Shown here: positions 1-64,000 of the stretch, in pieces
How positions within the stretch are numbered: position 1 is the stretch's first letter
Layout of the letters: every line of letters begins with the position of its first letter
Assembly: GCF_003124125.1 (NCBI RefSeq)
Contig: NZ_QCXQ01000002.1
Coordinates: forward strand, 165,437-229,436
Source: Levilactobacillus bambusae
GTDB taxonomy: Bacteria > Bacillota > Bacilli > Lactobacillales > Lactobacillaceae
Direction: 5' to 3'
DNA length: 64,000 bases
Program-made: the position numbers and the translations under genes
Notes under the pieces: generated by a model
What the model saw: only the letters and a program-made list of their open reading frames with translations
The model's database searches: none
Told to the model about the DNA's origin: nothing

Positions 1-38
1 TAACGCCGGTGGTTTTTGTGTTGGTTAGATGCACCTAG

Positions 39-500
39 TTAAACAAACATCCCCTGCTTGCTCGTTTCCCTGGCGATTACCACGTTCTTATCCGCCCAGC
101 TCATCACGTACCGGGCCATATGGCCGACCCGGTTAAACGTCGTATGATGAGCTCCTTTGGCGCCGACGACCACCGTGCTGACGTTGGCTAGATTAGCTAG
201 TTTTACCAGCCAGTGCCGGGCATCTCCGTAGCAGACCGTCCATAGAACGTCCGAAACCCCTTCTTTTTCCAACGTTTTGGCGATGCCCTTCATCCGGTAG
301 GTCGCCAACTTTTCCTCTGCCAGCATGCTTTTTTCTAGAAGTGCTGAATTATGGAGAATATTATACTCACGCGGATCCACAACGTGGACCAGATAAACCG
401 CTTTACCAGTCGCCCTCGCCGCATTTTTCGCGTAGGTAACTAAATACTGACTATACGATGAATTATCAACTGCGACTAAAATGACGTTTCCTGGAATCAT
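39..500 (-). CDS. Universal stress protein, UspA family
   Basis: This is a 153-residue single-domain cytoplasmic Usp fold protein, a nucleotide-binding stress or signalling protein. It opens with the typical strand ILVAVDNS and has a mid-protein segment STVVVGAKGAHHTTFNRVGH. That segment fits the ATP-binding pattern G-2x-G-9x-G, but the last glycine is followed by His where ATP-binding members have Ser/Thr, so nucleotide binding is uncertain. The start ATG is preceded by AAGGTG. It lies downstream of the opp operon but is separated from it by a terminator, so it is probably its own transcript. The family call is secure; the physiological role is not known. Confidence 0.9.
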   Translation of the reverse strand: MIPGNVILVAVDNSSYSQYLVTYAKNAARATGKAVYLVHVVDPREYNILHNSALLEKSMLAEEKLATYRMKGIAKTLEKEGVSDVLWTVCYGDARHWLVKLANLANVSTVVVGAKGAHHTTFNRVGHMARYVMSWADKNVVIARETSKQGMFV

Positions 501-570
501 AATCTACACCTTCTTAACCGATTTCTTGTGTGCAGAATAACATAGATGATTCACACTTAACATCATTTTG

Positions 571-619
571 CCTATAAAAAAGCCTTACAAACGCCGGTAG
601 TGACTGGCTTTGTAAGGCT
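571..619 (-). terminator. Rho-independent terminator of the opp operon
   Basis: An 11-bp stem (581-591 with 609-619, AGCCTTACAAA) is followed on the minus strand by a run of T. It sits 13 bases beyond the oppF stop codon and closes the oppABCDF transcript. Confidence 0.88.
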
Positions 620-631
620 CTATCCACTTTA

Positions 632-1591
632 TTAAGAATGTGTAAGTGCGGCTTCTTCGGCTCGCTTTTGGTACATTTCAATTTCATCTGGAGCAGCCCG
701 AACAAAATGATGGGGGGCAATTTCAACCAGGGTTCTTTCCTTGCCATCGTTTTCAGCGGACCCATCATACGGAATTTCCTGCCGGGTCCGTTCAAACTCA
801 GGGTCCGGTACCGGAACCGCAGATAAGAGGCTGCGCGTATAGTCATGGAGGGGGTGCGCATAAATTTCATCGGCATCCGCAATTTCCAACATCCGGCCGT
901 AATGCATAACCCCGATTCGATCGGAAATATACTTAACCATGGATAAATCATGCGCAATAAATAAATACGTTAACCCCTTTTCCCGCTGCAAATCCTTAAG
1001 CAGGTTCACAACTTGAGCCTGAATAGACACGTCGAGCGCGGAAATCGGTTCGTCACAGATCACAAAGCTAGGATCCACGGCTAACGCCCGGGCAATTCCA
1101 ATCCGTTGGCGTTGCCCACCCGAAAACTCGTGGGGGTAACGGCTGGCGTGATCCTTATTCAATCCCACCGTCTCTAACAGGTCGGCCACCATTTGATCCC
1201 GTTCGGCCTTGTCCTTAGCCAGATGATTAATGTCAATTCCCTCGGCCACAATATCCTTAACGGTCATCCGGGGGTTAAGTGACGCGTAGGGATCCTGAAA
1301 AATCATTTGCATTTGGCGCCGAAAGGTTTGCCGGTCCTGCTTGCTCTTTAGCTTCGATTCATCACGGCCGTCAAAAATAATTTCCCCGGCGGTTGGCTCA
1401 TACAGATGAATGATAGCCCGACCCGTTGTGGTCTTGCCAGAACCCGACTCCCCAACCAGACCAAAGGTTTCACCCTTATAGATATCAAACGAAATATCAT
1501 CAACGGCCTTAACTTCATCCGCTTTACCCACGTTGAAGTACTGCTTTAAATGCTTCACCTCAAGGAGTTTTTCACGTTGATTATCTGTCAT
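632..1591 (-). CDS. oppF: Oligopeptide ABC importer, ATP-binding subunit OppF
   Basis: This 319-residue ABC ATPase is one of the two that energise the oligopeptide importer at the inner face of the membrane. It has a Walker [10 protein letters not shown] (about 47-55), a Q-loop [11 protein letters not shown], the signature [15 protein letters not shown] and a Walker [13 protein letters not shown]. The C-terminal extension with paired prolines ([11 protein letters not shown]) is typical of the Opp/Dpp oligopeptide-binding ATPase tail. The ATG overlaps the oppD stop as TAATG, so translation is coupled. It is the last gene of the operon oppA-B-C-D-F. Confidence 0.95.
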
Positions 1592-2703
1592 TAGCCTTCC
1601 TCCTCTCCGCTACGGTGCTGTTCCTGTTCAGCCCGTTTGGCCTCGGCAACCGCCTTTTCATGCATCGCCGCATACTTCTTCTGCCGTTCAAGAATGGTTG
1701 CAGGTGGCGTAACCTTTGGTGCCCGCGGATCTAATAACCAGGTCGCAGCCGAGTGGGTGTCGGATACCTTGAAAAAGGGCGGCTGCTTTTGGGTGTCAAT
1801 CTTTAGCGCATACTGGTTACGAGCCGCAAAAGCATCTCCAACGGGAGGTTCTAACAGGTCAGGCGGCGTTCCTGGAATGGAAGGCAACGTATTTTCCTTA
1901 GTGTCCAAGGTCGGCATCGAGTTCAATAATCCCCAGGTATACGGATGCTTCGGATCATAAAAAATTTCATCAACCGTTCCGTATTCCACAATCTGACCCG
2001 CATACATCACGGCTACCCGATCGGCCATTCCGGCAACGACACCTAAATCATGCGTAATAAAGATAATGGACGTATTAATTTTGGTTTGTAACTCCTTCAT
2101 TAAATGAAGGATCTGCGCTTGAATGGTAACGTCTAAGGCCGTGGTCGGTTCATCGGCAATCAGAATATCCGGATAATTAATGAGGGCAATAGCAATCACA
2201 ATCCGTTGCCGCATCCCACCGGAAAACTGGTGGGGGTAATCGTTAATCCGGTCTTCGGCATTTGTGATGCCAACCAGTTTCATCATTTTGAGGGCTTCCG
2301 CCTCTGCCTGGTCCTTCTTCATATTCTTATGAATCATCAGAGGTTCCGCAATTTGCCGCCCGATTTTCATGGTTGGATCGAGTGACGTCATGGGATCCTG
2401 AAAGATTTCGGCAATGTCAACGCCCCGAATTTGTTCCATATCGCGTTCCGATAGCTGGAGCAGGTCACGATCCTGATACTCAATCGTTCCGTTTGCCACC
2501 TTGGCGTTTCGCGCCAGCAGTCCCATAATTGCCCGGGTGGTCACCGACTTACCCGAACCAGACTCACCAACGATGGCTAACGTTTCCCCCTTTTTCAGGT
2601 CAAAACTTACGTTACGAATGGCTTTTACGGTGCCAGCAAACGTATCAAAGTTGATTTCGAGGTTCCGCACCTCTAAAACGTTATCTTGGTTTTCCAATTC
2701 CAT
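1591..2703 (-). CDS. oppD: Oligopeptide ABC importer, ATP-binding subunit OppD
   Basis: This 370-residue ABC ATPase is the partner of OppF. Walker [12 protein letters not shown] lies near residue 47. It also has the Q-loop [13 protein letters not shown], signature [15 protein letters not shown] and Walker [13 protein letters not shown]. The C-terminal segment around [17 protein letters not shown] is the usual oligopeptide-transporter tail, although the Cys cluster that binds Fe-S in some OppD proteins is absent. The extreme C-terminus is a charged Ala/Glu/Lys helix. It starts four bases after oppC. The call is secure. Confidence 0.95.
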
Positions 2704-2707
2704 TCAC

Positions 2708-3739
2708 CTACTCTTTCGAACGGGGATCAAAGGCATCCCGTAAACCGTCACCAAAAAGGTTAAAGCAAATCATAATCAATGAGAGAACGACTGCCGGGAA
2801 CCACATTTGGTAGGGTAAAAACTGAAAGTTCTTCTGGCCGTCGTTTAATAACGTTCCTAGTGAAGCCTGAGGTGAAGAAATCCCAATCCCAATGTAGGAA
2901 AGGAGGGCCTCAAAGAAGATTGCGCTCGGAATCGTAAACATCGTGTTGATAATGATTACGCTGGAAAGGTTCGGTAGCAGGTGTTTAAACGCGATCTTAA
3001 TGGGACTTTCACCAAGCGTACGGGCAGCCAGCACAAATTCCTGGTTCTTTAGTTCCAGCGTTTCCGCCCGAACCAGCCGGGCCATATTCGTCCAACTCGT
3101 TAACGCAATCGCAATAATAATGGACGCCATCCCGGGTTTTAAAATTAAAATTAGCAGGATGATCACCACTAAGCTAGGGATTGACATAATAATTTCAATA
3201 ATCCGCTGCATTAAATTATCAACCCGGCCGCCCTTCCAGCCGGATATCATTCCGTAGGCAACCCCGATGGTTAAGTCAAAGAACGTGGCAACCAGGGCAA
3301 TCGTCAGCGAAATCCGGGTCCCGTAGAGTACCCGGGAAAAGAGGTCCCGGCCTAAGTAGTCGGTCCCCATGACATAGTAGGTCCCCGGTTTGACCCCGGC
3401 CTGGGCGTAAGCATCCACCCGGACATCCCCCTGCTTCAGAGTGCCATTAAAGCCAGGGATTCCCACCCCGGGAATTTTAGCCGGCAGGTTGGCGTAGGAT
3501 GGATCTTGGGCGTTTGGATCGTGAGGTTCAATAAAGCTAGAACTAAATGCCATCACGAACAGCACCAATAAAATAATCATCGAAATCATGGCACTCTTGT
3601 TTCTTTTAAGCCGTCGCCAAGCATCCTGGGTGAAGGTCAGCGAAGGAGCCGCAATTTTTTCATCGTCCAGTTTTTGCTTTTCGTTAAGTGGTACGGGTTC
3701 AAAGCTGTCATCGACGGGCTGCTTAATGTTGTCTGCCAT
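2708..3739 (-). CDS. oppC: Oligopeptide ABC importer, permease OppC
   Basis: This 343-residue inner-membrane permease forms the translocation channel with OppB. It has a charged cytoplasmic N-terminus of about 45 residues, a first membrane helix (SMIILLVLFVMAF), then an extracytoplasmic insert. The BPD_transp_1 domain follows with five helices and the EAA loop (ETLELKNQEFVLAARTLGES). The motif GTDYLGRDLFSR just before the core is characteristic of OppC/DppC permeases. It is spaced 12 bases from oppB and 4 from oppD, in one transcription unit. Confidence 0.95.
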   Translation of the reverse strand: MADNIKQPVDDSFEPVPLNEKQKLDDEKIAAPSLTFTQDAWRRLKRNKSAMISMIILLVLFVMAFSSSFIEPHDPNAQDPSYANLPAKIPGVGIPGFNGTLKQGDVRVDAYAQAGVKPGTYYVMGTDYLGRDLFSRVLYGTRISLTIALVATFFDLTIGVAYGMISGWKGGRVDNLMQRIIEIIMSIPSLVVIILLILILKPGMASIIIAIALTSWTNMARLVRAETLELKNQEFVLAARTLGESPIKIAFKHLLPNLSSVIIINTMFTIPSAIFFEALLSYIGIGISSPQASLGTLLNDGQKNFQFLPYQMWFPAVVLSLIMICFNLFGDGLRDAFDPRSKE

Positions 3740-3751
3740 AAACTGACCTCC

Positions 3752-4681
3752 TTAGTTTGATCCACCGGTAATGCGAATCCGGGGATCCACGATTCCGTAG
3801 ATAATATCTGTGATAAGCAAGACCACCATTAACATAACGCTATAGACGATGGTCAACCCCATAATAGTGGGATAATCGTTGGTTAACACAGACTTGACGA
3901 ATTGTTCCCCAATTCCAGGAATGGAGAAGATGTTTTCAACCACCATGGATCCCGTCATAATCCCAACGGCTAACGGACCAACAACGGTAATTAACGGAAT
4001 TAAACTATTCCGAAGCGCATGGTGATAAATCACCTTCGCCTTGCTCATCCCCTTGGCCTTAGCCAATTCAATGTAATCCGAGTTCAGCACGTCAACCATT
4101 TCGGTCCGCATAAACCGGGCCGATTCAGCTAATGGTGATGCCGCTAACGCTAGCGTGGGCAGGATGGTATACATAAATCCACCCCAGTTAGCGATGGGGA
4201 ACCATTGAAGCTTGAAGCCCAGGAAGTATTGAAGCAGCACGGCTAGAACGAAGCTGGGAATTGAAATTCCCAAAATTGAAATCACCGTCGTTGTCGTATC
4301 AACCCAGGTATTCTGCCGAACCGCCCCAATGGCACCAATGGTAATTCCGGCAAGAACCCCCACTACCATCGCCTGCAGCCCAATTTGAAGCGAGGGCCCA
4401 ATCCGGCTGCCGATCAGGTAAGAAACGGATTGATCGCTAAACTGGAAGGACGTCCCAAAATCCCCGTGCAGGGCGTTCCATACGTACGAGAGATATTGTT
4501 GCCAGACGGGTTTGTCTAACCCGTACTGCTGATAAATGACCGCAATTTCTGATTTGCTTAACTTAGCCTGGTTCGTAAGTGGAGTCCCAGGAAGCAGCTT
4601 CATCAGAAAGAACGTAATAGTAATGACAATAAACAGAGTAAGAAGTAGATAGAAAATTCGTTTTGCAAGATATTTTGCCAT
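3752..4681 (-). CDS. oppB: Oligopeptide ABC importer, permease OppB
   Basis: This 309-residue inner-membrane permease has a typical OppB N-terminus (MAKYLAKRIFYLLLTLFIVI) and the LPGTPL segment. Five further membrane helices surround an EAA loop (DYIELAKAKGMSKAKVIYHHA), and the protein ends with VDPRIRI. The reading frame stays open 93 bases further upstream. The ATG at 4681 was chosen because it has GAGAGGATC in front and gives the conserved N-terminus. A hairpin separates it from oppA. Confidence 0.94.
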   Translation of the reverse strand: MAKYLAKRIFYLLLTLFIVITITFFLMKLLPGTPLTNQAKLSKSEIAVIYQQYGLDKPVWQQYLSYVWNALHGDFGTSFQFSDQSVSYLIGSRIGPSLQIGLQAMVVGVLAGITIGAIGAVRQNTWVDTTTTVISILGISIPSFVLAVLLQYFLGFKLQWFPIANWGGFMYTILPTLALAASPLAESARFMRTEMVDVLNSDYIELAKAKGMSKAKVIYHHALRNSLIPLITVVGPLAVGIMTGSMVVENIFSIPGIGEQFVKSVLTNDYPTIMGLTIVYSVMLMVVLLITDIIYGIVDPRIRITGGSN

Positions 4682-4748
4682 TAGCGATCCTCTCAATCGG
4701 TTCTGATTTTTAACTTTTATTTTAACACTGGCATAAAGTAAGTAAACA

Positions 4749-4786
4749 CGAAAGTCAGGATTGCGGAAGGCCAACCCTGACTTTCG
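4749..4786 (-). promoter_or_regulatory. Intercistronic hairpin between oppA and oppB
   Basis: A perfect 11-bp stem (4749-4759 with 4776-4786) lies between the oppA stop and the oppB start. No T-run follows it on the minus strand, so it looks like an mRNA processing or stabilising element. Such an element would let the binding protein be made in excess over the permeases. That role is inferred from position. Confidence 0.6.
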
Positions 4787-4843
4787 TTATCAACCGCACT
4801 CATTAGTGTAACTGGCGGCCTACTTTTGGTCAAATTCACCCCG

Positions 4844-6469
4844 CTACTTTGTGAGGTAAGCTTGACTATAATCCCACTGGGCTCCAGTTGGGAAGTAAAT
4901 GATTCCCTTAACGTTCGATTTCACTAACTGTCCGTTGGCTTGTTGGTAAAGTGGAACTACCCCAGCCTGCTGATTAATCAGTTGATCGGCTTGAACCATA
5001 TCGTTAAACCGGGCTTTCTTATCCGTTGCGTCCGTGACATCCGCCTTGTTAACCAGGTCGTCATACTCGGAATTACTCCACTTCCCGTTGTTCAACGAGT
5101 TCCCCTTAGCGAATAGGTCCAGGAATGAACTGGCATCCGGGTAATCGGCTCCCCAGGCCGTCACAACTAAGTCAAAGTTACCTTCTTCTGACCGGGCTAA
5201 CCGGGTCTTGAACGGTAAGTTCTGGTTAGTAATCTTTAGTCCCGGCAGTTTTTGCAGCTGATCCTGTAAGAATTCAGTGGTGAGCTTACCCGCTGGCGTA
5301 TCATCAGAGAGCAGGTTAAGGCTTAAGCTGCTTTGCCCACTTTCCTTTAAGGCCTCCTGCCAAAGCTTCTTGGCCTTCGTCAGATCGTAGCTGACCGTCC
5401 CCGATTGATAGGCGACACTAGCAAAATCCTTACCATCCTGATACTGCATCTTAGTAGGGACTAATCCCTTAGCAGCCGTTGATCCATCGGCTAGCACCTT
5501 GTTAACAAATTGGTCCCGGTCAATCGCAGCCGAAATAGCTTGCCGCGCCTTCACGTTCTTAAAGATCGGGTCCTTCTTTTCGTTCATTTCAATGTAGAAG
5601 GTTGATGCCGTGGGCCGTAAAACGTAATCCGGATTGTTTTTATACTGTTTAACCTGCGTGCTTGATAACGTCATCGTGTCCAACTTACCCGTTTGGTACT
5701 GACTCAAGGCCGTTTGGTTATCCTTAACCGTCCAGAACTTCACCTTATTCAACTTCACCGACTTGGCGTTCCAGTACGATTTATTCTTAACCATCGTCCA
5801 AGTGTCGTTCGTCCCGGTCCACCCCGTTAACTTGAACGGACCATTATAAACCATCGCAGAACTTGTGGTACCGTACTGCTTCCCGTACTTTTCCACTACC
5901 CGTTGGTTCTGGGGATAAAATTCGGGGTTGGCTACTAACTCGTTAAAGTAGCTTTGGGCGTGAGCCAACTTAACCTGAACCGTATATTTGTCGAGTGCTT
6001 TAATCCCCAGTGTTGACGGAGCCATCTTGCCACTTGAAATCGACTTTGCGTTTTCAATGCTATCGAAAAGATAGGCGTACTGGGAAGCCGTTTTTGGCGA
6101 GACTGTCCGCCGCCAGGAGTAGACGAAGTCCTGCGCTGTCACTGGATCACCGTTACTCCATTTTGACTGACGCAGTTTATAAGTGTAGGTCTTCCCGTCC
6201 TTTGAAACGGTCCAGCTTTTCGCCACCGCTGGATGTAGGGAACTATTCTTGCCAAATTTTAATAATCCTTCGTTCGTATTGTTTAGCGTCTTTCCGCTAA
6301 CCACGTCCGTCGCCTTTGAAATATCCATGGATGGTAAGTTTGAAGCTTCCGCCACGTTGATGGTCTTGTCCTTTGCCTTGTTATCCGCGGCCTTGGAACC
6401 ACACGCTGCAAGCAGTGCAACTGATGCCAAAGCAACCGTCCCCAGTTTCCATGATGAGTGTAGATTCAT
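4844..6469 (-). CDS. oppA: Oligopeptide-binding lipoprotein OppA
   Basis: This 541-residue family 5 solute-binding protein captures peptides outside the cell and delivers them to OppBC. The N-terminal signal ends in a lipobox, LLAAC, so the mature protein is lipid-anchored at Cys. The central region has the family 5 pattern (YTYKLRQSKWSNGDPVTAQDFVYSW). The ATG at 6469 was preferred over a TTG nine bases upstream because GGAAGAGGAG lies nine bases before it. It is the first gene of the opp operon and has its own promoter. Confidence 0.95.
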   Translation of the reverse strand: MNLHSSWKLGTVALASVALLAACGSKAADNKAKDKTINVAEASNLPSMDISKATDVVSGKTLNNTNEGLLKFGKNSSLHPAVAKSWTVSKDGKTYTYKLRQSKWSNGDPVTAQDFVYSWRRTVSPKTASQYAYLFDSIENAKSISSGKMAPSTLGIKALDKYTVQVKLAHAQSYFNELVANPEFYPQNQRVVEKYGKQYGTTSSAMVYNGPFKLTGWTGTNDTWTMVKNKSYWNAKSVKLNKVKFWTVKDNQTALSQYQTGKLDTMTLSSTQVKQYKNNPDYVLRPTASTFYIEMNEKKDPIFKNVKARQAISAAIDRDQFVNKVLADGSTAAKGLVPTKMQYQDGKDFASVAYQSGTVSYDLTKAKKLWQEALKESGQSSLSLNLLSDDTPAGKLTTEFLQDQLQKLPGLKITNQNLPFKTRLARSEEGNFDLVVTAWGADYPDASSFLDLFAKGNSLNNGKWSNSEYDDLVNKADVTDATDKKARFNDMVQADQLINQQAGVVPLYQQANGQLVKSNVKGIIYFPTGAQWDYSQAYLTK

Positions 6470-6522
6470 ATTCACCAACTCCTCTTCCTTTTCGATTCAC
6501 ATCTCTTTAAACGTTGGTTAAT

Positions 6523-6551
6523 AGTTTAAATGAGAGAACAATTAAAATCAA
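6523..6551 (-). promoter_or_regulatory. Promoter of the opp operon
   Basis: On the minus strand, TTGATT (6551-6546) and TAAACT (6528-6523) are separated by 17 bases, upstream of oppA. It is a good sigma-A match. Confidence 0.65.
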
Positions 6552-6601
6552 TACTTTTTTCTCATTTATTTTGCCATCGTTCTATCATTTTACTGGTTAA
6601 T

Positions 6602-6632
6602 CCCGTGCTTTCACGGGTTGCAATGGTATAAT
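6602..6632 (+). promoter_or_regulatory. hflX promoter with overlapping palindrome
   Basis: An extended -10, TGGTATAAT (6624-6632), precedes hflX. No good -35 is visible. Where it should lie there is instead a 6-bp palindrome, CCCGTG-CTTT-CACGGG (6602-6617), which could be an operator. Confidence 0.6.
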
Positions 6633-6668
6633 TAACGCGAACCGCCACTTAAAGGAGGTAGTTTTACT

Positions 6669-7943
6669 ATGGAATCCCAAGATTCTCGAACCCCCGTTAT
6701 TACCATTGGATTAGATAGCGGGCTTAATTTCGACTACTCAATGGCTGAACTCGCTGCCTTAGTCGAAGCCAATAACATGATTTCAGTTGAAGAAATTCGC
6801 CAAAGCCTTGACCGCCCCAGCCCAGCCACTTACTTCGGCAAGGGTAAGGTTCAGGAATTAGCCGAGGCCGCAATTGAAGACGACGTTCACACCATTGTCG
6901 TTAATGATGAACTCACACCCAGTCAAATTCGGAACTTAGAGGCCGAAACCCAGGTCCGGATTATGGATCGGACGGGCTTAATTCTTGAAATTTTTGCCAA
7001 CCGTGCCCAGTCTAAGGAGGCCAAACTCCAAGTTGAACTGGCCAAATTACAGTATCAACTTCCCCGGCTGCATACCAGTGCTTCACAACGGTTAGACCAG
7101 CAGACCGGTGGGGGCGGTGGTGGTTTCACCAGCCGTGGGACGGGTGAATCCCAAACCGAGTTAACTAAGCGTCAGATTGGTAAACAAATTAGCCACGTTC
7201 GTCACGAACTCAAGGAAATTCGCAAGTCGGATGAGACTCAGCGCCAGCAACGTGAACGGAACAAAATTCCAACCGTTGCATTAGTGGGTTACACCAATGC
7301 CGGCAAATCGACCATTATGAACGCATTAGTGAGGGAATTCGGCAAGGGGGAAGATAAGCAGGTCTTCGTTAAGGACATGCTCTTTGCCACCTTGGACACT
7401 AGTGTGCGTCAGCTGGTCTTTCCCGACCAAAAGAAGTTACTGCTAAGTGATACCGTCGGCTTTGTTAGCAAGCTGCCCACTACCCTAGTGGAGGCGTTCC
7501 GATCCACCCTGTCTGAAGCTGCCAACGCCGATCTCCTGCTTCAGGTCGTTGATTTTTCTGACCCGAACCGGGATGAAATGATGGCCACCACCGAGCAAAC
7601 CCTTAAGGACATCGGGGTCACGGACATTCCCATGGTGACCATCTACAATAAAGCCGACTTAACGGACGTCGATTACCCCCGTGAGGTTGGCGATCACCTC
7701 GTGGTTTCCGCCAAGGACCCTGCCTCGTTGGAACTCATTACGAAAGTCATGAAGGAAAAGGTTTTTAAGGATTACGTCACGGTGGACTTTCTCATTCCAT
7801 TTAACGATGGTCACGTCGTTGCTTACCTAAACGATCACGCAGACGTTAAATCCACCGAATACGTGGCTGAAGGGACTCAGCTTACCGTCGAATTAAGTCG
7901 GACCGATTTAGAGCACTTCAGTCAGTATGTCATATCAGATTAG
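6669..7943 (+). CDS. hflX: GTPase HflX, ribosome splitting and rescue factor
   Basis: This is a 424-residue HflX-family GTPase. The N-terminal nucleotide-binding-like domain is about residues 1-195, with the glycine-rich linker TGGGGGGFTSRG and a coiled arm (LTKRQIGKQISHVRHELKEI). The G domain follows, with G1 GYTNAGKST, switch region TLDTSVRQL, G3 DTVGFVSKLP and G4 NKAD. Members bind the 50S subunit, split stalled or heat-damaged 70S ribosomes, and have ATPase/helicase activity in some species. It has a strong SD AAAGGAGG and is monocistronic. The start is unambiguous. Confidence 0.95.
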   Translation: MESQDSRTPVITIGLDSGLNFDYSMAELAALVEANNMISVEEIRQSLDRPSPATYFGKGKVQELAEAAIEDDVHTIVVNDELTPSQIRNLEAETQVRIMDRTGLILEIFANRAQSKEAKLQVELAKLQYQLPRLHTSASQRLDQQTGGGGGGFTSRGTGESQTELTKRQIGKQISHVRHELKEIRKSDETQRQQRERNKIPTVALVGYTNAGKSTIMNALVREFGKGEDKQVFVKDMLFATLDTSVRQLVFPDQKKLLLSDTVGFVSKLPTTLVEAFRSTLSEAANADLLLQVVDFSDPNRDEMMATTEQTLKDIGVTDIPMVTIYNKADLTDVDYPREVGDHLVVSAKDPASLELITKVMKEKVFKDYVTVDFLIPFNDGHVVAYLNDHADVKSTEYVAEGTQLTVELSRTDLEHFSQYVISD

Positions 7944-7994
7944 GAACCGGCTAACAGAGGTTTTGAGTCACTAGAGTCGCTGCACACATAAAAA

Positions 7995-8066
7995 AGACCA
8001 CAACCAAATAGGGAGGATGACCAGTCCGATTAAATGCAATCGAACTGGTCATCCTCCCTATTTAGC
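7995..8066. repeat. Dispersed hairpin repeat, copy 1
   Basis: A perfect 20-bp inverted repeat (8006-8025 with 8044-8063) has an 18-base loop. The unit AGACCACAACCAAATAGGGA plus the complementary right arm closely matches a second copy at 32954-33028. It stands between the convergent hflX and glutamine-transport genes and probably terminates both. Confidence 0.8.
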
Positions 8067-8100
8067 GTAATCTGAATAGTTGTTCGCCTAGCTCGTTTAG

Positions 8101-8757
8101 TTAAGCCAATCGTTTTTCTAGGTACCTTGACAGAATCGAAAGTGCAAAACAGACGATGAAATATAATACGGCTAACGCCACGAACATTGGAATAATATAA
8201 TTCGTGTTTTGCCCGTAAATTATCTGCGCCCGGAACATCATTTCCGGTAACAGAATAATCGTTGCTAGTGACGTATCTTTAACCAGTGAGATAAACTGGC
8301 TGACCATGGCGGGAATCATTTTCATAATGGCCTGAGGCAGCACAATGTATCGCATAGCCTGCCAGTACGTTAGCCCGTTGGCCCGGGCCCCCTCCATTTG
8401 GCCGGGGTCGACGGCCGCAATCCCACTCCGAACAATCTCGGCCACCATTGCCGATTCAAAGATCGTCATGGCTAAGATTGCAGCGGGAATGACGTCGGGT
8501 TTTACCCCAATGTTTGGCAGCCCGAAGTACGTAAAGAATAAAATTAAAATTAATGGCAGGTTCCGGATAATATCGATAATAAACCCAACGATTGCGGAAA
8601 CATACTTAAACTTCACGTACCGAATTAATCCCAGAATCAACCCTAAAATAAAGCTTCCGATAATCGAACAAATGGAGACTAAAATGGTAATTCCTAATCC
8701 TTCAACCAAGTAGCGTAAGTTGTCAAAGGAGTAGGCACCTGCAAATGATGATAACAT
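8101..8757 (-). CDS. glnP: Amino acid (glutamine-type) ABC importer permease
   Basis: This 218-residue His/Glu/Gln/Arg-type (HEQRo) inner-membrane permease has five predicted membrane helices. It carries an EAA loop containing IAAVDPGQMEGARANGLTYW, the signature of polar amino acid permeases. It pairs with the neighbouring permease (8771-9409), which has an almost identical EAA loop, to form a heterodimeric channel. The SD AAGGAGGAG lies before the ATG. It is the last gene of a four-gene operon. Substrate (glutamine, glutamate or another polar amino acid) cannot be decided from sequence alone. Confidence 0.88.
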   Translation of the reverse strand: MLSSFAGAYSFDNLRYLVEGLGITILVSICSIIGSFILGLILGLIRYVKFKYVSAIVGFIIDIIRNLPLILILFFTYFGLPNIGVKPDVIPAAILAMTIFESAMVAEIVRSGIAAVDPGQMEGARANGLTYWQAMRYIVLPQAIMKMIPAMVSQFISLVKDTSLATIILLPEMMFRAQIIYGQNTNYIIPMFVALAVLYFIVCFALSILSRYLEKRLA

Positions 8758-8770
8758 GGCAATCTCCTCC

Positions 8771-9409
8771 TTATGCTAACTTATTTTCTAGATACTTCAT
8801 GTAGTAACTTACCGGCATGGTAATAATCAAGTATAGCAGCGCCACACAAGCATAGGTACTCATGGTTTCAAGGGAGTTACTGGCAATGATGTTTCCCTCG
8901 TACATTAAATCAAACCCAGCAACAAACGCTAACGTTGACGAATTCTTAACCAGGTTGACGAACTGATTTCCAAGTGGTGGAATCACGTACCGGAAAGCTT
9001 GGGGGAGTACCACATACCGCATTGCTTGCCAGTACGTCATCCCGTTGGCTCGAGCCCCTTCCATCTGCCCCGGATCAACGGATTGTATCCCCGCCCGGAC
9101 GGTTTCGGCAATAAAGGCCGAGGTATAGAGGGTCAGTCCAATGGTACCGGCCACGAACCCGCTCATTTTAATAATGTAGAGCGGAAAAACCACGTAGAAG
9201 AACATGGTAATAACCAATAACGGAATATTCCGAAAAACTTCAATGTAAACGCGGGCCACTTCGCGAAGCCACTTCGTTTCGGATTCTTCCATTAGCGCAA
9301 AGAGTGTCCCAATGACTAAGCTCAAAAAGAGTGCAATTAGACTACACAGCAAAGTCTGACCTAACCCATAAAGCAGGGTGCCGCCATATTCTTGAAAGAT
9401 ATGGATCAT
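8771..9409 (-). CDS. glnM: Amino acid (glutamine-type) ABC importer permease
   Basis: This 212-residue permease is of the same HEQRo family as its downstream neighbour. It has membrane helices near both ends and the EAA loop IQSVDPGQMEGARANGMTYW in the middle. The ATG overlaps the binding-protein stop codon (ATGA), indicating translational coupling. The order ATPase, binding protein, permease, permease matches glutamine transport operons of lactobacilli. The gene symbol follows that order and is tentative. Confidence 0.87.
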   Translation of the reverse strand: MIHIFQEYGGTLLYGLGQTLLCSLIALFLSLVIGTLFALMEESETKWLREVARVYIEVFRNIPLLVITMFFYVVFPLYIIKMSGFVAGTIGLTLYTSAFIAETVRAGIQSVDPGQMEGARANGMTYWQAMRYVVLPQAFRYVIPPLGNQFVNLVKNSSTLAFVAGFDLMYEGNIIASNSLETMSTYACVALLYLIITMPVSYYMKYLENKLA

Positions 9410-10245
9410 TGCTTTTCCGCCTCCTCATAGTCAAATCCTTTAACGTTATGGAACCATTTATGAACTAAACGGTCATATTCTCCGTTCTTTCGCAGCTCGC
9501 TCAAGGCCCGATTGACCTCAGCCTTAAAGTCACCTTGGCCTTTATCCATCGCAATCCCATAGGGTTCGCTGACAAACGATCCCCCGGTGACAACGTATCC
9601 GGGGTTTTGAACGGACATCCCGTACAAGATCCCGTTATCGGTCGTTAGGGCTTCACCCTGGCCAGCCTTAAGGGACGTCATCGCTTGAGCGTAGTCGGTC
9701 ATTTGCAGTACCCGCGCATCAGGCGCCGCCTTCTTCACGTTTTCGACGGAATCTGACCCAACGACCCCCAGCACCGTCCCGTGGTACTTATTGAGGTCGT
9801 GTATATTCTTGATTCGACTGCCCTTTTTAACCAGCAGTGACTGACCAGCGTAAAAGTACGTGTTCGAAAAGTCGACCTGCTTCCGCCGTTCAGGCGTATT
9901 GGTCATGGTCGCAATAATGGCGTCAATGTTTCCGTTCTTTAGCATGGGCATCCGGGTAGAACTCGTTACCTGGATAAACTTAGCGTGGGCGTCCTTACCC
10001 AGCATCTGCTTTGTTAGTGCCGTTGCTAAATCGACCTCAAACCCTTTAATCTGGTTGTCCTTAGTATCCAGCAACCCGAAGAGCCGGGTGTCCCCCTTAA
10101 CCCCCCAGGTAATCGTTTTTTCCTTCTGATCCGTTTTTAAGACGTTTCGTTGAGACAGCGGTTGAGACCCGCATGAACTTAACACCAGCAGCAGTGCACC
10201 CAACGCAACGAGGAGATTCAAAAACCGTAATCGTTTTTTCATCAT
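9406..10245 (-). CDS. glnH: Amino acid (glutamine-type) binding lipoprotein
   Basis: This 279-residue family 3 solute-binding protein has a signal peptide ending in the lipobox VLSSC. The mature domain has the family signature (GFEVDLATALTKQMLG and PMLKNGNIDAIIATMTNTPERRKQVDFSNTYF, given in two parts). It binds a polar amino acid outside the membrane for the two permeases. The ATG at 10245 follows GGAGGAAGTT; an adjacent second ATG is also possible. The exact ligand is not determined. Confidence 0.88.
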   Translation of the reverse strand: MMKKRLRFLNLLVALGALLLVLSSCGSQPLSQRNVLKTDQKEKTITWGVKGDTRLFGLLDTKDNQIKGFEVDLATALTKQMLGKDAHAKFIQVTSSTRMPMLKNGNIDAIIATMTNTPERRKQVDFSNTYFYAGQSLLVKKGSRIKNIHDLNKYHGTVLGVVGSDSVENVKKAAPDARVLQMTDYAQAMTSLKAGQGEALTTDNGILYGMSVQNPGYVVTGGSFVSEPYGIAMDKGQGDFKAEVNRALSELRKNGEYDRLVHKWFHNVKGFDYEEAEKQ

Positions 10246-10263
10246 AACTTCCTCCAATCGCAA

Positions 10264-11004
10264 TTAGTGCTTAATAATTTTGCTCAAGAACTGACGGGCC
10301 CGTTCGTTTGTCGGTTCACCCTCAAAGAACTTTTCCTTACTGTCATCTTCCAAAATACTGCCGTCCGCCATAAAGATTACCCGGTCGGCTACCGCCTGGG
10401 CAAACCCCATTTCGTGGGTCACTACCAGCATCGTCATAGACGAGTCCCGGGCAATGGACTGCATAACGTTTAGCACATCATCAATCATTTCAGGATCCAA
10501 GGCACTCGTTGGTTCATCAAATAAAATACACTTTGGCTTCATAGCTAAAGACCGGGCAATAGCAATCCGTTGCTGCTGGCCACCCGATAATTGGGCGGGC
10601 ATTTTAGGCGCTTGGTTGGCCAATCCCACCCGGTCAAGCATCTCCATGGCAACCTTTTTATTTTCCGTTTCGTCCCGGTGCAGCACAATTCTAGGGGCTA
10701 GCATGACGTTTTCTAAGATGGTTTTATTGGCGTATAAGTTAAAGTGTTGGAAGACCATCCCCACGTTTTTCCGAACCCGGTTGATGTCTGTCTTGGGGTT
10801 GGCTAGATCCTGACCATTCACGATCAGCTGCCCCTCTTGGATGGGTTCTAGTCCGTTCACCGTCCGAATCAGCGTTGATTTTCCAGAACCGGAAGGCCCG
10901 ATCAGCACAACCGTTTCCCCCGCTTCAATGGTTAGGTTGATGTCATGAAGGGCATGAAAATCTCCATAGTACTTTTCTACGTCGTGAAATTCAATCATTG
11001 ACAT
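10264..11004 (-). CDS. glnQ: Amino acid (glutamine-type) ABC importer ATPase
   Basis: This 246-residue ABC ATPase belongs to the polar amino acid group. It has Walker A GPSGSGKST, Q-loop VFQHFNLYANKT, signature [15 protein letters not shown], Walker B CILFDEPTSALDPEM and H-loop VTHEMGFA. The ATG at 11004 was chosen because GAGAGGCGG lies seven bases upstream of it. It is the first gene of the operon, downstream of a consensus promoter and a leader of about 100 bases. Confidence 0.9.
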   Translation of the reverse strand: MSMIEFHDVEKYYGDFHALHDINLTIEAGETVVLIGPSGSGKSTLIRTVNGLEPIQEGQLIVNGQDLANPKTDINRVRKNVGMVFQHFNLYANKTILENVMLAPRIVLHRDETENKKVAMEMLDRVGLANQAPKMPAQLSGGQQQRIAIARSLAMKPKCILFDEPTSALDPEMIDDVLNVMQSIARDSSMTMLVVTHEMGFAQAVADRVIFMADGSILEDDSKEKFFEGEPTNERARQFLSKIIKH

Positions 11005-11108
11005 ATCTTTTCCGCCTCTCATAGTTTTAATAAACGAGTGTCTGCGGCCAACCCACCCTCGGTTGAGTTATCCTTACATTCGTTTTCAATTTATTAGACT
11101 TCTCTTAA

Positions 11109-11137
11109 AGTTTAAACCAACATGCCAACGCGGTCAA
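11109..11137 (-). promoter_or_regulatory. Promoter of the glutamine-type ABC operon
   Basis: TTGACC (11137-11132) and TAAACT (11114-11109) are separated by 17 bases on the minus strand. The untranslated leader to the ATG at 11004 is about 100 bases and contains no recognisable riboswitch. Confidence 0.65.
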
Positions 11138-11169
11138 AGTATATGGGAAACACAACTGGAAACACAAAA

Positions 11170-11199
11170 AAACTGCGGGCCTAAAATGGTCCGCAGTTT
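11170..11199 (-). terminator. Rho-independent terminator after 11213-12118
   Basis: The stem AAACTGCGG / CCGCAGTTT (11170-11178 with 11191-11199) is flanked by T-runs in both directions. It ends the two-gene minus-strand operon just before the gln promoter region. Confidence 0.8.
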
Positions 11200-11212
11200 T
11201 TCTCATTTACCT

Positions 11213-12118
11213 TTAATCTCGGTGCCGGGAAGACCGGGTTGGAAGCTCAGTCGTCGTTGGGGTCGGATCCTCTGGCTGCACCCGAATTTCCTCGCTCTGG
11301 CGACTCTTGTAGGCCAACTGAACGGCAACTTCAAAGTTGCCCTGGTGTTCAATAACCGTATTTCGGCCCGCAACTTTAAAGGGCCCACCCACTAAGATCG
11401 CGTTGGCTAAGTACAATTTATATTTATCACGTAAACTGTCAACGTCCTGCAGCCCAACCGTTGAAACATGCCCCATTCGTTGAACTTCGGCCTGATTAAT
11501 TCCGGCGTAAACAACCAGTTGATTGGCCTCCTCCTTCAGTTCGAAGTAGGGAATGGGCGCTCCAGGGCCCGACGCATAGACGGGTTTATTGAGTTTCGTT
11601 GTCTGCTGATAAATGGCCCGATCGCCTAACCCTGAATAGTCAAGGGGCATTAACCCGTTTTGCTGTAAGCGGGCGGCTAACGCATTGGCATTGGCCTGGT
11701 CCTGATCAGAAACGGCCAGTTTTCCTGGTAGAATTTTCTTCTCGTCAAAGTAGCCGTTGGCATGGATCCGCGTCTGAAACCGCCCTTCAGGCATTGGTTC
11801 TGGATCCAACATTGGGTCTTTCGTATCACCGGGATGGCCACCCATCAGCTTCTCAATTTTAGGTGAAATATCAAACTTTGTCGTTCGGGTGGTGAAGTAA
11901 TAAAAAACGTTTAAAACAACAAAGTAGAGTAAGATTACCGCCACTAATAACAACAGCAGTCCCCGGACCGCAAACCCGTTCTGCATGTATCGGAAGGCAA
12001 TATAAAATAAATAGAAATCGCCAAACGTCCCCAAAACCGTGTAAATCCGGTTCTTTAATTTAAGGTTCATGTTGACGTAACCCAGATAGTGGTTCACTAA
12101 ATCAATTAAACTAAACAT
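11213..12118 (-). CDS. Conserved membrane protein of unknown function
   Basis: This 301-residue protein has two membrane helices in the first 75 residues (around FGDFYLFYIAFRYM and RGLLLLLVAVILLYFVVL). A soluble, mixed alpha/beta region of about 200 residues follows, ending in a basic and Pro/Thr-rich tail. No catalytic motif was recognised. It has a strong SD AAAGGAGG and lies 16 bases downstream of a Ser-rich exported protein, so the two are probably co-transcribed and may both act at the envelope. That link is inferred from neighbourhood only. Confidence 0.75.
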   Translation of the reverse strand: MFSLIDLVNHYLGYVNMNLKLKNRIYTVLGTFGDFYLFYIAFRYMQNGFAVRGLLLLLVAVILLYFVVLNVFYYFTTRTTKFDISPKIEKLMGGHPGDTKDPMLDPEPMPEGRFQTRIHANGYFDEKKILPGKLAVSDQDQANANALAARLQQNGLMPLDYSGLGDRAIYQQTTKLNKPVYASGPGAPIPYFELKEEANQLVVYAGINQAEVQRMGHVSTVGLQDVDSLRDKYKLYLANAILVGGPFKVAGRNTVIEHQGNFEVAVQLAYKSRQSEEIRVQPEDPTPTTTELPTRSSRHRD

Positions 12119-12134
12119 TCTGACCCTCCTTTAC

Positions 12135-12617
12135 CTACTCGGTTGTTGCAGAACTAGCGGAACCCGTTGAGTAGGTTGAACGTTCAGCCTTAGTTGCCGC
12201 AGATGATGAGGTTGTTTCCTCGCTGCCAGTCGATGTGTTATCACTCGTTGTCCCATCTTGAGCGACGGAACCATCATCACTACTCTGCGCGGATGACTCC
12301 TTAGTCGTGGAAGAACTCGTCTTGGTGGCACTCGAACTTTCCGTATCCGGCGTGGAAGACTCGTCGCTTGACGTTGAGCTCGAGTCCTTCACTGAATCGC
12401 TGCCGCTCTTCTTATCCTTAACTTGATCGGACTCAGACATTTTCTTCTTTAACGATGAGGATTGGGACTTGGGGGTAGAGGACACAACACTCGACGTCCT
12501 GGCTTTACCTTCAGACGTATCCGTGACCTTGTTAGCAACAACGTTGGTCGCCCCCAGGGCCAAAGCAATTGAAACGATGGCAAACGGGGTTAAAAATGGT
12601 GGCGTACGATAAGCCAT
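12135..12617 (-). CDS. Ser/Thr-rich exported protein of unknown function
   Basis: This 160-residue protein has one N-terminal hydrophobic segment (PFAIVSIALALGATNVVA, about 8-25). The rest is low-complexity Ser/Thr/Asp/Lys with no folded domain. There is no LPXTG motif, so it is probably anchored by its uncleaved N-terminal helix, with the tail reaching into the wall. The ATG at 12617 has GGAGG eight bases before it, while the reading frame extends to a TTG 15 bases earlier that overlaps this SD. It heads a two-gene operon with the membrane protein at 11213-12118. Confidence 0.7.
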   Translation of the reverse strand: MAYRTPPFLTPFAIVSIALALGATNVVANKVTDTSEGKARTSSVVSSTPKSQSSSLKKKMSESDQVKDKKSGSDSVKDSSSTSSDESSTPDTESSSATKTSSSTTKESSAQSSDDGSVAQDGTTSDNTSTGSEETTSSSAATKAERSTYSTGSASSATTE

Positions 12618-12719
12618 GTAACATTCCTCCAATGTACTAATACGTGTAGTATGACAAAGATAGCTAAAAAAACGGCGAAGATAGCCTTAACTTTTCACTA
12701 AGGTTAGGTTCGTCGTCAC

Positions 12720-13142
12720 TTATTTACAGTCTGCGCAGAGACCGTAAAGTTCAAATCGATGACCATCAATTTCACAGCCTGGCAGCTGTTCAGCAAAGAA
12801 CTCGGTTGGACACATTTTAAGTTCAATGACCTTACCACAATTGGTACAGATAAAATGATGGTGGTGTTGATGGGTAAAGTCGCAGGTATACTTAACCGTT
12901 GCCTGATCATTGTCCAGTTGCTGTTCGACCAGCCCACACTCTTTAAATTCCTTAATGTTACGGTAAATGGTGTTATGACTCATTCCCGGAAATTCACGAT
13001 GCATAAAATCATCAACAGTCGTGACATTGGTATAGTGATGTTGGTTATCAATCAAAAACTCCAGCATGGCCTGACGCTGTTTCGTCACTTTGAAGTGATT
13101 TTGTCGTAATACTGCCTCTGCAGTTGCCAATGTTTGTTCCAT
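12720..13142 (-). CDS. Fur-family metal- or peroxide-responsive repressor
   Basis: This 140-residue Fur superfamily regulator has an N-terminal winged helix (about 1-80, with SHNTIYRNIKEF as recognition region). The C-terminal dimerisation domain has the metal-binding HHHHFICTNCGK and the closing ELYGLCADC, i.e. two CxxC structural zinc motifs. Sequence alone does not separate PerR, Zur and Fur. The paired CxxC motifs are common to PerR and Zur. It is a single gene with SD GGAGG, and its targets are not visible here. Confidence 0.85.
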   Translation of the reverse strand: MEQTLATAEAVLRQNHFKVTKQRQAMLEFLIDNQHHYTNVTTVDDFMHREFPGMSHNTIYRNIKEFKECGLVEQQLDNDQATVKYTCDFTHQHHHHFICTNCGKVIELKMCPTEFFAEQLPGCEIDGHRFELYGLCADCK

Positions 13143-13212
13143 AAATAACGACCTCCGATCGGAATGATTAAGGCATATTCTAGCATATTGGTCTACAAAT
13201 TCAAGTCCATTG

Positions 13213-13803
13213 TTAAGATGTCATCAGTTTGTCATAGATCCTTGATACCAGGGCATCAAGCCGCCGCTTAGTTTCAGCCCAATTATCATTAGAAATGACG
13301 TGTGCAACCGGCTGCAAATCTTCGGGCAGTTTTAAGTCCCGCTGAAAATCCGGGCTAGCTAACCGCTGACGAATCATTTCGGGATTATCCCCCCGGGATT
13401 CGATTCGATTCGCCAACTCCATTGGCGTAGCCACCGTCAGAAAAATAATAATTGCCCGGTCGCCAAGCTCCTTTGCATAAGTCTCGGCGCCCGCCGTATC
13501 TAAAACGATGGAAACCAGCGGTGAATGAGCTAACCCACGATCCAGCCCTTCGTACGAAGACCCGTACCGATTACCAGCGTAGGTGACGGACTCTAAGTAG
13601 TGGTTTTTTTGAAAGGACTCTGGACTTTCAAAGTAGTAGTCGATCCCGTCGGTTTCACCCGGACGGGGGGGACGAGTGGTATGCGTAATAACCTGGGGAA
13701 TCCCAAACCGTTTGGTTAAGTAGTCACTCACCGTCGTTTTTCCGGTCCCCGTTGCCCCCGTAATGACAATCACTCGGCCCCGTTCGCTCACCCCGTTAGT
13801 CAT
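13213..13803 (-). CDS. Guanylate-kinase-like protein
   Basis: This 196-residue P-loop protein is of the guanylate kinase family. It has the P-loop GATGTGKTT (about 16-24), the GMP-binding signature THTTRPPRPGETDGIDYYF and the lid-side segment YAGNRYGSS. Length matches the family, but the divergent C-terminal half suggests a paralogue rather than the essential Gmk. The start overlaps the upstream Nudix gene by eight bases, so the pair is translationally coupled, consistent with nucleotide clean-up. Substrate is not established. Confidence 0.8.
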   Translation of the reverse strand: MTNGVSERGRVIVITGATGTGKTTVSDYLTKRFGIPQVITHTTRPPRPGETDGIDYYFESPESFQKNHYLESVTYAGNRYGSSYEGLDRGLAHSPLVSIVLDTAGAETYAKELGDRAIIIFLTVATPMELANRIESRGDNPEMIRQRLASPDFQRDLKLPEDLQPVAHVISNDNWAETKRRLDALVSRIYDKLMTS

Positions 13804-14215
13804 GCTGGGCCGTAATAAAATCGTCGGCCTTCGCTAACGCAGCCTTCAAATCTTCATACGTCAACCGTTGACGGGCTTCATCATACGGAAACCACCCTGA
13901 CTCGCTGATTTCCTCTTGCTGGCGCACCACCGTAGCATCCGTTGGAACCTGTGCGGTAAAAAGAGTCACCGTCTTATGGTGGCCGTTGACCATATCATAA
14001 TCTAACTGCGTCTTAAAATCAGTGTTAATTGTCACGGTCAGTCCCGTTTCTTCCTGAATCTCGCGAACCGCCGTCTGGACTAAGTCTTCCCCTGCCTCAA
14101 CGTGGCCCTTGGGAAAGCCCCAGAAGTGACTGGTGGCGCTCTTTAACAGCAAGTAATTAGGAATCCCATCGATCACCTTATAAACAACGGCGCCGCTTGC
14201 ATATTCAGTCTCCAT
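13796..14215 (-). CDS. Nudix hydrolase (dinucleoside polyphosphate type)
   Basis: This is a 139-residue single Nudix domain. The Nudix box reads GHVEAGEDLVQTAVREIQEE followed by TGL, matching G-x5-E-x7-REUxEExGU. The preceding FWGFPKGHVE and the SGAVVYK start resemble bis(5'-nucleosyl)-tetraphosphatases of the asymmetrical type. The SD GAGGAGG is well placed. It is co-transcribed with the overlapping guanylate-kinase-like gene. The general hydrolase call is secure; the substrate is an inference. Confidence 0.88.
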   Translation of the reverse strand: METEYASGAVVYKVIDGIPNYLLLKSATSHFWGFPKGHVEAGEDLVQTAVREIQEETGLTVTINTDFKTQLDYDMVNGHHKTVTLFTAQVPTDATVVRQQEEISESGWFPYDEARQRLTYEDLKAALAKADDFITAQHD

Positions 14216-14310
14216 CTTAAATTCCTCCTCAAATTTGCTTTACCCCTATTCTAATCAATGAACAGCTTGGTGGAAAGCGAAATATGATCCGTCGCCCAGA
14301 TTTTCTCAAA

Positions 14311-14323
14311 ATGAGGGTATAAT
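14311..14323 (+). promoter_or_regulatory. pepX -10 region
   Basis: TATAAT (14318-14323) lies 33 bases before the pepX ATG. No convincing -35 box is present at 17-18 bases. Confidence 0.45.
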
Positions 14324-14355
14324 AAGGAACAATCTTAGTGAAATGAGGGACTGTA

Positions 14356-16779
14356 ATGAAAAACAATCAATTTGCCATTCGACCGACCGATCTGACGACG
14401 GCTAAGACTGAGCTGCGTCGAATTCAATTTTTATCGGCCTCAAATGATGCCATCTCCGATCCCATTGATCTCTGGCATGATTTGTTGATCCGGGCTATGC
14501 CACAGATCCACGGCCAGTCCGCCAGATCCCAACAACTTCAAAACATCATGGCAACGCCAAGCCTCACTTTGGCGGATTACCTCATTCAATCTGACCAACT
14601 GTCACAAACCGCCTTTTATGCGGTGGCATTACAACTATTACATTTTCAGGTGGGGCTCGACTTTGACTTAGAAAATCCAATGGCGGCCATTAAAAAAATT
14701 GGCCTTCCTGCTCTAGAGGCCCCCTTAACTTTCTCACGGGATCACTTGCTCTCCGCCTGGTACCTATTACTATGCACGCACAACAAACTAGGTCAGACCT
14801 ACCTAGACGACCTCACTGCTGAAGGCTACTTTTTCCCGTTTTATCACGACGAGACCGTTTCAAAGCCCCTCCTCTTTAACGGAAAGGCGCAGGCCGTTTT
14901 TGATCCCCATCAGCTGCGTTACGACGTCGTCTACGTTGAATCCCCCCAGGATACCGACCACGATGGTCAACGGGACCTGTTAAAAGTAAAAGTTATTCGG
15001 CCGGTGGAAACCGAAACCGGATTAACGGTCCCCGTACTTTACACGGCCAGCCCGTACGGGGAAGGTACCAATGACGAAGCCGGTGAACAGCTGACCCACG
15101 AGGTAAACGTGCCCCTCGAACACAAGGTGCCCAACCAGCTGACCCTATCTGACGTCACCTACCGTGAGGCTGAACCCACTCTCCCGCCGGAACGACAGGT
15201 GACAGATCAAGTCAACGAACCCGAAGAAAACTTTGCCCGGGTGCAATCTTATACGCTCAACGATTACTTTTTGGCCCGGGGCTTTGCGGTCGTTTACGCT
15301 GCGGGGATCGGGACCAAAGATTCCGATGGGATTCGGACGACCGGTGATCCAGAGGAAACAATCTCTACCGTTGCCGTGATTGAATGGTTAGACGGCAAGC
15401 GGCGCGCGTTTACAAATAAAACGGACAACGTTGAAATTAAAGCCTGGTGGTCAAACCATCATATCGCAATGACCGGGCGTTCCTACTTAGGCACCCTCGC
15501 AACGGCAGCTGCCACGACGGGAGTGAGTGGGCTAAAAACGGTCATTTCTGAAGCCGCCATTTCAAGCTGGTACGACTACTACCGGGAGAACGGTCTGGTG
15601 ATCGCTCCGGGTGGTTTTCAAGGCGAAGATGCCGACGTACTAGCCGAAGAAACCTTTAGCCGCCAGCTTAACGCCGGGGATTACCACCGAATTAAATCGA
15701 CCTGGGCCCAGCAGTTAACCGCACTAACCCGGGATCAAGATCGTCAAACGGGTAACTATAGTTCGTTTTGGGACGCCCGGAATTACCTTAACCAGGTGCC
15801 TAAAATCAAGTGTGATATGATCTTAGTTCACGGATTAAACGATTGGAATGTCAAGCCTAAAAACGTTGCCCAACTGTGGGACGCCCTCCGTGACGTTCCC
15901 GTTGAGAAAAAACTGATTTTGCATCAGGGCCAGCATGTTTACATTAATGCCTTTCGCTCCATCGACTTTACGGATATGATGAATCTCTGGTTAACCCACA
16001 AGTTGCTGGACGTTGATAATCAAGCCGAGACTACTCTGCCAAACGTCATCGTTCAGGATAATACGGTGGCCGAATCTTGGCACGCTTACCCAGATTGGGG
16101 AAGCAGCACCAACCCAACTGAAACGTGGTACCTGGGCGCAGGAACCCTTGAATCGGTAGCCAAGTCAACCGTTCCCGTTCAGTTCAATGACCAGCTGCCG
16201 GATCACCTATTCGATTTTTATACCCACCACGTTGATCAATGGCATACGGACACCCTAGCTAATGATAGTCAAATGGCGGGTCACCGACTCCTCTTTAAAA
16301 CTGAACCTTTAACCGAAGATCGTTTAATTGACGGAAGTGCCGTCGTCCACCTCTCAGTTGCCGTTAACGATAATAAGGGGATGCTGAGTGTGGCCCTCGT
16401 TGACTTTGGGTCTGCCCACCGGCTAGGTGACTCACCCACCGTTTTATCCCGTAACTCATTAAATGCAGGGTTCCGGTGGCGAGAAGACGACCTAAGGGAG
16501 TTTCAACCCGCTCCAGTTACTCCGTCTAAGATGATCACCAAGGCACACATGAACTTACAAAATCGGCATCACGCTTATCAAGTAGACGACCTCACCCCTA
16601 ACCAACCGGTTCAAGTCGACCTTAAGTTACAACCAACCTTCTTCAAGGTTAAGGCCGGCCACCAATTAGGTCTGGTTGTCTACGCTACGGATATGGGGAT
16701 GACCATTCGGGGCAATCAGGCCCTAGTCTACACCCTAGATCCCGGTAAATCTAAGTTAACCCTGCCACTTCATCCCTAA
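14356..16779 (+). CDS. pepX: X-prolyl dipeptidyl aminopeptidase PepX
   Basis: This 807-residue serine peptidase (family S15) releases X-Pro dipeptides from peptide N-termini in the cytoplasm. It is a key step in casein-derived peptide use. It has an N-terminal helical oligomerisation domain, an alpha/beta hydrolase core and a C-terminal jelly-roll. The nucleophile is Ser376 in GRSYLG, with Asp496 in HGLNDWN and His527 in GQHVYIN. This spacing (120 and 31) is close to that of the lactococcal enzyme. It is followed by pepI, another proline-specific peptidase. Confidence 0.96.
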
Positions 16780-16780
16780 A

Positions 16781-16803
16781 TCCCGCATAAGTTATATGCG
16801 GGA
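16781..16803 (+). terminator. Hairpin after pepX
   Basis: TCCCGCAT (16781-16788) pairs with ATGCGGGA (16796-16803) directly after the pepX stop codon. No T-run follows, so it may be a weak terminator or processing site in front of the pepI promoter. Confidence 0.45.
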
Positions 16804-16815
16804 ACCAACCCGAAG

Positions 16816-16824
16816 TGATAAAAT
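16816..16824 (+). promoter_or_regulatory. pepI extended -10
   Basis: TGATAAAAT (16816-16824) is an extended -10 element 35 bases before the pepI ATG, immediately downstream of the pepX hairpin. No good -35 was found. Confidence 0.4.
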
Positions 16825-16858
16825 AGATTTAATTTCGAAAGAAACGGGGGATTCATTT

Positions 16859-17767
16859 ATGAAGCAAGGAACCACCATTCTCACCTTAGATAACGGCTAC
16901 CACCTCTGGAGTCGGACCCAGGGTGAAGGCGACATTCATTTGTTGGCATTACACGGAGGCCCTGGCGGAACCCACGAATACTGGGAAGACACCGCTGAAC
17001 AACTAAAAAAACAGGGGTTAAACGTTCAAGTTCACATGTACGATCAACTTGGTTCGTTTTACTCTGACCAACCTGATTACAGTAAACCTGAAAACCAAAA
17101 GTACCTTACCTACGATTACTTCTTAGACGAAGTTGAAGAAGTTCGGCAAAAACTTGGCATCGACCATTTCTACTTGATTGGTCAATCATGGGGTGGCGCC
17201 CTGGTTCAACTGTATGCCTTAAAGTACGGTGAACACTTGAAGGGTGCCATCATCTCTTCCATGACCGACAACATTGAAGAATACCTAACTCACCTCTCAC
17301 AGGTTCGTGACGAGGCCCTCACTGAGGATCAAGTTACCTACATGAAGAAAATCGAAGCCGAAAAGAACTGGGATGATCCAACCTACCAAAGTTACGTGGA
17401 CATCCTCAACAAGGGCTACGTTGATCGCAAGCAACCCGCTGCGATTGCCCACCTTGCCCCTACTATGGCTACCGATGTCTACAACGTCTTCCAGGGTGAC
17501 AACGAATTCGTTGTTACGGGTAAATTAAAGGAATGGGATATCCGGGATCAAATTCACAATATTCAGGTCCCAACCTTAGTTACCTTCGGCGAACACGAGA
17601 CGATGCCTTTAGATACAGCTAAGCGCATGGCCGAAACTATTCCCCACGCCCGCTTAGCTACCACTCCTGAAGGTGGCCACCACCACATGATCGATAACGC
17701 CCCAGTCTACTATGACCACCTCGCCACCTTTATCCGGGACGTGGAAAACGGAGATTTTAAGGACTAG
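16859..17767 (+). CDS. pepI: Proline iminopeptidase PepI
   Basis: This 302-residue alpha/beta hydrolase (family S33) removes N-terminal proline from peptides. It has the oxyanion motif HGGPGGTHEYW, nucleophile Ser110 in GQSWGG and catalytic His in GGHHHMID near residue 277. The ATG at 16859 was chosen. An ATG 63 bases earlier in the same frame lies inside the post-pepX hairpin and has no SD. Placement after pepX gives a compact proline-peptide degradation module. Confidence 0.93.
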   Translation: MKQGTTILTLDNGYHLWSRTQGEGDIHLLALHGGPGGTHEYWEDTAEQLKKQGLNVQVHMYDQLGSFYSDQPDYSKPENQKYLTYDYFLDEVEEVRQKLGIDHFYLIGQSWGGALVQLYALKYGEHLKGAIISSMTDNIEEYLTHLSQVRDEALTEDQVTYMKKIEAEKNWDDPTYQSYVDILNKGYVDRKQPAAIAHLAPTMATDVYNVFQGDNEFVVTGKLKEWDIRDQIHNIQVPTLVTFGEHETMPLDTAKRMAETIPHARLATTPEGGHHHMIDNAPVYYDHLATFIRDVENGDFKD

Positions 17768-17768
17768 A

Positions 17769-17884
17769 GTGTTAAAAGAGACGGTTAGATTCTGAGAATT
17801 AACGTTATAACGCCAGTTTACCTTAAAAAGCAAAGGTAAACTGGCGTTATTTTGTTAATCGCAGGAATCTGTCTCTTTTAACAC
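17769..17884. repeat. 116-nt nested palindrome after pepI
   Basis: The outer arms GTGTTAAAAGAGAC / GTCTCTTTTAACAC (17769-17782 and 17871-17884) are perfect over 14 bases. Inside lie AGATTC/GAATCT, ATTAAC/GTTAAT and a perfect 18-bp stem (17807-17824 with 17833-17850). As RNA it would fold into one long rod of about 44 pairs. It probably terminates pepI, but it is far longer than a usual terminator and resembles a MITE or structured RNA. Confidence 0.75.
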
Positions 17885-17989
17885 GTTTGCGTTGTTGCCA
17901 TCCCCCAACGACTTGATTTTCAGTCGATGGGGGCTTTCTGTAGTTAGCCCTAGGAGGGGGCTCTTTTTTACCCGTTTACGTTGCTGCCA
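17884..17989 (+). other. Two hairpins between imperfect direct repeats
   Basis: A 12-bp hairpin with one mismatch (17903-17934) and a terminator-like hairpin with a T-run (AGCCC...GGGGGCT, about 17945-17969) lie here. They sit between two similar 17-mers, CGTTTGCGTTGTTGCCA at 17884 and CGTTTACGTTGCTGCCA at 17973. There is no gene in this stretch. Confidence 0.5.
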
Positions 17990-18001
17990 GTTTCGTCAAA
18001 C

Positions 18002-18254
18002 CTACCGTAAGTCTAACACCTCGTACTCGTAACCCATTACCCGAACAAATCGTAAAATATCATTAGTTTTAATGAAGATGGTTTGCGTATTAATATCCGG
18101 ATGAAACGTTAAAACGGGTTCGTCCAACATGGCGCGATCAAAGTAAACCTGAATGTTTGGGTCCTGCTGATTAATTAAGCCAAACATGGAAATATTTCCT
18201 GGCTAGAGACCTAATTTAAGCTGAACCTCATCTGGTGACGCCATTTTGCCGCGA
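18002..18254 (-). pseudogene. Remnant of a ProX/YbaK-type prolyl-tRNA editing protein
   Basis: The only open part (18002-18187, 61 codons) matches the C-terminal end of ProX-type prolyl-tRNA deacylases: FGLINQQDPNIQVYFD, LTFHPDINTQTIFIKTND and ILRFVRVMGYEYEVL. Upstream in the same frame it continues as KMASPDEVQLKLGL, then a TAG (18203-18205), then PGNISMFGLIN. That is the expected family sequence with one codon changed to amber. Before that, the frame runs into the terminator of the next gene, so the N-terminal two thirds are gone. Intact members clear Ala mischarged on tRNA-Pro. It is a dead gene. Confidence 0.72.
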
Positions 18255-18255
18255 T

Positions 18256-18285
18256 TAAAAAAACCACTTCCAAATGGAAGTGGTT
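18256..18285 (-). terminator. Rho-independent terminator of the FMN reductase gene
   Basis: The stem AACCACTTCC / GGAAGTGGTT (18262-18271 with 18276-18285) is followed by a seven-T run on the minus strand. Confidence 0.85.
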
Positions 18286-18295
18286 AGCTCAAGAT

Positions 18296-18853
18296 CTACG
18301 CCATGTTGCGATCCAAAAATTCAACGTAGGCGTCAACAATGGATTGGAAGTATTGAATAGTTCCTGGGTTAGATACCTTTTGATCGTCATCCAGCATTTG
18401 GTTAACGTGCCCAAGGTAAGCTTCAGGCTGCTGTAAAGTTGGCATATTTAGGAAGACCAATGGTTGCCGTAGGGCAAAGTTGCCGCCCATCCCACCAATG
18501 GCACCGGGAGAGTAACTGATGATTGCAGCGGGCTTATGATCCCAAACATTGTGTCCCATTGGCCGGGAACCAACGTCTAAGGCGTTCTTTAAGCCGCCGG
18601 GAATTGACCGGTTATATTCTGGGGTAAAGAACATGATACCATCCACGGCTTGCACGTCATTTCTAAATTCCGTCCAAGCTGCCGGAACATCCTGACCGTC
18701 ATCTAAGTCCTCGTTGTATAGGGGTAATTGACTAAAGTCAATGACAACGGGTTCGTATCCGTCTGGGAGTAACGTCATAAAGTTTTTTGCAATTTGCTTG
18801 CCGTATGATCCTTTTCGCAGGCTTCCGACAATGATTCCGATCTTCTTAGTCAT
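18296..18853 (-). CDS. NADPH-dependent FMN reductase / quinone reductase
   Basis: This 185-residue flavodoxin-fold protein of the NADPH_dep_FMN_red family has the FMN phosphate loop GSLRKGSYGKQIAK near the start. It also has the family signature FFTPEYNRSIPGGLKNALD and a second flavin loop SYSPGAIGGMGGNFALRQ. Such enzymes reduce flavins, quinones or azo compounds with NADPH. The upstream region carries HxlR-like dyads, which would fit quinone-responsive control. It is monocistronic with a clear terminator. Confidence 0.88.
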   Translation of the reverse strand: MTKKIGIIVGSLRKGSYGKQIAKNFMTLLPDGYEPVVIDFSQLPLYNEDLDDGQDVPAAWTEFRNDVQAVDGIMFFTPEYNRSIPGGLKNALDVGSRPMGHNVWDHKPAAIISYSPGAIGGMGGNFALRQPLVFLNMPTLQQPEAYLGHVNQMLDDDQKVSNPGTIQYFQSIVDAYVEFLDRNMA

Positions 18854-18869
18854 CGAATCATCCTTCCGT

Positions 18870-18892
18870 TTACTTTTAGTAAGTACATTACT
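18870..18892. promoter_or_regulatory. HxlR-like dyads upstream of FMN reductase
   Basis: TTACT-TTT-AGTAA (18870-18882) overlaps AGTAA-GTACA-TTACT (18878-18892). Both are built of the TTAC/GTAA half-sites also seen next to the HxlR gene at 22916. Binding is inferred. Confidence 0.4.
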
Positions 18893-18913
18893 TCTTTAAT
18901 TTACCAGATTCCG

Positions 18914-18955
18914 AAAAAAAAGCAAGTCAAAACAACTAAGTTTTGGCTTGCTTTT
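18914..18955 (-). terminator. Rho-independent terminator of the L,D-transpeptidase gene
   Basis: The stem AAGCAAG.CAAAAC / GTTTTG.CTTGCTT has one internal mismatch and is followed by eight T on the minus strand. It lies directly downstream of the gene at 18965. Confidence 0.85.
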
Positions 18956-18964
18956 CAGATTTAA

Positions 18965-19552
18965 TTAGTGAATAACGACTTTCATCCCGTACGGAACCTT
19001 TTCGTAAACCCATTTTGCATCTGCAACCGAGAGTCGGATACAGCCATGTGAGGCAGCATTTTTTCCGAGTTCTTCTGCTTCAGATTTAATGTAGTTCCCC
19101 TTGGAATCGGTTGGAACCGTGTGGAACAAGTAGATTCCATGGTCCTTCCATGAGACCCAGTACTTAGCCCCTTCCTTGGACTCCTTGTTATAGAAGAACG
19201 TGCCCCGTTCCTCTTGAATGTGGAAGGTGCCGTGGGGCGTTTTATTCTTCCCAACTCCGGTGGAACAATACATCGTGTAGAGCGTCTTGTCGCCTCGCTT
19301 CACGTATACCCGTTCCTTTTTTGTATCGACGTCCAGCCAATCAGACTTTTTCAACTTGGGGTACGGTTTAGTTTCAGACGGTTTACGCCAGTTAATTTCC
19401 TTTGGCTGAGCCGTCTTCTTGACCTTTACCGTCTGCTTAGCTGTATCAGCAGCCTGATGGGCCTTGGTACTTTTATTTTGTGTGGAATAGAGTCCCACAG
19501 CAATAGCAATGGCTACCACTACGACCCCTATCGTCGTTAGTAATCGTTTCAT
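18965..19552 (-). CDS. L,D-transpeptidase (YkuD domain), membrane-anchored
   Basis: This 195-residue protein has an N-terminal signal anchor (LLTTIGVVVVAIAIAVGLY), a Lys-rich linker and a C-terminal YkuD catalytic domain. The active site is SHGCIRLS with the nucleophilic Cys, preceded by the conserved HTVPTD region. Family members crosslink peptidoglycan stems (3-3 links) or attach proteins to the wall. In lactobacilli with few 3-3 crosslinks the actual reaction is unclear. The SD GGGAGGAAG precedes the ATG. It is a single gene. Confidence 0.88.
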   Translation of the reverse strand: MKRLLTTIGVVVVAIAIAVGLYSTQNKSTKAHQAADTAKQTVKVKKTAQPKEINWRKPSETKPYPKLKKSDWLDVDTKKERVYVKRGDKTLYTMYCSTGVGKNKTPHGTFHIQEERGTFFYNKESKEGAKYWVSWKDHGIYLFHTVPTDSKGNYIKSEAEELGKNAASHGCIRLSVADAKWVYEKVPYGMKVVIH

Positions 19553-19648
19553 ATGGTCTTCCTCCCGCCATTTGAAATCTAATCCTCGCCTTCCACTTTA
19601 CCCGATTTACCGGAAAATGTGAAACGGGTGGCTCAATCTTAGTGAATT

Positions 19649-21214
19649 CTATAATTGTTCGTCCTGTGCTCGGGGTCGTAAGCTCAGCTTTTCAACGTCT
19701 AACGTCTTATCCACTAGTCCCGTGTAAAAACTGGTTTCGTGACTAACGACAATAGCGTTCCCCGGGAATTTAAGGATCGCTTCCTTTAAGGCCGCCTTTG
19801 TTTCGTCGTCCAGATGATTCGTTGGTTCATCCATAATCAAGAAGTTAGAGGGAACAAACTCCATCATGGCCAGTTTGACCTTCGTCTGTTCACCCCCGGA
19901 CAGTTGGCCAATGGGTTTCATTGCGTTAGTTTGATCTAACCCGCACTTCGCTAGCTTCGTCCGAATGGCCTTCTGGGGGAGTTTTTCATACTTGGCCTGG
20001 ATGATTTGGAGGGGCGTCATCCGGTTATTATCCCAGGTTAAGTCCTGGCTAAAGTAGTTGACCTTAGCCGACGGTGAAAAGTTGACTTCGCCACCTAACG
20101 CAGGAATCAAGCCAAGGATGGTCTTAATCAGGGTTGACTTACCAACCCCATTAAACCCTTGAAAACCCACTTTCTCGTTCGTGGTTACCGAAAAGGTGAC
20201 GGGTTCCAACAGGGGCCGGTTATACCCAACGGATAATCGATCCACCACGAGGGCGTTCTGTGACCCCGTGTTTTCGTACGGAAACTCAAACCGGGCTTTG
20301 ACGTTCGTTGAAGGTGGATCAACTCGGTCCATCCGTTTCAGCATTTTTTCACGGGATTTCGCCATGGTTGACTTTGATCCGGCCTTATTTTTCTTGATAA
20401 ACCGTTCGGCCTTTTCAATCACTACCTGCTGCTTATCAAACTCCCGCTGCTGAAATTCTTCCCGTTCATCCTTTTGTCGCATCGCTTGCTTAAAGGATCC
20501 CCGGTACTTGGTAATCTTACCGAACGCCACGTTAATGATGCAATTCGTCACGGCCTCTAGGAAATCATAATCATGGGAAATCACCATGACGGCCCCATTA
20601 AACCCGTTTAAATAGTCCATTAACCACTGAATGTGAGCGGTATCTAAATAGTTCGTGGGTTCATCCAGTAAAATAACATCCGGTTCTTCCAGCAGCAACT
20701 TGGCTAGAATGATTTTTGAACGCTGGCCTCCCGACATCTTAGCAACTTCGTGATCACGGCCAATGTCGTCTAACCCTAGACCTGTAATAATTCGTTCAAT
20801 TTCAGTATCAACGTTGTAAAAATCGGCAGCGTCTAACCGTTCCTGAATTCGACCCGCCCGTGCCAACAACTTATCGTCCAGACTCTCTGCATAGTCCGTA
20901 TATAATTGGTTCATCTGGGCATTAAGCGTATAGAGTTCTGCGTAAGCGGTATGCAGAAAATCAATTAAGGTCATCCCGTCGGCAATATCAGCATATTGAT
21001 CTAAGTAGCCAATTTTAAGGTTTTTCTGCCACTTAATGTCCCCCTTTAAGGGTAATTCCTGTTCCGTAATAATCTTAATTAACGTTGACTTGCCAGCCCC
21101 GTTTTGACCCACAATTCCCATGTGTTCGCCCTTTTCCAGGGTAAAACTGGCATCATCATAGAGATCCTTCTCCGCAAACGCCATTGTTAGGCCTTGTACA
21201 TCGAGTAATGGCAT
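19649..21214 (-). CDS. ABC-F family ribosome-associated ATPase
   Basis: This 521-residue soluble protein has two ABC domains and no membrane helices. Domain 1 has Walker [10 protein letters not shown], signature MSGGQRSKI and Walker [12 protein letters not shown]. The linker is charged and helical (about 245-320). Domain 2 has [17 protein letters not shown] and [15 protein letters not shown] proteins bind the ribosomal E site to regulate translation or protect against drugs. Overall form resembles YbiT-like housekeeping members more than resistance types. The H-loops ([10 protein letters not shown] and VSHETSFYT) are present. Confidence 0.9.
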
Positions 21215-21352
21215 TTCTAATCCTCCTCAACCGTAGTTCTTTCCTATTAGTTTCAATTTATTTCAGACTCTGACAACCTTACCACCAAATCAGGAATAAA
21301 GTCAATCAGGTCCCCGTTTTCAGGACCCTTTCATGGGTTTTCGGTTGAATCA

Positions 21353-21361
21353 TGCTATAAT
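21353..21361 (+). promoter_or_regulatory. Extended -10 of the VOC/CPBP operon
   Basis: TGCTATAAT (21353-21361) precedes the gene at 21396. The -35 position is weak. Confidence 0.45.
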
Positions 21362-21395
21362 GGTTGAAGCATTAAAAAAGGATGGTTAATAAACA

Positions 21396-21761
21396 ATGAA
21401 TATCCGTGAACTCTCCCCTGCCACGTTAACGGTGGCTAACTTACACAATAGCCTGCGCTTTTATCACGAAGTGTTTGACCTCCCCATGTTGGAAAGCGAT
21501 GTACCCGGCGTTAAATCCGGCGATCAGACCATCCAATTTCAGCTTGGCACCCCCGTCCCAACTGACCAGGCTGTCCTAAAAATGACGGCTAAGAATAAGG
21601 CCGAGGATATCCGGAAGCACTTTATTAACTATGGCGTCCACGTCGTTTCCCAGTTTGACTCATCCGTTACGGCAACTGATCAGGCGCTCACCGTTCTCGT
21701 TGAGGACCCGGATCACTACCAAATTGAAATCACGATTTTACCACCAACCCACCAACGTTAA
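21396..21761 (+). CDS. VOC (glyoxalase/bleomycin resistance) family protein
   Basis: This 121-residue protein is a single vicinal oxygen chelate fold with paired beta-alpha-beta modules. It starts with the usual SPATLTVANLHNSLRFYHEV and ends with the VEDPDHYQIEI strand that carries the metal-ligand Glu. Only the family can be assigned; members include glyoxalases, dioxygenases and drug-binding proteins. The CPBP gene starts 13 bases downstream, making a two-gene operon. Confidence 0.8.
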   Translation: MNIRELSPATLTVANLHNSLRFYHEVFDLPMLESDVPGVKSGDQTIQFQLGTPVPTDQAVLKMTAKNKAEDIRKHFINYGVHVVSQFDSSVTATDQALTVLVEDPDHYQIEITILPPTHQR

Positions 21762-21774
21762 AGGAAGCGGTTAT

Positions 21775-22455
21775 TTGAATTTATTACGTTATCTCTGGCA
21801 AAAGATCCGCGGAATTTTAGTCATGTTCGGCTTTCTGATCTTATATGGGGTTTGCCAGTTCTTTCTGCAGCAAGCCACCGTACACGCAAAAAGCAACGTG
21901 CTTCTCCACCAAAACATTGGGATCATGATGATCTGTTCCGCACTATTGATCGCCCTCATGGGGTGGTTTTACCACCGACTCCTCAAAAAAAACAATCCCC
22001 GGCACTTCGGCAAAACGAAGTTAACGCGTCGCCGCGCCTGGACTGAAATTGGCCTTTACGTCTTAATGTATGCCATTCAGATTACCTGGTCGCTACTGCT
22101 TTTTAGCCACGTCCTAAAGGAACCGGCTAATCAAACTGAGCTAAACCAAATGAGTTCCCAACTTCTCTTTTGGAACAACGCCTTCTCCGCAGTCGTTGCA
22201 CCCCTAGTTGAAGAACTGCTCTTTCGGGGCATTTTCTTTCAGTACTTCTTCGTCAAGGACACTTTCTGGTCGAACTGGCTAGGAATTCTCGTTTCCGGGT
22301 TTATCTTTGGTTACCTGCACAACCCAGCCCTATCCCTGAACCTGATTTTTTACTCGGCGTTAGGCTGCGTTCTAGCGTTTGCCTACCTCCACTTTAGGGA
22401 TATTCGGTATAACATCGGGCTCCATTTCCTGAATAACTTTTTGAGTACGCTTTAA
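21775..22455 (+). CDS. CPBP family intramembrane glutamic protease
   Basis: This 226-residue membrane protein has about six hydrophobic segments. The CPBP (Abi) motifs are in place: EE of VEELLFRGIFF (motif 1), the FGYLH His (motif 2) and the HFLNNFLS His/Asn (motif 3). In lactobacilli, members of this family process prenylated or small peptides or give bacteriocin self-immunity. The chosen start is TTG at 21775 with AAGGAAG upstream. The frame is open further upstream, but there it overlaps the VOC gene without an SD. Confidence 0.85.
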   Translation: MNLLRYLWQKIRGILVMFGFLILYGVCQFFLQQATVHAKSNVLLHQNIGIMMICSALLIALMGWFYHRLLKKNNPRHFGKTKLTRRRAWTEIGLYVLMYAIQITWSLLLFSHVLKEPANQTELNQMSSQLLFWNNAFSAVVAPLVEELLFRGIFFQYFFVKDTFWSNWLGILVSGFIFGYLHNPALSLNLIFYSALGCVLAFAYLHFRDIRYNIGLHFLNNFLSTL

Positions 22456-22461
22456 ATAAAC

Positions 22462-22498
22462 TGCCGGTCAATCCCTCATAAGGTTGACCGGCAATTTA
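22462..22498. terminator. Bidirectional terminator between CPBP and HxlR genes
   Basis: The perfect 10-bp stem TGCCGGTCAA / TTGACCGGCA (22462-22471, 22484-22493) has T-rich flanks and lies between convergent genes. Confidence 0.8.
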
Positions 22499-22507
22499 TT
22501 TAGTGTG

Positions 22508-22888
22508 CTATTTTTCTTTCCCGTTCAAAAGGGCGGCTGGCGGTTGGACAGTGGTTAAATGGTTGTCGCATGTTTCAGCGTGCCGTTCGCCCCAATCACA
22601 AAGTCCCAGCAAAAGCGGCCTCAACGATTCCCCGTGCGGTGAAAACGCATATTCAACCCGGGGTGGCGTTTCCGCAAAAACGTGTTTGACTAGCACATCA
22701 TCATTAACCAATTGGGTCAGCTGTTCCGTCAGGACCTTCTGAGAAATTTCCGGAATTGCGCGTAGAAGTCGCCCGTTGCGATTTATTCCAACCCCAATTA
22801 AGCACAAAATTAAGGGTTTCCACTTCCCGCTAATAACATTTAGCGTAACCTCAATACCAATATGAAACTTTTTTTCCCGTTGTGTCAT
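22508..22888 (-). CDS. HxlR-family winged-helix regulator
   Basis: This 126-residue MarR-like protein has the HxlR signature: ISGKWKPLILCLI, then RAIPEISQKVLTEQLTQLVNDD (recognition helix and wing start), then PPRVEYAFSPHGESL. The N-terminal Cys that senses quinones in YodB/HypR-type members is absent at its usual place before GKW; Cys29 and Cys107 remain. It is transcribed away from a VOC gene at 23014, with a TTAC/GTAA dyad between. It probably represses itself and that neighbour. Confidence 0.87.
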   Translation of the reverse strand: MTQREKKFHIGIEVTLNVISGKWKPLILCLIGVGINRNGRLLRAIPEISQKVLTEQLTQLVNDDVLVKHVFAETPPRVEYAFSPHGESLRPLLLGLCDWGERHAETCDNHLTTVQPPAALLNGKEK

Positions 22889-22915
22889 CCTGAAACTCCT
22901 CCCCCTGCTTGATTT

Positions 22916-22931
22916 CTTACTTTGAGGTAAG
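22916..22931. promoter_or_regulatory. Putative HxlR operator
   Basis: CTTAC-TTTGAG-GTAAG (22916-22931) is a 5-bp dyad. It sits in the divergent region between the HxlR gene (minus) and the VOC gene (plus). Confidence 0.45.
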
Positions 22932-23013
22932 TCCCTTACTTAAAAGTGCGGACTATTTTACCTCGTTTTAACTGAGTATGCTAGTCCCTATTCAAGACAA
23001 AGGAGTGGTTAAT

Positions 23014-23514
23014 ATGACTAACCAAACTTATCCCACTAATTTTTCACACGTTGGATTATCCGTACCTGATATTGATGCAGCCGTAAAATTTTATTCCGAG
23101 GTAATGGGCTGGTACGTGATTATGGCCCCAGCGACAGTCACCGAAGATTCCAGTGCAATTGGAGAAATGTCTCAAGCCGTGTTTGGCCATGGTTGGGAAC
23201 AGTACCGGATTGCCCATTTGACAACCGGTGACGGTGTGGGCATCGAAATGTTTGAATTTAAGAAAAACGTTGATCCAGAGGATAACTTTAGGTACTTTGA
23301 AACCGGCATTTTTCATTATGGGGTCCAAGATCCAAACATTCAGGAGCTGGTTGACCGAATTCTTGCCCATGGTGGTAAACAAAGAATGCCGATCAAAACG
23401 TATTATCCAGGTAAAAAACCGTATCAAATGGTTTACATGGAGGATCCGTTCGGCAACTTAGTTGAAATTTACACGCACGCCTATGACCTCACCTATTCAC
23501 AGGGAAGTTACTAA
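23014..23514 (+). CDS. VOC family dioxygenase-like protein
   Basis: This 166-residue VOC protein starts NFSHVGLSVPDIDAAVKFY, with a metal-ligand His in SHVGL. A second His lies in FHYGVQDPNI, and Glu in FGNLVEIYTHAYDL closes the metal site. Thus the three expected ligands are present and the protein may be an active metalloenzyme. The ATG at 23014 follows AAAGGAGTGG. It is divergent from the HxlR regulator, so it is probably induced by an electrophile or aromatic compound. Confidence 0.83.
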   Translation: MTNQTYPTNFSHVGLSVPDIDAAVKFYSEVMGWYVIMAPATVTEDSSAIGEMSQAVFGHGWEQYRIAHLTTGDGVGIEMFEFKKNVDPEDNFRYFETGIFHYGVQDPNIQELVDRILAHGGKQRMPIKTYYPGKKPYQMVYMEDPFGNLVEIYTHAYDLTYSQGSY

Positions 23515-23594
23515 CCCGGAAAAAAGCATAGTTATCTCATATCTTAGTTATCGTAAGACAAGACTTCAGTGTTAAATTGTAATTATTCTAACGT

Positions 23595-23641
23595 AAAAGC
23601 TGCCGCAAATGACGTAGGCAAAGTCATTTGCGGTAGCTTTT
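23595..23641. terminator. Bidirectional terminator
   Basis: A 19-base stem with one mismatch (23595-23613 with 23623-23641) has A- and T-runs. It lies between the VOC gene and the convergent YfhO-type gene. Confidence 0.85.
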
Positions 23642-23645
23642 TTAA

Positions 23646-26252
23646 CTAATTATTTTTTCGCTTCTTAATTACCATTTCTCCAATTAAGAGTACTAACGAA
23701 ATCGAACTAATGATAACCCCTACATACCATCCCGATGGTCGATATTTCAGTTGAACTTGGTTTTGTCCCTTATGCAGTTTAACACCCACAAAGGCCCCCC
23801 CGATTGCCTTTAATGACGCAGCTTGATGGTTAACTGTTAATCGCCAACCATCATCGTAAGGGACTGAGGTAACCAAAACTTGATTTTTACGGTTTACATT
23901 AACCTTCCCCGTAATAGTATCTCCGCTAATTTTTAGTTTTGCTGCATGTCGTTGAACCTCAGTCATACTTTTTTCATATCGGTTTGTATTCATTAAAATA
24001 ACGTTAGGCATAACCATTCTAAACTGTTTACTCCCCCAAATATTGGTATGAATGGTAATGGTAGTTGCTTTTTTATAGTTACCTAAATCAATATACTGAC
24101 CCGTCATAGAATTACGTGACGTTAGATTAACTCCTTGCTTATCAACCTTCACTTCACTCATTAATCCCCCTAGGTTAGTTCCAGATAGTGGGTAAAGGCT
24201 CAAATAAGCTTGTTGATGGGCCGGAATTTTAACCTTCCATGTCAACCGCTGCACGGATTGATCAGACGGCATATTACCATAGAATTGATTATTTTGAATA
24301 CTAATCCGAGCCCCCGGACTTGGTAATAGCTTTAATGCTTGCTGCTTAAAGTAAGTTTGATTTTGTTGGCTAAGGTCATTTAACAGCTGACTTTGATTTC
24401 CTAAATTATCAGTATTGGACAGTTTTAACTTCAAAATTCGATCATTTGTAACCGTCCCTAACCCAGCTGCATACTGATTTTTATATACATGATAGGGCTT
24501 AACGTCAGGTTGAGTTTGATAACCAACACGGTTAACCTTACCTTTGGCAATGATCAGTTGATTACCTAATAAGCTATCCATCAAAACCGTATTATTCCCG
24601 TAAATTAGGTTAAGGTTATCGCCGGTCGATCGGTACCCCAGTTTGTTCATCTGTTGCATGAAGGGCCGATTGCGCATTGATGAGAAAAGATTAATCGAAC
24701 TATAGTTATAGTTAAACCCATCATTACGAGAGACTGGATCCATTGATTCCATCCGGAGAGGAACATCCTTCTTTTGATACTTAGACACAATTTTTGAAAT
24801 TGCTGGATAGTTCTGAGTATATAAACGATTAAGTGGATAATGCCATTCCTTTTTGGTTCCTAAAAAAATACCATAAGCATTCCCGGTTAGTTCCACACAG
24901 CACATAATGCTTAGGATGATAACAATCCCTTTTTGAACACTTTGTCGATCAGTCGTTAGCAGGCTAAATAAAACCAGGTAAGCAGCTAAAATGATTAAAG
25001 TCGATAACAGGTTGAAGACGCTTAGGTAATGATAGTGACCAAATGAACCAAAATAGGCAACGATCATTAAAATGCCTAGACTGATTATAATGCGACTAAG
25101 TAGTTTAAAACTGGGTTTCGTTTCCCATGCCTCTCCTGCCAGTTGAATAACTAAAAAGGAGAATAAGAAACTGTACCGGAATAAGAACATGGCAGGAAAA
25201 TGGCCACCTTGCCATGCTAAATCAAAGGGTTGAAAGTAAAAGCCCAGGCAGAGGCAGCCTAGCAACACAGCCATCCCAATTTTACTTTTCTTGGTAATTT
25301 TTTTTAAGAAAAAGAAGCTAATCGCAAAGATGAGCGGCAATAATCCCACAGAAACAAAGGGAATTGTGCCAAACTTAGTCGTATCATAAACTCCTACCAT
25401 GTTTTTTATAATCAAATCCCAAATTCCCGTATTATCAGTAAAAAGGCCGTTAACCTTTGATAGTGGGATGTGAGTATTAATCATCGTTACCACGGTTGGA
25501 ATAATGATGATGGCGGACAAGCCTAACGCAATAACAAGTCGCCAACCATACGCTAGCCACGTTAACTTTTGTTTCAATTCACCCCTACGATAAAGCCCTA
25601 CACAAAAGTAAAGGAATGAAAAGATCCCAACAATATAAGCCATGTAAAAATTGGTTATAAACAAGAGGAAATATCCAAAAATCAAAATATTTCCACCTTT
25701 GCCGTCAATGACACGATTAATTCCAATTATAATAATTGGTAAAATATAAAGCGTATCAAGCCACATTGGCTGTTCTGCAAAGGCAAGGCCAAATGACATC
25801 ATAGCATAGCACAGAGCTAACAGATGATTTTGCCAGGTCTGCAGTCGAAAACTAGTTTTGGCATACCAAAATGCGGTCACACCTGCTAGACCGATTTTGA
25901 TTAAGGTTATGACGTACACCGCGTTAGCCATATCCGATTTCGAGAAAAAGTAAACGATCGGAGTTACGACGCCACCGAGATAATAACTATATATCCCTAA
26001 AAAGTTAACGCCTAAACTCCCACTCCATGTATAAAACCAACTTTGATTTCCATGTAAAACATCATGAAAAGCATCGTAAAAATTAACAGTTTGTGTAAAT
26101 GAATCGCTTGCTAATACACTTAATTTACTTCCAGGGTAAACACCATTTAGCCACCATGCAATAGCAACTAAAATAACTGGTAGCACAAAGGCGACTAAAT
26201 AGGTTATCCCTGACTTTGCTTTTTTCATTATCATAAAAATAATCAGCCCCAT
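23646..26252 (-). CDS. YfhO family membrane protein
   Basis: This 868-residue protein has about 13 membrane helices in the first 470 residues, a large extracytoplasmic domain (about 480-840) and a final helix before the basic RKNN end. The layout and the early YPGSKLSVLASDSFTQ motif fit the YfhO family. Its Gram-positive members take part in glycosylating lipoteichoic acid or other surface polymers with a lipid-linked sugar. The start is uncertain: ATG 26252 directly abuts the upstream terminator, and ATGs at 26234 and 26228 are alternatives, none with a clear SD. Base composition is AT-richer than neighbours. Confidence 0.82.
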   Translation of the reverse strand: MGLIIFMIMKKAKSGITYLVAFVLPVILVAIAWWLNGVYPGSKLSVLASDSFTQTVNFYDAFHDVLHGNQSWFYTWSGSLGVNFLGIYSYYLGGVVTPIVYFFSKSDMANAVYVITLIKIGLAGVTAFWYAKTSFRLQTWQNHLLALCYAMMSFGLAFAEQPMWLDTLYILPIIIIGINRVIDGKGGNILIFGYFLLFITNFYMAYIVGIFSFLYFCVGLYRRGELKQKLTWLAYGWRLVIALGLSAIIIIPTVVTMINTHIPLSKVNGLFTDNTGIWDLIIKNMVGVYDTTKFGTIPFVSVGLLPLIFAISFFFLKKITKKSKIGMAVLLGCLCLGFYFQPFDLAWQGGHFPAMFLFRYSFLFSFLVIQLAGEAWETKPSFKLLSRIIISLGILMIVAYFGSFGHYHYLSVFNLLSTLIILAAYLVLFSLLTTDRQSVQKGIVIILSIMCCVELTGNAYGIFLGTKKEWHYPLNRLYTQNYPAISKIVSKYQKKDVPLRMESMDPVSRNDGFNYNYSSINLFSSMRNRPFMQQMNKLGYRSTGDNLNLIYGNNTVLMDSLLGNQLIIAKGKVNRVGYQTQPDVKPYHVYKNQYAAGLGTVTNDRILKLKLSNTDNLGNQSQLLNDLSQQNQTYFKQQALKLLPSPGARISIQNNQFYGNMPSDQSVQRLTWKVKIPAHQQAYLSLYPLSGTNLGGLMSEVKVDKQGVNLTSRNSMTGQYIDLGNYKKATTITIHTNIWGSKQFRMVMPNVILMNTNRYEKSMTEVQRHAAKLKISGDTITGKVNVNRKNQVLVTSVPYDDGWRLTVNHQAASLKAIGGAFVGVKLHKGQNQVQLKYRPSGWYVGVIISSISLVLLIGEMVIKKRKNN

Positions 26253-26253
26253 T

Positions 26254-26275
26254 AAAAAAGGGCGTTCCCGCCCCC
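26254..26275 (-). terminator. Terminator of the LPQTG adhesin gene
   Basis: GGGCG-TTCC-CGCCC (26260-26273) is followed by six T on the minus strand. It sits just upstream of the YfhO-type gene. Confidence 0.78.
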
Positions 26276-26297
26276 ATGTTGTTTCTATTTCAGTTTA

Positions 26298-28130
26298 CTA
26301 ATTATTAGACCGATGTTTTTTGATTAGTCCAAACATTACTAATAAACCAACTAAAACTGTAGCACCAATAGCTACTAACCAGTTAGAATTTACCTCACCG
26401 GTTTGTGGTAATTTACCGTTACTAGATTGGTCGTTAGAGGAACTAGTATCGTTATTTACAAAAACATCATCACCCATATGGCTAATTCCTGTAGAGGAAT
26501 CATCGTTGCCTAATTGGCTTGGTAAACTAATGGTGTCCGTGGTATCGGTGGTATCTGTCATACTTGTCGTACCAGTCGTATCAGTTGTACTTGTGGTATC
26601 GGTCGTACTTGTCGTATCGGTTGTACTTGTGGTATCCGTGGTATCAGTCGTATCTGTGGTACTTGTCGTATCTGTCGTACCAGTCGTACTTGTGGTGTCC
26701 GTGGTACTTGTCGTATCTGTGGTATCAGTCGTACTTGTCGTATCGGTAGTGTCCGTGGTACCTGTTGTACTTGTGGTATCCGTGGTATCAGTCGTATCTG
26801 TCGTACTTGTGGTATCGGTAGTGTCCGAGGTATCAGTCGTACCTGTCGTATCGGTTGTACTTGTGGTATCCGTGGTATCAGTCATATCTGTCGTACTTGT
26901 GGTATCCGTGGTATCAGTCGTATCAGTCGTATCTGTCGTATCTGTCGTATCTGTCGTACTTGTGGTATCGGTCGTATCAGTTGTACTTGTGGTATCGGTC
27001 GTATCAGTTGTACTTGTGGTATCGGTCGTACCAGTCGTATCAGTTGTACTTGTGGTATCGGTCGTACCTGTCGTATCTGTGGTATCTGTGGTACTTGTCG
27101 TATCGGTAGTGTCTGTGGTATCAGTCGTACCTGTCGTATCAGTTGTACTTGTCGTATCCGTGGTATCAGTTGAACTAGTGGTATCTGTAGTGTCGGTTGA
27201 ACTGGTAGTATCAGGAGTACTTGAGGTTGAATCCGTCCCATCACCTGTTCCACTACCATTAGCGACTACGCTGGCACTACTGTTAGCCCCATCTCCAACA
27301 CCGTCACCAGTTAAATCAACTGTATTCGAAATCGTAGATCCATCCGAATTTGAATCAGGGGTGGTTGTATAAGTGATATAGACCCCATCTTTAACGGTAT
27401 CACCTAAGGTAAAGGTAACCGTATGACCATCAATCGTAGTTGTAACGGGAACTGTTCCGCCATCTGATTGGAAGTTGTTATTTTCATCAAAACTACCGGT
27501 TGCAACCGTCACACTACCCTCATTAAAGGTTTGATTATCACTCATAATATCTGTAATGACACCATTAACCAAATTGGGGTTGTTCACTGCGACACTCCAT
27601 AGAATAGTTCCGTCATCTTGCCATTGGCCCGTTTTGTTAATTCGCCAATCCGTTTGAGAGTGAGTTGTGGTTCCATTTGCCGTAAATGAAATTTGACCAT
27701 GACGATCAGTGTTACCTATCTTAGATATATTATCATTATACGTAATAGTTCCAGTGTTACTGCCCTTTTTAACGGTAAACGTTCCGATAACGGTTACCCC
27801 ATCTGACGCCTTAATATCGTACGTTCCGTCCTTTGCTACTTGTACATTATCAGGAATAGTAAAGGTAGCTGTATCACCAGCTGAAACGTCTGTACCGTCA
27901 GGAATGGACCAATTATATGTAACATCATATGACGTATTGGTATCCGTTTCACCTCCGGTAACATTTGTCCCGTCGTTTGTGGTAACGATAGCATCGCCTG
28001 CGCCTAATCCGTTAATTCCGGATACCTCGGCGGCTGAAGCAACGCTACTAAAAAATGGTAAAATTAAAGCTGTTATCAAGACTATCACAGCCACAATATG
28101 ACTAAGCCTTTTCCTCAATAACATTAGCAT
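26298..28130 (-). CDS. LPQTG cell-wall anchored adhesin with Ser/Thr/Asp repeats
   Basis: This is a 610-residue surface protein. It has a signal peptide (1-34, ending SSVASAA) and an N-terminal region of about 250 residues resembling the Ig-like ligand-binding modules of MSCRAMM adhesins (YDVTYNWSIPDG, ATFTIPDNVQ, YITYTTTPDS). A stalk from about 298 to 540 is built of DTTSTTDTT-like units. The sortase signal LPQTG (574-578) is followed by a hydrophobic span and a basic tail. The stalk resembles the SD repeats of staphylococcal Sdr proteins. The ligand is unknown. The SD GGAGG is clear. Confidence 0.9.
   Translation of the reverse strand: MLMLLRKRLSHIVAVIVLITALILPFFSSVASAAEVSGINGLGAGDAIVTTNDGTNVTGGETDTNTSYDVTYNWSIPDGTDVSAGDTATFTIPDNVQVAKDGTYDIKASDGVTVIGTFTVKKGSNTGTITYNDNISKIGNTDRHGQISFTANGTTTHSQTDWRINKTGQWQDDGTILWSVAVNNPNLVNGVITDIMSDNQTFNEGSVTVATGSFDENNNFQSDGGTVPVTTTIDGHTVTFTLGDTVKDGVYITYTTTPDSNSDGSTISNTVDLTGDGVGDGANSSASVVANGSGTGDGTDSTSSTPDTTSSTDTTDTTSSTDTTDTTSTTDTTGTTDTTDTTDTTSTTDTTDTTGTTDTTSTTDTTGTTDTTSTTDTTDTTSTTDTTDTTSTTDTTDTTDTTDTTDTTDTTSTTDMTDTTDTTSTTDTTGTTDTSDTTDTTSTTDTTDTTDTTSTTGTTDTTDTTSTTDTTDTTSTTDTTSTTGTTDTTSTTDTTDTTDTTSTTDTTSTTDTTSTTDTTGTTSMTDTTDTTDTISLPSQLGNDDSSTGISHMGDDVFVNNDTSSSNDQSSNGKLPQTGEVNSNWLVAIGATVLVGLLVMFGLIKKHRSNN
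26530..27215. repeat. Tandem repeat tract encoding the Ser/Thr/Asp stalk
   Basis: About 690 bases of near-tandem units are built on GTATC.GT.GTA and GTACTTGT in 9-base steps. Higher-order units of 18-27 bases recur several times. Such a tract is prone to slippage and recombination, so stalk length probably varies between strains. Confidence 0.85.
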
Positions 28131-28356
28131 GGTTTAACCTCCTGCATACTTAAGCTAACCAATTGAATGACCTTCTCCATTAGTAATCTTAATGATTAAC
28201 ACGCTTAACCACCTTTCCACTTGACAACCTTTCAATCACTAGTTCATTAACGTTATAAATTAATGATTAAAGATAGCTCCATATATTTTTGATCTAAATT
28301 ACTTACTAGATTTGCCTTCCCCTGCTGAATTATGTTGTCTAGGAATGGCCCTAAAT

Positions 28357-28528
28357 TACGCAAAAAGTGGACACTTATTACCCTAATTGAGCTGATTTAG
28401 ACAAATTGACCTTATTTTTATTCAGATATGTGTTTTTTTTATTAATTCATCAGATAATGATCCTTGGATAATCCGCTTACTTGTTTTATAATTATTTCAT
28501 AATTACTTATATGTCCACTTTTTGCGTA
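28357..28528. mobile_element. MITE-like element with 17-bp terminal inverted repeats
   Basis: The perfect 17-base inverted repeats TACGCAAAAAGTGGACA (28357-28373) and its complement (28512-28528) bound 138 bases of AT-rich DNA with no gene. Each end starts with TA, as expected for a Tc1/IS630-type target duplication. The gap 28131-28711 holds nothing else but a terminator. The alternative is a pair of regulator sites. Confidence 0.5.
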
Positions 28529-28614
28529 TTTTAATGACAAAAAGATGATCAAAATGAATAATTATCAATAAATAAAATCTATATTCTAAATATCTAAGCA
28601 TAAGTTTAATTATA

Positions 28615-28678
28615 AAAACTCACAGTAAGCTTCGTAGTATGACCTAACGTCCATACAGCAAAGCTCACTGTGAGTTTT
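28615..28678 (-). terminator. Terminator after the DegV gene
   Basis: A perfect 12-bp outer stem AAAACTCACAGT / ACTGTGAGTTTT (28615-28626, 28667-28678) has T on the minus-strand side. It lies downstream of the gene at 28712. Confidence 0.75.
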
Positions 28679-28711
28679 AAATTCCTTCAAATTAAGGTCC
28701 AAGCTTAATGA

Positions 28712-29575
28712 CTAGGTTAATGACTTCCAATCCTGGCCCCAGACTAACCCCATGGCACCACTCCCCATGAGAGTTCCGACGTACGGGCCAATGATTCCTT
28801 CTTCGAATTGTATATTCGGTAGTTCAGCGGCTAATTTGTCTAACCACTCCTGCATGCTTTCCCGGTCATCACCGTTGACAACGGTGGCCCGTAGCAAATA
28901 ATCAGCATCCTTCTCATCCTGCCCCAGTAACTTGACCGATTCATTTAAAGCACTCCGGTCAAATCGAGCTGATCCCGTGACTTTCACCTGACCCTGTTCA
29001 GTAAAGGTTAAAATGGGTTTTCCCTTCAATAAATCCGATACTGGGTTCAAGTTGATCTGGCCCGTCCGGGATAGGGGCCGAAGCGAGTCCAGCAGCCAAA
29101 CACTTTTTAGCCGGCTGCGAAGGACTGATAACCGGGCTAAAATTTCCTGAACCGAAAGCCCATTCTGGGCTAACTGTCCCGCTAATAGCGCTTGGTACCC
29201 CGTCGAAGCACACACCCCGTACGAATCCCACGGCCAAACCTGAAGCGCCGTAACGTTCTGGGCGTAAGTGGTTAAGGTGTTAATGAATCCGGATAAGCCA
29301 CCCGCCAAGCCGATAATAATCACGTCTTCATAACCCTCGTGAGCGAGGTCGGTAAACAACGGCGTTAATTCATCCATGGAGGCCTGAGCTGGCGTTGGAA
29401 TTTGCTTTTTTTCCGTCTTTAACAGTCGGTAGAATAAGTTAGAATCCAAATCCACGCCCTCTTGATAAAGCCGATTACCAAACAGCACGGGGGCGTGAAT
29501 GACTTTGATCCCGTAAGTTTCACATTGTTCGGCAGTCAAATAGGCTGAACTGGTTGTTACCACTGCAGTTTTCAT
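28712..29575 (-). CDS. DegV family fatty-acid-binding protein
   Basis: This 287-residue protein has the two-domain DegV fold. The N-terminal part starts KTAVVTTSSAYL and has the conserved TPAQASMDEL and GLAGGLSGFINT segments that hold the fatty acid carboxylate. The C-terminal domain has KGKPILTF. In Gram-positive bacteria such proteins (FakB) present fatty acids to the kinase FakA. The ATG at 29575 was chosen for its SD GAGGGGA; the frame is open 39 bases upstream. Which fatty acid it prefers is not visible. Confidence 0.9.
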   Translation of the reverse strand: MKTAVVTTSSAYLTAEQCETYGIKVIHAPVLFGNRLYQEGVDLDSNLFYRLLKTEKKQIPTPAQASMDELTPLFTDLAHEGYEDVIIIGLAGGLSGFINTLTTYAQNVTALQVWPWDSYGVCASTGYQALLAGQLAQNGLSVQEILARLSVLRSRLKSVWLLDSLRPLSRTGQINLNPVSDLLKGKPILTFTEQGQVKVTGSARFDRSALNESVKLLGQDEKDADYLLRATVVNGDDRESMQEWLDKLAAELPNIQFEEGIIGPYVGTLMGSGAMGLVWGQDWKSLT

Positions 29576-29746
29576 TTCAGGTCCCCTCTTCGCTTGTTTT
29601 AACCAGTATAACATTCACCCCAGTATTTCGTTTAATATCATCGCGATTCTCTGAATTCATTGGTTAAAGGACATGAAGAGTCGCCTTCTTAGTGCACAAG
29701 AAAAACCGAATGCCGGGCCCCGCAGTCCGACATATCAGCAGTCCTG

Positions 29747-29809
29747 TCAATAGTCGATAAAGGCAGTTTCGAAGGGAACTTGGCCTGCCCTCTCGCTAAT
29801 TTTCTCCAT
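29747..29809 (-). CDS. Possible 20-residue peptide ORF
   Basis: ATG at 29809 with GAGGG seven bases before it encodes MEKISERAGQVPFETAFIDY and then a stop. It lies in a GC-richer patch (about 29640-29830) within otherwise AT-rich intergenic DNA upstream of the DegV gene. It could be a leader ORF, a remnant of a mobile element, or chance. No homologue was recognised with certainty. Confidence 0.25.
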   Translation of the reverse strand: MEKISERAGQVPFETAFIDY

Positions 29810-29939
29810 CGTTGATCCCTCACTACTACAATCGTTATATTCGCTTATTTAAATGGTCACAGCATCAACTAGTTAATACTATAACGTTTTTAACTTTTTC
29901 AAAAACTAAATTTGGACGGTAACAAAAAGTTATTTTGTA

Positions 29940-29968
29940 TTGACACGGGTTTTAAATCTTTATATACT
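29940..29968 (+). promoter_or_regulatory. Consensus promoter of the leader-trpXYZ operon
   Basis: TTGACA (29940-29945), a 17-base spacer and TATACT (29963-29968) make this the best sigma-A match in the window. The transcript would begin about 20 bases before the leader peptide ORF. Confidence 0.85.
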
Positions 29969-29996
29969 GATTCCATCAAACATTTCGGAGGAAATT

Positions 29997-30044
29997 ATGA
30001 CAAACACCTTGATCAACGTTAATATTCGTTGGCAAAGCCGGTAA
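29997..30044 (+). CDS. 15-residue leader peptide with a Trp codon
   Basis: ATG at 29997 has a strong SD (CGGAGGAAATT) and encodes MTNTLINVNIRWQSR. The single Trp codon is at position 12 (30030-30032), close to the stop (30042-30044). It lies between a consensus promoter and two terminators ahead of a TrpX-type binding protein, which is the layout of a ribosome-mediated attenuator. That the peptide senses tryptophan is an inference from the Trp codon and the transporter family; it has only one Trp codon. Confidence 0.7.
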   Translation: MTNTLINVNIRWQSR

Positions 30045-30206
30045 ATCAGGCCACGGTTTCAGACGTGACTTGATCAAAGACGATCGATCACGTCTGTGCC
30101 GGTTCATTTACCTATGTCATAATATAGGGCCCGCACGGATTTTTATCCGGTTCAGCGGGCCCTAAACTTTTTTGGGCGACCCAGTTGAACTGGATCGCCC
30201 TTTTTT
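30040..30206 (+). promoter_or_regulatory. Leader RNA attenuator with two tandem terminators
   Basis: GGTAAAT (30040-30046, containing the leader stop) can pair with ATTTACC (30106-30112). This encloses a 9-bp hairpin CAGACGTGA / TCACGTCTG (30060-30096). Terminator 1 (stem 30127-30134 with 30155-30162) and terminator 2 (stem 30174-30179 with 30195-30200) each end in six T. Terminator 2 stops only 23 bases before the trpX ATG. The strand around 30092-30101 can also pair imperfectly with the 5' arm of terminator 1, a candidate antiterminator. No T-box motif is present. Confidence 0.65.
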
Positions 30207-30229
30207 CGTCCCAGCAAAGGAGAGAGTTT

Positions 30230-31225
30230 ATGAAACGTCTACTAAGTTTTATTGCGGCACTAATTGCCTTTTTGGCATTTGCATTTGTCCGTGAAAATCA
30301 CCAACAGACCACCGTAGCAAAAGTTCCAACCGTTGGAATTCTTCAACTCATGTCCCATCCCGCATTGGATTCTATTCACCGCGGAATTATCAAGGGGTTG
30401 GCGGATGAAGGCTACCACGTCGGTAAAAACGTCAAAATTGACTTTCAAAACGCCCAAAACGACCAAAGCAACCTCAAAACGATGAGCACCCGATTCGTGA
30501 ACGAAAATGTTTCCGCAATGATCGGAATTGCGACACCGTCAGCCCAGGCGCTAGCCAACGCCACCACGAAAACCCCCATTATTTTGGGAGCCATTACGGA
30601 CCCTAAGGGCGCTGGCCTCGTTAAAAGCAACACCCATCCCGGGGGAAATATTACGGGCGTGTCTGACCAGGCTCCCTTAGCTGAACAGTTAGATCTCATT
30701 CAAAAAATCATGCCCAACATGAAAACCCTTGGTATTATTTATACGTCATCGGATGATTCAGCTACGGCACAGTACCATAAATTCAAGGCCCTCTGTCAGC
30801 AAAAGCACGTTAACTTAAAGGCATACTCCATTGCCAACACCAACGACTTAAACCAGGTGTCCCAGCAAATGGTGTCTGAAGTCGATGCCGTCTACGTCCC
30901 GACCGATAATACCGTTGCTAGTGCCATGCAAACATTAGTCGCCAATGCCAATCACGCTAAGGTACCCGTCTTCCCGGCCGTCGATAGTATGGTCAAAGCT
31001 GGGGGCGTTGCAACAATGTCCATCAACCAGTACGATCTCGGGGTAGAAACTGGAAAGATGACCGCTAAAATTTTAGCCGGTAAAGCCACCCCAGCTGACA
31101 CCCCCATCCACTTTGTTAAACACGGGGAACTGGTCGTTAATCCGACCCAGGCCGATAAAATTGGGATTACCATCCCGAACTCATTAATTAAGGAAGCTAA
31201 AGCACACGGGGAGGTTGTTCACTAA
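30230..31225 (+). CDS. trpX: ABC importer binding protein, TrpX type
   Basis: This 331-residue protein is of the ABC_sub_bind family (Pfam PF04392 type), with a Type I periplasmic-binding fold. It has an N-terminal membrane anchor (LLSFIAALIAFLAFAFV) without a lipobox Cys. Family segments seen are TVGILQLMSHPALD, GAITDPKGAGLV and NITGVSD. In streptococci such proteins are encoded with TrpYZ and take up tryptophan. The ATG at 30230 has AAAGGAGAG. The frame extends 45 bases upstream, but there it lies in terminator 2. Confidence 0.8.
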   Translation: MKRLLSFIAALIAFLAFAFVRENHQQTTVAKVPTVGILQLMSHPALDSIHRGIIKGLADEGYHVGKNVKIDFQNAQNDQSNLKTMSTRFVNENVSAMIGIATPSAQALANATTKTPIILGAITDPKGAGLVKSNTHPGGNITGVSDQAPLAEQLDLIQKIMPNMKTLGIIYTSSDDSATAQYHKFKALCQQKHVNLKAYSIANTNDLNQVSQQMVSEVDAVYVPTDNTVASAMQTLVANANHAKVPVFPAVDSMVKAGGVATMSINQYDLGVETGKMTAKILAGKATPADTPIHFVKHGELVVNPTQADKIGITIPNSLIKEAKAHGEVVH

Positions 31226-32121
31226 TGAATTTAATCGTATCAGCAATTGGGCAGGGACTACTATGGGCGGTACTCGGAATCGGACTCTTCCTCACCTTTC
31301 GAATTTTAGACTTTCCGGATATGACCGTTGAAGGAACCTTCCCGTTAGGAGCAGCAACCTGTGCGGCAGCCATTGCCAACGGGATGTCACCACTAATGGC
31401 GACCCTCCTTGCCACGGGCGTAGGCGCACTCGCAGGTCTCGTTACCGCCCTCCTCTACACTAAGGGTAAAATTCCAATTTTACTAGCCGGAATCTTGGTG
31501 ATGACGGCGTGTTACTCCATCAATCTCCGGATTATGGGCCGGGCGAACGTTTCCTTAATGGGTAAAATTACCCTCTTTAAGCTCCCATTTTTTGCCCATC
31601 TTCCCATGTACTTCGACAGCGTCTTCCTGGGATTAATCGTGGTTACCCTAGTAACCATCCTAATGATTTATTTTCTCCAGACCGACCTCGGCCAAGCTTT
31701 TATTGCCACCGGCGACAACGACGTGATGGCTCGCTCCATTGGTATTAATACGGATAACATGCAGATTATGGGGTTAATGCTATCCAATGGCCTAATTGGA
31801 CTGGGAGGCGCATTAGTCGCCCAGAACGATGGGTACGCTGACGTCAACATGGGAATTGGTATTATCGTGATCGCCCTAGCCTCAATCATTATTGGCGAAG
31901 TCGTTTTTGGTGAATTAACGTTAAACCAGCGTTTGGTTGCCGTAACCTGCGGCAGTATTCTTTACCGATTCGTTCTTCTGATCGTTCTCCAACTCGGCTT
32001 TAGTGCGAACGACCTTAACTTAATTTCATCTATTGTGCTAGCTCTCTGCATGATGCTGCCCGTCTTCCAAAAGCACCTCAATTTACGGCACCTACTGAAA
32101 CGGGGGTTAACCCATGACTAA
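31225..32121 (+). CDS. trpY: ABC importer permease, TrpY type
   Basis: This 298-residue permease is of the BPD_transp_2-like type with about eight or nine membrane helices and the motif FRILDFPDMTVEGTFPLGA early on. A conserved NGLIGLGGALVAQNDGYADV loop faces the ATPase. It overlaps the trpX stop (TAATG) and the next ATPase gene by eight bases, so the three products are made together. The substrate is inferred to be tryptophan or a related aromatic compound from the leader and family. Confidence 0.82.
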   Translation: MNLIVSAIGQGLLWAVLGIGLFLTFRILDFPDMTVEGTFPLGAATCAAAIANGMSPLMATLLATGVGALAGLVTALLYTKGKIPILLAGILVMTACYSINLRIMGRANVSLMGKITLFKLPFFAHLPMYFDSVFLGLIVVTLVTILMIYFLQTDLGQAFIATGDNDVMARSIGINTDNMQIMGLMLSNGLIGLGGALVAQNDGYADVNMGIGIIVIALASIIIGEVVFGELTLNQRLVAVTCGSILYRFVLLIVLQLGFSANDLNLISSIVLALCMMLPVFQKHLNLRHLLKRGLTHD

Positions 32122-32884
32122 ACCACTCTTAGAAATGAAAAACATTGTGACCACGGTCAACACGAATACGCCAGAACAAAAAACCATTCTAAACCACCTG
32201 AATCTAACCATTAACGAGGGGGACTTTATTACGGTTTTAGGCTCAAACGGGGCCGGAAAATCCACCCTCTTCAATACCATTGGTGGCAATTTACGGGTTA
32301 ACGGCGGGAAGATTCTCCTTCACGGCCAAGACATCACCCAAACCTCCGAGGAAAAACGGACCCAGTTTCTCAGTCGCGTCTTTCAGGACCCCAAGATGGG
32401 AACTGCGCCCCGTATGACGGTGGCCGAAAATCTCTTGCTGGCTTTACACCGGGGTGAACGGCGCCGGCTTGTTCCCCGCCGGTTGAATCGTGAACTCCCC
32501 CGCTTCAAGTCACTGACCGCATCCATGCACAACGGCCTGGATACCCGGTTGAAAACGCCAACCGAAAATCTTTCGGGGGGACAACGGCAGGCCTTAAGCT
32601 TTCTAATGGCAACCCTCAAGCGGCCTGAACTTCTCCTTCTCGATGAACATACGGCAGCCCTCGATCCGAAAACCAGCCAACAGCTCATGCAGTTGACGGA
32701 CGACCGGATTACGACCGAAAAATTAACCTGCCTGATGATCACCCACCAGTTAGAAGACGCCCTTAAATATGGTAACCGACTCATTGTCCTTCATCAGGGA
32801 CAAATCGTTTACGATATTGCAGGCGAAGCCAAGGCTCAGTTGACGGCAGAAGAACTCTACCAATTTTTTGCGGATACGGAGTAA
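32114..32884 (+). CDS. trpZ: ABC importer ATPase, TrpZ type
   Basis: This 256-residue ABC ATPase has Walker A GSNGAGKST, the Q-loop VFQDPKMGTAPRMT, signature LSGGQRQALSFLMA and Walker B LLLLDEHTAALDP. His replaces the usual Pro in the DEPT motif; this is common in this subfamily rather than a defect. The H-loop is MITHQLEDAL. The gene ends the operon. A repeat hairpin (copy 2) starting about 70 bases later probably serves as terminator. Confidence 0.86.
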   Translation: MTKPLLEMKNIVTTVNTNTPEQKTILNHLNLTINEGDFITVLGSNGAGKSTLFNTIGGNLRVNGGKILLHGQDITQTSEEKRTQFLSRVFQDPKMGTAPRMTVAENLLLALHRGERRRLVPRRLNRELPRFKSLTASMHNGLDTRLKTPTENLSGGQRQALSFLMATLKRPELLLLDEHTAALDPKTSQQLMQLTDDRITTEKLTCLMITHQLEDALKYGNRLIVLHQGQIVYDIAGEAKAQLTAEELYQFFADTE

Positions 32885-32953
32885 GAAAAACTCAAAAAGT
32901 TAGGAATATTCAATCCGCTTCGCTTAAAGTTGAGAAACGGAACCCGACTAAAG

Positions 32954-33028
32954 ACAGACCACAACCAAATAGGGACGATAACCAAATCCGATCAAAAACA
33001 ATCGAACTAGGTCATCGCCCCTATTTGG
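32954..33028. repeat. Dispersed hairpin repeat, copy 2
   Basis: CCAAATAGGG.CGAT.ACC (from 32965) pairs with GGT.ATCG.CCCTATTTGG (to 33028). The stretch from AGACCACAACC to the end matches copy 1 at 7995-8066 at most positions. It sits between convergent trpZ and the dehydrogenase gene. Confidence 0.78.
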
Positions 33029-33059
33029 CATGGCCCAAACGTCTTATGTTCCAGCCTGT

Positions 33060-33932
33060 TTATTTTTGCCAACCCGGATACGTTAGGATGAGACCCTGAG
33101 TCCCATCATCGCCTAAATGATCCTGGTCAACCATTTTTTTATAGAGTTGTTCAGCTAACTGGGTTGCTGGCAGGTCTAAATCCATGCGTTTGGCCTCGTC
33201 TAAAGCGATCCGCAGGTCCTTTAGGAAATGCTTAGCAAAGAATCCCGGGGTATAGTCGGCCCTTAAAATCCGGGGAACGTAATTTGCCATACTCCAATTT
33301 GCCGCTCCGCCAGCTTCTAGGGTTGCTAATACTGATTCTAGGTCTAATCCCGCATTTTGCGCGTATACCAGCATTTCGGTCAGTCCAGTCATGGTGCCCG
33401 CAATCATAATTTGATTTGCCATTTTCGTGTGCTGACCCTTACCAGCAGAACCAAAGTAGCTGACCCGCTGACCAATTTGCTGAAAAATAGGGATTAACGT
33501 TTGGTAGGCTGACTCATCTCCCCCCACCATAATGGTCAGGGTTGCATTTTTAGCGCCTACATCTCCACCAGATACGGGGGCATCTAAAGCAAGCAGCCTC
33601 TGATCATGGGCGGCAGTCGAAATCTTTTCGGCCAGACTAGGGGTGCTAGTCGTCATATCCACTAGAATCGTTTCGGAGGTTGCCCCCGCAAAAATTCCGT
33701 TGGTTCCAAAGTAAACCTCTTCAACGTCCGCAGGAAATCCAACCATCGTCATGACCACTTGGACCTGTGCAGCAACCTTTGCGGGCGTGTCTGCCCAAAC
33801 CGCACCCGCTGCTAATACTGCCTCCGCGTGGGCCCTCGTTCGGTTATAGACGACGACTTCATGATTGGCCTTGAGTAAGTTTTGGACGATACTACTTCCC
33901 ATAACTCCCGTTCCAATAAACCCGATTTTCAT
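33060..33932 (-). CDS. NAD(P)-dependent beta-hydroxyacid dehydrogenase
   Basis: This 290-residue enzyme is of the 3-hydroxyisobutyrate / tartronate semialdehyde reductase family. The N-terminal Rossmann domain starts KIGFIGTGVMGSSIVQNLL (GxGxxG). The substrate signature is DAPVSGGDVGAKNATLTIM, and the catalytic Lys lies in GKGQHTKMANQ. A C-terminal all-helical domain completes it. The Arg/Thr pattern after the Rossmann strand (VVYNRTRAH) suggests NADP preference. The physiological substrate is not known. It is a single gene. Confidence 0.88.
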   Translation of the reverse strand: MKIGFIGTGVMGSSIVQNLLKANHEVVVYNRTRAHAEAVLAAGAVWADTPAKVAAQVQVVMTMVGFPADVEEVYFGTNGIFAGATSETILVDMTTSTPSLAEKISTAAHDQRLLALDAPVSGGDVGAKNATLTIMVGGDESAYQTLIPIFQQIGQRVSYFGSAGKGQHTKMANQIMIAGTMTGLTEMLVYAQNAGLDLESVLATLEAGGAANWSMANYVPRILRADYTPGFFAKHFLKDLRIALDEAKRMDLDLPATQLAEQLYKKMVDQDHLGDDGTQGLILTYPGWQK

Positions 33933-33991
33933 CTGCTTATCCCCCCTAATTTTCTATTCCTATCGTACCACGCAGCAATCAGTGGATAAAG

Positions 33992-34033
33992 AAGGGGCGG
34001 CACTACCCGTTTGCACTGGTAATCCCGCCCCTT
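33992..34033 (-). terminator. Terminator after the TerC gene
   Basis: AAGGGGCGG (33992-34000) pairs with CCGCCCCTT (34025-34033). It is followed by a short T-rich stretch on the minus strand, 40 bases after the TerC stop. Confidence 0.65.
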
Positions 34034-34073
34034 TAGTTGGGCTACCTAAAATGATCCCAACCTGGTTTAACAA

Positions 34074-34850
34074 TTAATTTTTATTTTGATTTTGATTTGT
34101 TGGCTGATCCTTCCCACGTTTAACCCGAACCCAGTGAATAATTAAGGTTAACACGATGGCCCCAATGACAATTCCACCGAATGCAGCGGCTGGAATTTCA
34201 ATGTCAATGGCTGGGATTGACAGGAAGAGTTTAATCGCAATGATTAAAATCAGAATGTACGCCATGGGTTCAAGTTCAGGGATGCGCCGCATTAACTTCA
34301 TAATCACTTCAGCAACTCCCCGCATACACAGAATTCCGATTAATCCCCCGATCAACACGATCACGGGGTTGGAAGAAATTGCCAGGGAGGCTAAGACGGA
34401 GTCAATGGAAAAGACGATGTCCATAAACTCAATCTGGAGCACCACCGACCAAAACTGGGACAGAATATGATGTTTGCCATCGTCCGTCTTGAGCTTTCGG
34501 GTGTGAACCACCTTACTCTTCGTAAAGAATCGAACGGAGAGATAAACGAGGTATAGGGCCCCTAAAACCTTAATTTCCCAGAAGTGAATCAGGTAGGTCC
34601 CGATCCCAATGATTAAGAAGCGGAAAATATAAGCGCCCCACAACCCGTAAAATAAGGATTCCTCCTGCTGTTTTTTGGTCGGCAACGACTGAGTTTGTGC
34701 CGCCAGAACAACCGCATTATCCACTGATAAGAGGCATTCAATGAGGACTAACGATAGTATGATAAGCCAGTCTGACCCTGACGTAATCACATCAGCCCAG
34801 TTCTGTTCACTGAAAAACGGTCCGTAAAGTTCACCCAAAAAGTGTAACAA
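34074..34850 (-). CDS. TerC family membrane protein
   Basis: This 258-residue protein has seven or so membrane helices and the two TerC metal motifs ECLLSVDNAVVLA (helix 1) and EFMDIVFSIDSVLA (helix 4), each with acidic residues in the membrane. Homologues in Bacillus export manganese and help load metal into secreted enzymes, including LTA synthase. A similar role with the LtaS-type protein at 41919 is possible. The likely start is TTG (34850) with AAAGGAG 13 bases upstream, which is rather far. The C-terminus is Lys/Asn/Gln-rich. Confidence 0.85.
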   Translation of the reverse strand: MLHFLGELYGPFFSEQNWADVITSGSDWLIILSLVLIECLLSVDNAVVLAAQTQSLPTKKQQEESLFYGLWGAYIFRFLIIGIGTYLIHFWEIKVLGALYLVYLSVRFFTKSKVVHTRKLKTDDGKHHILSQFWSVVLQIEFMDIVFSIDSVLASLAISSNPVIVLIGGLIGILCMRGVAEVIMKLMRRIPELEPMAYILILIIAIKLFLSIPAIDIEIPAAAFGGIVIGAIVLTLIIHWVRVKRGKDQPTNQNQNKN

Positions 34851-34956
34851 TTTAGTGGCAATTCTCCTTTATGAGTCCAAAATTTTCCAATTCATCACTT
34901 CAAAATTGGTTACCCATATTCTATCATGTTCACTTTCATTTACCTAGAAATTTCAA

Positions 34957-35565
34957 CTAGGCATCGTACTGGGAGAGCTGGTATTGATTAATGAGATTAA
35001 CTAACTTTTCAGCGTAGTCAGGATCCGTTGCGTACCCGTTTTCTTGCAGCAGTTTTGCCTGACGGGAAAAGCTGGTAATTCGCTGGTTCTTTAAGTATTG
35101 ATTGGCCAGCAGGGCATCATGATCCAGGATGGCCGTTTCTAACGAGGGATACGCCCGAAACGCAGCTTGAATTTGAATTTTCTTACCATTAACATATTCT
35201 GAAGTTGGGAAGGTTTTTGACTGGCCCTGATACGTTCCCTTGACCCCAAACGGATTATTCGCCTGTAAGTACAGTTCGGACGTGCCCCAGTTAGATTCCA
35301 AGATCCCCTGAGCAAGCACGATACTTGGCAGTACCTGACCGGTTTGATGGTAAGCAGCAACTGCTGGGGTAGCCATTTTCTTAATGAAGGCCTTATGGGC
35401 TGCAGCCGTTGGGCTAACCTCAGAGGAGGTGGTCGCATCGACTGAATTGCCCACCTGCAGCATCACGTGGCGCATACCAAAGCCAACTGCAAAGACTAAG
35501 ATTACAGCCATAAAAATCATTGTTGAAAAGGTCTTCGACCGTCGCATTCTTTTTCTGCTTGCCAA
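34957..35565 (-). CDS. Membrane-anchored endo-beta-N-acetylglucosaminidase (GH73)
   Basis: This 202-residue protein has one N-terminal helix (TMIFMAVILVFAVGF) followed by a glucosaminidase domain (about 60-200). The catalytic Glu is in SIVLAQGILESNWGTS, followed by the family's NNPFGVKGTYQG and a late YATDPDYAEKL segment. It cleaves peptidoglycan glycan chains and probably acts in cell separation or turnover. There are no wall-binding repeats. The start TTG at 35565 has AAGGGGCG upstream; an internal ATG seven codons later lacks an SD. Confidence 0.88.
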   Translation of the reverse strand: MASRKRMRRSKTFSTMIFMAVILVFAVGFGMRHVMLQVGNSVDATTSSEVSPTAAAHKAFIKKMATPAVAAYHQTGQVLPSIVLAQGILESNWGTSELYLQANNPFGVKGTYQGQSKTFPTSEYVNGKKIQIQAAFRAYPSLETAILDHDALLANQYLKNQRITSFSRQAKLLQENGYATDPDYAEKLVNLINQYQLSQYDA

Positions 35566-35686
35566 CTTTTTCGCCCCTTAATTCCATCCGATTACCACAA
35601 ATCGATTATACTAAGGTCAACTTAGTTTCCCAATTTATTTCGCAAAACCATACTAAAATTTACAATTTTAATTGGAGGAATGTCCT

Positions 35687-36670
35687 ATTATACTTCTGCT
35701 TACCTTACTCAGCTACTGCGCCTTAATCTTTAGTTGGCACGTGGAATCCCGGCGCTTAATTAACGGGTGGCTCATTAATCTGGCCCTGGTTCTAACTGCC
35801 ATTTGGGCGTGGCAAACGGCCGCCACAAGCGCCGGAATTCTACTTTTCTTAACCATGGCAGTCGTGCTATACGCGGCTTTAATGCTTACAGCGACCCTCT
35901 TCTGTTTAATTCGGCTGATTTTTCAAAGCCAGCTCATCTTTAAAAAACGGGCTAGTTTACCAGTTTGGGTCCGGGTGAGTTTGACCATCTGGATTGGGTT
36001 AAGCTTGATTACTGTCATCGGGTTCATTCAGTCAGATCTATCCGGAGTTACTAGATTAAGCTTAATCTTTCCCGCCGAACTCGGTGGTTTATCCCTGCTC
36101 CTAGCCGATTTTTTGGCCTACGGTTGGTTGTACTTGCACACCCAGCGTCCCATTATTTCTGACCAAGTGATCATCTTGGGGGCCCGGCTAAGAGCGGATA
36201 ACTCGGTGGGGGTTCTCCTCTCACTCCGTTTGGATCGGGCCCTTGACTTGTACGCAGCATCAGAGAAGCAGGCCACCCTAATTGTTTCAGGCGGCTTTTC
36301 TGGAAGTGCAACCATCACCCAGGCGGATGCCATGGCAGACTATCTGATTGCAAACGGCGTTGCTCCCGACCATATCAAGCGTGAGTCCCAAGCGCACTCG
36401 ACGGCAGAAAATTTTCTCTTTAGCCGTCCCCTGCTTTCCGATACCGGACAAATCGTATTTGTAACCAATTCTTATCACGTGCCCCGGGCCGCTCTTCTAG
36501 CTAAAAAAGCTCACGTTGCCGCCCAGGGTGTCGCTGCTTTGACCCCGGCACCGTTATTTTTTACAAACGGGATTCGTGAATTTTTTGCCGTGTTATCCGA
36601 ACGTCGGCTAGTCGTCATCAGTTTAGCTGTATTAATCGGTCTTCTAAGTCTACTTTTCCTCGCCCACTAA
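35687..36670 (+). CDS. ElyC/YdcF-like DUF218 membrane protein
   Basis: This 327-residue protein has four or five membrane helices, a DUF218 domain (about 165-295) and a last helix. The domain has VIILGARL, SGGFSGSATITQADAM and the closing VTNSYHVPRAALL. Homologues act in envelope polysaccharide metabolism (ElyC) or are of unknown function. The start is odd. GGAGG at 35674-35678 is eight bases before an ATT (35687), with no in-frame ATG near. The only other start, TTG at 35672, overlaps that SD. I place the start at ATT with caution. Confidence 0.75.
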   Translation: MILLLTLLSYCALIFSWHVESRRLINGWLINLALVLTAIWAWQTAATSAGILLFLTMAVVLYAALMLTATLFCLIRLIFQSQLIFKKRASLPVWVRVSLTIWIGLSLITVIGFIQSDLSGVTRLSLIFPAELGGLSLLLADFLAYGWLYLHTQRPIISDQVIILGARLRADNSVGVLLSLRLDRALDLYAASEKQATLIVSGGFSGSATITQADAMADYLIANGVAPDHIKRESQAHSTAENFLFSRPLLSDTGQIVFVTNSYHVPRAALLAKKAHVAAQGVAALTPAPLFFTNGIREFFAVLSERRLVVISLAVLIGLLSLLFLAH

Positions 36671-36697
36671 AAAACGATCCGCTAGCGGATCGTTTTT
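36669..36697. terminator. Bidirectional terminator
   Basis: The perfect palindrome CGATCCGC-TA-GCGGATCG has flanking A- and T-runs. It overlaps the ends of the DUF218 gene and the convergent small gene at 36697. Confidence 0.88.
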
Positions 36698-36936
36698 TAG
36701 TAGGGTAACTTTTGGGCATCCGTTAAGAATGCGGTAAACCTCTGATCAATTTCTTGCTGACGTTTTTGCGTTCCTGAGACGGCCTTGGCTACACTCGCCG
36801 TAATCTGCATGTATGCCATTAACACCTCACTAACGTCCATTCGATACTGTTTAGCCAGTTGCGACGCAAATTCAAACCGCTGATCCGTCATCAGTGGCGC
36901 ATACGGGGATTGATACCGCCGTTTGTGTTTCGCCAT
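36697..36936 (-). CDS. Small conserved protein of unknown function
   Basis: This 79-residue soluble protein has a basic N-terminus (KHKRRYQSPYAPL), followed by predicted helices (QRFEFASQLAKQY and VSEVLMAYMQITASVAKAV). No family was recognised and there are no membrane segments or cysteines. It is followed directly by a strong terminator. It is transcribed away from the MMPL exporter and convergent with the DUF218 gene. Confidence 0.6.
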   Translation of the reverse strand: MAKHKRRYQSPYAPLMTDQRFEFASQLAKQYRMDVSEVLMAYMQITASVAKAVSGTQKRQQEIDQRFTAFLTDAQKLPY

Positions 36937-37155
36937 GTTAAAAACTCCTTCGTCCTATTTTTCCCTAGCGTACACTAAAAGTAAGTTAAAACAAAGCTAA
37001 ATATTGTTCGGAATCGAAATGTTACATTTATTCAAAGTTGGCGGCTTTTTATTTTATTCCCTCAAAATAACGCCATAGTATGATAAAATTTAAGATAAAT
37101 ACGATTATTTTTCGACATAAAAACCAGTTAACTTTGGAGAGGGAGACTACCACTA

Positions 37156-39861
37156 ATGCAGCAACAGATACATAAATTACACCATAACCGACTGATTGCA
37201 TTAATTGTTTGGTTAATCATTATTTTTGCATCCATTATTTTACTACCAAATATTAATTCAATCATCCAGTATGATGGACAACCCCAATTGGCTAATGACA
37301 GCCAACCCGTTCAAGCCTCAAACCTTCGGGCCAACTGGGGCCGCGATCTAGATGGCACCTATACGGTCAATGCCGTCTTTAATAATCCTGATGGAGCATT
37401 GACTAAGAAACAGCAAACGTCAATCAACAAGACCATCACGTCGCTACAAAAAAATCAGACGAGTTACGGAATTAAACAACTGACCTCCGTCTCTAATACA
37501 CCCGTAATGTCGCCGGTCCTTCAGTCAAAGGATCGTTCCACGCAAATCGTCCAGCTGCAGGTTAGTTCGTCCACCGCATCCGTTCGCAATGAAGCCAAAC
37601 TCCTGTCGTCCGAAATTACGACCCCCGGGGTTAAAACGTACATTACTAGCCCCCAAATGGTTAATGACGCTAACAACTCTGCCATTGCTAGTACCGGGTT
37701 TAAGGCAATTATTGCCATTTTCATTGTCAGCCTCATTATTATGGGTGTTTTATTCAGCTCCGTCGTGGCGCCGTTCATCACCATGTTCAGCGTACTTGCG
37801 GCTTACTTAGCTAGCTTAAGCCTCATTGGCAACTTAGCAACGCGGTTCCACTTCGCCTTTTCGGCCTATACACCGGTTGAACTGCTCCTTGCGGTAGTCA
37901 TGTTGGGACTTTTCGGCCATTTCTACCTTCTCAGAAACTTTCGCCGTCAAATGGATACGGATGTTGAGCCCCAAGATGCCGTAACCGCATCATTGCACTC
38001 CGTCTGGTTATCCACCACCATCTCAACAGTGGTTCTGGCCGTTGCTTTTGGTTCGTTAGCCCTCTTTAAGTTTTCCTCTATCCGCGCTTTAAGCTTAGTT
38101 GCGGTGGCCTTTATCCTTAGCACGTTAACGACGCTTACCTTAACGCCCACCTTCATGGGACTGCTTGGCGACCAGATCTTCTGGCCAAGTAATAAGGTAG
38201 CCGGTTCTACCCAACACACGATGTGGTTTCACCTGAGTCGCTTTGGTGCTTGGCGGCCAGTCGCTACCATTGCAGCTTGCTTAGTCATTGTTGGGGCGTT
38301 TGCCTTCTCCTACCGGGATAACCTGAACTACACCACCACCAACCACGTTAATGATCAAGCCATTTCGGGAGCCCAAGTCATGCAGGCCCACATGGGTGGT
38401 GGGAGTGCCACCCCGGTTACCCTTTACGTTAAGACCTCTAACAAACTGAATGATCAAGCTTACCTCTACCAAATTGATAATTTAACCCGTAAATTACAGG
38501 CCCAAAAGGGTATTCAGTCCGTGGCCTCAATTACTCAGCCTGGTGGGCAGCCGATCACACAGTATTACGCTGATTCCCAAATGGATGCCGTTAGCGGAAA
38601 CGTCAAAAGCGTTCAGGGCCAGTTAAATCAGCTTCAAGACGACTTGAAGTCTGATCGATCAAACCTCAACCAAAAGCAGCTGTCCAAGAACGTCTCTAAA
38701 TTAAACAAGGTTGCGAATCAGTCAACGGATATGCTAAATAACGCCATAACGCTAGATGCCTCCCTAGCAAGCGCTCAATCACGGGCGTCCGCATCCGGAA
38801 CCAGCACGTCTAAAAGTGCCCAGTCCTATATTAAGACCCTTGCAAAGGTAAATACGGAATTAGACCAAGCAGCTTCTGCGTTAACCGACTTAGAAACCAG
38901 CATGGCGTCAACCCAAACTGGGTTGGATAGTTCAGCAAATGCCCTTTCCTCTTATGAGAGTTCGGTTGATACAGTCACTACCAGCCTCAAAGAATCCCAG
39001 GCCGGCCTAAAGACGGCTTCAACCACCCTCGGAAAAATTTATGATTACCTAGCTGGCTACAAAACCTCTGAAGCAGCTAAGAACCTTTACCTGACACCCG
39101 ATCAAATCCAAAGCGGTGATTTCCAGCAGTCCCTGTATAACTACACGGATAAGACCGCTAAAATCACTTACTTAACGATCACCTTAGATAACGTTCCCAC
39201 CCGTCAAACCGCGGGGGTCGTTAAGAATCTTCAGCAAGTGGCCGATAGTCAAATCCGTGGAACGAACCTGGGCGCTGCTGACTTGATTTTCTCGGGTCAA
39301 CCCGTGGTCCAAGCTGATATTCAATCCCAAGTCCAGCACAGCCTCCCAGCGATGCTCATGCTGATCTTTGGAATTATTCTATTCGCTCTCTTCATCGTTT
39401 CCCGATCCGTCTTACAACCCTTTTACTGGCTGCTCACCTTCTGTATCTCAGCTGGTGCGGGGCTCCAACTCGGTGAATTAACCACCAACTGGTTATTCGG
39501 AGAGGCCAGCTTTGATTGGGAAGGTCTCTTCGTAGTTTTGATTCCCCTCGCCATCCTCGTGACGACACAGCTCGTCAGAATTGGAATGAACATGCATGAA
39601 AGCGAAATGCCGTTAGATTCTTGGGTTGTTCCTAGCATGACCCATTTTGGTCAAACCGTACGCCACTTAACCTTCATCGGTATCATGCTGTTTGCGGCCC
39701 TATTCTTCACTGGTTCGGTAACCTTAGCTAGTATTGCTCTGATTACCATCTACACCCTATTAATCTTCAACGTGACCCTGCCGCTCATCTTAGCCGCGGT
39801 AGGTAAGCTAACCATTGTTTTACCTACCTACCACCGTCGAAAGAGCCAGCACGCCCGGTAA
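37156..39861 (+). CDS. MMPL family (RND superfamily) exporter
   Basis: This 901-residue inner-membrane protein has the duplicated RND-like layout. There is one N-terminal helix, a first extracytoplasmic loop (about 35-170) and helices 2-6 (about 180-340). Helix 7 follows, then a long second loop (about 400-700) rich in coiled coil (LNQLQDDLKSDRSNLNQKQL), and helices 8-12. Such proteins export lipids, drugs or peptides using proton motive force. It is convergent with a MerR regulator and shares its terminator. Substrate unknown. Confidence 0.88.
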   Translation: MQQQIHKLHHNRLIALIVWLIIIFASIILLPNINSIIQYDGQPQLANDSQPVQASNLRANWGRDLDGTYTVNAVFNNPDGALTKKQQTSINKTITSLQKNQTSYGIKQLTSVSNTPVMSPVLQSKDRSTQIVQLQVSSSTASVRNEAKLLSSEITTPGVKTYITSPQMVNDANNSAIASTGFKAIIAIFIVSLIIMGVLFSSVVAPFITMFSVLAAYLASLSLIGNLATRFHFAFSAYTPVELLLAVVMLGLFGHFYLLRNFRRQMDTDVEPQDAVTASLHSVWLSTTISTVVLAVAFGSLALFKFSSIRALSLVAVAFILSTLTTLTLTPTFMGLLGDQIFWPSNKVAGSTQHTMWFHLSRFGAWRPVATIAACLVIVGAFAFSYRDNLNYTTTNHVNDQAISGAQVMQAHMGGGSATPVTLYVKTSNKLNDQAYLYQIDNLTRKLQAQKGIQSVASITQPGGQPITQYYADSQMDAVSGNVKSVQGQLNQLQDDLKSDRSNLNQKQLSKNVSKLNKVANQSTDMLNNAITLDASLASAQSRASASGTSTSKSAQSYIKTLAKVNTELDQAASALTDLETSMASTQTGLDSSANALSSYESSVDTVTTSLKESQAGLKTASTTLGKIYDYLAGYKTSEAAKNLYLTPDQIQSGDFQQSLYNYTDKTAKITYLTITLDNVPTRQTAGVVKNLQQVADSQIRGTNLGAADLIFSGQPVVQADIQSQVQHSLPAMLMLIFGIILFALFIVSRSVLQPFYWLLTFCISAGAGLQLGELTTNWLFGEASFDWEGLFVVLIPLAILVTTQLVRIGMNMHESEMPLDSWVVPSMTHFGQTVRHLTFIGIMLFAALFFTGSVTLASIALITIYTLLIFNVTLPLILAAVGKLTIVLPTYHRRKSQHAR

Positions 39862-39878
39862 GTCGATAGACAAATAAC

Positions 39879-39918
39879 AAAGGCCCCATAACCATCAATT
39901 AATGGTTACGGGGCCTTT
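39879..39918. terminator. Bidirectional terminator between MMPL and MerR genes
   Basis: AAAGGCCCC.TAACCAT / ATGGTTA.GGGGCCTTT is a 17-base arm with one mismatch, with T on both sides. Confidence 0.87.
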
Positions 39919-39934
39919 ATTGTTTGCTGCTAAT

Positions 39935-40438
39935 TTAAGGCATTGGTGGGCCAGGTAACGTTTCCGGTCCGATCTTCTCTAGTTTTTCAGCTACTTCCTC
40001 TTCAGGCATCACCCGGTAATGAACGTCGTCATCATCGCCAACGTGAGCTAAGAGAATTTTTGTTTTTTCATCGTCAAAATAACCCATGTTGACCCAAAGC
40101 TGATCTTCATAAAATCCTAACCCATGGTAGGCGTTATGATAAAGTTGGTGTAATTCACTCATTCGTTTCCCTTGTTCGGTCATCTTATCCACCGCAGCCG
40201 GAAGGGTAAAGCCTTGATCGAGGAACTCTTTGATAAGAGAGACCTTCACGAAGGACTTAAAGGAATAGACCCGGGCCCGCTGCCCATCTTCCCTAGCTTC
40301 CGACTGAATGTACCCCTTTTTCTCCCAGTATCGAAGCTGCCGAGCAGAAACCCCAGTCATCTGTGATAATTCACCAATTCGAAACATAAACCGGTCCGTA
40401 TTGAGAATATTCTCAATGTTTTTCTTCGCACTGTTCAC
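39935..40438 (-). CDS. MerR-family transcriptional regulator
   Basis: This 167-residue protein has an N-terminal winged helix, FRIGELSQMTGVSARQLRYWEKKGYI (given here in full as residues 19-44 by position). A coiled dimerisation helix and an acidic tail rich in Asp and Pro follow. The HTH resembles the GlnR/TnrA branch of MerR, but there is no glnA nearby and the C-terminus is different. The GTG start at 40438 has GGGGAGAT. Its promoter region carries a TGTTA-N7-TAACA site, so autoregulation is likely. Confidence 0.85.
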   Translation of the reverse strand: MNSAKKNIENILNTDRFMFRIGELSQMTGVSARQLRYWEKKGYIQSEAREDGQRARVYSFKSFVKVSLIKEFLDQGFTLPAAVDKMTEQGKRMSELHQLYHNAYHGLGFYEDQLWVNMGYFDDEKTKILLAHVGDDDDVHYRVMPEEEVAEKLEKIGPETLPGPPMP

Positions 40439-40463
40439 AATATCTCCCCTTTATCTCAAGCTT

Positions 40464-40490
40464 ATGTTAACTATTTTAACATGGATGTTA
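40464..40490. promoter_or_regulatory. GlnR/TnrA-type operator upstream of the MerR gene
   Basis: ATGTTAA-CTATT-TTAACAT (40464-40482) is a perfect 7-bp dyad and matches TGTNA-N7-TNACA exactly. A third half-site forms a second dyad AACAT-GG-ATGTT (40479-40490). Confidence 0.6.
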
Positions 40491-40600
40491 TCCTAAAACG
40501 AATTTTTTGAAAGTTTTGTTTTTAACTCACTCATTTCAACCTATTTCATGTTACAAAATAAGTTTACCTGTATAACTTCAATTACCAATTAACTTTACGT

Positions 40601-40648
40601 CAAAATAGTGGCTTAATTCTATTTTAGTAGAATTAAGCCACTATTTTG
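40601..40648. terminator. Strong bidirectional hairpin/terminator
   Basis: A perfect 21-bp stem (40601-40621 with 40628-40648) has a 6-base loop, one base from the GNAT stop codon. Confidence 0.82.
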
Positions 40649-40649
40649 T

Positions 40650-41078
40650 CTACAATAACTCTTTTATCATTGGGTAATGCACAATCCCCGCCTCCAAAAA
40701 GGCGCCCCCAGCGACCTGAAAGCCCAACCGATCATAAAACGAAACTGCTTGGTGTTGGGCATCCAACCTCACCTGGGGAGTGCCTGCTTTGGCAGCGTCA
40801 CTAATAATCTGGGTGAGAAGCTGCTGACTATACCCGTGATGGCGGTCTTCTGGTAGGGTCGCGACCCGTTGAACGAGCCAACCAGTTGGCGTTAATTCAA
40901 CCCGTGCCGTCGTGACGGGCCGCCCATTTTCATAGCCGACATAATGTTTCTTATCAGAATCGGTCCCATCAAACTCCAGATCAGCATCAATTCCCTGTTC
41001 ATCAATAAAGACTGTCCGTCTAATTTGAAGCGCAGCCTGATTTTCCGGGCCTTGCCCCATTGATTGTTTAATTTCCAC
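40650..41078 (-). CDS. GNAT family N-acetyltransferase
   Basis: This 142-residue acetyltransferase is of the ElaA/YjcF type. It has the early motif IRRTVFIDEQGIDADLEFDG, strand VTTARVELT, acetyl-CoA binding region VATLPEDRHHGYSQQLL (Q/RxxG variant) and a late FYDRLGFQVAGGAFLEAGI. The substrate is not known. It starts nine bases after the phosphatase gene at 41088, forming a two-gene operon, and ends at a strong terminator. Confidence 0.85.
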   Translation of the reverse strand: MEIKQSMGQGPENQAALQIRRTVFIDEQGIDADLEFDGTDSDKKHYVGYENGRPVTTARVELTPTGWLVQRVATLPEDRHHGYSQQLLTQIISDAAKAGTPQVRLDAQHQAVSFYDRLGFQVAGGAFLEAGIVHYPMIKELL

Positions 41079-41087
41079 GTCTTTTCC

Positions 41088-41744
41088 TCATTCGTTATAG
41101 CTGATCACCTGTACATCAGCTGGTGTCAGTGCTAGCTTCGTTAAACTGCCATTTTTAGGGCGCTCCGTTAAATCATATGCCCCATCGCCGTACCGCTCCA
41201 TTAAGCTTAAAAGGGTATTGCCATGGCTGACTAGCAAAACGTTATCGCCATCCTCTAACCGGGAATCATGTCGAATGGTATCTAACGCCTGATCCCAACG
41301 GGTCCAATATTCTTCGTTATTCTCCGCATCGTGAAAGGGATCGGCCGCCTTTAAAAAGTCCTTCGCCGTCCCAATATCGTATTGATTTACAATGGCCTTA
41401 AACGTCGGTAACCCATGGGGTGCCCCGGCTACGTACCAGGTCTCATCCATATTGGCCCCTTCGTAATAACCGTAAAACTGTTCACGAAATAGCGGACTAA
41501 CCGTCACATCCGTCGCCGAATGGGCTTCGTTAGCCGTTAAAATGGTCCGCGCAGTTTGCTCTGCTCGCGTCGTGTCGCTACAGTAAGCCGTTTTAAAGGT
41601 AACGTTTTTTAAGCGGTCTCCCGCACGTTGCGCATCCAAAATCCCCTTCTCCGTCAACGGTGAATTACTCCACCCCTGCAGCTTGTTGTAGATGTTATAG
41701 TAGGTTTGCCCGTGTCGAACTACATAAAGTGTTACGTCAGTCAT
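41088..41744 (-). CDS. Histidine phosphatase / phosphoglycerate mutase family protein
   Basis: This 218-residue member has the phosphohistidine motif VVRHGQTYYN, the second Arg in CSDTTRAEQTA, the acidic REQFYGYYEG and the second His in LLVSHGNTLL. The insert between these is longer than in cofactor-dependent glycolytic mutase, so a broad phosphatase role is more likely. It is the first gene of an operon with the GNAT protein. The exact substrate cannot be inferred. Confidence 0.87.
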   Translation of the reverse strand: MTDVTLYVVRHGQTYYNIYNKLQGWSNSPLTEKGILDAQRAGDRLKNVTFKTAYCSDTTRAEQTARTILTANEAHSATDVTVSPLFREQFYGYYEGANMDETWYVAGAPHGLPTFKAIVNQYDIGTAKDFLKAADPFHDAENNEEYWTRWDQALDTIRHDSRLEDGDNVLLVSHGNTLLSLMERYGDGAYDLTERPKNGSLTKLALTPADVQVISYNE

Positions 41745-41850
41745 TTTTGGTCACCCTTTCACCTTTAATACCCCTAGTATACTGCACTTAAGCTTTTTCT
41801 AAATTATTGATTTTTTAAGTTTTCCCGGCTAAAGACTGATAACCTAGTGA

Positions 41851-41888
41851 CTAGTGGTACTTTTAGCCTATAATACAATGTACACTAG
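41851..41888 (+). promoter_or_regulatory. ltaS-type gene promoter within an imperfect dyad
   Basis: TATAAT (41869-41874) is flanked by CTAGTGGTAC (41851-41860) and GTACACTAG (41880-41888). These pair with one bulged base. The arrangement suggests an operator around the -10. Confidence 0.45.
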
Positions 41889-41918
41889 TGTTGCATTTCA
41901 ATAAGGGAGCTATTGCTT

Positions 41919-44063
41919 GTGAATCGCATTAAATACCTATGGAGTCAAACCAGCACCCGATTAGGATTTGTCACCCTACTAATCGGCATGTTTTGGTTAA
42001 AAACTCTTTTTGCCTACTTTATCGACTTTAATTTAGGGCTGGAAGACCCCCTCCAGTTTTTTATCGTCCTCATTAACCCCATTGCAACGACTGCATTAAT
42101 CATTGGGTTAGCCCTCTATATTAAACCGGCCCGGCTGTTCTATCCCATTAGTATTTTTTTGGATATTTTGAACACCGTCCTACTCTATCTTAACGTCATC
42201 TACTTCCGCGAATTCACCGACTTCATGACCGTTAGTACGATGCTCGGCTACGATAAGGTTAACCAGGGATTATCCGGAAGCTCAATCGCCCTCACTAACA
42301 TCCACGATATTTTTTACTGGCTTGACATTGTGATCGTACTCGTTTGTTTAGCCTTCCACTACATCCATATCGACCTCCGACCACTTAACTGGCGGGTGGG
42401 GGCAGCTTTTTCTTCCGCAGCCGTCCTGTTATTTATGACTAACTTAGGGATCGCCGAAATGAACCGCCCCCAGCTGTTAACCCGGATGTTTGACCGGACC
42501 TACCTTGTTAAATACCTCGGGTTAGACGCTTTCACCGTATACGACGGGATTCGTTCCCAGCATACGAATGAACTGCGGGCGACCGCTAAAAAGTCCGAGT
42601 TAACGAGTATTGAAGCTTTTACAGACAAGCACTATGCGAAACCGGATCCTAAACTCTACGGAATTGCCAAACATAAGAACGTTATCGTCATCCACTTGGA
42701 AAGCTTTCAGCAGTTCTTAATTGGCAAGAAGGTTAACGGCCAAGAAGTGACGCCGTTCTTAAACAAACTTTACCGGAGTCAGTCAACGTATTCGTTTGAT
42801 AACTTCTTCCATCAGGTGGGCCAGGGAAAAACGAGTGACGCAGAAAACATGTTAGAAACCAGTACGTACGGACTTCCCCAGGGATCGCTGTTCGCCTCCC
42901 TCGGATCGGACAACACCTTCCAGGCCGCGCCGGCCATTCTAAACCAACGCGCCGGCTATACGAGCGCCGTTTTCCATGGGAACGTTGCCAGTTTCTGGAA
43001 CCGGAATAACGTTTACAAAAACATGGGGTACCAGTACTTTTTTGATGCCAGCTACTACGATACCTCAGGTGACAAGGCGACCGGATACGGACTAAAGGAT
43101 AAGCTGCTGTTTAAAGATTCAGTATCCTACCTGCAGCGCCTGCAGCAGCCCTTCTACGTGAAGTACATTACGGTTTCCAATCACTTCCCCTATTCCTTAG
43201 ATTCTGAGGATACCAGCTTTAAAACGACGGATACGGGCGATTCTACGGTTGATAATTACTTCCAAACCGCTCACTACCTGGATCAATCCGTTCAAGAATT
43301 TTATCAGTACCTCAATAAATCCGGGTTAGCCAAAAATTCCATTGTGATGCTCTACGGTGACCATTATGGAATTTCGGACTCCGAAAACAAGAGCCTAGCC
43401 AAGGCTCTAAACGTGGATCCTGATGATTGGACCGACTACGATAACGCCCAGTTACAGCGGGTTCCCCTCATGTTTAACATGCCCGGATATAAAAAGGGCC
43501 GGGTTGAACACCAGTACGGGGGAGAAATTGACGTTCTGCCAACCCTGCTGCACTTGCTAGGAATTAGTTCCAAACGTTACATTCAGTTTGGGACGGACCT
43601 CTTTTCAAAGCAGCACGATCAAGTCGTTGCCTTCCGCAATAAGGACTGGGTTGATCCGGACTACACCTCTTTGTCCGGAACCATCTACAGCAATAAAACA
43701 AAGCAGGAAATTCACCCAAAGGGCAAGCAGGAAAAACAGATTAAGGCCGACCAAAAGAAGGTTAACACCGAGCTTAGCCTATCAGATTCACTAAACGAAA
43801 AGAATCTGCTGCGCTTCTACCACCCCAAGGGATTTAAGGCTGTCAACGCCGGCGACTACAATTACGCCAACGGTCTAGATAAGGCCATCGACATTGAGAA
43901 AAAGCTAGGGGTAAAATCAACCGACCTTTACACCGGTAACCGGGATCATACGACAACGAACTGGTATGAAACGGATGCCCCAGAAGTTGCCCATAAGAGT
44001 ACCAACTCTAACCGGATCAAAATTACCAATCCGGATGCCAATAGTGCTTCCAACCCAAATTAA
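41919..44063 (+). CDS. LTA synthase family protein (sulfatase fold)
   Basis: This 714-residue membrane enzyme has five N-terminal helices (1-190) and an extracytoplasmic sulfatase-like domain (about 240-610). The catalytic Thr305 lies in QGKTSDAEN, and further metal-site residues in LYGDHYG and FHGNVASFWNRN fit LtaS. It polymerises glycerol phosphate from phosphatidylglycerol onto the lipoteichoic acid anchor. The last 100 residues are a charged tail longer than in S. aureus LtaS. The GTG start at 41919 is nine bases after GGAG. Confidence 0.9.
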   Translation: MNRIKYLWSQTSTRLGFVTLLIGMFWLKTLFAYFIDFNLGLEDPLQFFIVLINPIATTALIIGLALYIKPARLFYPISIFLDILNTVLLYLNVIYFREFTDFMTVSTMLGYDKVNQGLSGSSIALTNIHDIFYWLDIVIVLVCLAFHYIHIDLRPLNWRVGAAFSSAAVLLFMTNLGIAEMNRPQLLTRMFDRTYLVKYLGLDAFTVYDGIRSQHTNELRATAKKSELTSIEAFTDKHYAKPDPKLYGIAKHKNVIVIHLESFQQFLIGKKVNGQEVTPFLNKLYRSQSTYSFDNFFHQVGQGKTSDAENMLETSTYGLPQGSLFASLGSDNTFQAAPAILNQRAGYTSAVFHGNVASFWNRNNVYKNMGYQYFFDASYYDTSGDKATGYGLKDKLLFKDSVSYLQRLQQPFYVKYITVSNHFPYSLDSEDTSFKTTDTGDSTVDNYFQTAHYLDQSVQEFYQYLNKSGLAKNSIVMLYGDHYGISDSENKSLAKALNVDPDDWTDYDNAQLQRVPLMFNMPGYKKGRVEHQYGGEIDVLPTLLHLLGISSKRYIQFGTDLFSKQHDQVVAFRNKDWVDPDYTSLSGTIYSNKTKQEIHPKGKQEKQIKADQKKVNTELSLSDSLNEKNLLRFYHPKGFKAVNAGDYNYANGLDKAIDIEKKLGVKSTDLYTGNRDHTTTNWYETDAPEVAHKSTNSNRIKITNPDANSASNPN

Positions 44064-44097
44064 AAAGAACGATGGTGACATCCGTTTGTAAAACAAA

Positions 44098-44138
44098 GAA
44101 ACCCCCGATGTTGGAATTAGTCCAATACCGGGGGTTTC
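44098..44138. terminator. Bidirectional terminator
   Basis: The stem GAAACCCCCG / CGGGGGTTTC has an inner TTGGA/TCCAA pairing. It lies between the LtaS-type gene and the convergent FNR gene. Confidence 0.85.
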
Positions 44139-44185
44139 TTCACCATTGAATTTGGCGGCCGTTCTTTTGGCTGATAACATTTGGC

Positions 44186-45181
44186 CTATTGGCTTATCAT
44201 TGTACTGTGTAAGGGACTGCGCCGGTCAGGAAAGAACCGGTTCATAATGGCACTCACTGCGATTGGCGCCTCCCCAAAGGCGGTGGCAATTAATGCTTGC
44301 TTGCCTTCATAGTTGACGCCATCCCCAATTGCATAAATTCCCGGTTGATTCGTCGCCATCGTTCGATCAACGGCCAGTAAGCGCCGATCTTCCTCGAATT
44401 TCACCTGCCAATCAGCCATCACCCGATTATCTGACGTGAACCCGTAACTGACTAAGAGGTCATCCACCACTTCATCGTGCAATTCATTCTCCGTTTTAAC
44501 CCGTTTTAGAGTTACGGAGATTTGATTATCCGGCGTCTCCGAAAGGGCCTTGATTAAAAACGGGGTTTCCACCGTTACCGTAGAAGCGTCCAGCACGTCG
44601 ACGCTATGTTCTAAGGCCCGAAACTGGTCGCGCCGGTGAATTAAAGTCACGTGCTGGGCGACTTCATTTAGCATCAGGGCTTGATCAATGGCAGCATCCC
44701 CACCCCCGGCAACCATGACGTGGTGCCCCTTAAAGTGAGCTAAGTCGGCTGCCGTGTAAAATAGGTGCGTTCCTTCAACTGCATCAGCCCCATCAACCGT
44801 TAATTTCCGCGGGGTAAAAGCGCCGTTTCCGGTCGCAATTATCACCGTCTTGGTCCACGATTGTCGGCCGCCAGCCGTTATGAGGTAGCCGCCATCTTGG
44901 GGTTTAAGGTCTGTCACGGGGGACTTAGTATAAATATCCGTCTCAAAATCCGCCAGCTGTTCCTTCAGCCGTTGAACCAGATCACGCCCCTTAATATGGG
45001 AAAATCCCGCAACATCTAAAATTTTTTTTTCGGGGTAGAGGGCGTTAACTTGCCCGCCTAAATCCTCTAAACTTTCCAATAGCTGGGTTTTTGCGTTCCG
45101 CATTCCAGCATAGAACGCCGCAAACATTCCCGCTGGGCCACCCCCTACGATGGTGATATCATACTTGGTTAATTCTGTCAT
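44186..45181 (-). CDS. Ferredoxin-NADP reductase, thioredoxin-reductase type
   Basis: This 331-residue FAD/NAD(P)H enzyme is of the YumC type. The FAD motif TIVGGGPAGMFAAFYAG and the NADPH motif VMVAGGGDAAIDQALML are present. The thioredoxin reductase CxxC after the second motif is absent, which is the mark of this ferredoxin/flavodoxin reductase group. The C-terminal FAD segment is GIYAIGDGVNYEGKQALIAT. It supplies or withdraws electrons from ferredoxin- or flavodoxin-dependent reactions. It is a single gene. Confidence 0.9.
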   Translation of the reverse strand: MTELTKYDITIVGGGPAGMFAAFYAGMRNAKTQLLESLEDLGGQVNALYPEKKILDVAGFSHIKGRDLVQRLKEQLADFETDIYTKSPVTDLKPQDGGYLITAGGRQSWTKTVIIATGNGAFTPRKLTVDGADAVEGTHLFYTAADLAHFKGHHVMVAGGGDAAIDQALMLNEVAQHVTLIHRRDQFRALEHSVDVLDASTVTVETPFLIKALSETPDNQISVTLKRVKTENELHDEVVDDLLVSYGFTSDNRVMADWQVKFEEDRRLLAVDRTMATNQPGIYAIGDGVNYEGKQALIATAFGEAPIAVSAIMNRFFPDRRSPLHSTMISQ

Positions 45182-45362
45182 TAGTTATCAGCCTCACTTC
45201 ATTACTTTCCTGGTTGAACCGGTTGGCCCTCACGCATCTCCGGCCAACTCAGCCAAAGAGTGTCTCACATCCGCCGACTCTCGGGCTAACGATGCTGATC
45301 ATGCACTCTATCAGCTATATCGTCACCCGTTTCAACACTTTTTTCCATCATACTCCCACAGC

Positions 45363-45404
45363 CAAAAAAGAACCACACCGAACTTAATGGGTTCGGTGTG
45401 GTTC
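45363..45404 (-). terminator. Terminator of the HAD operon
   Basis: GAACCACACCGAAC (45370-45383) pairs perfectly with GTTCGGTGTGGTTC (45391-45404). A T-run follows on the minus strand. Confidence 0.88.
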
Positions 45405-45410
45405 AATTAA

Positions 45411-46229
45411 TTACCGGTCTAAAATATCAGGAAACGCCTTTTTTAAGTACTTCGCAATCCCATCATGATTATTATCGAACGTCGTCATATCATCGGCGGC
45501 GGCCTTGACCTGATCGGTTCCGTTAACCATGGCGACCCCGTCGCCAGCGGCTTCAATCATTCCCAAATCATTTTCGGCATCCCCAAAGGTCATTAGGTTA
45601 GCAAACGTTAAATCAAAGTGGTCAAGCAGCTGCTCCAACCCGACAGCCTTGTCCATGCCGTCAGCTAAGAATTCCATGATCTTAGGCTGCGACCGTACGA
45701 TGTGGTAGTGCTTATGCATGTCAGGAGTTAACCGGTCTGCCACCTCATCCAAAACTTCCTGATTAGTTGACATAACGGCTTTACTATAATCCTGATCCGG
45801 CAGGTTTTCAAAGTCCGTTGGGACAAAATCCATGGGCGCCTTGAGCATCTGTTGATATTGAGACGGCGTTAAATCAGCGATCGGATAAACCTGCTCAAAA
45901 TCAAGCACGTCGAGCGGATTCCCATTTTGTTTGGCAAAATCATAGAGGGGCTGAAGGTCAGTCTTACTCATCCCAGACCGGGCTAAAACGTCCTTGGTCG
46001 TGTTCTGAATGACTAGTGCCCCGTTAAAGGTAATGGTGTAATCATCATCATTCGTTAATTGTAATTGTTCGATGTACTTCCAAATGGCATTGATTGGCCG
46101 ACCCGTACATAAAACAATTTTTTTACCCGCTTCATGCAGCTTAATGAGTGCCTCCGCGGTCTTCGGTGAGATTTGTTTGTCCGTTGTTAAGAGTGTTTCA
46201 TCTAAATCTAACGCAATCATCTCAATCAT
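45411..46229 (-). CDS. Cof-type HAD sugar-phosphatase family protein
   Basis: This 272-residue HAD phosphatase of subclass IIB has motif I ALDLDETLLTTD (nucleophile and acid Asp), motif II LCTGRP, a Cof cap domain and motif IV TFGDAENDLGMIEAAG. Such enzymes dephosphorylate sugar phosphates, FMN or PLP with wide specificity. It is the last of four minus-strand genes (45411-49208) that look like one operon whose first gene is another Cof-type HAD protein. The SD GGAGG is clear. Confidence 0.88.
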   Translation of the reverse strand: MIEMIALDLDETLLTTDKQISPKTAEALIKLHEAGKKIVLCTGRPINAIWKYIEQLQLTNDDDYTITFNGALVIQNTTKDVLARSGMSKTDLQPLYDFAKQNGNPLDVLDFEQVYPIADLTPSQYQQMLKAPMDFVPTDFENLPDQDYSKAVMSTNQEVLDEVADRLTPDMHKHYHIVRSQPKIMEFLADGMDKAVGLEQLLDHFDLTFANLMTFGDAENDLGMIEAAGDGVAMVNGTDQVKAAADDMTTFDNNHDGIAKYLKKAFPDILDR

Positions 46230-46284
46230 GATTATTCCTCCAATTTGCTTACCCGTTTATTTTACTCTTTCAGAATTCGTCTGA

Positions 46285-47127
46285 CTAGTTTGGTTTAGAA
46301 CTCGACTTTGGTTTGCCCGTCAGCAAATACTGCTCCATTAGCTTAATGATTTGCGGATTTTCGGGGAGGTCAGCGTGATTAGACGTTGATCCCGTTACCG
46401 TAATCTCCGTGTAGTGTTTGACAGAACCTTGAAATACATTACGGCCGAGTGCCACACTGCTATCGGGCACAATCCCGTCACTCTTCAGGGAGGTCCCCCC
46501 CGCAACGGAATAAACCGTAAGCGAGGACGGCAAGTAAAGCCGCTGCTTATAAAGCGTGTTATACATCCCGGTTTTAACGTTCCGGTCCTTTTCCTCCATG
46601 TTAAACGGTGATCCAATTGCCATTAACCGATCGGCCGTTACATTATACTTACTGAGGTTTTCCTCCATAAATAGCGTCAGAATCAGTCCGCCATTTGAAT
46701 GGCCCAACGCCGAAAAATGGTTGAATTGGTAAACTGACTGAAGTCGTTTGAACGCAATATTAAACCATTTAGCCTGCTGATAAATATTTTGTTCCCCGTC
46801 GGCACTATTCTCAAAGCCCACCACAATGATGGGTTGAGGATCTCGAGCCCGAATTTTCCCCGAAAACTTCAGCTGCCCGTCGGTTTTAACGAGGACCCGC
46901 AGCAAGCTGTGCTTCACGGTAGTTTTCTTATTCAATTCAGTGACTAACCCGTCGTACCGGTTCGGAGTCGCACTGGATCCTGGAACCATAATCAACGGTG
47001 CCATATAGGTCTTTTTACTCGTCTTAAAGGCCTCCGTCTGCTTAGACAGAGTTAGATAACCCGGCAAAAAAAGGAGGACGCAAAGGCCAAACAGGAGGAG
47101 CCACCAACCGTAACGTTTCTTAATCAT
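46285..47127 (-). CDS. DUF915-type extracytoplasmic alpha/beta hydrolase
   Basis: This 280-residue protein has an N-terminal membrane anchor (GWWLLLFGLCVLLFLPGYL) and an outward-facing alpha/beta hydrolase domain of the DUF915 type. The nucleophile is in ALGHSNGGLIL; MVPGSSATPNRYDGLV forms the oxyanion region, and His of SNHADLPENPQI is probably the catalytic base. Its ATG overlaps the stop of the EIIC-like gene by four bases, so the two are coupled. The natural ester or lipid substrate is unknown. Confidence 0.82.
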   Translation of the reverse strand: MIKKRYGWWLLLFGLCVLLFLPGYLTLSKQTEAFKTSKKTYMAPLIMVPGSSATPNRYDGLVTELNKKTTVKHSLLRVLVKTDGQLKFSGKIRARDPQPIIVVGFENSADGEQNIYQQAKWFNIAFKRLQSVYQFNHFSALGHSNGGLILTLFMEENLSKYNVTADRLMAIGSPFNMEEKDRNVKTGMYNTLYKQRLYLPSSLTVYSVAGGTSLKSDGIVPDSSVALGRNVFQGSVKHYTEITVTGSTSNHADLPENPQIIKLMEQYLLTGKPKSSSKPN

Positions 47128-48395
47128 TCGCTTCGCCTCTCTTCAATCCGCCCTTGAAGCCGTGCGTTCCACTTAACGAACGGGTAATAAATCGCCACGG
47201 AAACTAAAAGGCAAATCAATCCCACAATTAGCCCGCTAAGGTGACCGCCGGAGCCAAAGAACCCTTGAAACGGACCGGGAATCGCATTGTATAATGGATA
47301 AACCACCGGAACTAACCACCCCAGTTTTAACAGTCCAAAGGCGATTCCAATGCTAGCCAGAGGCGCCAGTAAGAACGGAATTCCATAGACCGGATTCAAC
47401 ACAACGGGGATCCCCACTAACAGGGGCAAGTTTAAGTTTCCTAACCCGGGAACTAAACTTAACCAGGTGATCCGGCGCTCGTGGTGATCATCTGAGGCCA
47501 GCAAAATGGCAATAATTAACCCCAGTGTCATTCCGGGTCCCCCAAAAGTCGCAAAGGTATCGACAACCGTATGAAACGTGACGGGATATGGCAAATTTTT
47601 CAAAGAATCGTGCGTGATAACGTAGGCGAAATTTTCTAAGGAACTGACCACGTCATTGTTATTGATGGCTAACGGGCCGTTAAGTCCAATCAACCAATAA
47701 AAACCATTCAGTAAACTCTCCCCCAGCATGGCCAAAAGTTTCGTGGTTGACTGAAAGGGATAGGTTAAAAACCGGTAAAAGACGTTTACCAATCCGGTAG
47801 TCACAAACTCCCGTACTAGCAACCCGATCCCCGCGAATAAAATGACCATCCCAAGGGCCCATCCCCGAATGGTATTTTGGGTGGTAATCGAGTCCGTACG
47901 GTGATTAGCCAGACGTATGATCCAACCCACAAAGTAACCAACCATTACCGCTAAAAAGAGTCCTTTATACCCAAGCGATGCCCCATAGAAAGTCGCATTC
48001 GAACCAGATAGCGAACTCGTATTGAGCATTAAATAACCGGCTACAGCGGTAATTCCAACCCACCGTTTATGATCACCCGAAAACCGGGAAACCCACTCTG
48101 CTGTTACGTAACAACCCATGATTGCAATTAAGTGGGCGGGAATTTGTTGTAACAGTTGAAAAAACGTCCGCCACACCGAAAGTCCGGGCAGCCAATTTTT
48201 CACTCCAAGCGTTTGGTAGTAGTATCCGTTTGACGTTAAGCATCCCTTAACCACTAATTCCGCCATGGCACTTAGCCACACGAGCGGAAAAATGACCGTT
48301 AGGATCCGTTTCAACAGGAAGTATGTATCGCTGCTTAACCAATCGACTAACCCGTTTTCAATTAATCCCCAGAACTGTTTCATCTCCGTTTGCAC
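47124..48395 (-). CDS. EIIC-like membrane protein with altered active-site positions
   Basis: This 423-residue protein, about ten helices, has the fold signatures of lactose/cellobiose PTS EIIC proteins: FATFGGPGMTLGL, the NINEP-like NLNLPLLVGIPVVLNPVYG and IPFLLAPL. Two functional positions differ. The His in the family's G(I)HG motif is Asn239 (WLIGLNG), and the Glu of NEP is Leu323 (NLNLP). No EIIA or EIIB lies nearby. It probably does not phosphorylate sugar and may act as a facilitator, flippase or sensor with the coupled hydrolase. The GTG start has AGGA five bases before it. Confidence 0.75.
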   Translation of the reverse strand: MQTEMKQFWGLIENGLVDWLSSDTYFLLKRILTVIFPLVWLSAMAELVVKGCLTSNGYYYQTLGVKNWLPGLSVWRTFFQLLQQIPAHLIAIMGCYVTAEWVSRFSGDHKRWVGITAVAGYLMLNTSSLSGSNATFYGASLGYKGLFLAVMVGYFVGWIIRLANHRTDSITTQNTIRGWALGMVILFAGIGLLVREFVTTGLVNVFYRFLTYPFQSTTKLLAMLGESLLNGFYWLIGLNGPLAINNNDVVSSLENFAYVITHDSLKNLPYPVTFHTVVDTFATFGGPGMTLGLIIAILLASDDHHERRITWLSLVPGLGNLNLPLLVGIPVVLNPVYGIPFLLAPLASIGIAFGLLKLGWLVPVVYPLYNAIPGPFQGFFGSGGHLSGLIVGLICLLVSVAIYYPFVKWNARLQGRIEERRSE

Positions 48396-48407
48396 TCTTT
48401 TCCTAAC

Positions 48408-49208
48408 CTAATACATTAACCGCAGCGCCGTTTTTAAGACTGAATCGTCGTTATTAGAAGTTAACAGAATCTCCGAAGCCGCCCGTTTCGCCGCATCAGA
48501 GGCGTTCTCAACGGCAATACCAGTTCCCGCCAGTTCAAGCAGGGGAACGTCATTTCCAGCATCTCCAAATGCCAACACCTCGGTGGGTTCAATCTGCCAC
48601 TGATCCATGAGGTGCGAAACAGCAGACGCCTTTGAGATTCCGGCTAGCAAGACATCCATTCCCCCTAATCCACTGGGAGTTGCTACGAGCCGGCCCTTAA
48701 ATTCGCGGTTAAAGGCGTCTGCGTAATCATTAACATCATCCTGCAGCCAAGTTAAGTCCAATTTTAAAATGGGTTCCGGAATCTCCGTCCAATCGTTGAC
48801 ATGCGTTAAATTCTCGTAGTAATACTGGGAAGCCTTAAACCGGTCACCGTCCTTTGGCAATTTGGTGTAGGCCCGGTTAGCTCCCGCCAAGATCACGTAT
48901 GGTTCCGCTAGCTGATCCGTGGTTTCAATCCACGTCACTGCCTCCTGCCACAAAGAATCCGGAATGGGAAAACTGCGTCTAACTTCATCATCCTGAACAA
49001 TAATTGCCCCATTTTCGGCGACGGTCGTAAGCGTTGGGTAACGTTTAAATAACTTCTTAACGTGGGAAACGGGGTCGCCGGTTGCCACAACAAAGTGCCC
49101 ATCAGCATCCGCTAGCTGTGCGACCAATAAATCCATTAATTCCACATTAAATTCACCATCGTCACGTAACAATGTTCCATCTAAATCTGTTGCGATCAAT
49201 TTGATCAT
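48408..49208 (-). CDS. Cof-type HAD phosphatase family protein
   Basis: This 266-residue HAD IIB protein has motif I IATDLDGTLLRDD, motif II VATGDP, the Cof cap and motif IV AFGDAGNDVPLLELAG. It heads the operon and is followed after 12 bases by the EIIC-like gene. The ATG at 49208 was chosen because of GAGGAGG ten bases upstream; an open frame extends 27 bases further without an SD. Substrate is unknown. A match with the 45411 protein suggests related phosphosugar chemistry, an inference. Confidence 0.87.
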   Translation of the reverse strand: MIKLIATDLDGTLLRDDGEFNVELMDLLVAQLADADGHFVVATGDPVSHVKKLFKRYPTLTTVAENGAIIVQDDEVRRSFPIPDSLWQEAVTWIETTDQLAEPYVILAGANRAYTKLPKDGDRFKASQYYYENLTHVNDWTEIPEPILKLDLTWLQDDVNDYADAFNREFKGRLVATPSGLGGMDVLLAGISKASAVSHLMDQWQIEPTEVLAFGDAGNDVPLLELAGTGIAVENASDAAKRAASEILLTSNNDDSVLKTALRLMY

Positions 49209-49406
49209 GGTCCGTTTTCCTCCTCGGATCGACATCTTAACTCGATTATAGCAGGTCTAAATCAAAAGATGTTGTTGCAACGATTATAAATCAGAAGCTG
49301 CTAACGTCCCAAAACAAGTTGGATTATCGGTTTCCGTCAACGTGTAGTGAAGAGTTCCATCCCCTGCGATATTCGGCGGTGAGTTTTGCGCTTCTTTAAA
49401 TTTTTC

Positions 49407-49435
49407 TTTACAGTCAGAGTTTAATCGGTTAATCT
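49407..49435 (+). promoter_or_regulatory. Promoter of the thiamine operon
   Basis: TTTACA (49407-49412), a 17-base spacer and TAATCT (49430-49435) lie just upstream of the TPP aptamer. Confidence 0.6.
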
Positions 49436-49450
49436 ATGGGTATCGAAATT

Positions 49451-49517
49451 ATCTGGGGTGCCATTTGGCTGAGATCAAACCCATTGAACCTGATCTGGTT
49501 AATACCAGCGAAGGGAG
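49451..49517 (+). promoter_or_regulatory. TPP (THI-box) riboswitch aptamer
   Basis: The conserved THI-box elements occur in order: GGGGTGCC, GGCTGAGA, ACCC, then TTGAACCTGATCTGGTTAAT, ACCAGCGAAGGGA. Thiamine pyrophosphate binding would favour the terminator at 49549-49577 and switch off ykoEDC-tenA. Of the 428 bases between the HAD and ykoE genes, nothing else but the promoter was found in the first 200. Confidence 0.95.
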
Positions 49518-49548
49518 ATGCGATCACATCATAACCTGCTATGGACAG

Positions 49549-49577
49549 GACCCCACTGGATAAGTGGGGTCTTTTTT
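49549..49577 (+). terminator. TPP riboswitch expression-platform terminator
   Basis: GACCCCAC (49549-49556) pairs with GTGGGGTC (49564-49571) and is followed by six T, 60 bases before the ykoE start. Confidence 0.88.
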
Positions 49578-49636
49578 CGTGCATTTAGCGGGGCGTACAC
49601 TAGCCGTTTCGAAAAAATTTTTTTGGAGGCTTTACC

Positions 49637-50218
49637 ATGTCACATTCAAGTTCATGGCATCTTCGTTCCATCATTTTATTAGCACTCATTAGTTTATTCT
49701 TCGGGGTTATTTTTTGGGTAATTAGTCCCCTGTATGATGTCTTAACGGCAATCTTAACCCCCATGGGGCTCGCCCCATTTGCCAATGAAATTCTCATTGG
49801 GGTGTGGTGCATGGCGGGTCCCGTAGCGGGATACCTGTTAAGAATCCCTGTCGCCGCCTTTCTTGGTGAATTTATTGGGGCCGCCGTTGAAATGCTACTC
49901 GGCAGTCAGTGGGGCGCCAGTGATTTAATTGCGGGCGCCATTCAAGGGGTTGGCTCAGAACTGGGGTTCACCCTAACTGGTTACAAACGGTATAACTGGG
50001 GCACGCTATTATTAAGTGCCGTAACCGTTACCCTTGTCACCTTTGGCTGGGACATGATCAAAAATGGTTATGGATCCTACCATCTGCCCCTATTGTTAGG
50101 TCTGCTAGCCGTCCGATTTTTATCTAACTTTTTCTTTGGCGGCGTACTAACAAAGGCAATCGTTAACCTTCTCGACCGGGCCCACGTCCTGGGAACCGGA
50201 GCAACACCCCAAAATTAA
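49637..50218 (+). CDS. ykoE: Thiamine/HMP ECF transporter substrate component YkoE
   Basis: This 193-residue membrane protein has about five or six helices. It matches YkoE, the substrate-binding S component for thiamine or its pyrimidine precursor. Landmarks are ISPLYDVLTAI, the acidic AAFLGEFIGAAVEMLLGSQWG and LIAGAIQGVGSELGF. It lies behind a TPP riboswitch and ahead of genes for the ATPase pair and the transmembrane coupler, which supports the assignment. SD GGAGG is present. Confidence 0.92.
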   Translation: MSHSSSWHLRSIILLALISLFFGVIFWVISPLYDVLTAILTPMGLAPFANEILIGVWCMAGPVAGYLLRIPVAAFLGEFIGAAVEMLLGSQWGASDLIAGAIQGVGSELGFTLTGYKRYNWGTLLLSAVTVTLVTFGWDMIKNGYGSYHLPLLLGLLAVRFLSNFFFGGVLTKAIVNLLDRAHVLGTGATPQN

Positions 50219-50240
50219 CTGATGAGAAAGGATGGTTAAC

Positions 50241-51659
50241 TTGGTTAATGTGACCGTTCATGATTTTACCTTTCAATATGACCATGCTCCCCGCCCCACG
50301 TTAAACCACGTTAACGTGACCTTCCCGGATCACCGCTTTTCCTTACTATCAGGGCCATCGGGAACTGGTAAATCTACACTGCTGAAAAGTATTGCCGGAT
50401 TATACCCTGAGTTTAGCGGCCACCAATTATCGGGAACCATTACACTTGGTGAACATGCCGTTTCTGATATTGCGGCCAGTCAGCGATCCTCACTAGTCAC
50501 CCTTTTATTTCAAGATCCAAACCAACAATTTGCGATGGACACCGTTGAGCATGAATTAGTCTTTGCACTAGAAAATTTACAGGTTCCCGCAAATGAAATT
50601 AATGATCGGCTAGATAAAGCCCTCGCATTTATTGGGATTTCCCAGCTGAAGCACCGAACCCTAACGCAACTTTCCGGGGGGGAGAAACAAAAGGTGGCGC
50701 TAGCCATTATTGTGGCCATGAACAGCCAGGTTATTCTGTTAGATGAACCGTTTGCCAGCGTTGATCCCGAGGCTCGACATAGCTTGCTCCTCAATCTAAA
50801 ACGGCTGGTCAACCAAGGAAAAACCGTCATTTTAGCTGATCATGACCTAACGGAGTACGAGACCATCGCTGATAACGTGTTTGCATTAGATTCTGCTTCT
50901 CGCCAGATTAAGGAATTGGATCGGGATGAACGGTACCAGCTATTTCAACCCTTTACTAGGCCCCTAAGCCAGCAGTTTTCATTGCCTCAACAACAACCAG
51001 AAATGATGTCCGTTCAAGATTTAAAACTCGTTCAAAACGGCCGGCTGCTGCTTGGACCTAGCACCTTTGCCCTAATGGCCCACCGCGCAACCTTAATTAC
51101 GGGAGCCAACGGGACGGGAAAATCCACCTTTTTTTCGGCACTCACCCGACTAACTAACTATACGGGGCTCATCACCTACCAACAAAAAAACATTCAAAAA
51201 ATCCGCCGGTCCCGATATGCCACCACCGTTAACCTTATGTTTCAAGATGCTGAAACCCAGTTTGTTAACGTCACCGTTAACGAAGAGTTAGCGCTCTCGA
51301 TCAAACACAGTCAAACCAATTTTTATACTCAGCACCGAATCGACAGTATGCTAGCCGATTTAAACTTGACCGAGCACCGCAATCAAGTTTTGTATAGTTT
51401 AAGTGAGGGTCAAAAAAAGAAGGTTCAGCTAGTCTGCATGCTAATTATGGGGGCTCCGGTTTTATTACTCGATGAACCCTTTAAAGGATTAGACTATCAG
51501 TCCCTTCAAGTGGTGGCCCAACTGCTTAAATCGGCAATGACCGAACTCGGTCAGACCCTCATCGTTATCAGTCACCAATTAAACGGGCTTGATGGACTCT
51601 TCAATTACCACCTTCAACTAAGGGACGGCCAATTCAGCTATCAGGAGGCATTAGGATGA
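50241..51659 (+). CDS. ykoD: ECF transporter duplicated ATPase YkoD
   Basis: This 472-residue protein has two fused ABC ATPase domains. Domain 1 has SGPSGTGKST, LSGGEKQKVALA and ILLDEPFASVDPE. Domain 2 has TGANGTGKST, a divergent signature LSEGQKKKVQLV (SEG for SGG) and LLLDEPFKGLD. Q-loops are FQDPNQQF and FQDAETQF. It energises the thiamine ECF importer with YkoC and YkoE. The start is TTG at 50241 with AAAGGA eight bases before it; an ATG nine bases upstream lies within the SD. Confidence 0.92.
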   Translation: MVNVTVHDFTFQYDHAPRPTLNHVNVTFPDHRFSLLSGPSGTGKSTLLKSIAGLYPEFSGHQLSGTITLGEHAVSDIAASQRSSLVTLLFQDPNQQFAMDTVEHELVFALENLQVPANEINDRLDKALAFIGISQLKHRTLTQLSGGEKQKVALAIIVAMNSQVILLDEPFASVDPEARHSLLLNLKRLVNQGKTVILADHDLTEYETIADNVFALDSASRQIKELDRDERYQLFQPFTRPLSQQFSLPQQQPEMMSVQDLKLVQNGRLLLGPSTFALMAHRATLITGANGTGKSTFFSALTRLTNYTGLITYQQKNIQKIRRSRYATTVNLMFQDAETQFVNVTVNEELALSIKHSQTNFYTQHRIDSMLADLNLTEHRNQVLYSLSEGQKKKVQLVCMLIMGAPVLLLDEPFKGLDYQSLQVVAQLLKSAMTELGQTLIVISHQLNGLDGLFNYHLQLRDGQFSYQEALG

Positions 51660-52309
51660 ACCCAACGGTGAAGTTAACCTTAATAATGGTCCTAGCCTTA
51701 GAAATCTCATTTACCCAATCCATTACGATGAACGTCATCCTCACCCTTTTGGGGTTAATATACTTACTGATTCATCGGATTCGCTGGCAAACACTGTTCT
51801 ATTTTCTAACCATTCCGGGACTTTTTGCTGCGGCCTTAGTTTGGTCACTGCTTTACCAAGGAACCGCCACTAACCACTTTGCCGGCGTTATTTTCTCACG
51901 GATGTACGCCTACGTTTTTTTAGGGGGCGCCTTCTCATTAACTACGACACCTTACCAGTTAGCACAGTCCCTGGAGCAAAATGCCCATTTACCAACCAAA
52001 TTTGTGTACGGCATTTTAGCGGCGGTTAACATGCTGCCACGGATTCGCCGCGAGGTCGCCACCATTCGGTCGGCCGCCCAAATGCGTGGCGTTACCCTCC
52101 ACTTTTGGTCCCCCGTCCTCTACTTTAAAGCTATTCTGGCCGCTTTAAAATGGTCGGAAAATACCGCCGAGGCCATGACCTCACACGGATACGTTGAGGA
52201 TACTCCCCGGAGTCACGTAATCACTATTTCAATTTCTCGCTGTGATTACGTTACCGCCGTGAGTCTATTCATTCTCCTCCAAGGAATTCTTTTTCTACCC
52301 GTTCCGTAA
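51656..52309 (+). CDS. ykoC: ECF transporter transmembrane coupler YkoC
   Basis: This 217-residue EcfT-type membrane protein has five or six helices and the coupling-helix region LPRIRREVATIRSAAQMRG, containing the conserved Ala-Arg type motif that docks on the ATPases. The start overlaps the ykoD stop (ATGA). It completes the YkoEDC transporter and is followed by tenA, all under TPP control. Confidence 0.92.
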   Translation: MNPTVKLTLIMVLALEISFTQSITMNVILTLLGLIYLLIHRIRWQTLFYFLTIPGLFAAALVWSLLYQGTATNHFAGVIFSRMYAYVFLGGAFSLTTTPYQLAQSLEQNAHLPTKFVYGILAAVNMLPRIRREVATIRSAAQMRGVTLHFWSPVLYFKAILAALKWSENTAEAMTSHGYVEDTPRSHVITISISRCDYVTAVSLFILLQGILFLPVP

Positions 52310-52332
52310 TATATATGATTGGAGAAATCACC

Positions 52333-53004
52333 ATGTTGTTTACAGTTCAAGCCCATAAAGCTACCGAAGCGATCTGGCAAGCATCTAAGGATCATCCCTT
52401 TATCAAGCAGCTCCAGGCGGGAACCCTTCCCATTGAAACCTTTCGTTTTTACCTTCTCCAGGACCGCTACTACCTTGAACAGTTCGCCAACATCCACGAG
52501 CAAGCTGCCCATCAGGCCCGGGTTCCCGAGGTTGCCCAACTGCTTTCAAAGGGTGCCGAGGGACTCAGGGAAGGTGAGATTGCGACCCGTAAAACCTACT
52601 TTAGTCAACTAGGGATCACTGCCAAAGAAGTTGAACAAACTCCGGTTGCCCCTACCGCCTACAATTACACCTCGCATATGTACCGCGCCCTCCTGTTAGA
52701 TGGTGTTTCAGGTGCCGTTGCTTGCCTGCTTCCGTGCTATTGGCTTTACGCCGAAGTTGGCCAAACTCTTAAAAGCACGGGATCCCCGAATCCCCTTTAT
52801 CAGCAGTGGATTGATGACTATACCAGTGAGGACTATACCAGCAGCATGACCAGCCAGCTCCAGTTGGTAAACCGATTAGCAGATCAAGCCGATCAACTCA
52901 CGTACCAGCATATGCTTCAGGCCTTTAAAATAAGCAGTTTATACGAACTAGATTTTTGGCAGATGGCCTTAGATCATGAACAATGGCCCCTAGTTCAGTC
53001 ATAA
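52333..53004 (+). CDS. tenA: Aminopyrimidine aminohydrolase TenA (thiaminase II)
   Basis: This 223-residue all-helical TenA protein salvages thiamine breakdown products by hydrolysing aminomethyl-aminopyrimidine to HMP. Catalytic features are visible: Cys in GAVACLLPCYWLYAEVG, acidic LLQDRYYLEQFA, the Tyr/Glu set around YNYTSHMYR and the C-terminal YELDFWQMA. The ATG at 52333 has TTGGAGAAATCACC before it. It is the last gene of the TPP-regulated operon. Confidence 0.93.
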   Translation: MLFTVQAHKATEAIWQASKDHPFIKQLQAGTLPIETFRFYLLQDRYYLEQFANIHEQAAHQARVPEVAQLLSKGAEGLREGEIATRKTYFSQLGITAKEVEQTPVAPTAYNYTSHMYRALLLDGVSGAVACLLPCYWLYAEVGQTLKSTGSPNPLYQQWIDDYTSEDYTSSMTSQLQLVNRLADQADQLTYQHMLQAFKISSLYELDFWQMALDHEQWPLVQS

Positions 53005-53050
53005 AAGGACGGTCCACCAAGTCGATTGACCTGGCGGACCGTCCTCTTTT
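53003..53050 (+). terminator. Terminator of the thiamine operon
   Basis: The perfect 10-bp stem AGGACGGTCC / GGACCGTCCT (53006-53015 with 53036-53045) is followed by TTTT. Confidence 0.85.
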
Positions 53051-53094
53051 ACTACCTTGGAGTTAATGATGAACCCCCACAAACAAGCCGTGCA

Positions 53095-53271
53095 TTAAAC
53101 ACGGGATCCGTTTGATGGTTCTGAGTGTGAACCAGTTGGGGCCACCTGCTCCGTGTGGGGAGTTTGGGTTTGGCCTGGCTGGCTTGGGGCGTGAGCATCC
53201 ACCGTTGCTAACGGAACTCCCGCAAAAACCACTGCGGCAATTAATGCTAATATCGTCGCCTTTAAATTCAT
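53095..53271 (-). CDS. Small secreted protein, 58 residues
   Basis: This 58-codon gene has SD GAGGTGA and an ATG at 53271. The product has a textbook signal peptide (NLKATILALIAAVVFAG, then VPLATVDAHA with a likely cleavage after AHA). A mature part of about 30 residues follows, rich in Pro, Gln, Ser, Thr and His (SQPGQTQTPHTEQVAPTG). There is no Cys and no anchoring motif. Function is unknown; it could be a secreted signal, a matrix peptide or a wall-associated peptide. It is convergent with tenA and has its own transcript. Confidence 0.6.
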   Translation of the reverse strand: MNLKATILALIAAVVFAGVPLATVDAHAPSQPGQTQTPHTEQVAPTGSHSEPSNGSRV

Positions 53272-53448
53272 TCAGTCACCTCGTTGATAAAATCCGTCCG
53301 TTTTGTATGCTTCCTACTTTACCGAAAAAATATATCAAAATCGTGACAGTCGGGTAATAAATGTTTAACAAACTGTTACAGAAAGCTGTTTTACCCCAAA
53401 CGCTTAACGTCAAAAGGAATAATTCATGTCACTTTTAACGAACTTCGC

Positions 53449-53454
53449 TATAAT
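53449..53454 (+). promoter_or_regulatory. -10 element of the 61-residue protein gene
   Basis: TATAAT (53449-53454) lies 41 bases before the ATG. A poor -35 (TGTCAC) sits at 16 bases. Confidence 0.45.
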
Positions 53455-53494
53455 AGAGGTATAGAGTTTACTAATGTACGCGGAGGGAATATTT

Positions 53495-53680
53495 ATGAGT
53501 GAAGGTTTAACCGATATTGCAGAACAAATCATTGCCTACCAAAAGAAACACGATAAAACCGATGCCCAAATGGCATTCGATTCTCGGTTATCAGTTGAAA
53601 AATACCATACCATTAAATCAGGGGAAGCTAAACCAACTCCTGATGAGTTAGCCGCCCTGGAACGGGTCTTAAGTAAGTAA
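53495..53680 (+). CDS. Small HTH-like protein, 61 residues
   Basis: The protein is all-helical. The middle reads DAQMAFDSRLSVEKYHTIKS, a pattern like the XRE helix-turn-helix (helices 2 and 3), followed by PTPDELAALERVL as a fourth helix. It may be a minimal DNA-binding regulator, though helix 3 lacks a typical Arg/Gln surface. The ATG at 53495 follows GGAGGG; the frame is open 21 bases further. The gene ends in TAAGTAAGTAAG, a short repeat, before a hairpin terminator. Confidence 0.7.
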   Translation: MSEGLTDIAEQIIAYQKKHDKTDAQMAFDSRLSVEKYHTIKSGEAKPTPDELAALERVLSK

Positions 53681-53724
53681 GTAAGTTTACGTTAGCTGGG
53701 GATTGGAACAAGTTAAACCACGTC

Positions 53725-53766
53725 AAATAGGGACGAAGATCGAATGTGATCCTCATCCCTATTTTT
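53725..53766 (+). terminator. Terminator; diverged third copy of the dispersed hairpin
   Basis: AAATAGGGA.GA.GATC pairs with GATC.TC.TCCCTATTT (53725-53741 with 53748-53764) and is followed by T. The AAATAGGGACGA start and the AACCACG before it recall the repeat at 7995 and 32954. Confidence 0.7.
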
Positions 53767-53804
53767 TGTGTCTTATTTTCAGTCGGGGACGCCCCCTATC
53801 GTGG

Positions 53805-54329
53805 CTACCTGTCCGATGAAATCATCCTGTTGAGGCACGTTTGATACACTTCAGTCGTGTGGGCATCATAGCCGACGATCCTCACCCGGTGGACAAACAG
53901 GGTCATTTGTAATTCAGTTTCAAGTGTTTGCAAGGCAATCTGAGCGGCTTGTTCCAACGGAAAAGCGTAGACCCCCGTACTGATGGACGGAAAATCCACG
54001 GTTTGACATTGCGACTGATCTGCAAGCCTCAAACTATTTCGGTAACACGCTGCTAATAACGGGGCCTCTTGAAATTGGCCACCCCGCCAAATTGGCCCCG
54101 GCGTATGAATCACGTAGTTGGCCGGCAACTGAAATCCGGGTGTTATCCGAGCTTCGCCGGTCGGACAGCCGTTAAATTTCAGACAAGCCCGAAACAGCTC
54201 TGGACCGGCCGCACGGTGAATGGCGCCGTCAACACCTCCACCACCTAACAGGGTCGTGTTAGCCGCATTAACTATGGCATCGACTCGTCCCGCCGTAATA
54301 TCGCCTTGAATAATTTGAATTTTGTTCAT
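53805..54329 (-). CDS. Macrodomain O-acetyl-ADP-ribose deacetylase
   Basis: This is a 174-residue single macrodomain of the YmdB/MacroD type. Key segments are QGDITAGRVDAIVNAANTTL, the phosphate loop GGGGVDGAIHRAAG and the second loop SISTGVYAFPLEQAA. It hydrolyses O-acetyl-ADP-ribose or removes ADP-ribose from Asp/Glu side chains. It starts 18 bases after the four-repeat protein gene (54348-55508) and is probably in the same operon; no ADP-ribosyltransferase or sirtuin is next to it. Confidence 0.9.
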   Translation of the reverse strand: MNKIQIIQGDITAGRVDAIVNAANTTLLGGGGVDGAIHRAAGPELFRACLKFNGCPTGEARITPGFQLPANYVIHTPGPIWRGGQFQEAPLLAACYRNSLRLADQSQCQTVDFPSISTGVYAFPLEQAAQIALQTLETELQMTLFVHRVRIVGYDAHTTEVYQTCLNRMISSDR

Positions 54330-54347
54330 CTGATCGTTAACCCTCGC

Positions 54348-55508
54348 TTACAGCCCGTTGCTTTGATTTTCCTTAGTGACTAAATAAACGTCCAAATAAT
54401 CAAACGCTAATTCATCAATCTCACGAATCGAAACCGGTTTATTCCGCATCGACAAAATTTCTGAACCGTCAACAACCGCATAGTCTAACTGATCATTTTG
54501 CAGAGATAACGGATAAATGAGTTCGTTTTGACCATCGTGCATCCGAATTCGGACTAACCGGTTAAAGTGAACCGCCTGGCTAATTAATTCCAAAAACAGG
54601 TCGTCCGTTGAATCAAAGAGCCGTTCATCGTTCAACACGGGCTGGGACGCCGTGCCCAATACCTCATTTATCATAACGTAAACTTGCATACTGGTTAGGT
54701 AATCAGACGCTGTTGTAACGGACGCAATATTCCGTCGGGCAATTAGAACGTACCCGCCAAATTGCCCCACCATATCCACCAGTTTCAACAAAACCGCTTC
54801 CTGATTTAAAGCAGCCACGGTCCCCACGTATGACATATCCGTATGTTGTTGGGGCGTAATCATTAAGAGTTGTTCACTATCCACGTGATCCGCCAGGGAA
54901 TCCGCAATTCCAGATCGGGATTCAAACACCAGCTTGTCAACGTGGTCCTTTTTAGCAATGGTATCGTTGGCCGTTGATTCCATCGTGAGTTCCTTACCGG
55001 AAAATTCAATGACTGAAATCGAGTCAAACGGAATGACCAGACTGGGCTGGTTTAAAAAGTCAAACTTATTAACGGTTTGTAAGATCGCTTCATCCAGCAT
55101 AACGTCCGTTACAATTCCTTCGTAGTAAGCCGGATCATCATTTTGCATCAGCATAATGACCTGTTGATTTGCCATGGACCAACTAGTGATTTGAGTCATT
55201 AAACCGCTCATTGAATCAAAGGGAATCTCAATTTGGACCGGTTCCACTAAATCACTTTTTGCTACCCGTATCCGAAAATTCATTCGGTCCAAATCATCAC
55301 TGTCGAAGTCAATCCAATCAATGACATCTAGGCTAAGGTAGACCGCCCCATCCGTTAATCCATAGTCATCATAAGTTCGTAAAACGACCCCGGTATAGTC
55401 TAAAGCCAATACCCGCCCCGTATATACGATACTCTGATTTTTAGGAAAGACATCAATCAGTAATTGATCGTTATAAGCGTGATTTAGATCCTCACTAATT
55501 TCATCCAT
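54348..55508 (-). CDS. Four-repeat beta-barrel protein of unknown function
   Basis: This 386-residue soluble, acidic protein (no membrane segment, no Cys) has four repeats of about 60 residues, near 11-72, 103-165, 205-267 and 308-368. Each has the pattern: hydrophobic strand, a short turn, Y.G.V strand, a L(L/Q) strand, then a strand ending with I..I. Examples are YYEGIVTDVMLDEAILQTV and SYVGTVAALNQEAVLLKL. The pattern resembles Sm/Hfq-like barrels. Function is unknown; binding nucleic acid or a small ligand is a guess. The ATG at 55508 follows GAGGTGA. It is probably co-transcribed with the macrodomain gene. Confidence 0.65.
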   Translation of the reverse strand: MDEISEDLNHAYNDQLLIDVFPKNQSIVYTGRVLALDYTGVVLRTYDDYGLTDGAVYLSLDVIDWIDFDSDDLDRMNFRIRVAKSDLVEPVQIEIPFDSMSGLMTQITSWSMANQQVIMLMQNDDPAYYEGIVTDVMLDEAILQTVNKFDFLNQPSLVIPFDSISVIEFSGKELTMESTANDTIAKKDHVDKLVFESRSGIADSLADHVDSEQLLMITPQQHTDMSYVGTVAALNQEAVLLKLVDMVGQFGGYVLIARRNIASVTTASDYLTSMQVYVMINEVLGTASQPVLNDERLFDSTDDLFLELISQAVHFNRLVRIRMHDGQNELIYPLSLQNDQLDYAVVDGSEILSMRNKPVSIREIDELAFDYLDVYLVTKENQSNGL

Positions 55509-55676
55509 GTTCTTCACCTCAATCCCTTTGTTGTGGGGCCATCATACCATAAAAGCTCCCCGAAAATCGACTATTGCTGCAGACAAAACTGCGAATAAAC
55601 GGTCGTTGTATCAGTGACGTTAACGGCCTAGTATTCCTTAGTCCGCATAAGTGAATCAACCGGGGCAAACGTAAAA

Positions 55677-55717
55677 ACGATTCCCACGTCCGACAGCCAG
55701 CCGAACCAGAGAATCGT
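55677..55717 (-). terminator. Terminator after ansA
   Basis: ACGATTC / GAATCGT (55677-55683 with 55711-55717) is followed by five T on the minus strand. Confidence 0.65.
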
Positions 55718-55730
55718 CTTAGATTTTGAA

Positions 55731-56705
55731 TTATGAGATGGCATTACTCATGTATTGAACGAGGTCGTCGCCTCGAAGTCCACCACTTAAACCAACCAAT
55801 AACTTAATTCGAGCCTTTTGCCCGTTTAGTCCTTGGCAGAGTGTTAAGCCCATTTCCTTCAGCTGAATTCCGCCACCTTCATAGTCGTAGATATCCTGGG
55901 CAACGCCGTTAGGGCAACGCGATACCAACACAATTGGAATGTTTCGATCGAGTAACCGTTGAATCGCCGTTAACGTTGCAGGTGGAACGTTCCCCGCTCC
56001 CAAGCCTTCAATGACTAGTCCCTGGGTGGCATCATTATCAAGCATTTCAAATAGGTCGCCCGTCATTCCAGCGTAGGCCTTCAATAGATAGACGTGGTCA
56101 ATCACGTGGTCAATATCACAGACGGTGGACCCAATTAATTCTTGGAAGTAATGGGGTTCATGTTTTACCACAATTCCAATCGGTCCAAACGTCGGGGTCC
56201 TAAACGTTGCGACGTTGGTTGTATGCGTCTTTGTGACGTAACGGGCGGTATGAATTTCATCGTTCATGACAACGAGGACGCCCCGGTCCCTTGAGGCATC
56301 GTCCGCCGCCACACTAATGGCGTTTTGGAAGTTATAAAGCCCGTCTGACCCAACCTCATTGGAAGAACGCATTGCCCCGGTAACGACTACCGGAATTCGG
56401 TTTGGCAGCGTTAAGTCCAAGAAATACGCTGTTTCTTCTAACGTATCCGTTCCGTGTGTCACAACGACACCGTCGATTCCTTCATCAACGGCCCGAACAA
56501 TCCGGTCCTTAATCTGTAACATGACATCTGGTGTCACGTGTGGCGATGGCAGATTGAAAAGTTCGTCCGTCACTAAGTTAATCCCGCCACGCAAAGCCGT
56601 GGTCTGATTAGCAATTGGATTTTCAGCGTTTGGCACAATTTCCCCGTCCGAATTCTTTGACATTGAAATCGTTCCGCCCGTATGAATAGCAAGTATTGTT
56701 TTCAC
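55731..56705 (-). CDS. ansA: L-asparaginase (type I, cytoplasmic)
   Basis: This 324-residue asparaginase hydrolyses asparagine to aspartate and ammonia. It has the first catalytic Thr in AIHTGGTISM, the second in VVTHGTDTLEETAYFLD, and the Lys-containing substrate-binding region GAMRSSNEVGSDGLYN. No signal peptide is present, so it is cytoplasmic. It begins 26 bases downstream of a HAD nucleotidase gene and is probably in the same operon; a terminator follows. Confidence 0.93.
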   Translation of the reverse strand: MKTILAIHTGGTISMSKNSDGEIVPNAENPIANQTTALRGGINLVTDELFNLPSPHVTPDVMLQIKDRIVRAVDEGIDGVVVTHGTDTLEETAYFLDLTLPNRIPVVVTGAMRSSNEVGSDGLYNFQNAISVAADDASRDRGVLVVMNDEIHTARYVTKTHTTNVATFRTPTFGPIGIVVKHEPHYFQELIGSTVCDIDHVIDHVYLLKAYAGMTGDLFEMLDNDATQGLVIEGLGAGNVPPATLTAIQRLLDRNIPIVLVSRCPNGVAQDIYDYEGGGIQLKEMGLTLCQGLNGQKARIKLLVGLSGGLRGDDLVQYMSNAIS

Positions 56706-56731
56706 GCAGTATTCCTCCTAGTCACCGACAG

Positions 56732-57430
56732 CTAATCGGCCGCCCCGTAGTTTCCCGTAATGGTCAACAGATCCCGGACGTCCGAAAAAATATAGGTCGG
56801 TGTAATAACCGTTCGATTAGGCAAGTGACGGGGATTGAACCACGCCGAGTCACTACCGATTCGAATTGCACCCACAATATCAGCGGATAAAGAATCACCA
56901 ATATACAGGGCTTCTGATCCATTATAATCCGAAACTGACATTCTGACAGCCTCATAAAAAGCGGGGTTCGGTTTTTGCTCGCCCAATTCACCCGAAATAA
57001 AGATGCCGTCAAACAGATTCGTTAAGCCAGAATCCGTTAGGCGCTGGCGCTGAGTCGTTGGGTTTCCGTTCGTCACGGCAAACAACCGGTGATCGGGTTT
57101 AAGGACCTCCAACGTTTCTTTGGCGTGCGGAATTAAGTCGTGGCCCCCATCCAAGTACGTCCGAAACTTTTCTTTATCCTCTTCTGGGTGGGGCAGCCCC
57201 AAGCTGGCAAACACCTTTGTAATCCCCTCGTTAAAGACCACTTCACTACTAATTAGGTTATCCTGATATTTTTGCCAGAGAATTTGATTCAGCTGTTGAT
57301 ATGTCCGGTAATTATCCCCCGTTAACGGTAAATGTTCTTCAGCAAAAATTCGAATTAACGCATTGGCCTCCGCCATATCAAAGTCTAAAATTGTATCATC
57401 TAAGTCAAAAAACAAATCACGGTAGCTCAT
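56732..57430 (-). CDS. YjjG-like HAD nucleotidase
   Basis: This 232-residue HAD subclass I protein with a helical cap is of the YjjG/YfnB type. Motif I is FFDLDDTILDFD with the second Asp two residues after the nucleophile; motif II is FAVTNGNPT; the Lys motif is ELGEQKPNPAFYE; motif IV is ALYIGDSLSADIVGA. Homologues remove phosphate from non-canonical pyrimidine nucleotides (house-cleaning). It is upstream of ansA in the same direction. Its promoter region is adjacent to the divergent purine riboswitch. Confidence 0.88.
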   Translation of the reverse strand: MSYRDLFFDLDDTILDFDMAEANALIRIFAEEHLPLTGDNYRTYQQLNQILWQKYQDNLISSEVVFNEGITKVFASLGLPHPEEDKEKFRTYLDGGHDLIPHAKETLEVLKPDHRLFAVTNGNPTTQRQRLTDSGLTNLFDGIFISGELGEQKPNPAFYEAVRMSVSDYNGSEALYIGDSLSADIVGAIRIGSDSAWFNPRHLPNRTVITPTYIFSDVRDLLTITGNYGAAD

Positions 57431-57530
57431 TTAGCAGACCCCCTCTCAATTTGATTACAGTATTAAAAGTATACGCAATTTTAAGGGGGTTAGCCAGTGT
57501 TTTATATTTTCCCGTTTATGAAAACGGGGG

Positions 57531-57559
57531 TTGTTTTTTCACAAGTGGCATGCTAAAGT
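57531..57559 (+). promoter_or_regulatory. Promoter of pbuX
   Basis: TTGTTT (57531-57536), a 17-base spacer and TAAAGT (57554-57559) preceded by TGC. It lies about 30 bases before the purine aptamer. Confidence 0.6.
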
Positions 57560-57589
57560 AAGAACACATCAAAACACTAATATATTTTT

Positions 57590-57664
57590 CATTGCCTATA
57601 TAATGTCATGATATGGATGACGAGTTTCTACCCAGAACCGTAAATTCTGGACTATAAGCAAATT
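57590..57664 (+). promoter_or_regulatory. Purine riboswitch aptamer, guanine class
   Basis: The purine aptamer core is visible: TATAATGTCATGATATGG, the L2 region, then AGTTTCTACC, a P3 stem CCAGAACCGTAAATTCTGG and GACTATA closing P1. The base that pairs with the ligand is C (GACTAT, where adenine aptamers have GATTAT), so guanine, hypoxanthine or xanthine is sensed. Ligand binding should favour the terminator at 57731-57757 and lower pbuX. Confidence 0.93.
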
Positions 57665-57730
57665 GAGCCTCGAACTCTTTTTGCCAACGAGTTCGTTGGC
57701 AGACTGTTCTTAAATCTACGAACTTTTGTA

Positions 57731-57757
57731 GGACTCCATTTGCTGGGGTCCTTTTTT
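57731..57757 (+). terminator. Purine riboswitch terminator
   Basis: GGACTCCA / TGGGGTCC (57731-57738 with 57744-57751) is followed by six T. A separate hairpin, GCCAACGA / TCGTTGGC, at 57683-57700 may belong to the switching region. Confidence 0.8.
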
Positions 57758-57807
57758 GTATCCATTGATTGGCCTTATCACACCCAACCAAATAGGAGGA
57801 GCTTATC

Positions 57808-59154
57808 TTGCAATCAACCCCAAAATCTGAATCCCATTTGTCTAACGGTAAAGCCGCCATTCTCGGTTTTCAACACCTCCTAGCAATGTATGCCGGAGAT
57901 GTCATCGTTCCCCTTATGATTGGGGGCGCCCTGCATTTTTCAGCCGCACAAATGGCGGCCTTAATATGTGCCGACATCTTTATGTGTGGAATCGCCACCT
58001 TACTTCAACTGAAGCGGACCCCGCTAACCGGGATTGCGCTCCCCGTTGTACTAGGCTGTGCCGTTCAAGCCGTTGGACCCCTAAAAACTATCGGGGCCCA
58101 ATACGGACTTGGGGTCATGTACGGGTCCATCATTGCCGCAGGAATCTTTGTTTTTCTAATTAGCGGATGGTTTGCAAAGTTAAAGTCATTTTTCCCACCT
58201 GTGGTCACGGGGTCATTAATTACGATCATTGGATTTTCCTTAGTTCCCGTGGGATTCCAAGATCTTGGCGGCGGTGATTTAGCCTCTAAATCATTTGGTG
58301 CTCCCAGCGCCCTGCTGGTTGGATTTTTTACAATGGTTGTCATCTTGCTCTTAAATGCATATGCAAAAGGGTTTCTGAAGTCCATTTCGATCCTTGTGGG
58401 GATTCTGGCAGGTACCCTGCTTGCCGAAGCCATGGGAATGGTATCCTTAAAATCCGTTGGTCAGGCTTCCTGGCTTCAGCTCCCCCAACCATTTCGGTTT
58501 GCCACCCCGAAATTTGAGTGGTCTTCAATCGTAACGATGATTTTAGTTTCCCTCACTACCATGATTGAATCAACGGGCGTCTTCTTCGCCCTCGGCAACA
58601 TTACCGGCAAGGAAGTCAACAGTGACGACCTTAAGCGCGGGTATCGGGCTGAAGGATTGGCCGTCATTCTCGGCGGAATTTTCAATACGTTCCCCTACTC
58701 CACCTTCTCTGAAAACGTAGGAATTGTTCAACTATCCGGGGTCAAAACTCGGCAGCCCGTTTACTATTCAGCTGTTTTCCTCATGCTCTTAGGGTTACTC
58801 CCTAAGGTGGGAGCTTTAGCCACCGCCGTTCCAACTCCCGTCCTTGGGGGCGCCATGATTGTTCTGTTCGGAATGGTCGGGGTTCAAGGCATTCGGATGC
58901 TTCAAGACGTTGACTTTCAAAATAACAATAACTTATTAGTGGCAGCGATCTCCATTGGTTTAGGGATGGGCGTTACGGTTTACCCCCAAGTCTTTCAGGA
59001 TCTCCCCACTTCAGTCCAAATCATTTTAGATAACGGTGTTGTTATCGGTAGCTTTTCAGCTTTACTGCTCAACATTCTCCTTAACCGGCGGGCAAAGCCA
59101 GCAGTTGTGGAAGCCCAAGTTCAATCGCAAGCCGTGGAGTCTAAGTCAAAATAA
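57808..59154 (+). CDS. pbuX: Xanthine permease PbuX (NCS2 family)
   Basis: This 448-residue inner-membrane nucleobase:proton symporter has 14 expected helices. It opens with ILGFQHLLAMYAGDVIVPL, the NCS2 signature. The substrate region has MIESTGVFFALG, followed by YRAEGLAVILGGIFNTFPY with the expected acidic residues, and NVGIVQLSGVKTRQPVYY. It imports xanthine or guanine. The TTG start at 57808 has GGAGGAGC nine bases before it. The upstream guanine-class riboswitch confirms the purine role. Confidence 0.92.
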   Translation: MQSTPKSESHLSNGKAAILGFQHLLAMYAGDVIVPLMIGGALHFSAAQMAALICADIFMCGIATLLQLKRTPLTGIALPVVLGCAVQAVGPLKTIGAQYGLGVMYGSIIAAGIFVFLISGWFAKLKSFFPPVVTGSLITIIGFSLVPVGFQDLGGGDLASKSFGAPSALLVGFFTMVVILLLNAYAKGFLKSISILVGILAGTLLAEAMGMVSLKSVGQASWLQLPQPFRFATPKFEWSSIVTMILVSLTTMIESTGVFFALGNITGKEVNSDDLKRGYRAEGLAVILGGIFNTFPYSTFSENVGIVQLSGVKTRQPVYYSAVFLMLLGLLPKVGALATAVPTPVLGGAMIVLFGMVGVQGIRMLQDVDFQNNNNLLVAAISIGLGMGVTVYPQVFQDLPTSVQIILDNGVVIGSFSALLLNILLNRRAKPAVVEAQVQSQAVESKSK

Positions 59155-59191
59155 CAATTATGGGTTATCAGGCAACTACGCCTCGTTAAAT

Positions 59192-59207
59192 GGGGACGAC
59201 CCCATAA
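59192..59207. repeat. Short palindrome after pbuX
   Basis: ATGGGG-ACGA-CCCCAT is preceded by CTCGTTAA and lacks a T-run. It may be a weak terminator or a decayed form of the dispersed hairpin. Confidence 0.3.
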
Positions 59208-59259
59208 AGCTTTGATTTTCTTAGCCAAACGGCCCGCCAATTTCTTTGACCGAACTAAA

Positions 59260-59288
59260 TTGCATTTTCGCCCAATCTTGGCTATGAT
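59260..59288 (+). promoter_or_regulatory. Promoter of the gene at 59321
   Basis: TTGCAT (59260-59265), a 17-base spacer and TATGAT (59283-59288). Confidence 0.6.
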
Positions 59289-59320
59289 GGGGAACGAAAA
59301 CTTAGTCAGGAAGTGAGCTC

Positions 59321-59698
59321 ATGAGTTCAAACGAGCGGTTTTATCAACCTAGTGATGCCGAAGGCGCCCTAAAAAAAGTTGAGAGCTTATTTAACAGCTA
59401 TCGGAGTGCCCCACTAACTCAGGAATTAGTTGATTACCATAATAATTTGATTCATCGATTAGACACCGATCTCCAACAGGCCGCGGAAGCCGAGCATCGA
59501 ACTGATTTAACGCAGGCCGCTAAGACAATGGCCTCCGCCATGCGGACCTGGCTACGAATACGAGCCTCGGGACAGCCCTTTGGCGGCCGACTGCGTCACT
59601 TTAAGTTTGTTGCCGACTCTACCGCCCCGGCGTTCAAACGAAAGGTGATTAAAAATCGCGGAACAAGCAACCATCGGGCTAGCCGGCACGGTGGTTAA
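59321..59698 (+). CDS. Small conserved protein of unknown function
   Basis: This 125-residue soluble protein is helical over the first 90 residues (acidic/amphipathic: GALKKVESLFNSYRSAP, DTDLQQAAEAEH). It has a strongly basic C-terminus (FKRKVIKNRGTSNHRASRHGG) that could bind nucleic acid. No family was recognised. It has its own promoter and a strong terminator right after the stop, so it is monocistronic. Neighbouring CsbD is convergent. Confidence 0.65.
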   Translation: MSSNERFYQPSDAEGALKKVESLFNSYRSAPLTQELVDYHNNLIHRLDTDLQQAAEAEHRTDLTQAAKTMASAMRTWLRIRASGQPFGGRLRHFKFVADSTAPAFKRKVIKNRGTSNHRASRHGG

Positions 59699-59700
59699 CC

Positions 59701-59748
59701 AAAAAAGATCCCCGTTCAAACCAATTGGTTTGGACGGGGATCTTTTTT
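59701..59748. terminator. Bidirectional terminator
   Basis: GATCCCCGT.CAAACC / GGTTTG.ACGGGGATC has six A before and six T after, between two convergent genes. Confidence 0.92.
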
Positions 59749-59754
59749 GGTTAA

Positions 59755-59967
59755 TTATTTATCATTTCGAACCTTGTCTTTAACATCGTCTAGGGTTTCT
59801 TCGACCCGATCCTTTGCATCCTCTAACTTTTCTTTGAGTTTACCCTTGGATTTTTCCGCTTTGCCTTGGCCTTCGCGGGCTTTATCATTCGTCACCTTAC
59901 CCTCGACTTCCTTGGCTTTGCCACTAAGTTGGTCCTTTGCGCCATCAATCCGTTTATCTAAAGTCAT
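59755..59967 (-). CDS. CsbD-family stress protein
   Basis: This 70-residue, highly charged helical protein has CsbD-like repeats (RIDGAKDQLSGKAKEVEGKV, then DKAREGQGKAEKSKGK and LKEKLEDAKDRVEETLDDVK). CsbD proteins are abundant general-stress proteins with no known activity. The ATG at 59967 with AAGGAGGG is clearly the start, although the frame is open for another 44 codons. Confidence 0.88.
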   Translation of the reverse strand: MTLDKRIDGAKDQLSGKAKEVEGKVTNDKAREGQGKAEKSKGKLKEKLEDAKDRVEETLDDVKDKVRNDK

Positions 59968-60174
59968 ATAAAATCCCTCCTTAGTTTGATTACCCATAGT
60001 ATGACAAGAATTTTGACGCTTCGCAATGAATATGCAAGGGCTGCCAACGTTAAAATTCCAAAATAATTCGACGGGGATACCGAAAGTTTCTCTGTTCATC
60101 CCGTTAAATTATTAGTCAACTTCTCGATACTGTATCAAACTTGACCGGCACCGGATAATTGCCGAGTTTTTTGC

Positions 60175-60203
60175 TTTGCACCCCCAATTGAGCGCGCTAT
60201 AAT
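60175..60203 (+). promoter_or_regulatory. Promoter of the pot operon
   Basis: TTTGCA (60175-60180), a 17-base spacer and TATAAT (60198-60203). The 295 bases between CsbD and the regulator hold only this promoter and the palindrome that follows it. Confidence 0.7.
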
Positions 60204-60214
60204 GTAGTCTGAGG

Positions 60215-60229
60215 TAAACTTAAAGTTTA
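60215..60229. promoter_or_regulatory. Putative operator of the XRE-cupin regulator
   Basis: TAAACTT-A-AAGTTTA is a perfect 7-bp dyad just after the transcription start, 33 bases before the regulator's start codon. A repressor bound there would block the whole pot operon. Confidence 0.5.
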
Positions 60230-60262
60230 GTTTTGCATAACCTCGGATTGGAGACCTTTATT

Positions 60263-60805
60263 TTGGATTTGGGACAGCAACTCCGCAACTTGCGGCTACA
60301 GAAAAACTTAACGCAGGAAGAGTTAGGTGAACGAACTGACTTAACTAAGGGATACATTTCCCAACTTGAACATAATCAATCATCCCCGTCCATGGAGACC
60401 TTTCTAACCCTATTAAACGTTTTGGGTGAACGCCCCGCCGATTTTTTTGCCAACCAAACAGCTGAACCAAAGGTGGTTTTTCACCCCGATGAACAAGCAG
60501 AATTTAAAAATTCAACTAAGGGCTACATAGAAAAATGGTTGGTGAAGGAATCCAATGATAATAGTATGGAACCCGTCCACATTACCTTAGCCGCAGACGG
60601 CGCCTTTAAAACGTTTGAACCATCAGCATCCGAAACCTTTATTTTAGTGACGAAGGGTAAGATTCAACTGAGACTCGGACCCAATACTTATGACGCTGCC
60701 GTCGGGGACAGCCTTTATTTTTACGCTGACCGGCAGCACCAAATTAAAAACCAATCAAAGACCACCAGTCAATTTATTCTGGTTGCAACTGCATCCTATT
60801 TATAA
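60263..60805 (+). CDS. XRE-cupin regulator of the polyamine operon
   Basis: This 180-residue protein has an N-terminal HTH ([20 protein letters not shown], then [18 protein letters not shown]). A C-terminal cupin sensor domain follows ([31 protein letters not shown]). PuuR-like members sense polyamines or related small molecules. It is the first gene of the operon with potABCD, so it probably represses itself and the transporter. The start is TTG at 60263 with TTGGAGA before it; another TTG 30 bases upstream lacks an SD. Confidence 0.85.
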
Positions 60806-60827
60806 CCAGTCACGGAGGAGAGAGCCA

Positions 60828-61913
60828 TTGGCGAAAACAATTGTAGAACTTAAAAATGTCTCAAAGAGTTACGGGGAGACCACCATTTTAAAGCACATTA
60901 ATTTAGAGCTCGAAGAGGGCAAGTTTTATACTCTGCTGGGCCCCTCTGGTTGTGGAAAAACCACCATTTTACGTACTATTGCGGGTTTTACGGACGCCAC
61001 CACCGGGGAAATCCGGTTTGACGGGCAAAAGATAAATGACGTTCCCGCGAATAAGCGTAAGGTCAATACAGTTTTTCAGGATTACGCCCTATTTCCGCAC
61101 ATGTCAGTCTTTGATAACGTGGCCTTTGGACTTGCCATCCATAAACTCGATAAAGCCGAAATTAAGCAGCGGGTGCAAGCCGCCCTCACCCTAGTCCAAC
61201 TTGAGGGGTATACAAACCGGGGGATTGCTGAATTATCCGGGGGCCAGCAACAGCGGGTTGCCATTGCCAGGGCTATTGTAATGAAACCCCGGGTCCTACT
61301 CTTAGACGAGCCCCTGTCTGCCCTTGACGCTAAGTTACGGCGCGCCATGCAAGTTGAGCTTCGCAACCTGCAACAACGGTTAGGGATTACCTTTCTATTT
61401 GTGACTCACGATCAAGAAGAGGCCTTAGCGATGAGTGACGACATCTTCGTGATGAATAACGGAGAGATTTTGCAGAGTGGGTCGCCGGTTGATATCTATG
61501 ATGAACCCGTGAACCATTTTGTGGCGGATTTCATTGGGGAAAGCAACATCTTGCCGGGACATATGATTAAGGACTACGAAGTCGAATTCGGTGGCCAAAA
61601 GTTCACCTGTTCCGATGCCGGAATGAAACCAAACGAGCCCGTTGAAGTGGTCTTGCGGCCTGAAGACCTAACAATCACCACCCCAGAAAATGGCAAACTG
61701 GTGGTGACCATTGAAACTCAGCTATTCCGCGGGGATTACTATGAAATCGTTGGTTACGATGACGATCACCATGAATGGTTAATTCATTCCATCCATTCAC
61801 CTAAGGATGGCGAACGGGTGGGGTTAACCTTTGACCCCGATGATATTCACGTCATGCGCTACGGTGAAAAGGAGGCTGAATTTGAGGCCCGGCTAGATGC
61901 TTACGAAGATTAG
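60828..61913 (+). CDS. potA: Spermidine/putrescine ABC importer ATPase PotA
   Basis: This 361-residue ABC ATPase of the polyamine class has Walker [11 protein letters not shown]-loop [13 protein letters not shown], signature [15 protein letters not shown], Walker [13 protein letters not shown] and H-loop [16 protein letters not shown]-terminal TOBE-like regulatory domain covers about 260-355 ([10 protein letters not shown]). The start is TTG at 60828 with GGAGGA eight bases before it; the frame extends upstream into the regulator gene without an SD. Confidence 0.94.
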
Positions 61914-61925
61914 GGGGGATTTGTC

Positions 61926-62747
61926 ATGCCGCATCGTCACACGAATTGGCTCTACGGAATTCCATACTGGCTGTGGATCGGCCTGTTTGTCATTGCACCC
62001 GTTGCGCTAATTATTTACCAGTCATTTTTTAACATTGATTCTCACTTTACGTTAAACAACTATGCCACTTACTTCCATTCTGGAACGTACCTGCAAATGA
62101 CGGTTAATTCCGTTTGGTACGCCCTATTAGTCACCTTTTTCACCCTATTAATCAGCTATCCAGCGGCCTACATTATGAGCCACCTCAAGCACCGGGATCT
62201 CTGGTTGCTCCTCATCATTCTGCCCACCTGGATCAATATTTTGCTCAAGGCCTACGCCTTTATCGGCATCTTTAGTCAGGCCGGCATTGCCAACCAGTTC
62301 TTAACCCTGATTGGCATTGGCCCTAGACAGCTGCTCTTCACTAAATCGAGCTTTCTCTTCGTGGCCACCTACATCCAAATTCCGTTCATGATTCTTCCCA
62401 TCTATAACGCCATTCTTGACCTCAGCCCATCATACGTCAACGCCAGTCGGGACCTTGGTGCAACAAACTGGCAAACGTTTTGGCGGGTCATTTGGCCGCT
62501 TACCCTACCCGGCGTAAAATCCGGGATTCAAGCGGTCTTTATTCCCTCCCTGTCACTCTTTATGCTGACCCGGCTCATCGGTGGAAATAAGATCATTACC
62601 TTAGGAACCGCGATTGAGGAACACTTCCTGACCACCATGAATTGGGGGATGGGGTCGACAATTGGGGTCGTCCTCATTATTGCAATGGTCATTATTATGA
62701 TTTTTACCAATTCCGACAAACCAACGAAGGGAGATCGTCCATCATGA
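61926..62747 (+). CDS. potB: Spermidine/putrescine ABC importer permease PotB
   Basis: This 273-residue permease has six helices. Landmarks are the first helix WIGLFVIAPVALIIYQSFF, the PAAYIMS region and an EAA loop ASRDLGATNWQTFWRVIWPL. It pairs with PotC. The SD GGGGGATT lies before the ATG. It sits 12 bases after potA and overlaps potC by four bases. Confidence 0.93.
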   Translation: MPHRHTNWLYGIPYWLWIGLFVIAPVALIIYQSFFNIDSHFTLNNYATYFHSGTYLQMTVNSVWYALLVTFFTLLISYPAAYIMSHLKHRDLWLLLIILPTWINILLKAYAFIGIFSQAGIANQFLTLIGIGPRQLLFTKSSFLFVATYIQIPFMILPIYNAILDLSPSYVNASRDLGATNWQTFWRVIWPLTLPGVKSGIQAVFIPSLSLFMLTRLIGGNKIITLGTAIEEHFLTTMNWGMGSTIGVVLIIAMVIIMIFTNSDKPTKGDRPS

Positions 62748-63559
62748 AAAAACACCGTTTTTCCTGGTCCCACCTCTACCTCGTTCTGGTTTTTGCCGTT
62801 TTGTATGCGCCCATTTTATTTTTAATTGTGTACTCCTTTAGTCAGGGAAATTCCATGGATCATTTTCACGGATTTACGTTGCAGCACTACCAGGAACTCT
62901 TTGACGATCGACGGATGATTGTCATTGTCATTAACACCATGCTGATTGCCCTATTATCCGCCCTGATTTCAACCTTAATTGGGACCCTCGGCGCCCTGCA
63001 GATTGACAAAACGACAAATAAGCTCACGCGGGGAACGATTTTATCCCTCAACAATATTTTGATGGTTTCTCCCGACGTGATTATCGGAGCGAGTTTTCTG
63101 ATTTTCTTCACCCGGTTTCACATTGGGTTAGGATTTTGGACCGTTTTACTCAGCCACATTGCGTTTGAAATTCCGATCGTCGTTCTCATGGTTTTACCCC
63201 GCCTATCCGAAATGAGCGGTACCATGCTCGATGCAGCAGAGGATTTAGGGGCCACTAATTGGCAGATGCTTTCCCGGGTTATTCTGCCCTTTATTTCACC
63301 GGGGATTTTTGCCGGATTCTTTATGGCCTTAACCTACTCGTTAGATGACTTTGCCGTCACCTTCTTCGTAACGGGGAATGGATTTTCAACCCTTTCCGTT
63401 GAAATTTATAGTCGGGCCCGGCAGGGAATCAGCCTAGAGATTAACGCCTTATCCGGGTTAATGTTTATTTTTGCCCTGGGTCTGATTGTGGGTTACTACT
63501 TCATCCAGCAGGCCAATCAGCATCGGCTCCAAAAGCACCAAAAATCGGGGGCGGTTTAA
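62744..63559 (+). CDS. potC: Spermidine/putrescine ABC importer permease PotC
   Basis: This 271-residue permease partner of PotB has six helices, the typical opening LVFAVLYAPILFLIVYSFSQ, and the EAA loop AAEDLGATNWQMLSRVILPF followed by SLDDFAVTFFVTG. The ATG at 62744 overlaps the potB stop (ATGA) and directly gives the conserved N-terminus; the frame extends upstream without an SD. Confidence 0.93.
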   Translation: MKKHRFSWSHLYLVLVFAVLYAPILFLIVYSFSQGNSMDHFHGFTLQHYQELFDDRRMIVIVINTMLIALLSALISTLIGTLGALQIDKTTNKLTRGTILSLNNILMVSPDVIIGASFLIFFTRFHIGLGFWTVLLSHIAFEIPIVVLMVLPRLSEMSGTMLDAAEDLGATNWQMLSRVILPFISPGIFAGFFMALTYSLDDFAVTFFVTGNGFSTLSVEIYSRARQGISLEINALSGLMFIFALGLIVGYYFIQQANQHRLQKHQKSGAV

Positions 63560-64000
63560 ATGAAAAAATTAACGATGACGATCATTGCCATATTAGTGAC
63601 GTGCGGTCTCCTTGCCTTTTCTGGCAACCGACTCCAAGCGAGCTCGGGCGAGTCCGGGGCTAAAGTCCTCAACCTTTACAACTGGGGGGACTACATTGAT
63701 CCCACGCTTATCACCAAGTTTGAAAAGCAAACGGGATACCACGTCAACGTCGAAACCTTCGATAGCAACGAAGCCATGTTTACGAAAATTAAGCAGGGGG
63801 GCACCAACTATGACCTAACGGTACCCTCCGAATACATGATTGAAAAGATGAAGGCCAGTCACCTGTTAGTTCCGTTAGATCAGTCCCGGCTGCACGGGAT
63901 GGCTAACTTTGACCCCCGCTTTCTCAACCAATCGTTTGATCGGCATAATACGTACTCCATCCCCTACTTTTGGGGAACGCTAGGTATTATTTACAATGAT
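63560..64000 (+). CDS. potD: Polyamine-binding protein PotD (3' end outside window)
   Basis: The ATG at 63560 follows the potC TAA directly. The visible 147 residues include a signal sequence (KKLTMTIIAILVTCGLLAFS, cleavage probably near LQA). They also include the PotD opening VLNLYNWGDYIDPTLI and further ligand-site features DSNEAMFTKIKQGG, YDLTVPSEYMI and YFWGTLGIIYN. A Cys occurs in the hydrophobic core, but too early for a normal lipobox. It binds spermidine or putrescine outside the cell. The gene is cut by the window edge. Confidence 0.9.
   Translation, partial: MKKLTMTIIAILVTCGLLAFSGNRLQASSGESGAKVLNLYNWGDYIDPTLITKFEKQTGYHVNVETFDSNEAMFTKIKQGGTNYDLTVPSEYMIEKMKASHLLVPLDQSRLHGMANFDPRFLNQSFDRHNTYSIPYFWGTLGIIYND

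Follow-up and report, generated by a model that had tools for sequence, protein, structure and literature searches.

We found that the region upstream of trpX in the window, a 64,000-nucleotide stretch of Levilactobacillus bambusae DNA, very probably encodes a ribosome-mediated transcription attenuator for tryptophan uptake, as judged from comparison of sequences. The Rfam families RF04312 ('trpB motif') and RF02863 ('Enterococcus sRNA 2410') probably represent one old, portable leader-peptide attenuator of the Firmicutes, which would have been retuned to Trp, Phe/Tyr, Leu and His by joint exchange of the leader codons and of a pairing strand. The same reading includes a relay, in which the choice between pairings 1:2 and 2:3 would set that between 3:4 and 4:5, then that between 5:6 and 6:7, and so act on a terminator at least ~100 nt downstream, the middle hairpin of the Phe form serving as a relay only.

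Inspection of the region showed that the promoter, the Shine-Dalgarno (SD) sequence, the 15-codon Trp leader ORF, the hairpins and the two terminators read by the first-pass annotation were all in place (Table 1), and the TrpXYZ-type importer it had placed downstream was borne out by a TrpX over the NF041285 cut-off, followed by a permease and an ATPase. Similar promoter boxes, judged by eye, preceded the leader in relatives. The T-run of T2 ends 23 bases before the trpX ATG. The RNA from 29975 to 30231 folded at -101.2 kcal/mol, compared with -63.5 (sd 4.8) for 200 shuffles (z -7.9). A simple terminator scan called neither T1 nor T2. Matches to RF00519 across T1-T2 (20.8 bits, cut-off 41) and to isrJ (16.8 bits, cut-off 37) were rejected as chance.

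Table 1. Features of the leader region and the operon behind it, in window coordinates
Feature	Position	Strand	Remarks
Sigma-70-type promoter, TTGACA-17-TATACT	29940..29968	+	11/12 consensus matches; -35 TTGACA at 29940-29945, -10 TATACT at 29963-29968, spacing 17 nt
Shine-Dalgarno of leader ORF	29987..29994	+	
Leader peptide ORF MTNTLINVNIRWQSR	29997..30044	+	15 codons; C-terminal RWQSR in 35/35 congeners
Regulatory Trp codon	30030..30032	+	sole Trp codon of the leader ORF; kept in relatives
Segment 0 (CAAAGCCGGTAAAT)	30033..30046	+	pairs with segment 3 when ribosome-free; 0:3 own -13.8 kcal/mol
Hairpin A, segments 1:2	30045..30074	+	directly after leader stop; overlaps stronger hairpin B
Hairpin B, segments 2:3	30060..30096	+	counterpart of RF04312 P1
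Segment 3 shoulder (UCUGUGCCGGUUCAUUUA)	30093..30110	+	partner of segments 0 and 4; aligned to RF04312 consensus
Terminator T1, segments 4:5, plus T-run	30125..30173	+	hairpin 30125-30164, T-run end 30173
Terminator T2, segments 6:7, plus T-run	30174..30206	+	hairpin 30174-30200, six T to 30206; 5' side can pair with segment 5
trpX, tryptophan ABC transporter substrate-binding protein	30230..31225	+	NCBIfam equivalog NF041285, 494.4 bits, cut-off 390
trpY, permease	31225..32121	+	PF02653, BPD_transp_2
trpZ, ABC ATPase	32114..32884	+	PF00005

Comparison across homologous loci, which the first-pass annotation had proposed, showed that the leader peptide and its Trp codon are conserved. Of the 35 congeners, 27 were reached by DNA search, the aligned DNA being 67-76% identical to the window, and the leader ended in …RWQSR* in 27/27; the remaining 8 congeners, reached via TrpX, carried …RWQSR* in 8/8. 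The best 80 of 112 TrpX loci found were then read, comprising 72 from Lactobacillaceae and 8 clostridial or unassigned ones. A W leader was present at 71 of these 72 Lactobacillaceae loci (69 WQ, 1 WH and 1 WR), five of the leaders lying ~690 nt or more upstream; the lone locus lacking one was L216, and none of the 8 clostridial or unassigned loci had a convincing W leader. The 71 of 72 loci contradict the earlier view that this design is seldom met in Lactobacillaceae, and they suggest that leader-peptide attenuation is frequent in a group for which T-boxes are the better-known device. It had also been supposed that a single Trp codon might mean another sensing mode, which is not implied, as one Trp was usual in the Lactobacillaceae loci read. 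Ends of the WQSR* type are typical of Lactobacillaceae, and therefore the single Trp of the window is an ordinary form; the second Trp codon of WQSWRR, TGG, is CGG (Arg) in WQSR*.

Alignment of 30056-30172 to the full length of the RF04312 model (107 positions) gave 28.3 bits (E 0.1 and 0.04), which falls short of the gathering cut-off of 59 bits. The P1 hairpin with its GG shoulder, followed by a terminator, was present in the window, some of the pairs being non-standard, and another locus of the window's own family f1 scored 86.6 bits. Judging from its sequence, the window region is a diverged cousin of RF04312. The description in PMC11109978 makes RF04312 a strong riboswitch candidate, a classic attenuator not being ruled out, and counts over 900 representatives among Firmicutes and Fusobacteria, mostly upstream of an uncharacterised ABC transporter; as there described, the motif comprises two hairpins with a single terminator, and a leader ORF is absent from the description. 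The window resembles the motif in hairpin B, the GG-containing shoulder, the following terminator and the type of transporter downstream, and differs from that published description in its sub-threshold score, its leader ORF and its second terminator. In the open-licence literature, PMC11109978 was the only report found on the 'trpB motif' or RF04312, and among the papers listed there none described a leader-peptide attenuator for Trp in lactic acid bacteria (most subscription papers and all preprints lie outside it).

Of 395 Lactobacillales genomes, 210 had RF04312 matches (59 over the cut-off). The leader was read at 90 of the places listed, namely the top 30 loci and a further 60 chosen for diversity. 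An SD-led leader with Trp ended close to the motif at 88 of the 90 places, compared with 56 of 1800 shuffles, and a WQ-containing leader was found at 80 of 90, compared with 1 of 1800, the shuffle control covering these Lactobacillales RF04312 places. The two exceptions were L084, which has a Phe/Tyr leader, and L095, which reads ...HWQSR* by eye and fails the SD rule. The usual leader ends were WQNWRR* and WQSWRR*, and those of Lactobacillaceae and most family f5 loci were WQSR*, WQSH* or alike. Six Trp-leader loci sat before trpB-like genes (L040 checked, over the cut-off). A scan of 398 genomes across the phylum gave four RF04312 matches: the order and family f143 had one each, and the other two lacked a sensible leader. 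At the top RF04312 place (L034 of genome G494, 86.6 bits), the next ORF by eye resembles a group II intron reverse transcriptase, not a transporter, and a second RF04312 copy in G494 (L067) lies upstream of a TrpX gene (by eye). In L077 (G775), a Trp leader, ...NTRWQSH*, and an RF04312 place precede a gene for an oligopeptide-binding-like protein (by eye), a hint that peptide uptake may be under Trp control.

In the Phe-leader loci L123 and L124, RF02863 scored 60.7 and 61.7 bits (cut-off 61) and coincided in position with RF04312. Of 395 Lactobacillales genomes, 214 had RF02863 matches (98 over the cut-off), and there was no match in the window's genome. Leaders rich in F and Y, e.g. …FYFSYFR*, were found at 29 of the 30 best RF02863 loci and 18 of 20 hand-picked ones (47/50 overall). 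The genes behind them encode TrpX paralogues, aroE-like proteins (two checked, over the TIGR00507 cut-off) and a prephenate-dehydratase-like protein, that of L317, scoring 188 bits (cut-off 219). The hairpin order was the same as in the Trp form in the parseable loci (37/58), and the middle hairpin lacked a T-run in 36 of the 37 loci parsed; the 21 of 58 loci dropped, including all five from Levilactobacillus, had no recognised shoulder, middle hairpin or terminator. From these sequences, RF02863 looks like the Phe/Tyr form of the RF04312 switch. It shares with the window the hairpin order and, through L123/L124, the overlap with RF04312, and differs in being filed as an sRNA gene, in its Phe/Tyr codons and in having the last hairpin alone as a terminator in 36/37 loci. 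The sRNA is given in PMC5593968, in the part available, as 195 nt with two transcripts on Northern blots, a size and pattern that would fit a prematurely ended leader without being proof of one. The two bands need not correspond to two terminators, because the middle hairpin of the Phe form rarely has a T-run.

Leaders with other codons were also found beside genes related to trpX. The TrpX paralogue of L084, which is 37% identical to the window's TrpX and scores 319 bits (under the TrpX cut-off of 390), has the leader …HFYFSYFRYSL* with no Trp, whereas TrpX of the same genome keeps …WQSWHR…. Among 11 Phe-type TrpX paralogues of family f7 (at least 50% identical), 7 showed the L084-type leader in full, L126 showed only the leader end, and L130, L131 and L146 had no leader in the stretch examined. 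Five of five Levilactobacillus TrpX paralogues, 39-40% identical and lying 1.8-3.4 kb from trpX in divergent orientation, had the leader …FAFSFFFR*. In family f143 (same phylum, presumed Clostridia), RF04312 matches were present in 16 of 79 genomes, all under the cut-off, and a leader ended near the motif at 26 of 27 new loci. Runs of His codons stood ahead of hisS-like genes (of which L163 was checked and was over the TIGR00442 cut-off) and of a hisZ-like gene (L153, at 218 bits against a cut-off of 272), runs of Leu ahead of sodium-dependent transporters (for L161, which was checked, LeuT is one of the PDB relatives, with glycine and dopamine transporters scoring higher), and runs of Phe or Tyr ahead of other transporters. 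By sequence assignment, the leader codons thus match gene function where it is known: Trp with trpX and trpB, Phe/Tyr with aroE and a prephenate-dehydratase-like gene, and His with hisS and a hisZ-like gene. The match is tested by trpX, trpB, hisS/hisZ, aroE and prephenate dehydratase only. Leader codons may in turn predict substrates of uncharacterised importers, e.g. Phe/Tyr for the TrpX paralogues. The Tyr/Phe leader ahead of a BrnQ-type carrier (L157 of G873, TIGR00796 over the cut-off) hints that the substrate may be aromatic, and TrpY-like permeases at L171, L177, L179 and L167 follow leaders ending VVFNSQFR, VVFSSQFR or similar, in which Val and Phe codons are mixed. Firmicutes attenuators with His-codon leaders before hisS*, hisZ or his operons have been described (PMC2965389, PMC9413887) and may overlap with the His class found here; the parts of those reports available make no tie to RF04312 or to Trp, Phe and Leu versions.

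Pairing was examined by cutting each locus into segments 0 (Trp codon to stop) through 7 (3' arm of T2) and comparing each segment's own partner with partners swapped in from other families. Of 121 loci, 112 were kept, and 39 of them served as representatives: roughly one from each genus, with three Levilactobacillus loci and the window added. Faulty terminator calls led to the removal of L009, L020, L021, L027, L078 and L087, and the want of a T1 call to that of L115; L032 and L033 (weak matches with no W leader) were excluded beforehand, and the T1 segment of the window, missed by the segment caller, was set by hand. The own partner was stronger for 0:3 in 34/39 (p 2e-6), for 1:2 in 35/39 (p 5e-9), for 3:4 in 31/39 (p 1e-4) and for 5:6 in 35/35 (p 6e-11), these p values being optimistic because related loci are not independent. 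The own pairings 2:3, 4:5 and 6:7 were also stronger (39/39 and 35/35), an advantage partly built in because the hairpins were located by folding each locus. In eight control segment combinations, the own partner was no better than the swapped ones among the 39 representatives. Stems compared across homologous loci thus showed locus-specific 0:3, 1:2, 3:4 and 5:6 pairing, that of 0:3 extending across families and codon classes. In the window itself, the own 3:4 pairing was -19.8 kcal/mol.

Swapping between codon classes (69 loci) showed that the own shoulder paired better on average for Trp, Phe, Tyr, Leu and His, clearly in four classes and slightly for Leu. The median share of other-class shoulders that paired as well as the own was 0.03, with a share above 0.6 at several loci (L041, L057, L076, L108, L113, L117 and L170). 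For Leu shoulders, pairing was stronger with the leaders of the Phe and Tyr classes than with those of their own class.

Two terminator-like hairpins were called at 95 of 118 loci, one at 21 and three at 2, some of the calls being wrong and later dropped. Pairing 5:6 joins segment 5 (the 3' arm of T1) to segment 6 (the 5' arm of T2), and its own value was -13.5 versus -8.8 for the control in 35/35, or -8.9 versus -6.0 with the T-run removed (34/35). Were 5:6 a mere trace of T1-T2 duplication, 4:7 would be expected as well; this pairing was barely above control (-7.5 versus -6.5, 22/35, p 0.02), a result that argues against duplication alone. In the Phe-type set, the own 5:6 was better at 23 of 27 distinct loci (p 1.5e-4), and the middle hairpin of that form, having no T-run, could only hand on a choice. 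Pairing 5:6 connects the two terminators, and through it a choice taken at the leader could be relayed along the RNA. The serial terminators noted in the first-pass annotation look coupled rather than simply additive. This relay is the most unusual feature of the RNA, and its alternative hairpins are a design directly testable by compensatory mutants.

The region had been read in the first-pass annotation as a ribosome-mediated attenuator and not a T-box, and this reading is well supported by the conservation, by the codon swaps in related loci and by the locus-specific alternative pairings; it very probably holds for the family and for the window. A short translatable ORF with codons for the operon's amino acid was present, as were mutually exclusive hairpins including a terminator and an antiterminator, the pairing 3:4 not having been chosen by folding. 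From the conserved leader with its Trp codon, the locus-specific pairings and the function-matched codon swaps, all established by comparison of sequences, we infer an order of events and a response to tryptophan. When Trp-tRNA is short, a ribosome stalled at the Trp codon would cover segment 0 and 1:2 would form; segment 3, thus freed, would pair with 4 (antiterminator 1), and segment 5, freed in turn, would pair with 6 (antiterminator 2), so that both terminators would open and the operon would be ON. When Trp is plentiful, the ribosome at the stop would cover 0 and 1, and 2:3, then 4:5 and 6:7, would form (OFF). With no ribosome, 0:3 pairing would keep 3 from 4, and OFF is expected; this is the least certain step. 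Two orphan RNAs would thereby gain a concrete mechanism, namely the riboswitch candidate, of which over 900 representatives have been published, and the small RNA of enterococci. The trp and his attenuators of Escherichia coli likewise have regulatory codons in a short leader, the position of the ribosome selecting terminator or antiterminator. Unlike in those systems, segment 0 within the leader codons here competes for the antiterminator strand, the signal would travel via a further hairpin to a second terminator, and one scaffold serves several amino acids.

The effect of ribosome position was modelled by folding the RNA of 109 loci ended after segment 4, with the ribosome-covered 5' part removed. 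The mean number of predicted 3:4 pairs was 10.7 with the ribosome at Trp, 5.6 at the stop and 3.8 with none. More pairs were predicted at Trp than at the stop at 99 of the 109 loci, and more than with no ribosome at 104 of 109, the window not following. At least 4 predicted 3:4 pairs formed at 104 of 109 loci in the Trp state, still at 78 in the stop state and at 53 with no ribosome; the predicted switching is partial at many loci. For the congeners L002, L019 and L028, the Trp position was predicted to give 1:2 and 3:4, and the stop position 2:3. Their ribosome-free fold was mixed (0:3 + 2:3 in L019 and L028, 1:2 + 3:4 in L002), and the naked RNA of L030, L039 and L043, from other families, gave 0:3, 1:2 and both terminators. 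In four loci folded in full, the terminators won in each state; we therefore propose that the switch must be kinetic.

The window's own copy behaved differently from the loci around it, with 0.2 predicted 3:4 pairs with no ribosome, 4.6 at Trp and 8.9 at the stop. Hairpin B (2:3) formed in every truncated state, and 1:2 was the weakest and 3:4 the second weakest of 24 congeneric loci. The strength of hairpin B, together with this weakest 1:2, accounts for the lack of predicted switching in the window. Since 2:3 dominates at all ribosome positions tested, anti-termination is predicted to be weak, and the dynamic range may be small. The models would be accounted for in either of two ways: 1:2 forms first during transcription, or the lineage has drifted towards repression. 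The 'tight repression' of the first-pass annotation may hold, as the window copy models as OFF-biased, for a reason other than the serial terminators it had given. A further step along the second line would make the leader and hairpins of the window lineage a drifted, mostly terminating remnant, with the operon expressed via read-through, which is compatible with the family being an attenuator and which we consider unlikely. The weakest 1:2 of the genus set, the dominant 2:3 and a genome of 1.97 Mb, smaller than most congeners searched, speak for such a remnant, whereas the retention of pairings 0:3, 3:4 and 5:6 despite the divergence of the DNA from congeners (67-76% identity), together with an intact promoter, SD, leader, Trp codon, T1 and T2, speaks against it.

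In TnaC, a Trp-dependent leader peptide also stands ahead of a transcription decision. An arrest of that type would have the WQSR peptide sense free tryptophan in the tunnel, stall at the stop and mask segment 1 when tryptophan is high. The single Trp in a conserved context (WQS followed by R or W) agrees with this, and stalling at the stop would lead to the same OFF state. The Q-S codons of WQSR, however, are CAA-AGC and lie inside segment 0, where they can pair with the conserved shoulder, and the letters AGC are kept in the Leu class, out of frame; the peptide conservation is therefore at least partly RNA conservation. In the other classes, the leader simply repeats the matching codon. Unlike in TnaC, the conserved letters here would be explained by codons and RNA pairing, not by the peptide, and peptide arrest is improbable here.

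Slightly less probable still is a riboswitch, in which tryptophan or another ligand would bind to the P1 hairpin and thereby set the terminator, the upstream ORF being incidental. This is the idea put forward for RF04312 (PMC11109978, as far as that description goes), and it draws on the well-conserved P1 hairpin and on the alignment of the window to the full model, below threshold. It sits poorly with the SD-led Trp leaders that end at the motif in 88/90 places, with hairpins that are kept while the leader codons shift from Trp to Phe, Tyr, Leu and His in step with the gene where its function is known, and with a shoulder that varies together with those codons. A T-box leader for tRNA-Trp, like that reported in the available part of PMC9382623 for Streptococcus suis trpXYZ, has next to no likelihood: in line with the earlier claim of no T-box motif, covariance-model scans gave no T-box at gathering level in the whole 64-kb window and none at E up to 10 within 29600-30400, six Lactobacillaceae TrpX loci scanned had none on the gene's strand, a sub-threshold match at L207 lay on the strand opposite to the gene, and the same scan did detect T-boxes upstream of Christensenella TrpX (L250).

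The T-box matches before the Christensenella TrpX are in tandem, at 830-997 and 1021-1265 of L250, one over the cut-off and one under. Elsewhere in the window, TPP and purine riboswitches were found over the Rfam cut-offs at 49444-49533 and 57576-57674, and 26298-28130 on the minus strand encodes a protein that by eye resembles those of the cell surface, having long repeats of Thr/Asp and an LPQTG-like end.
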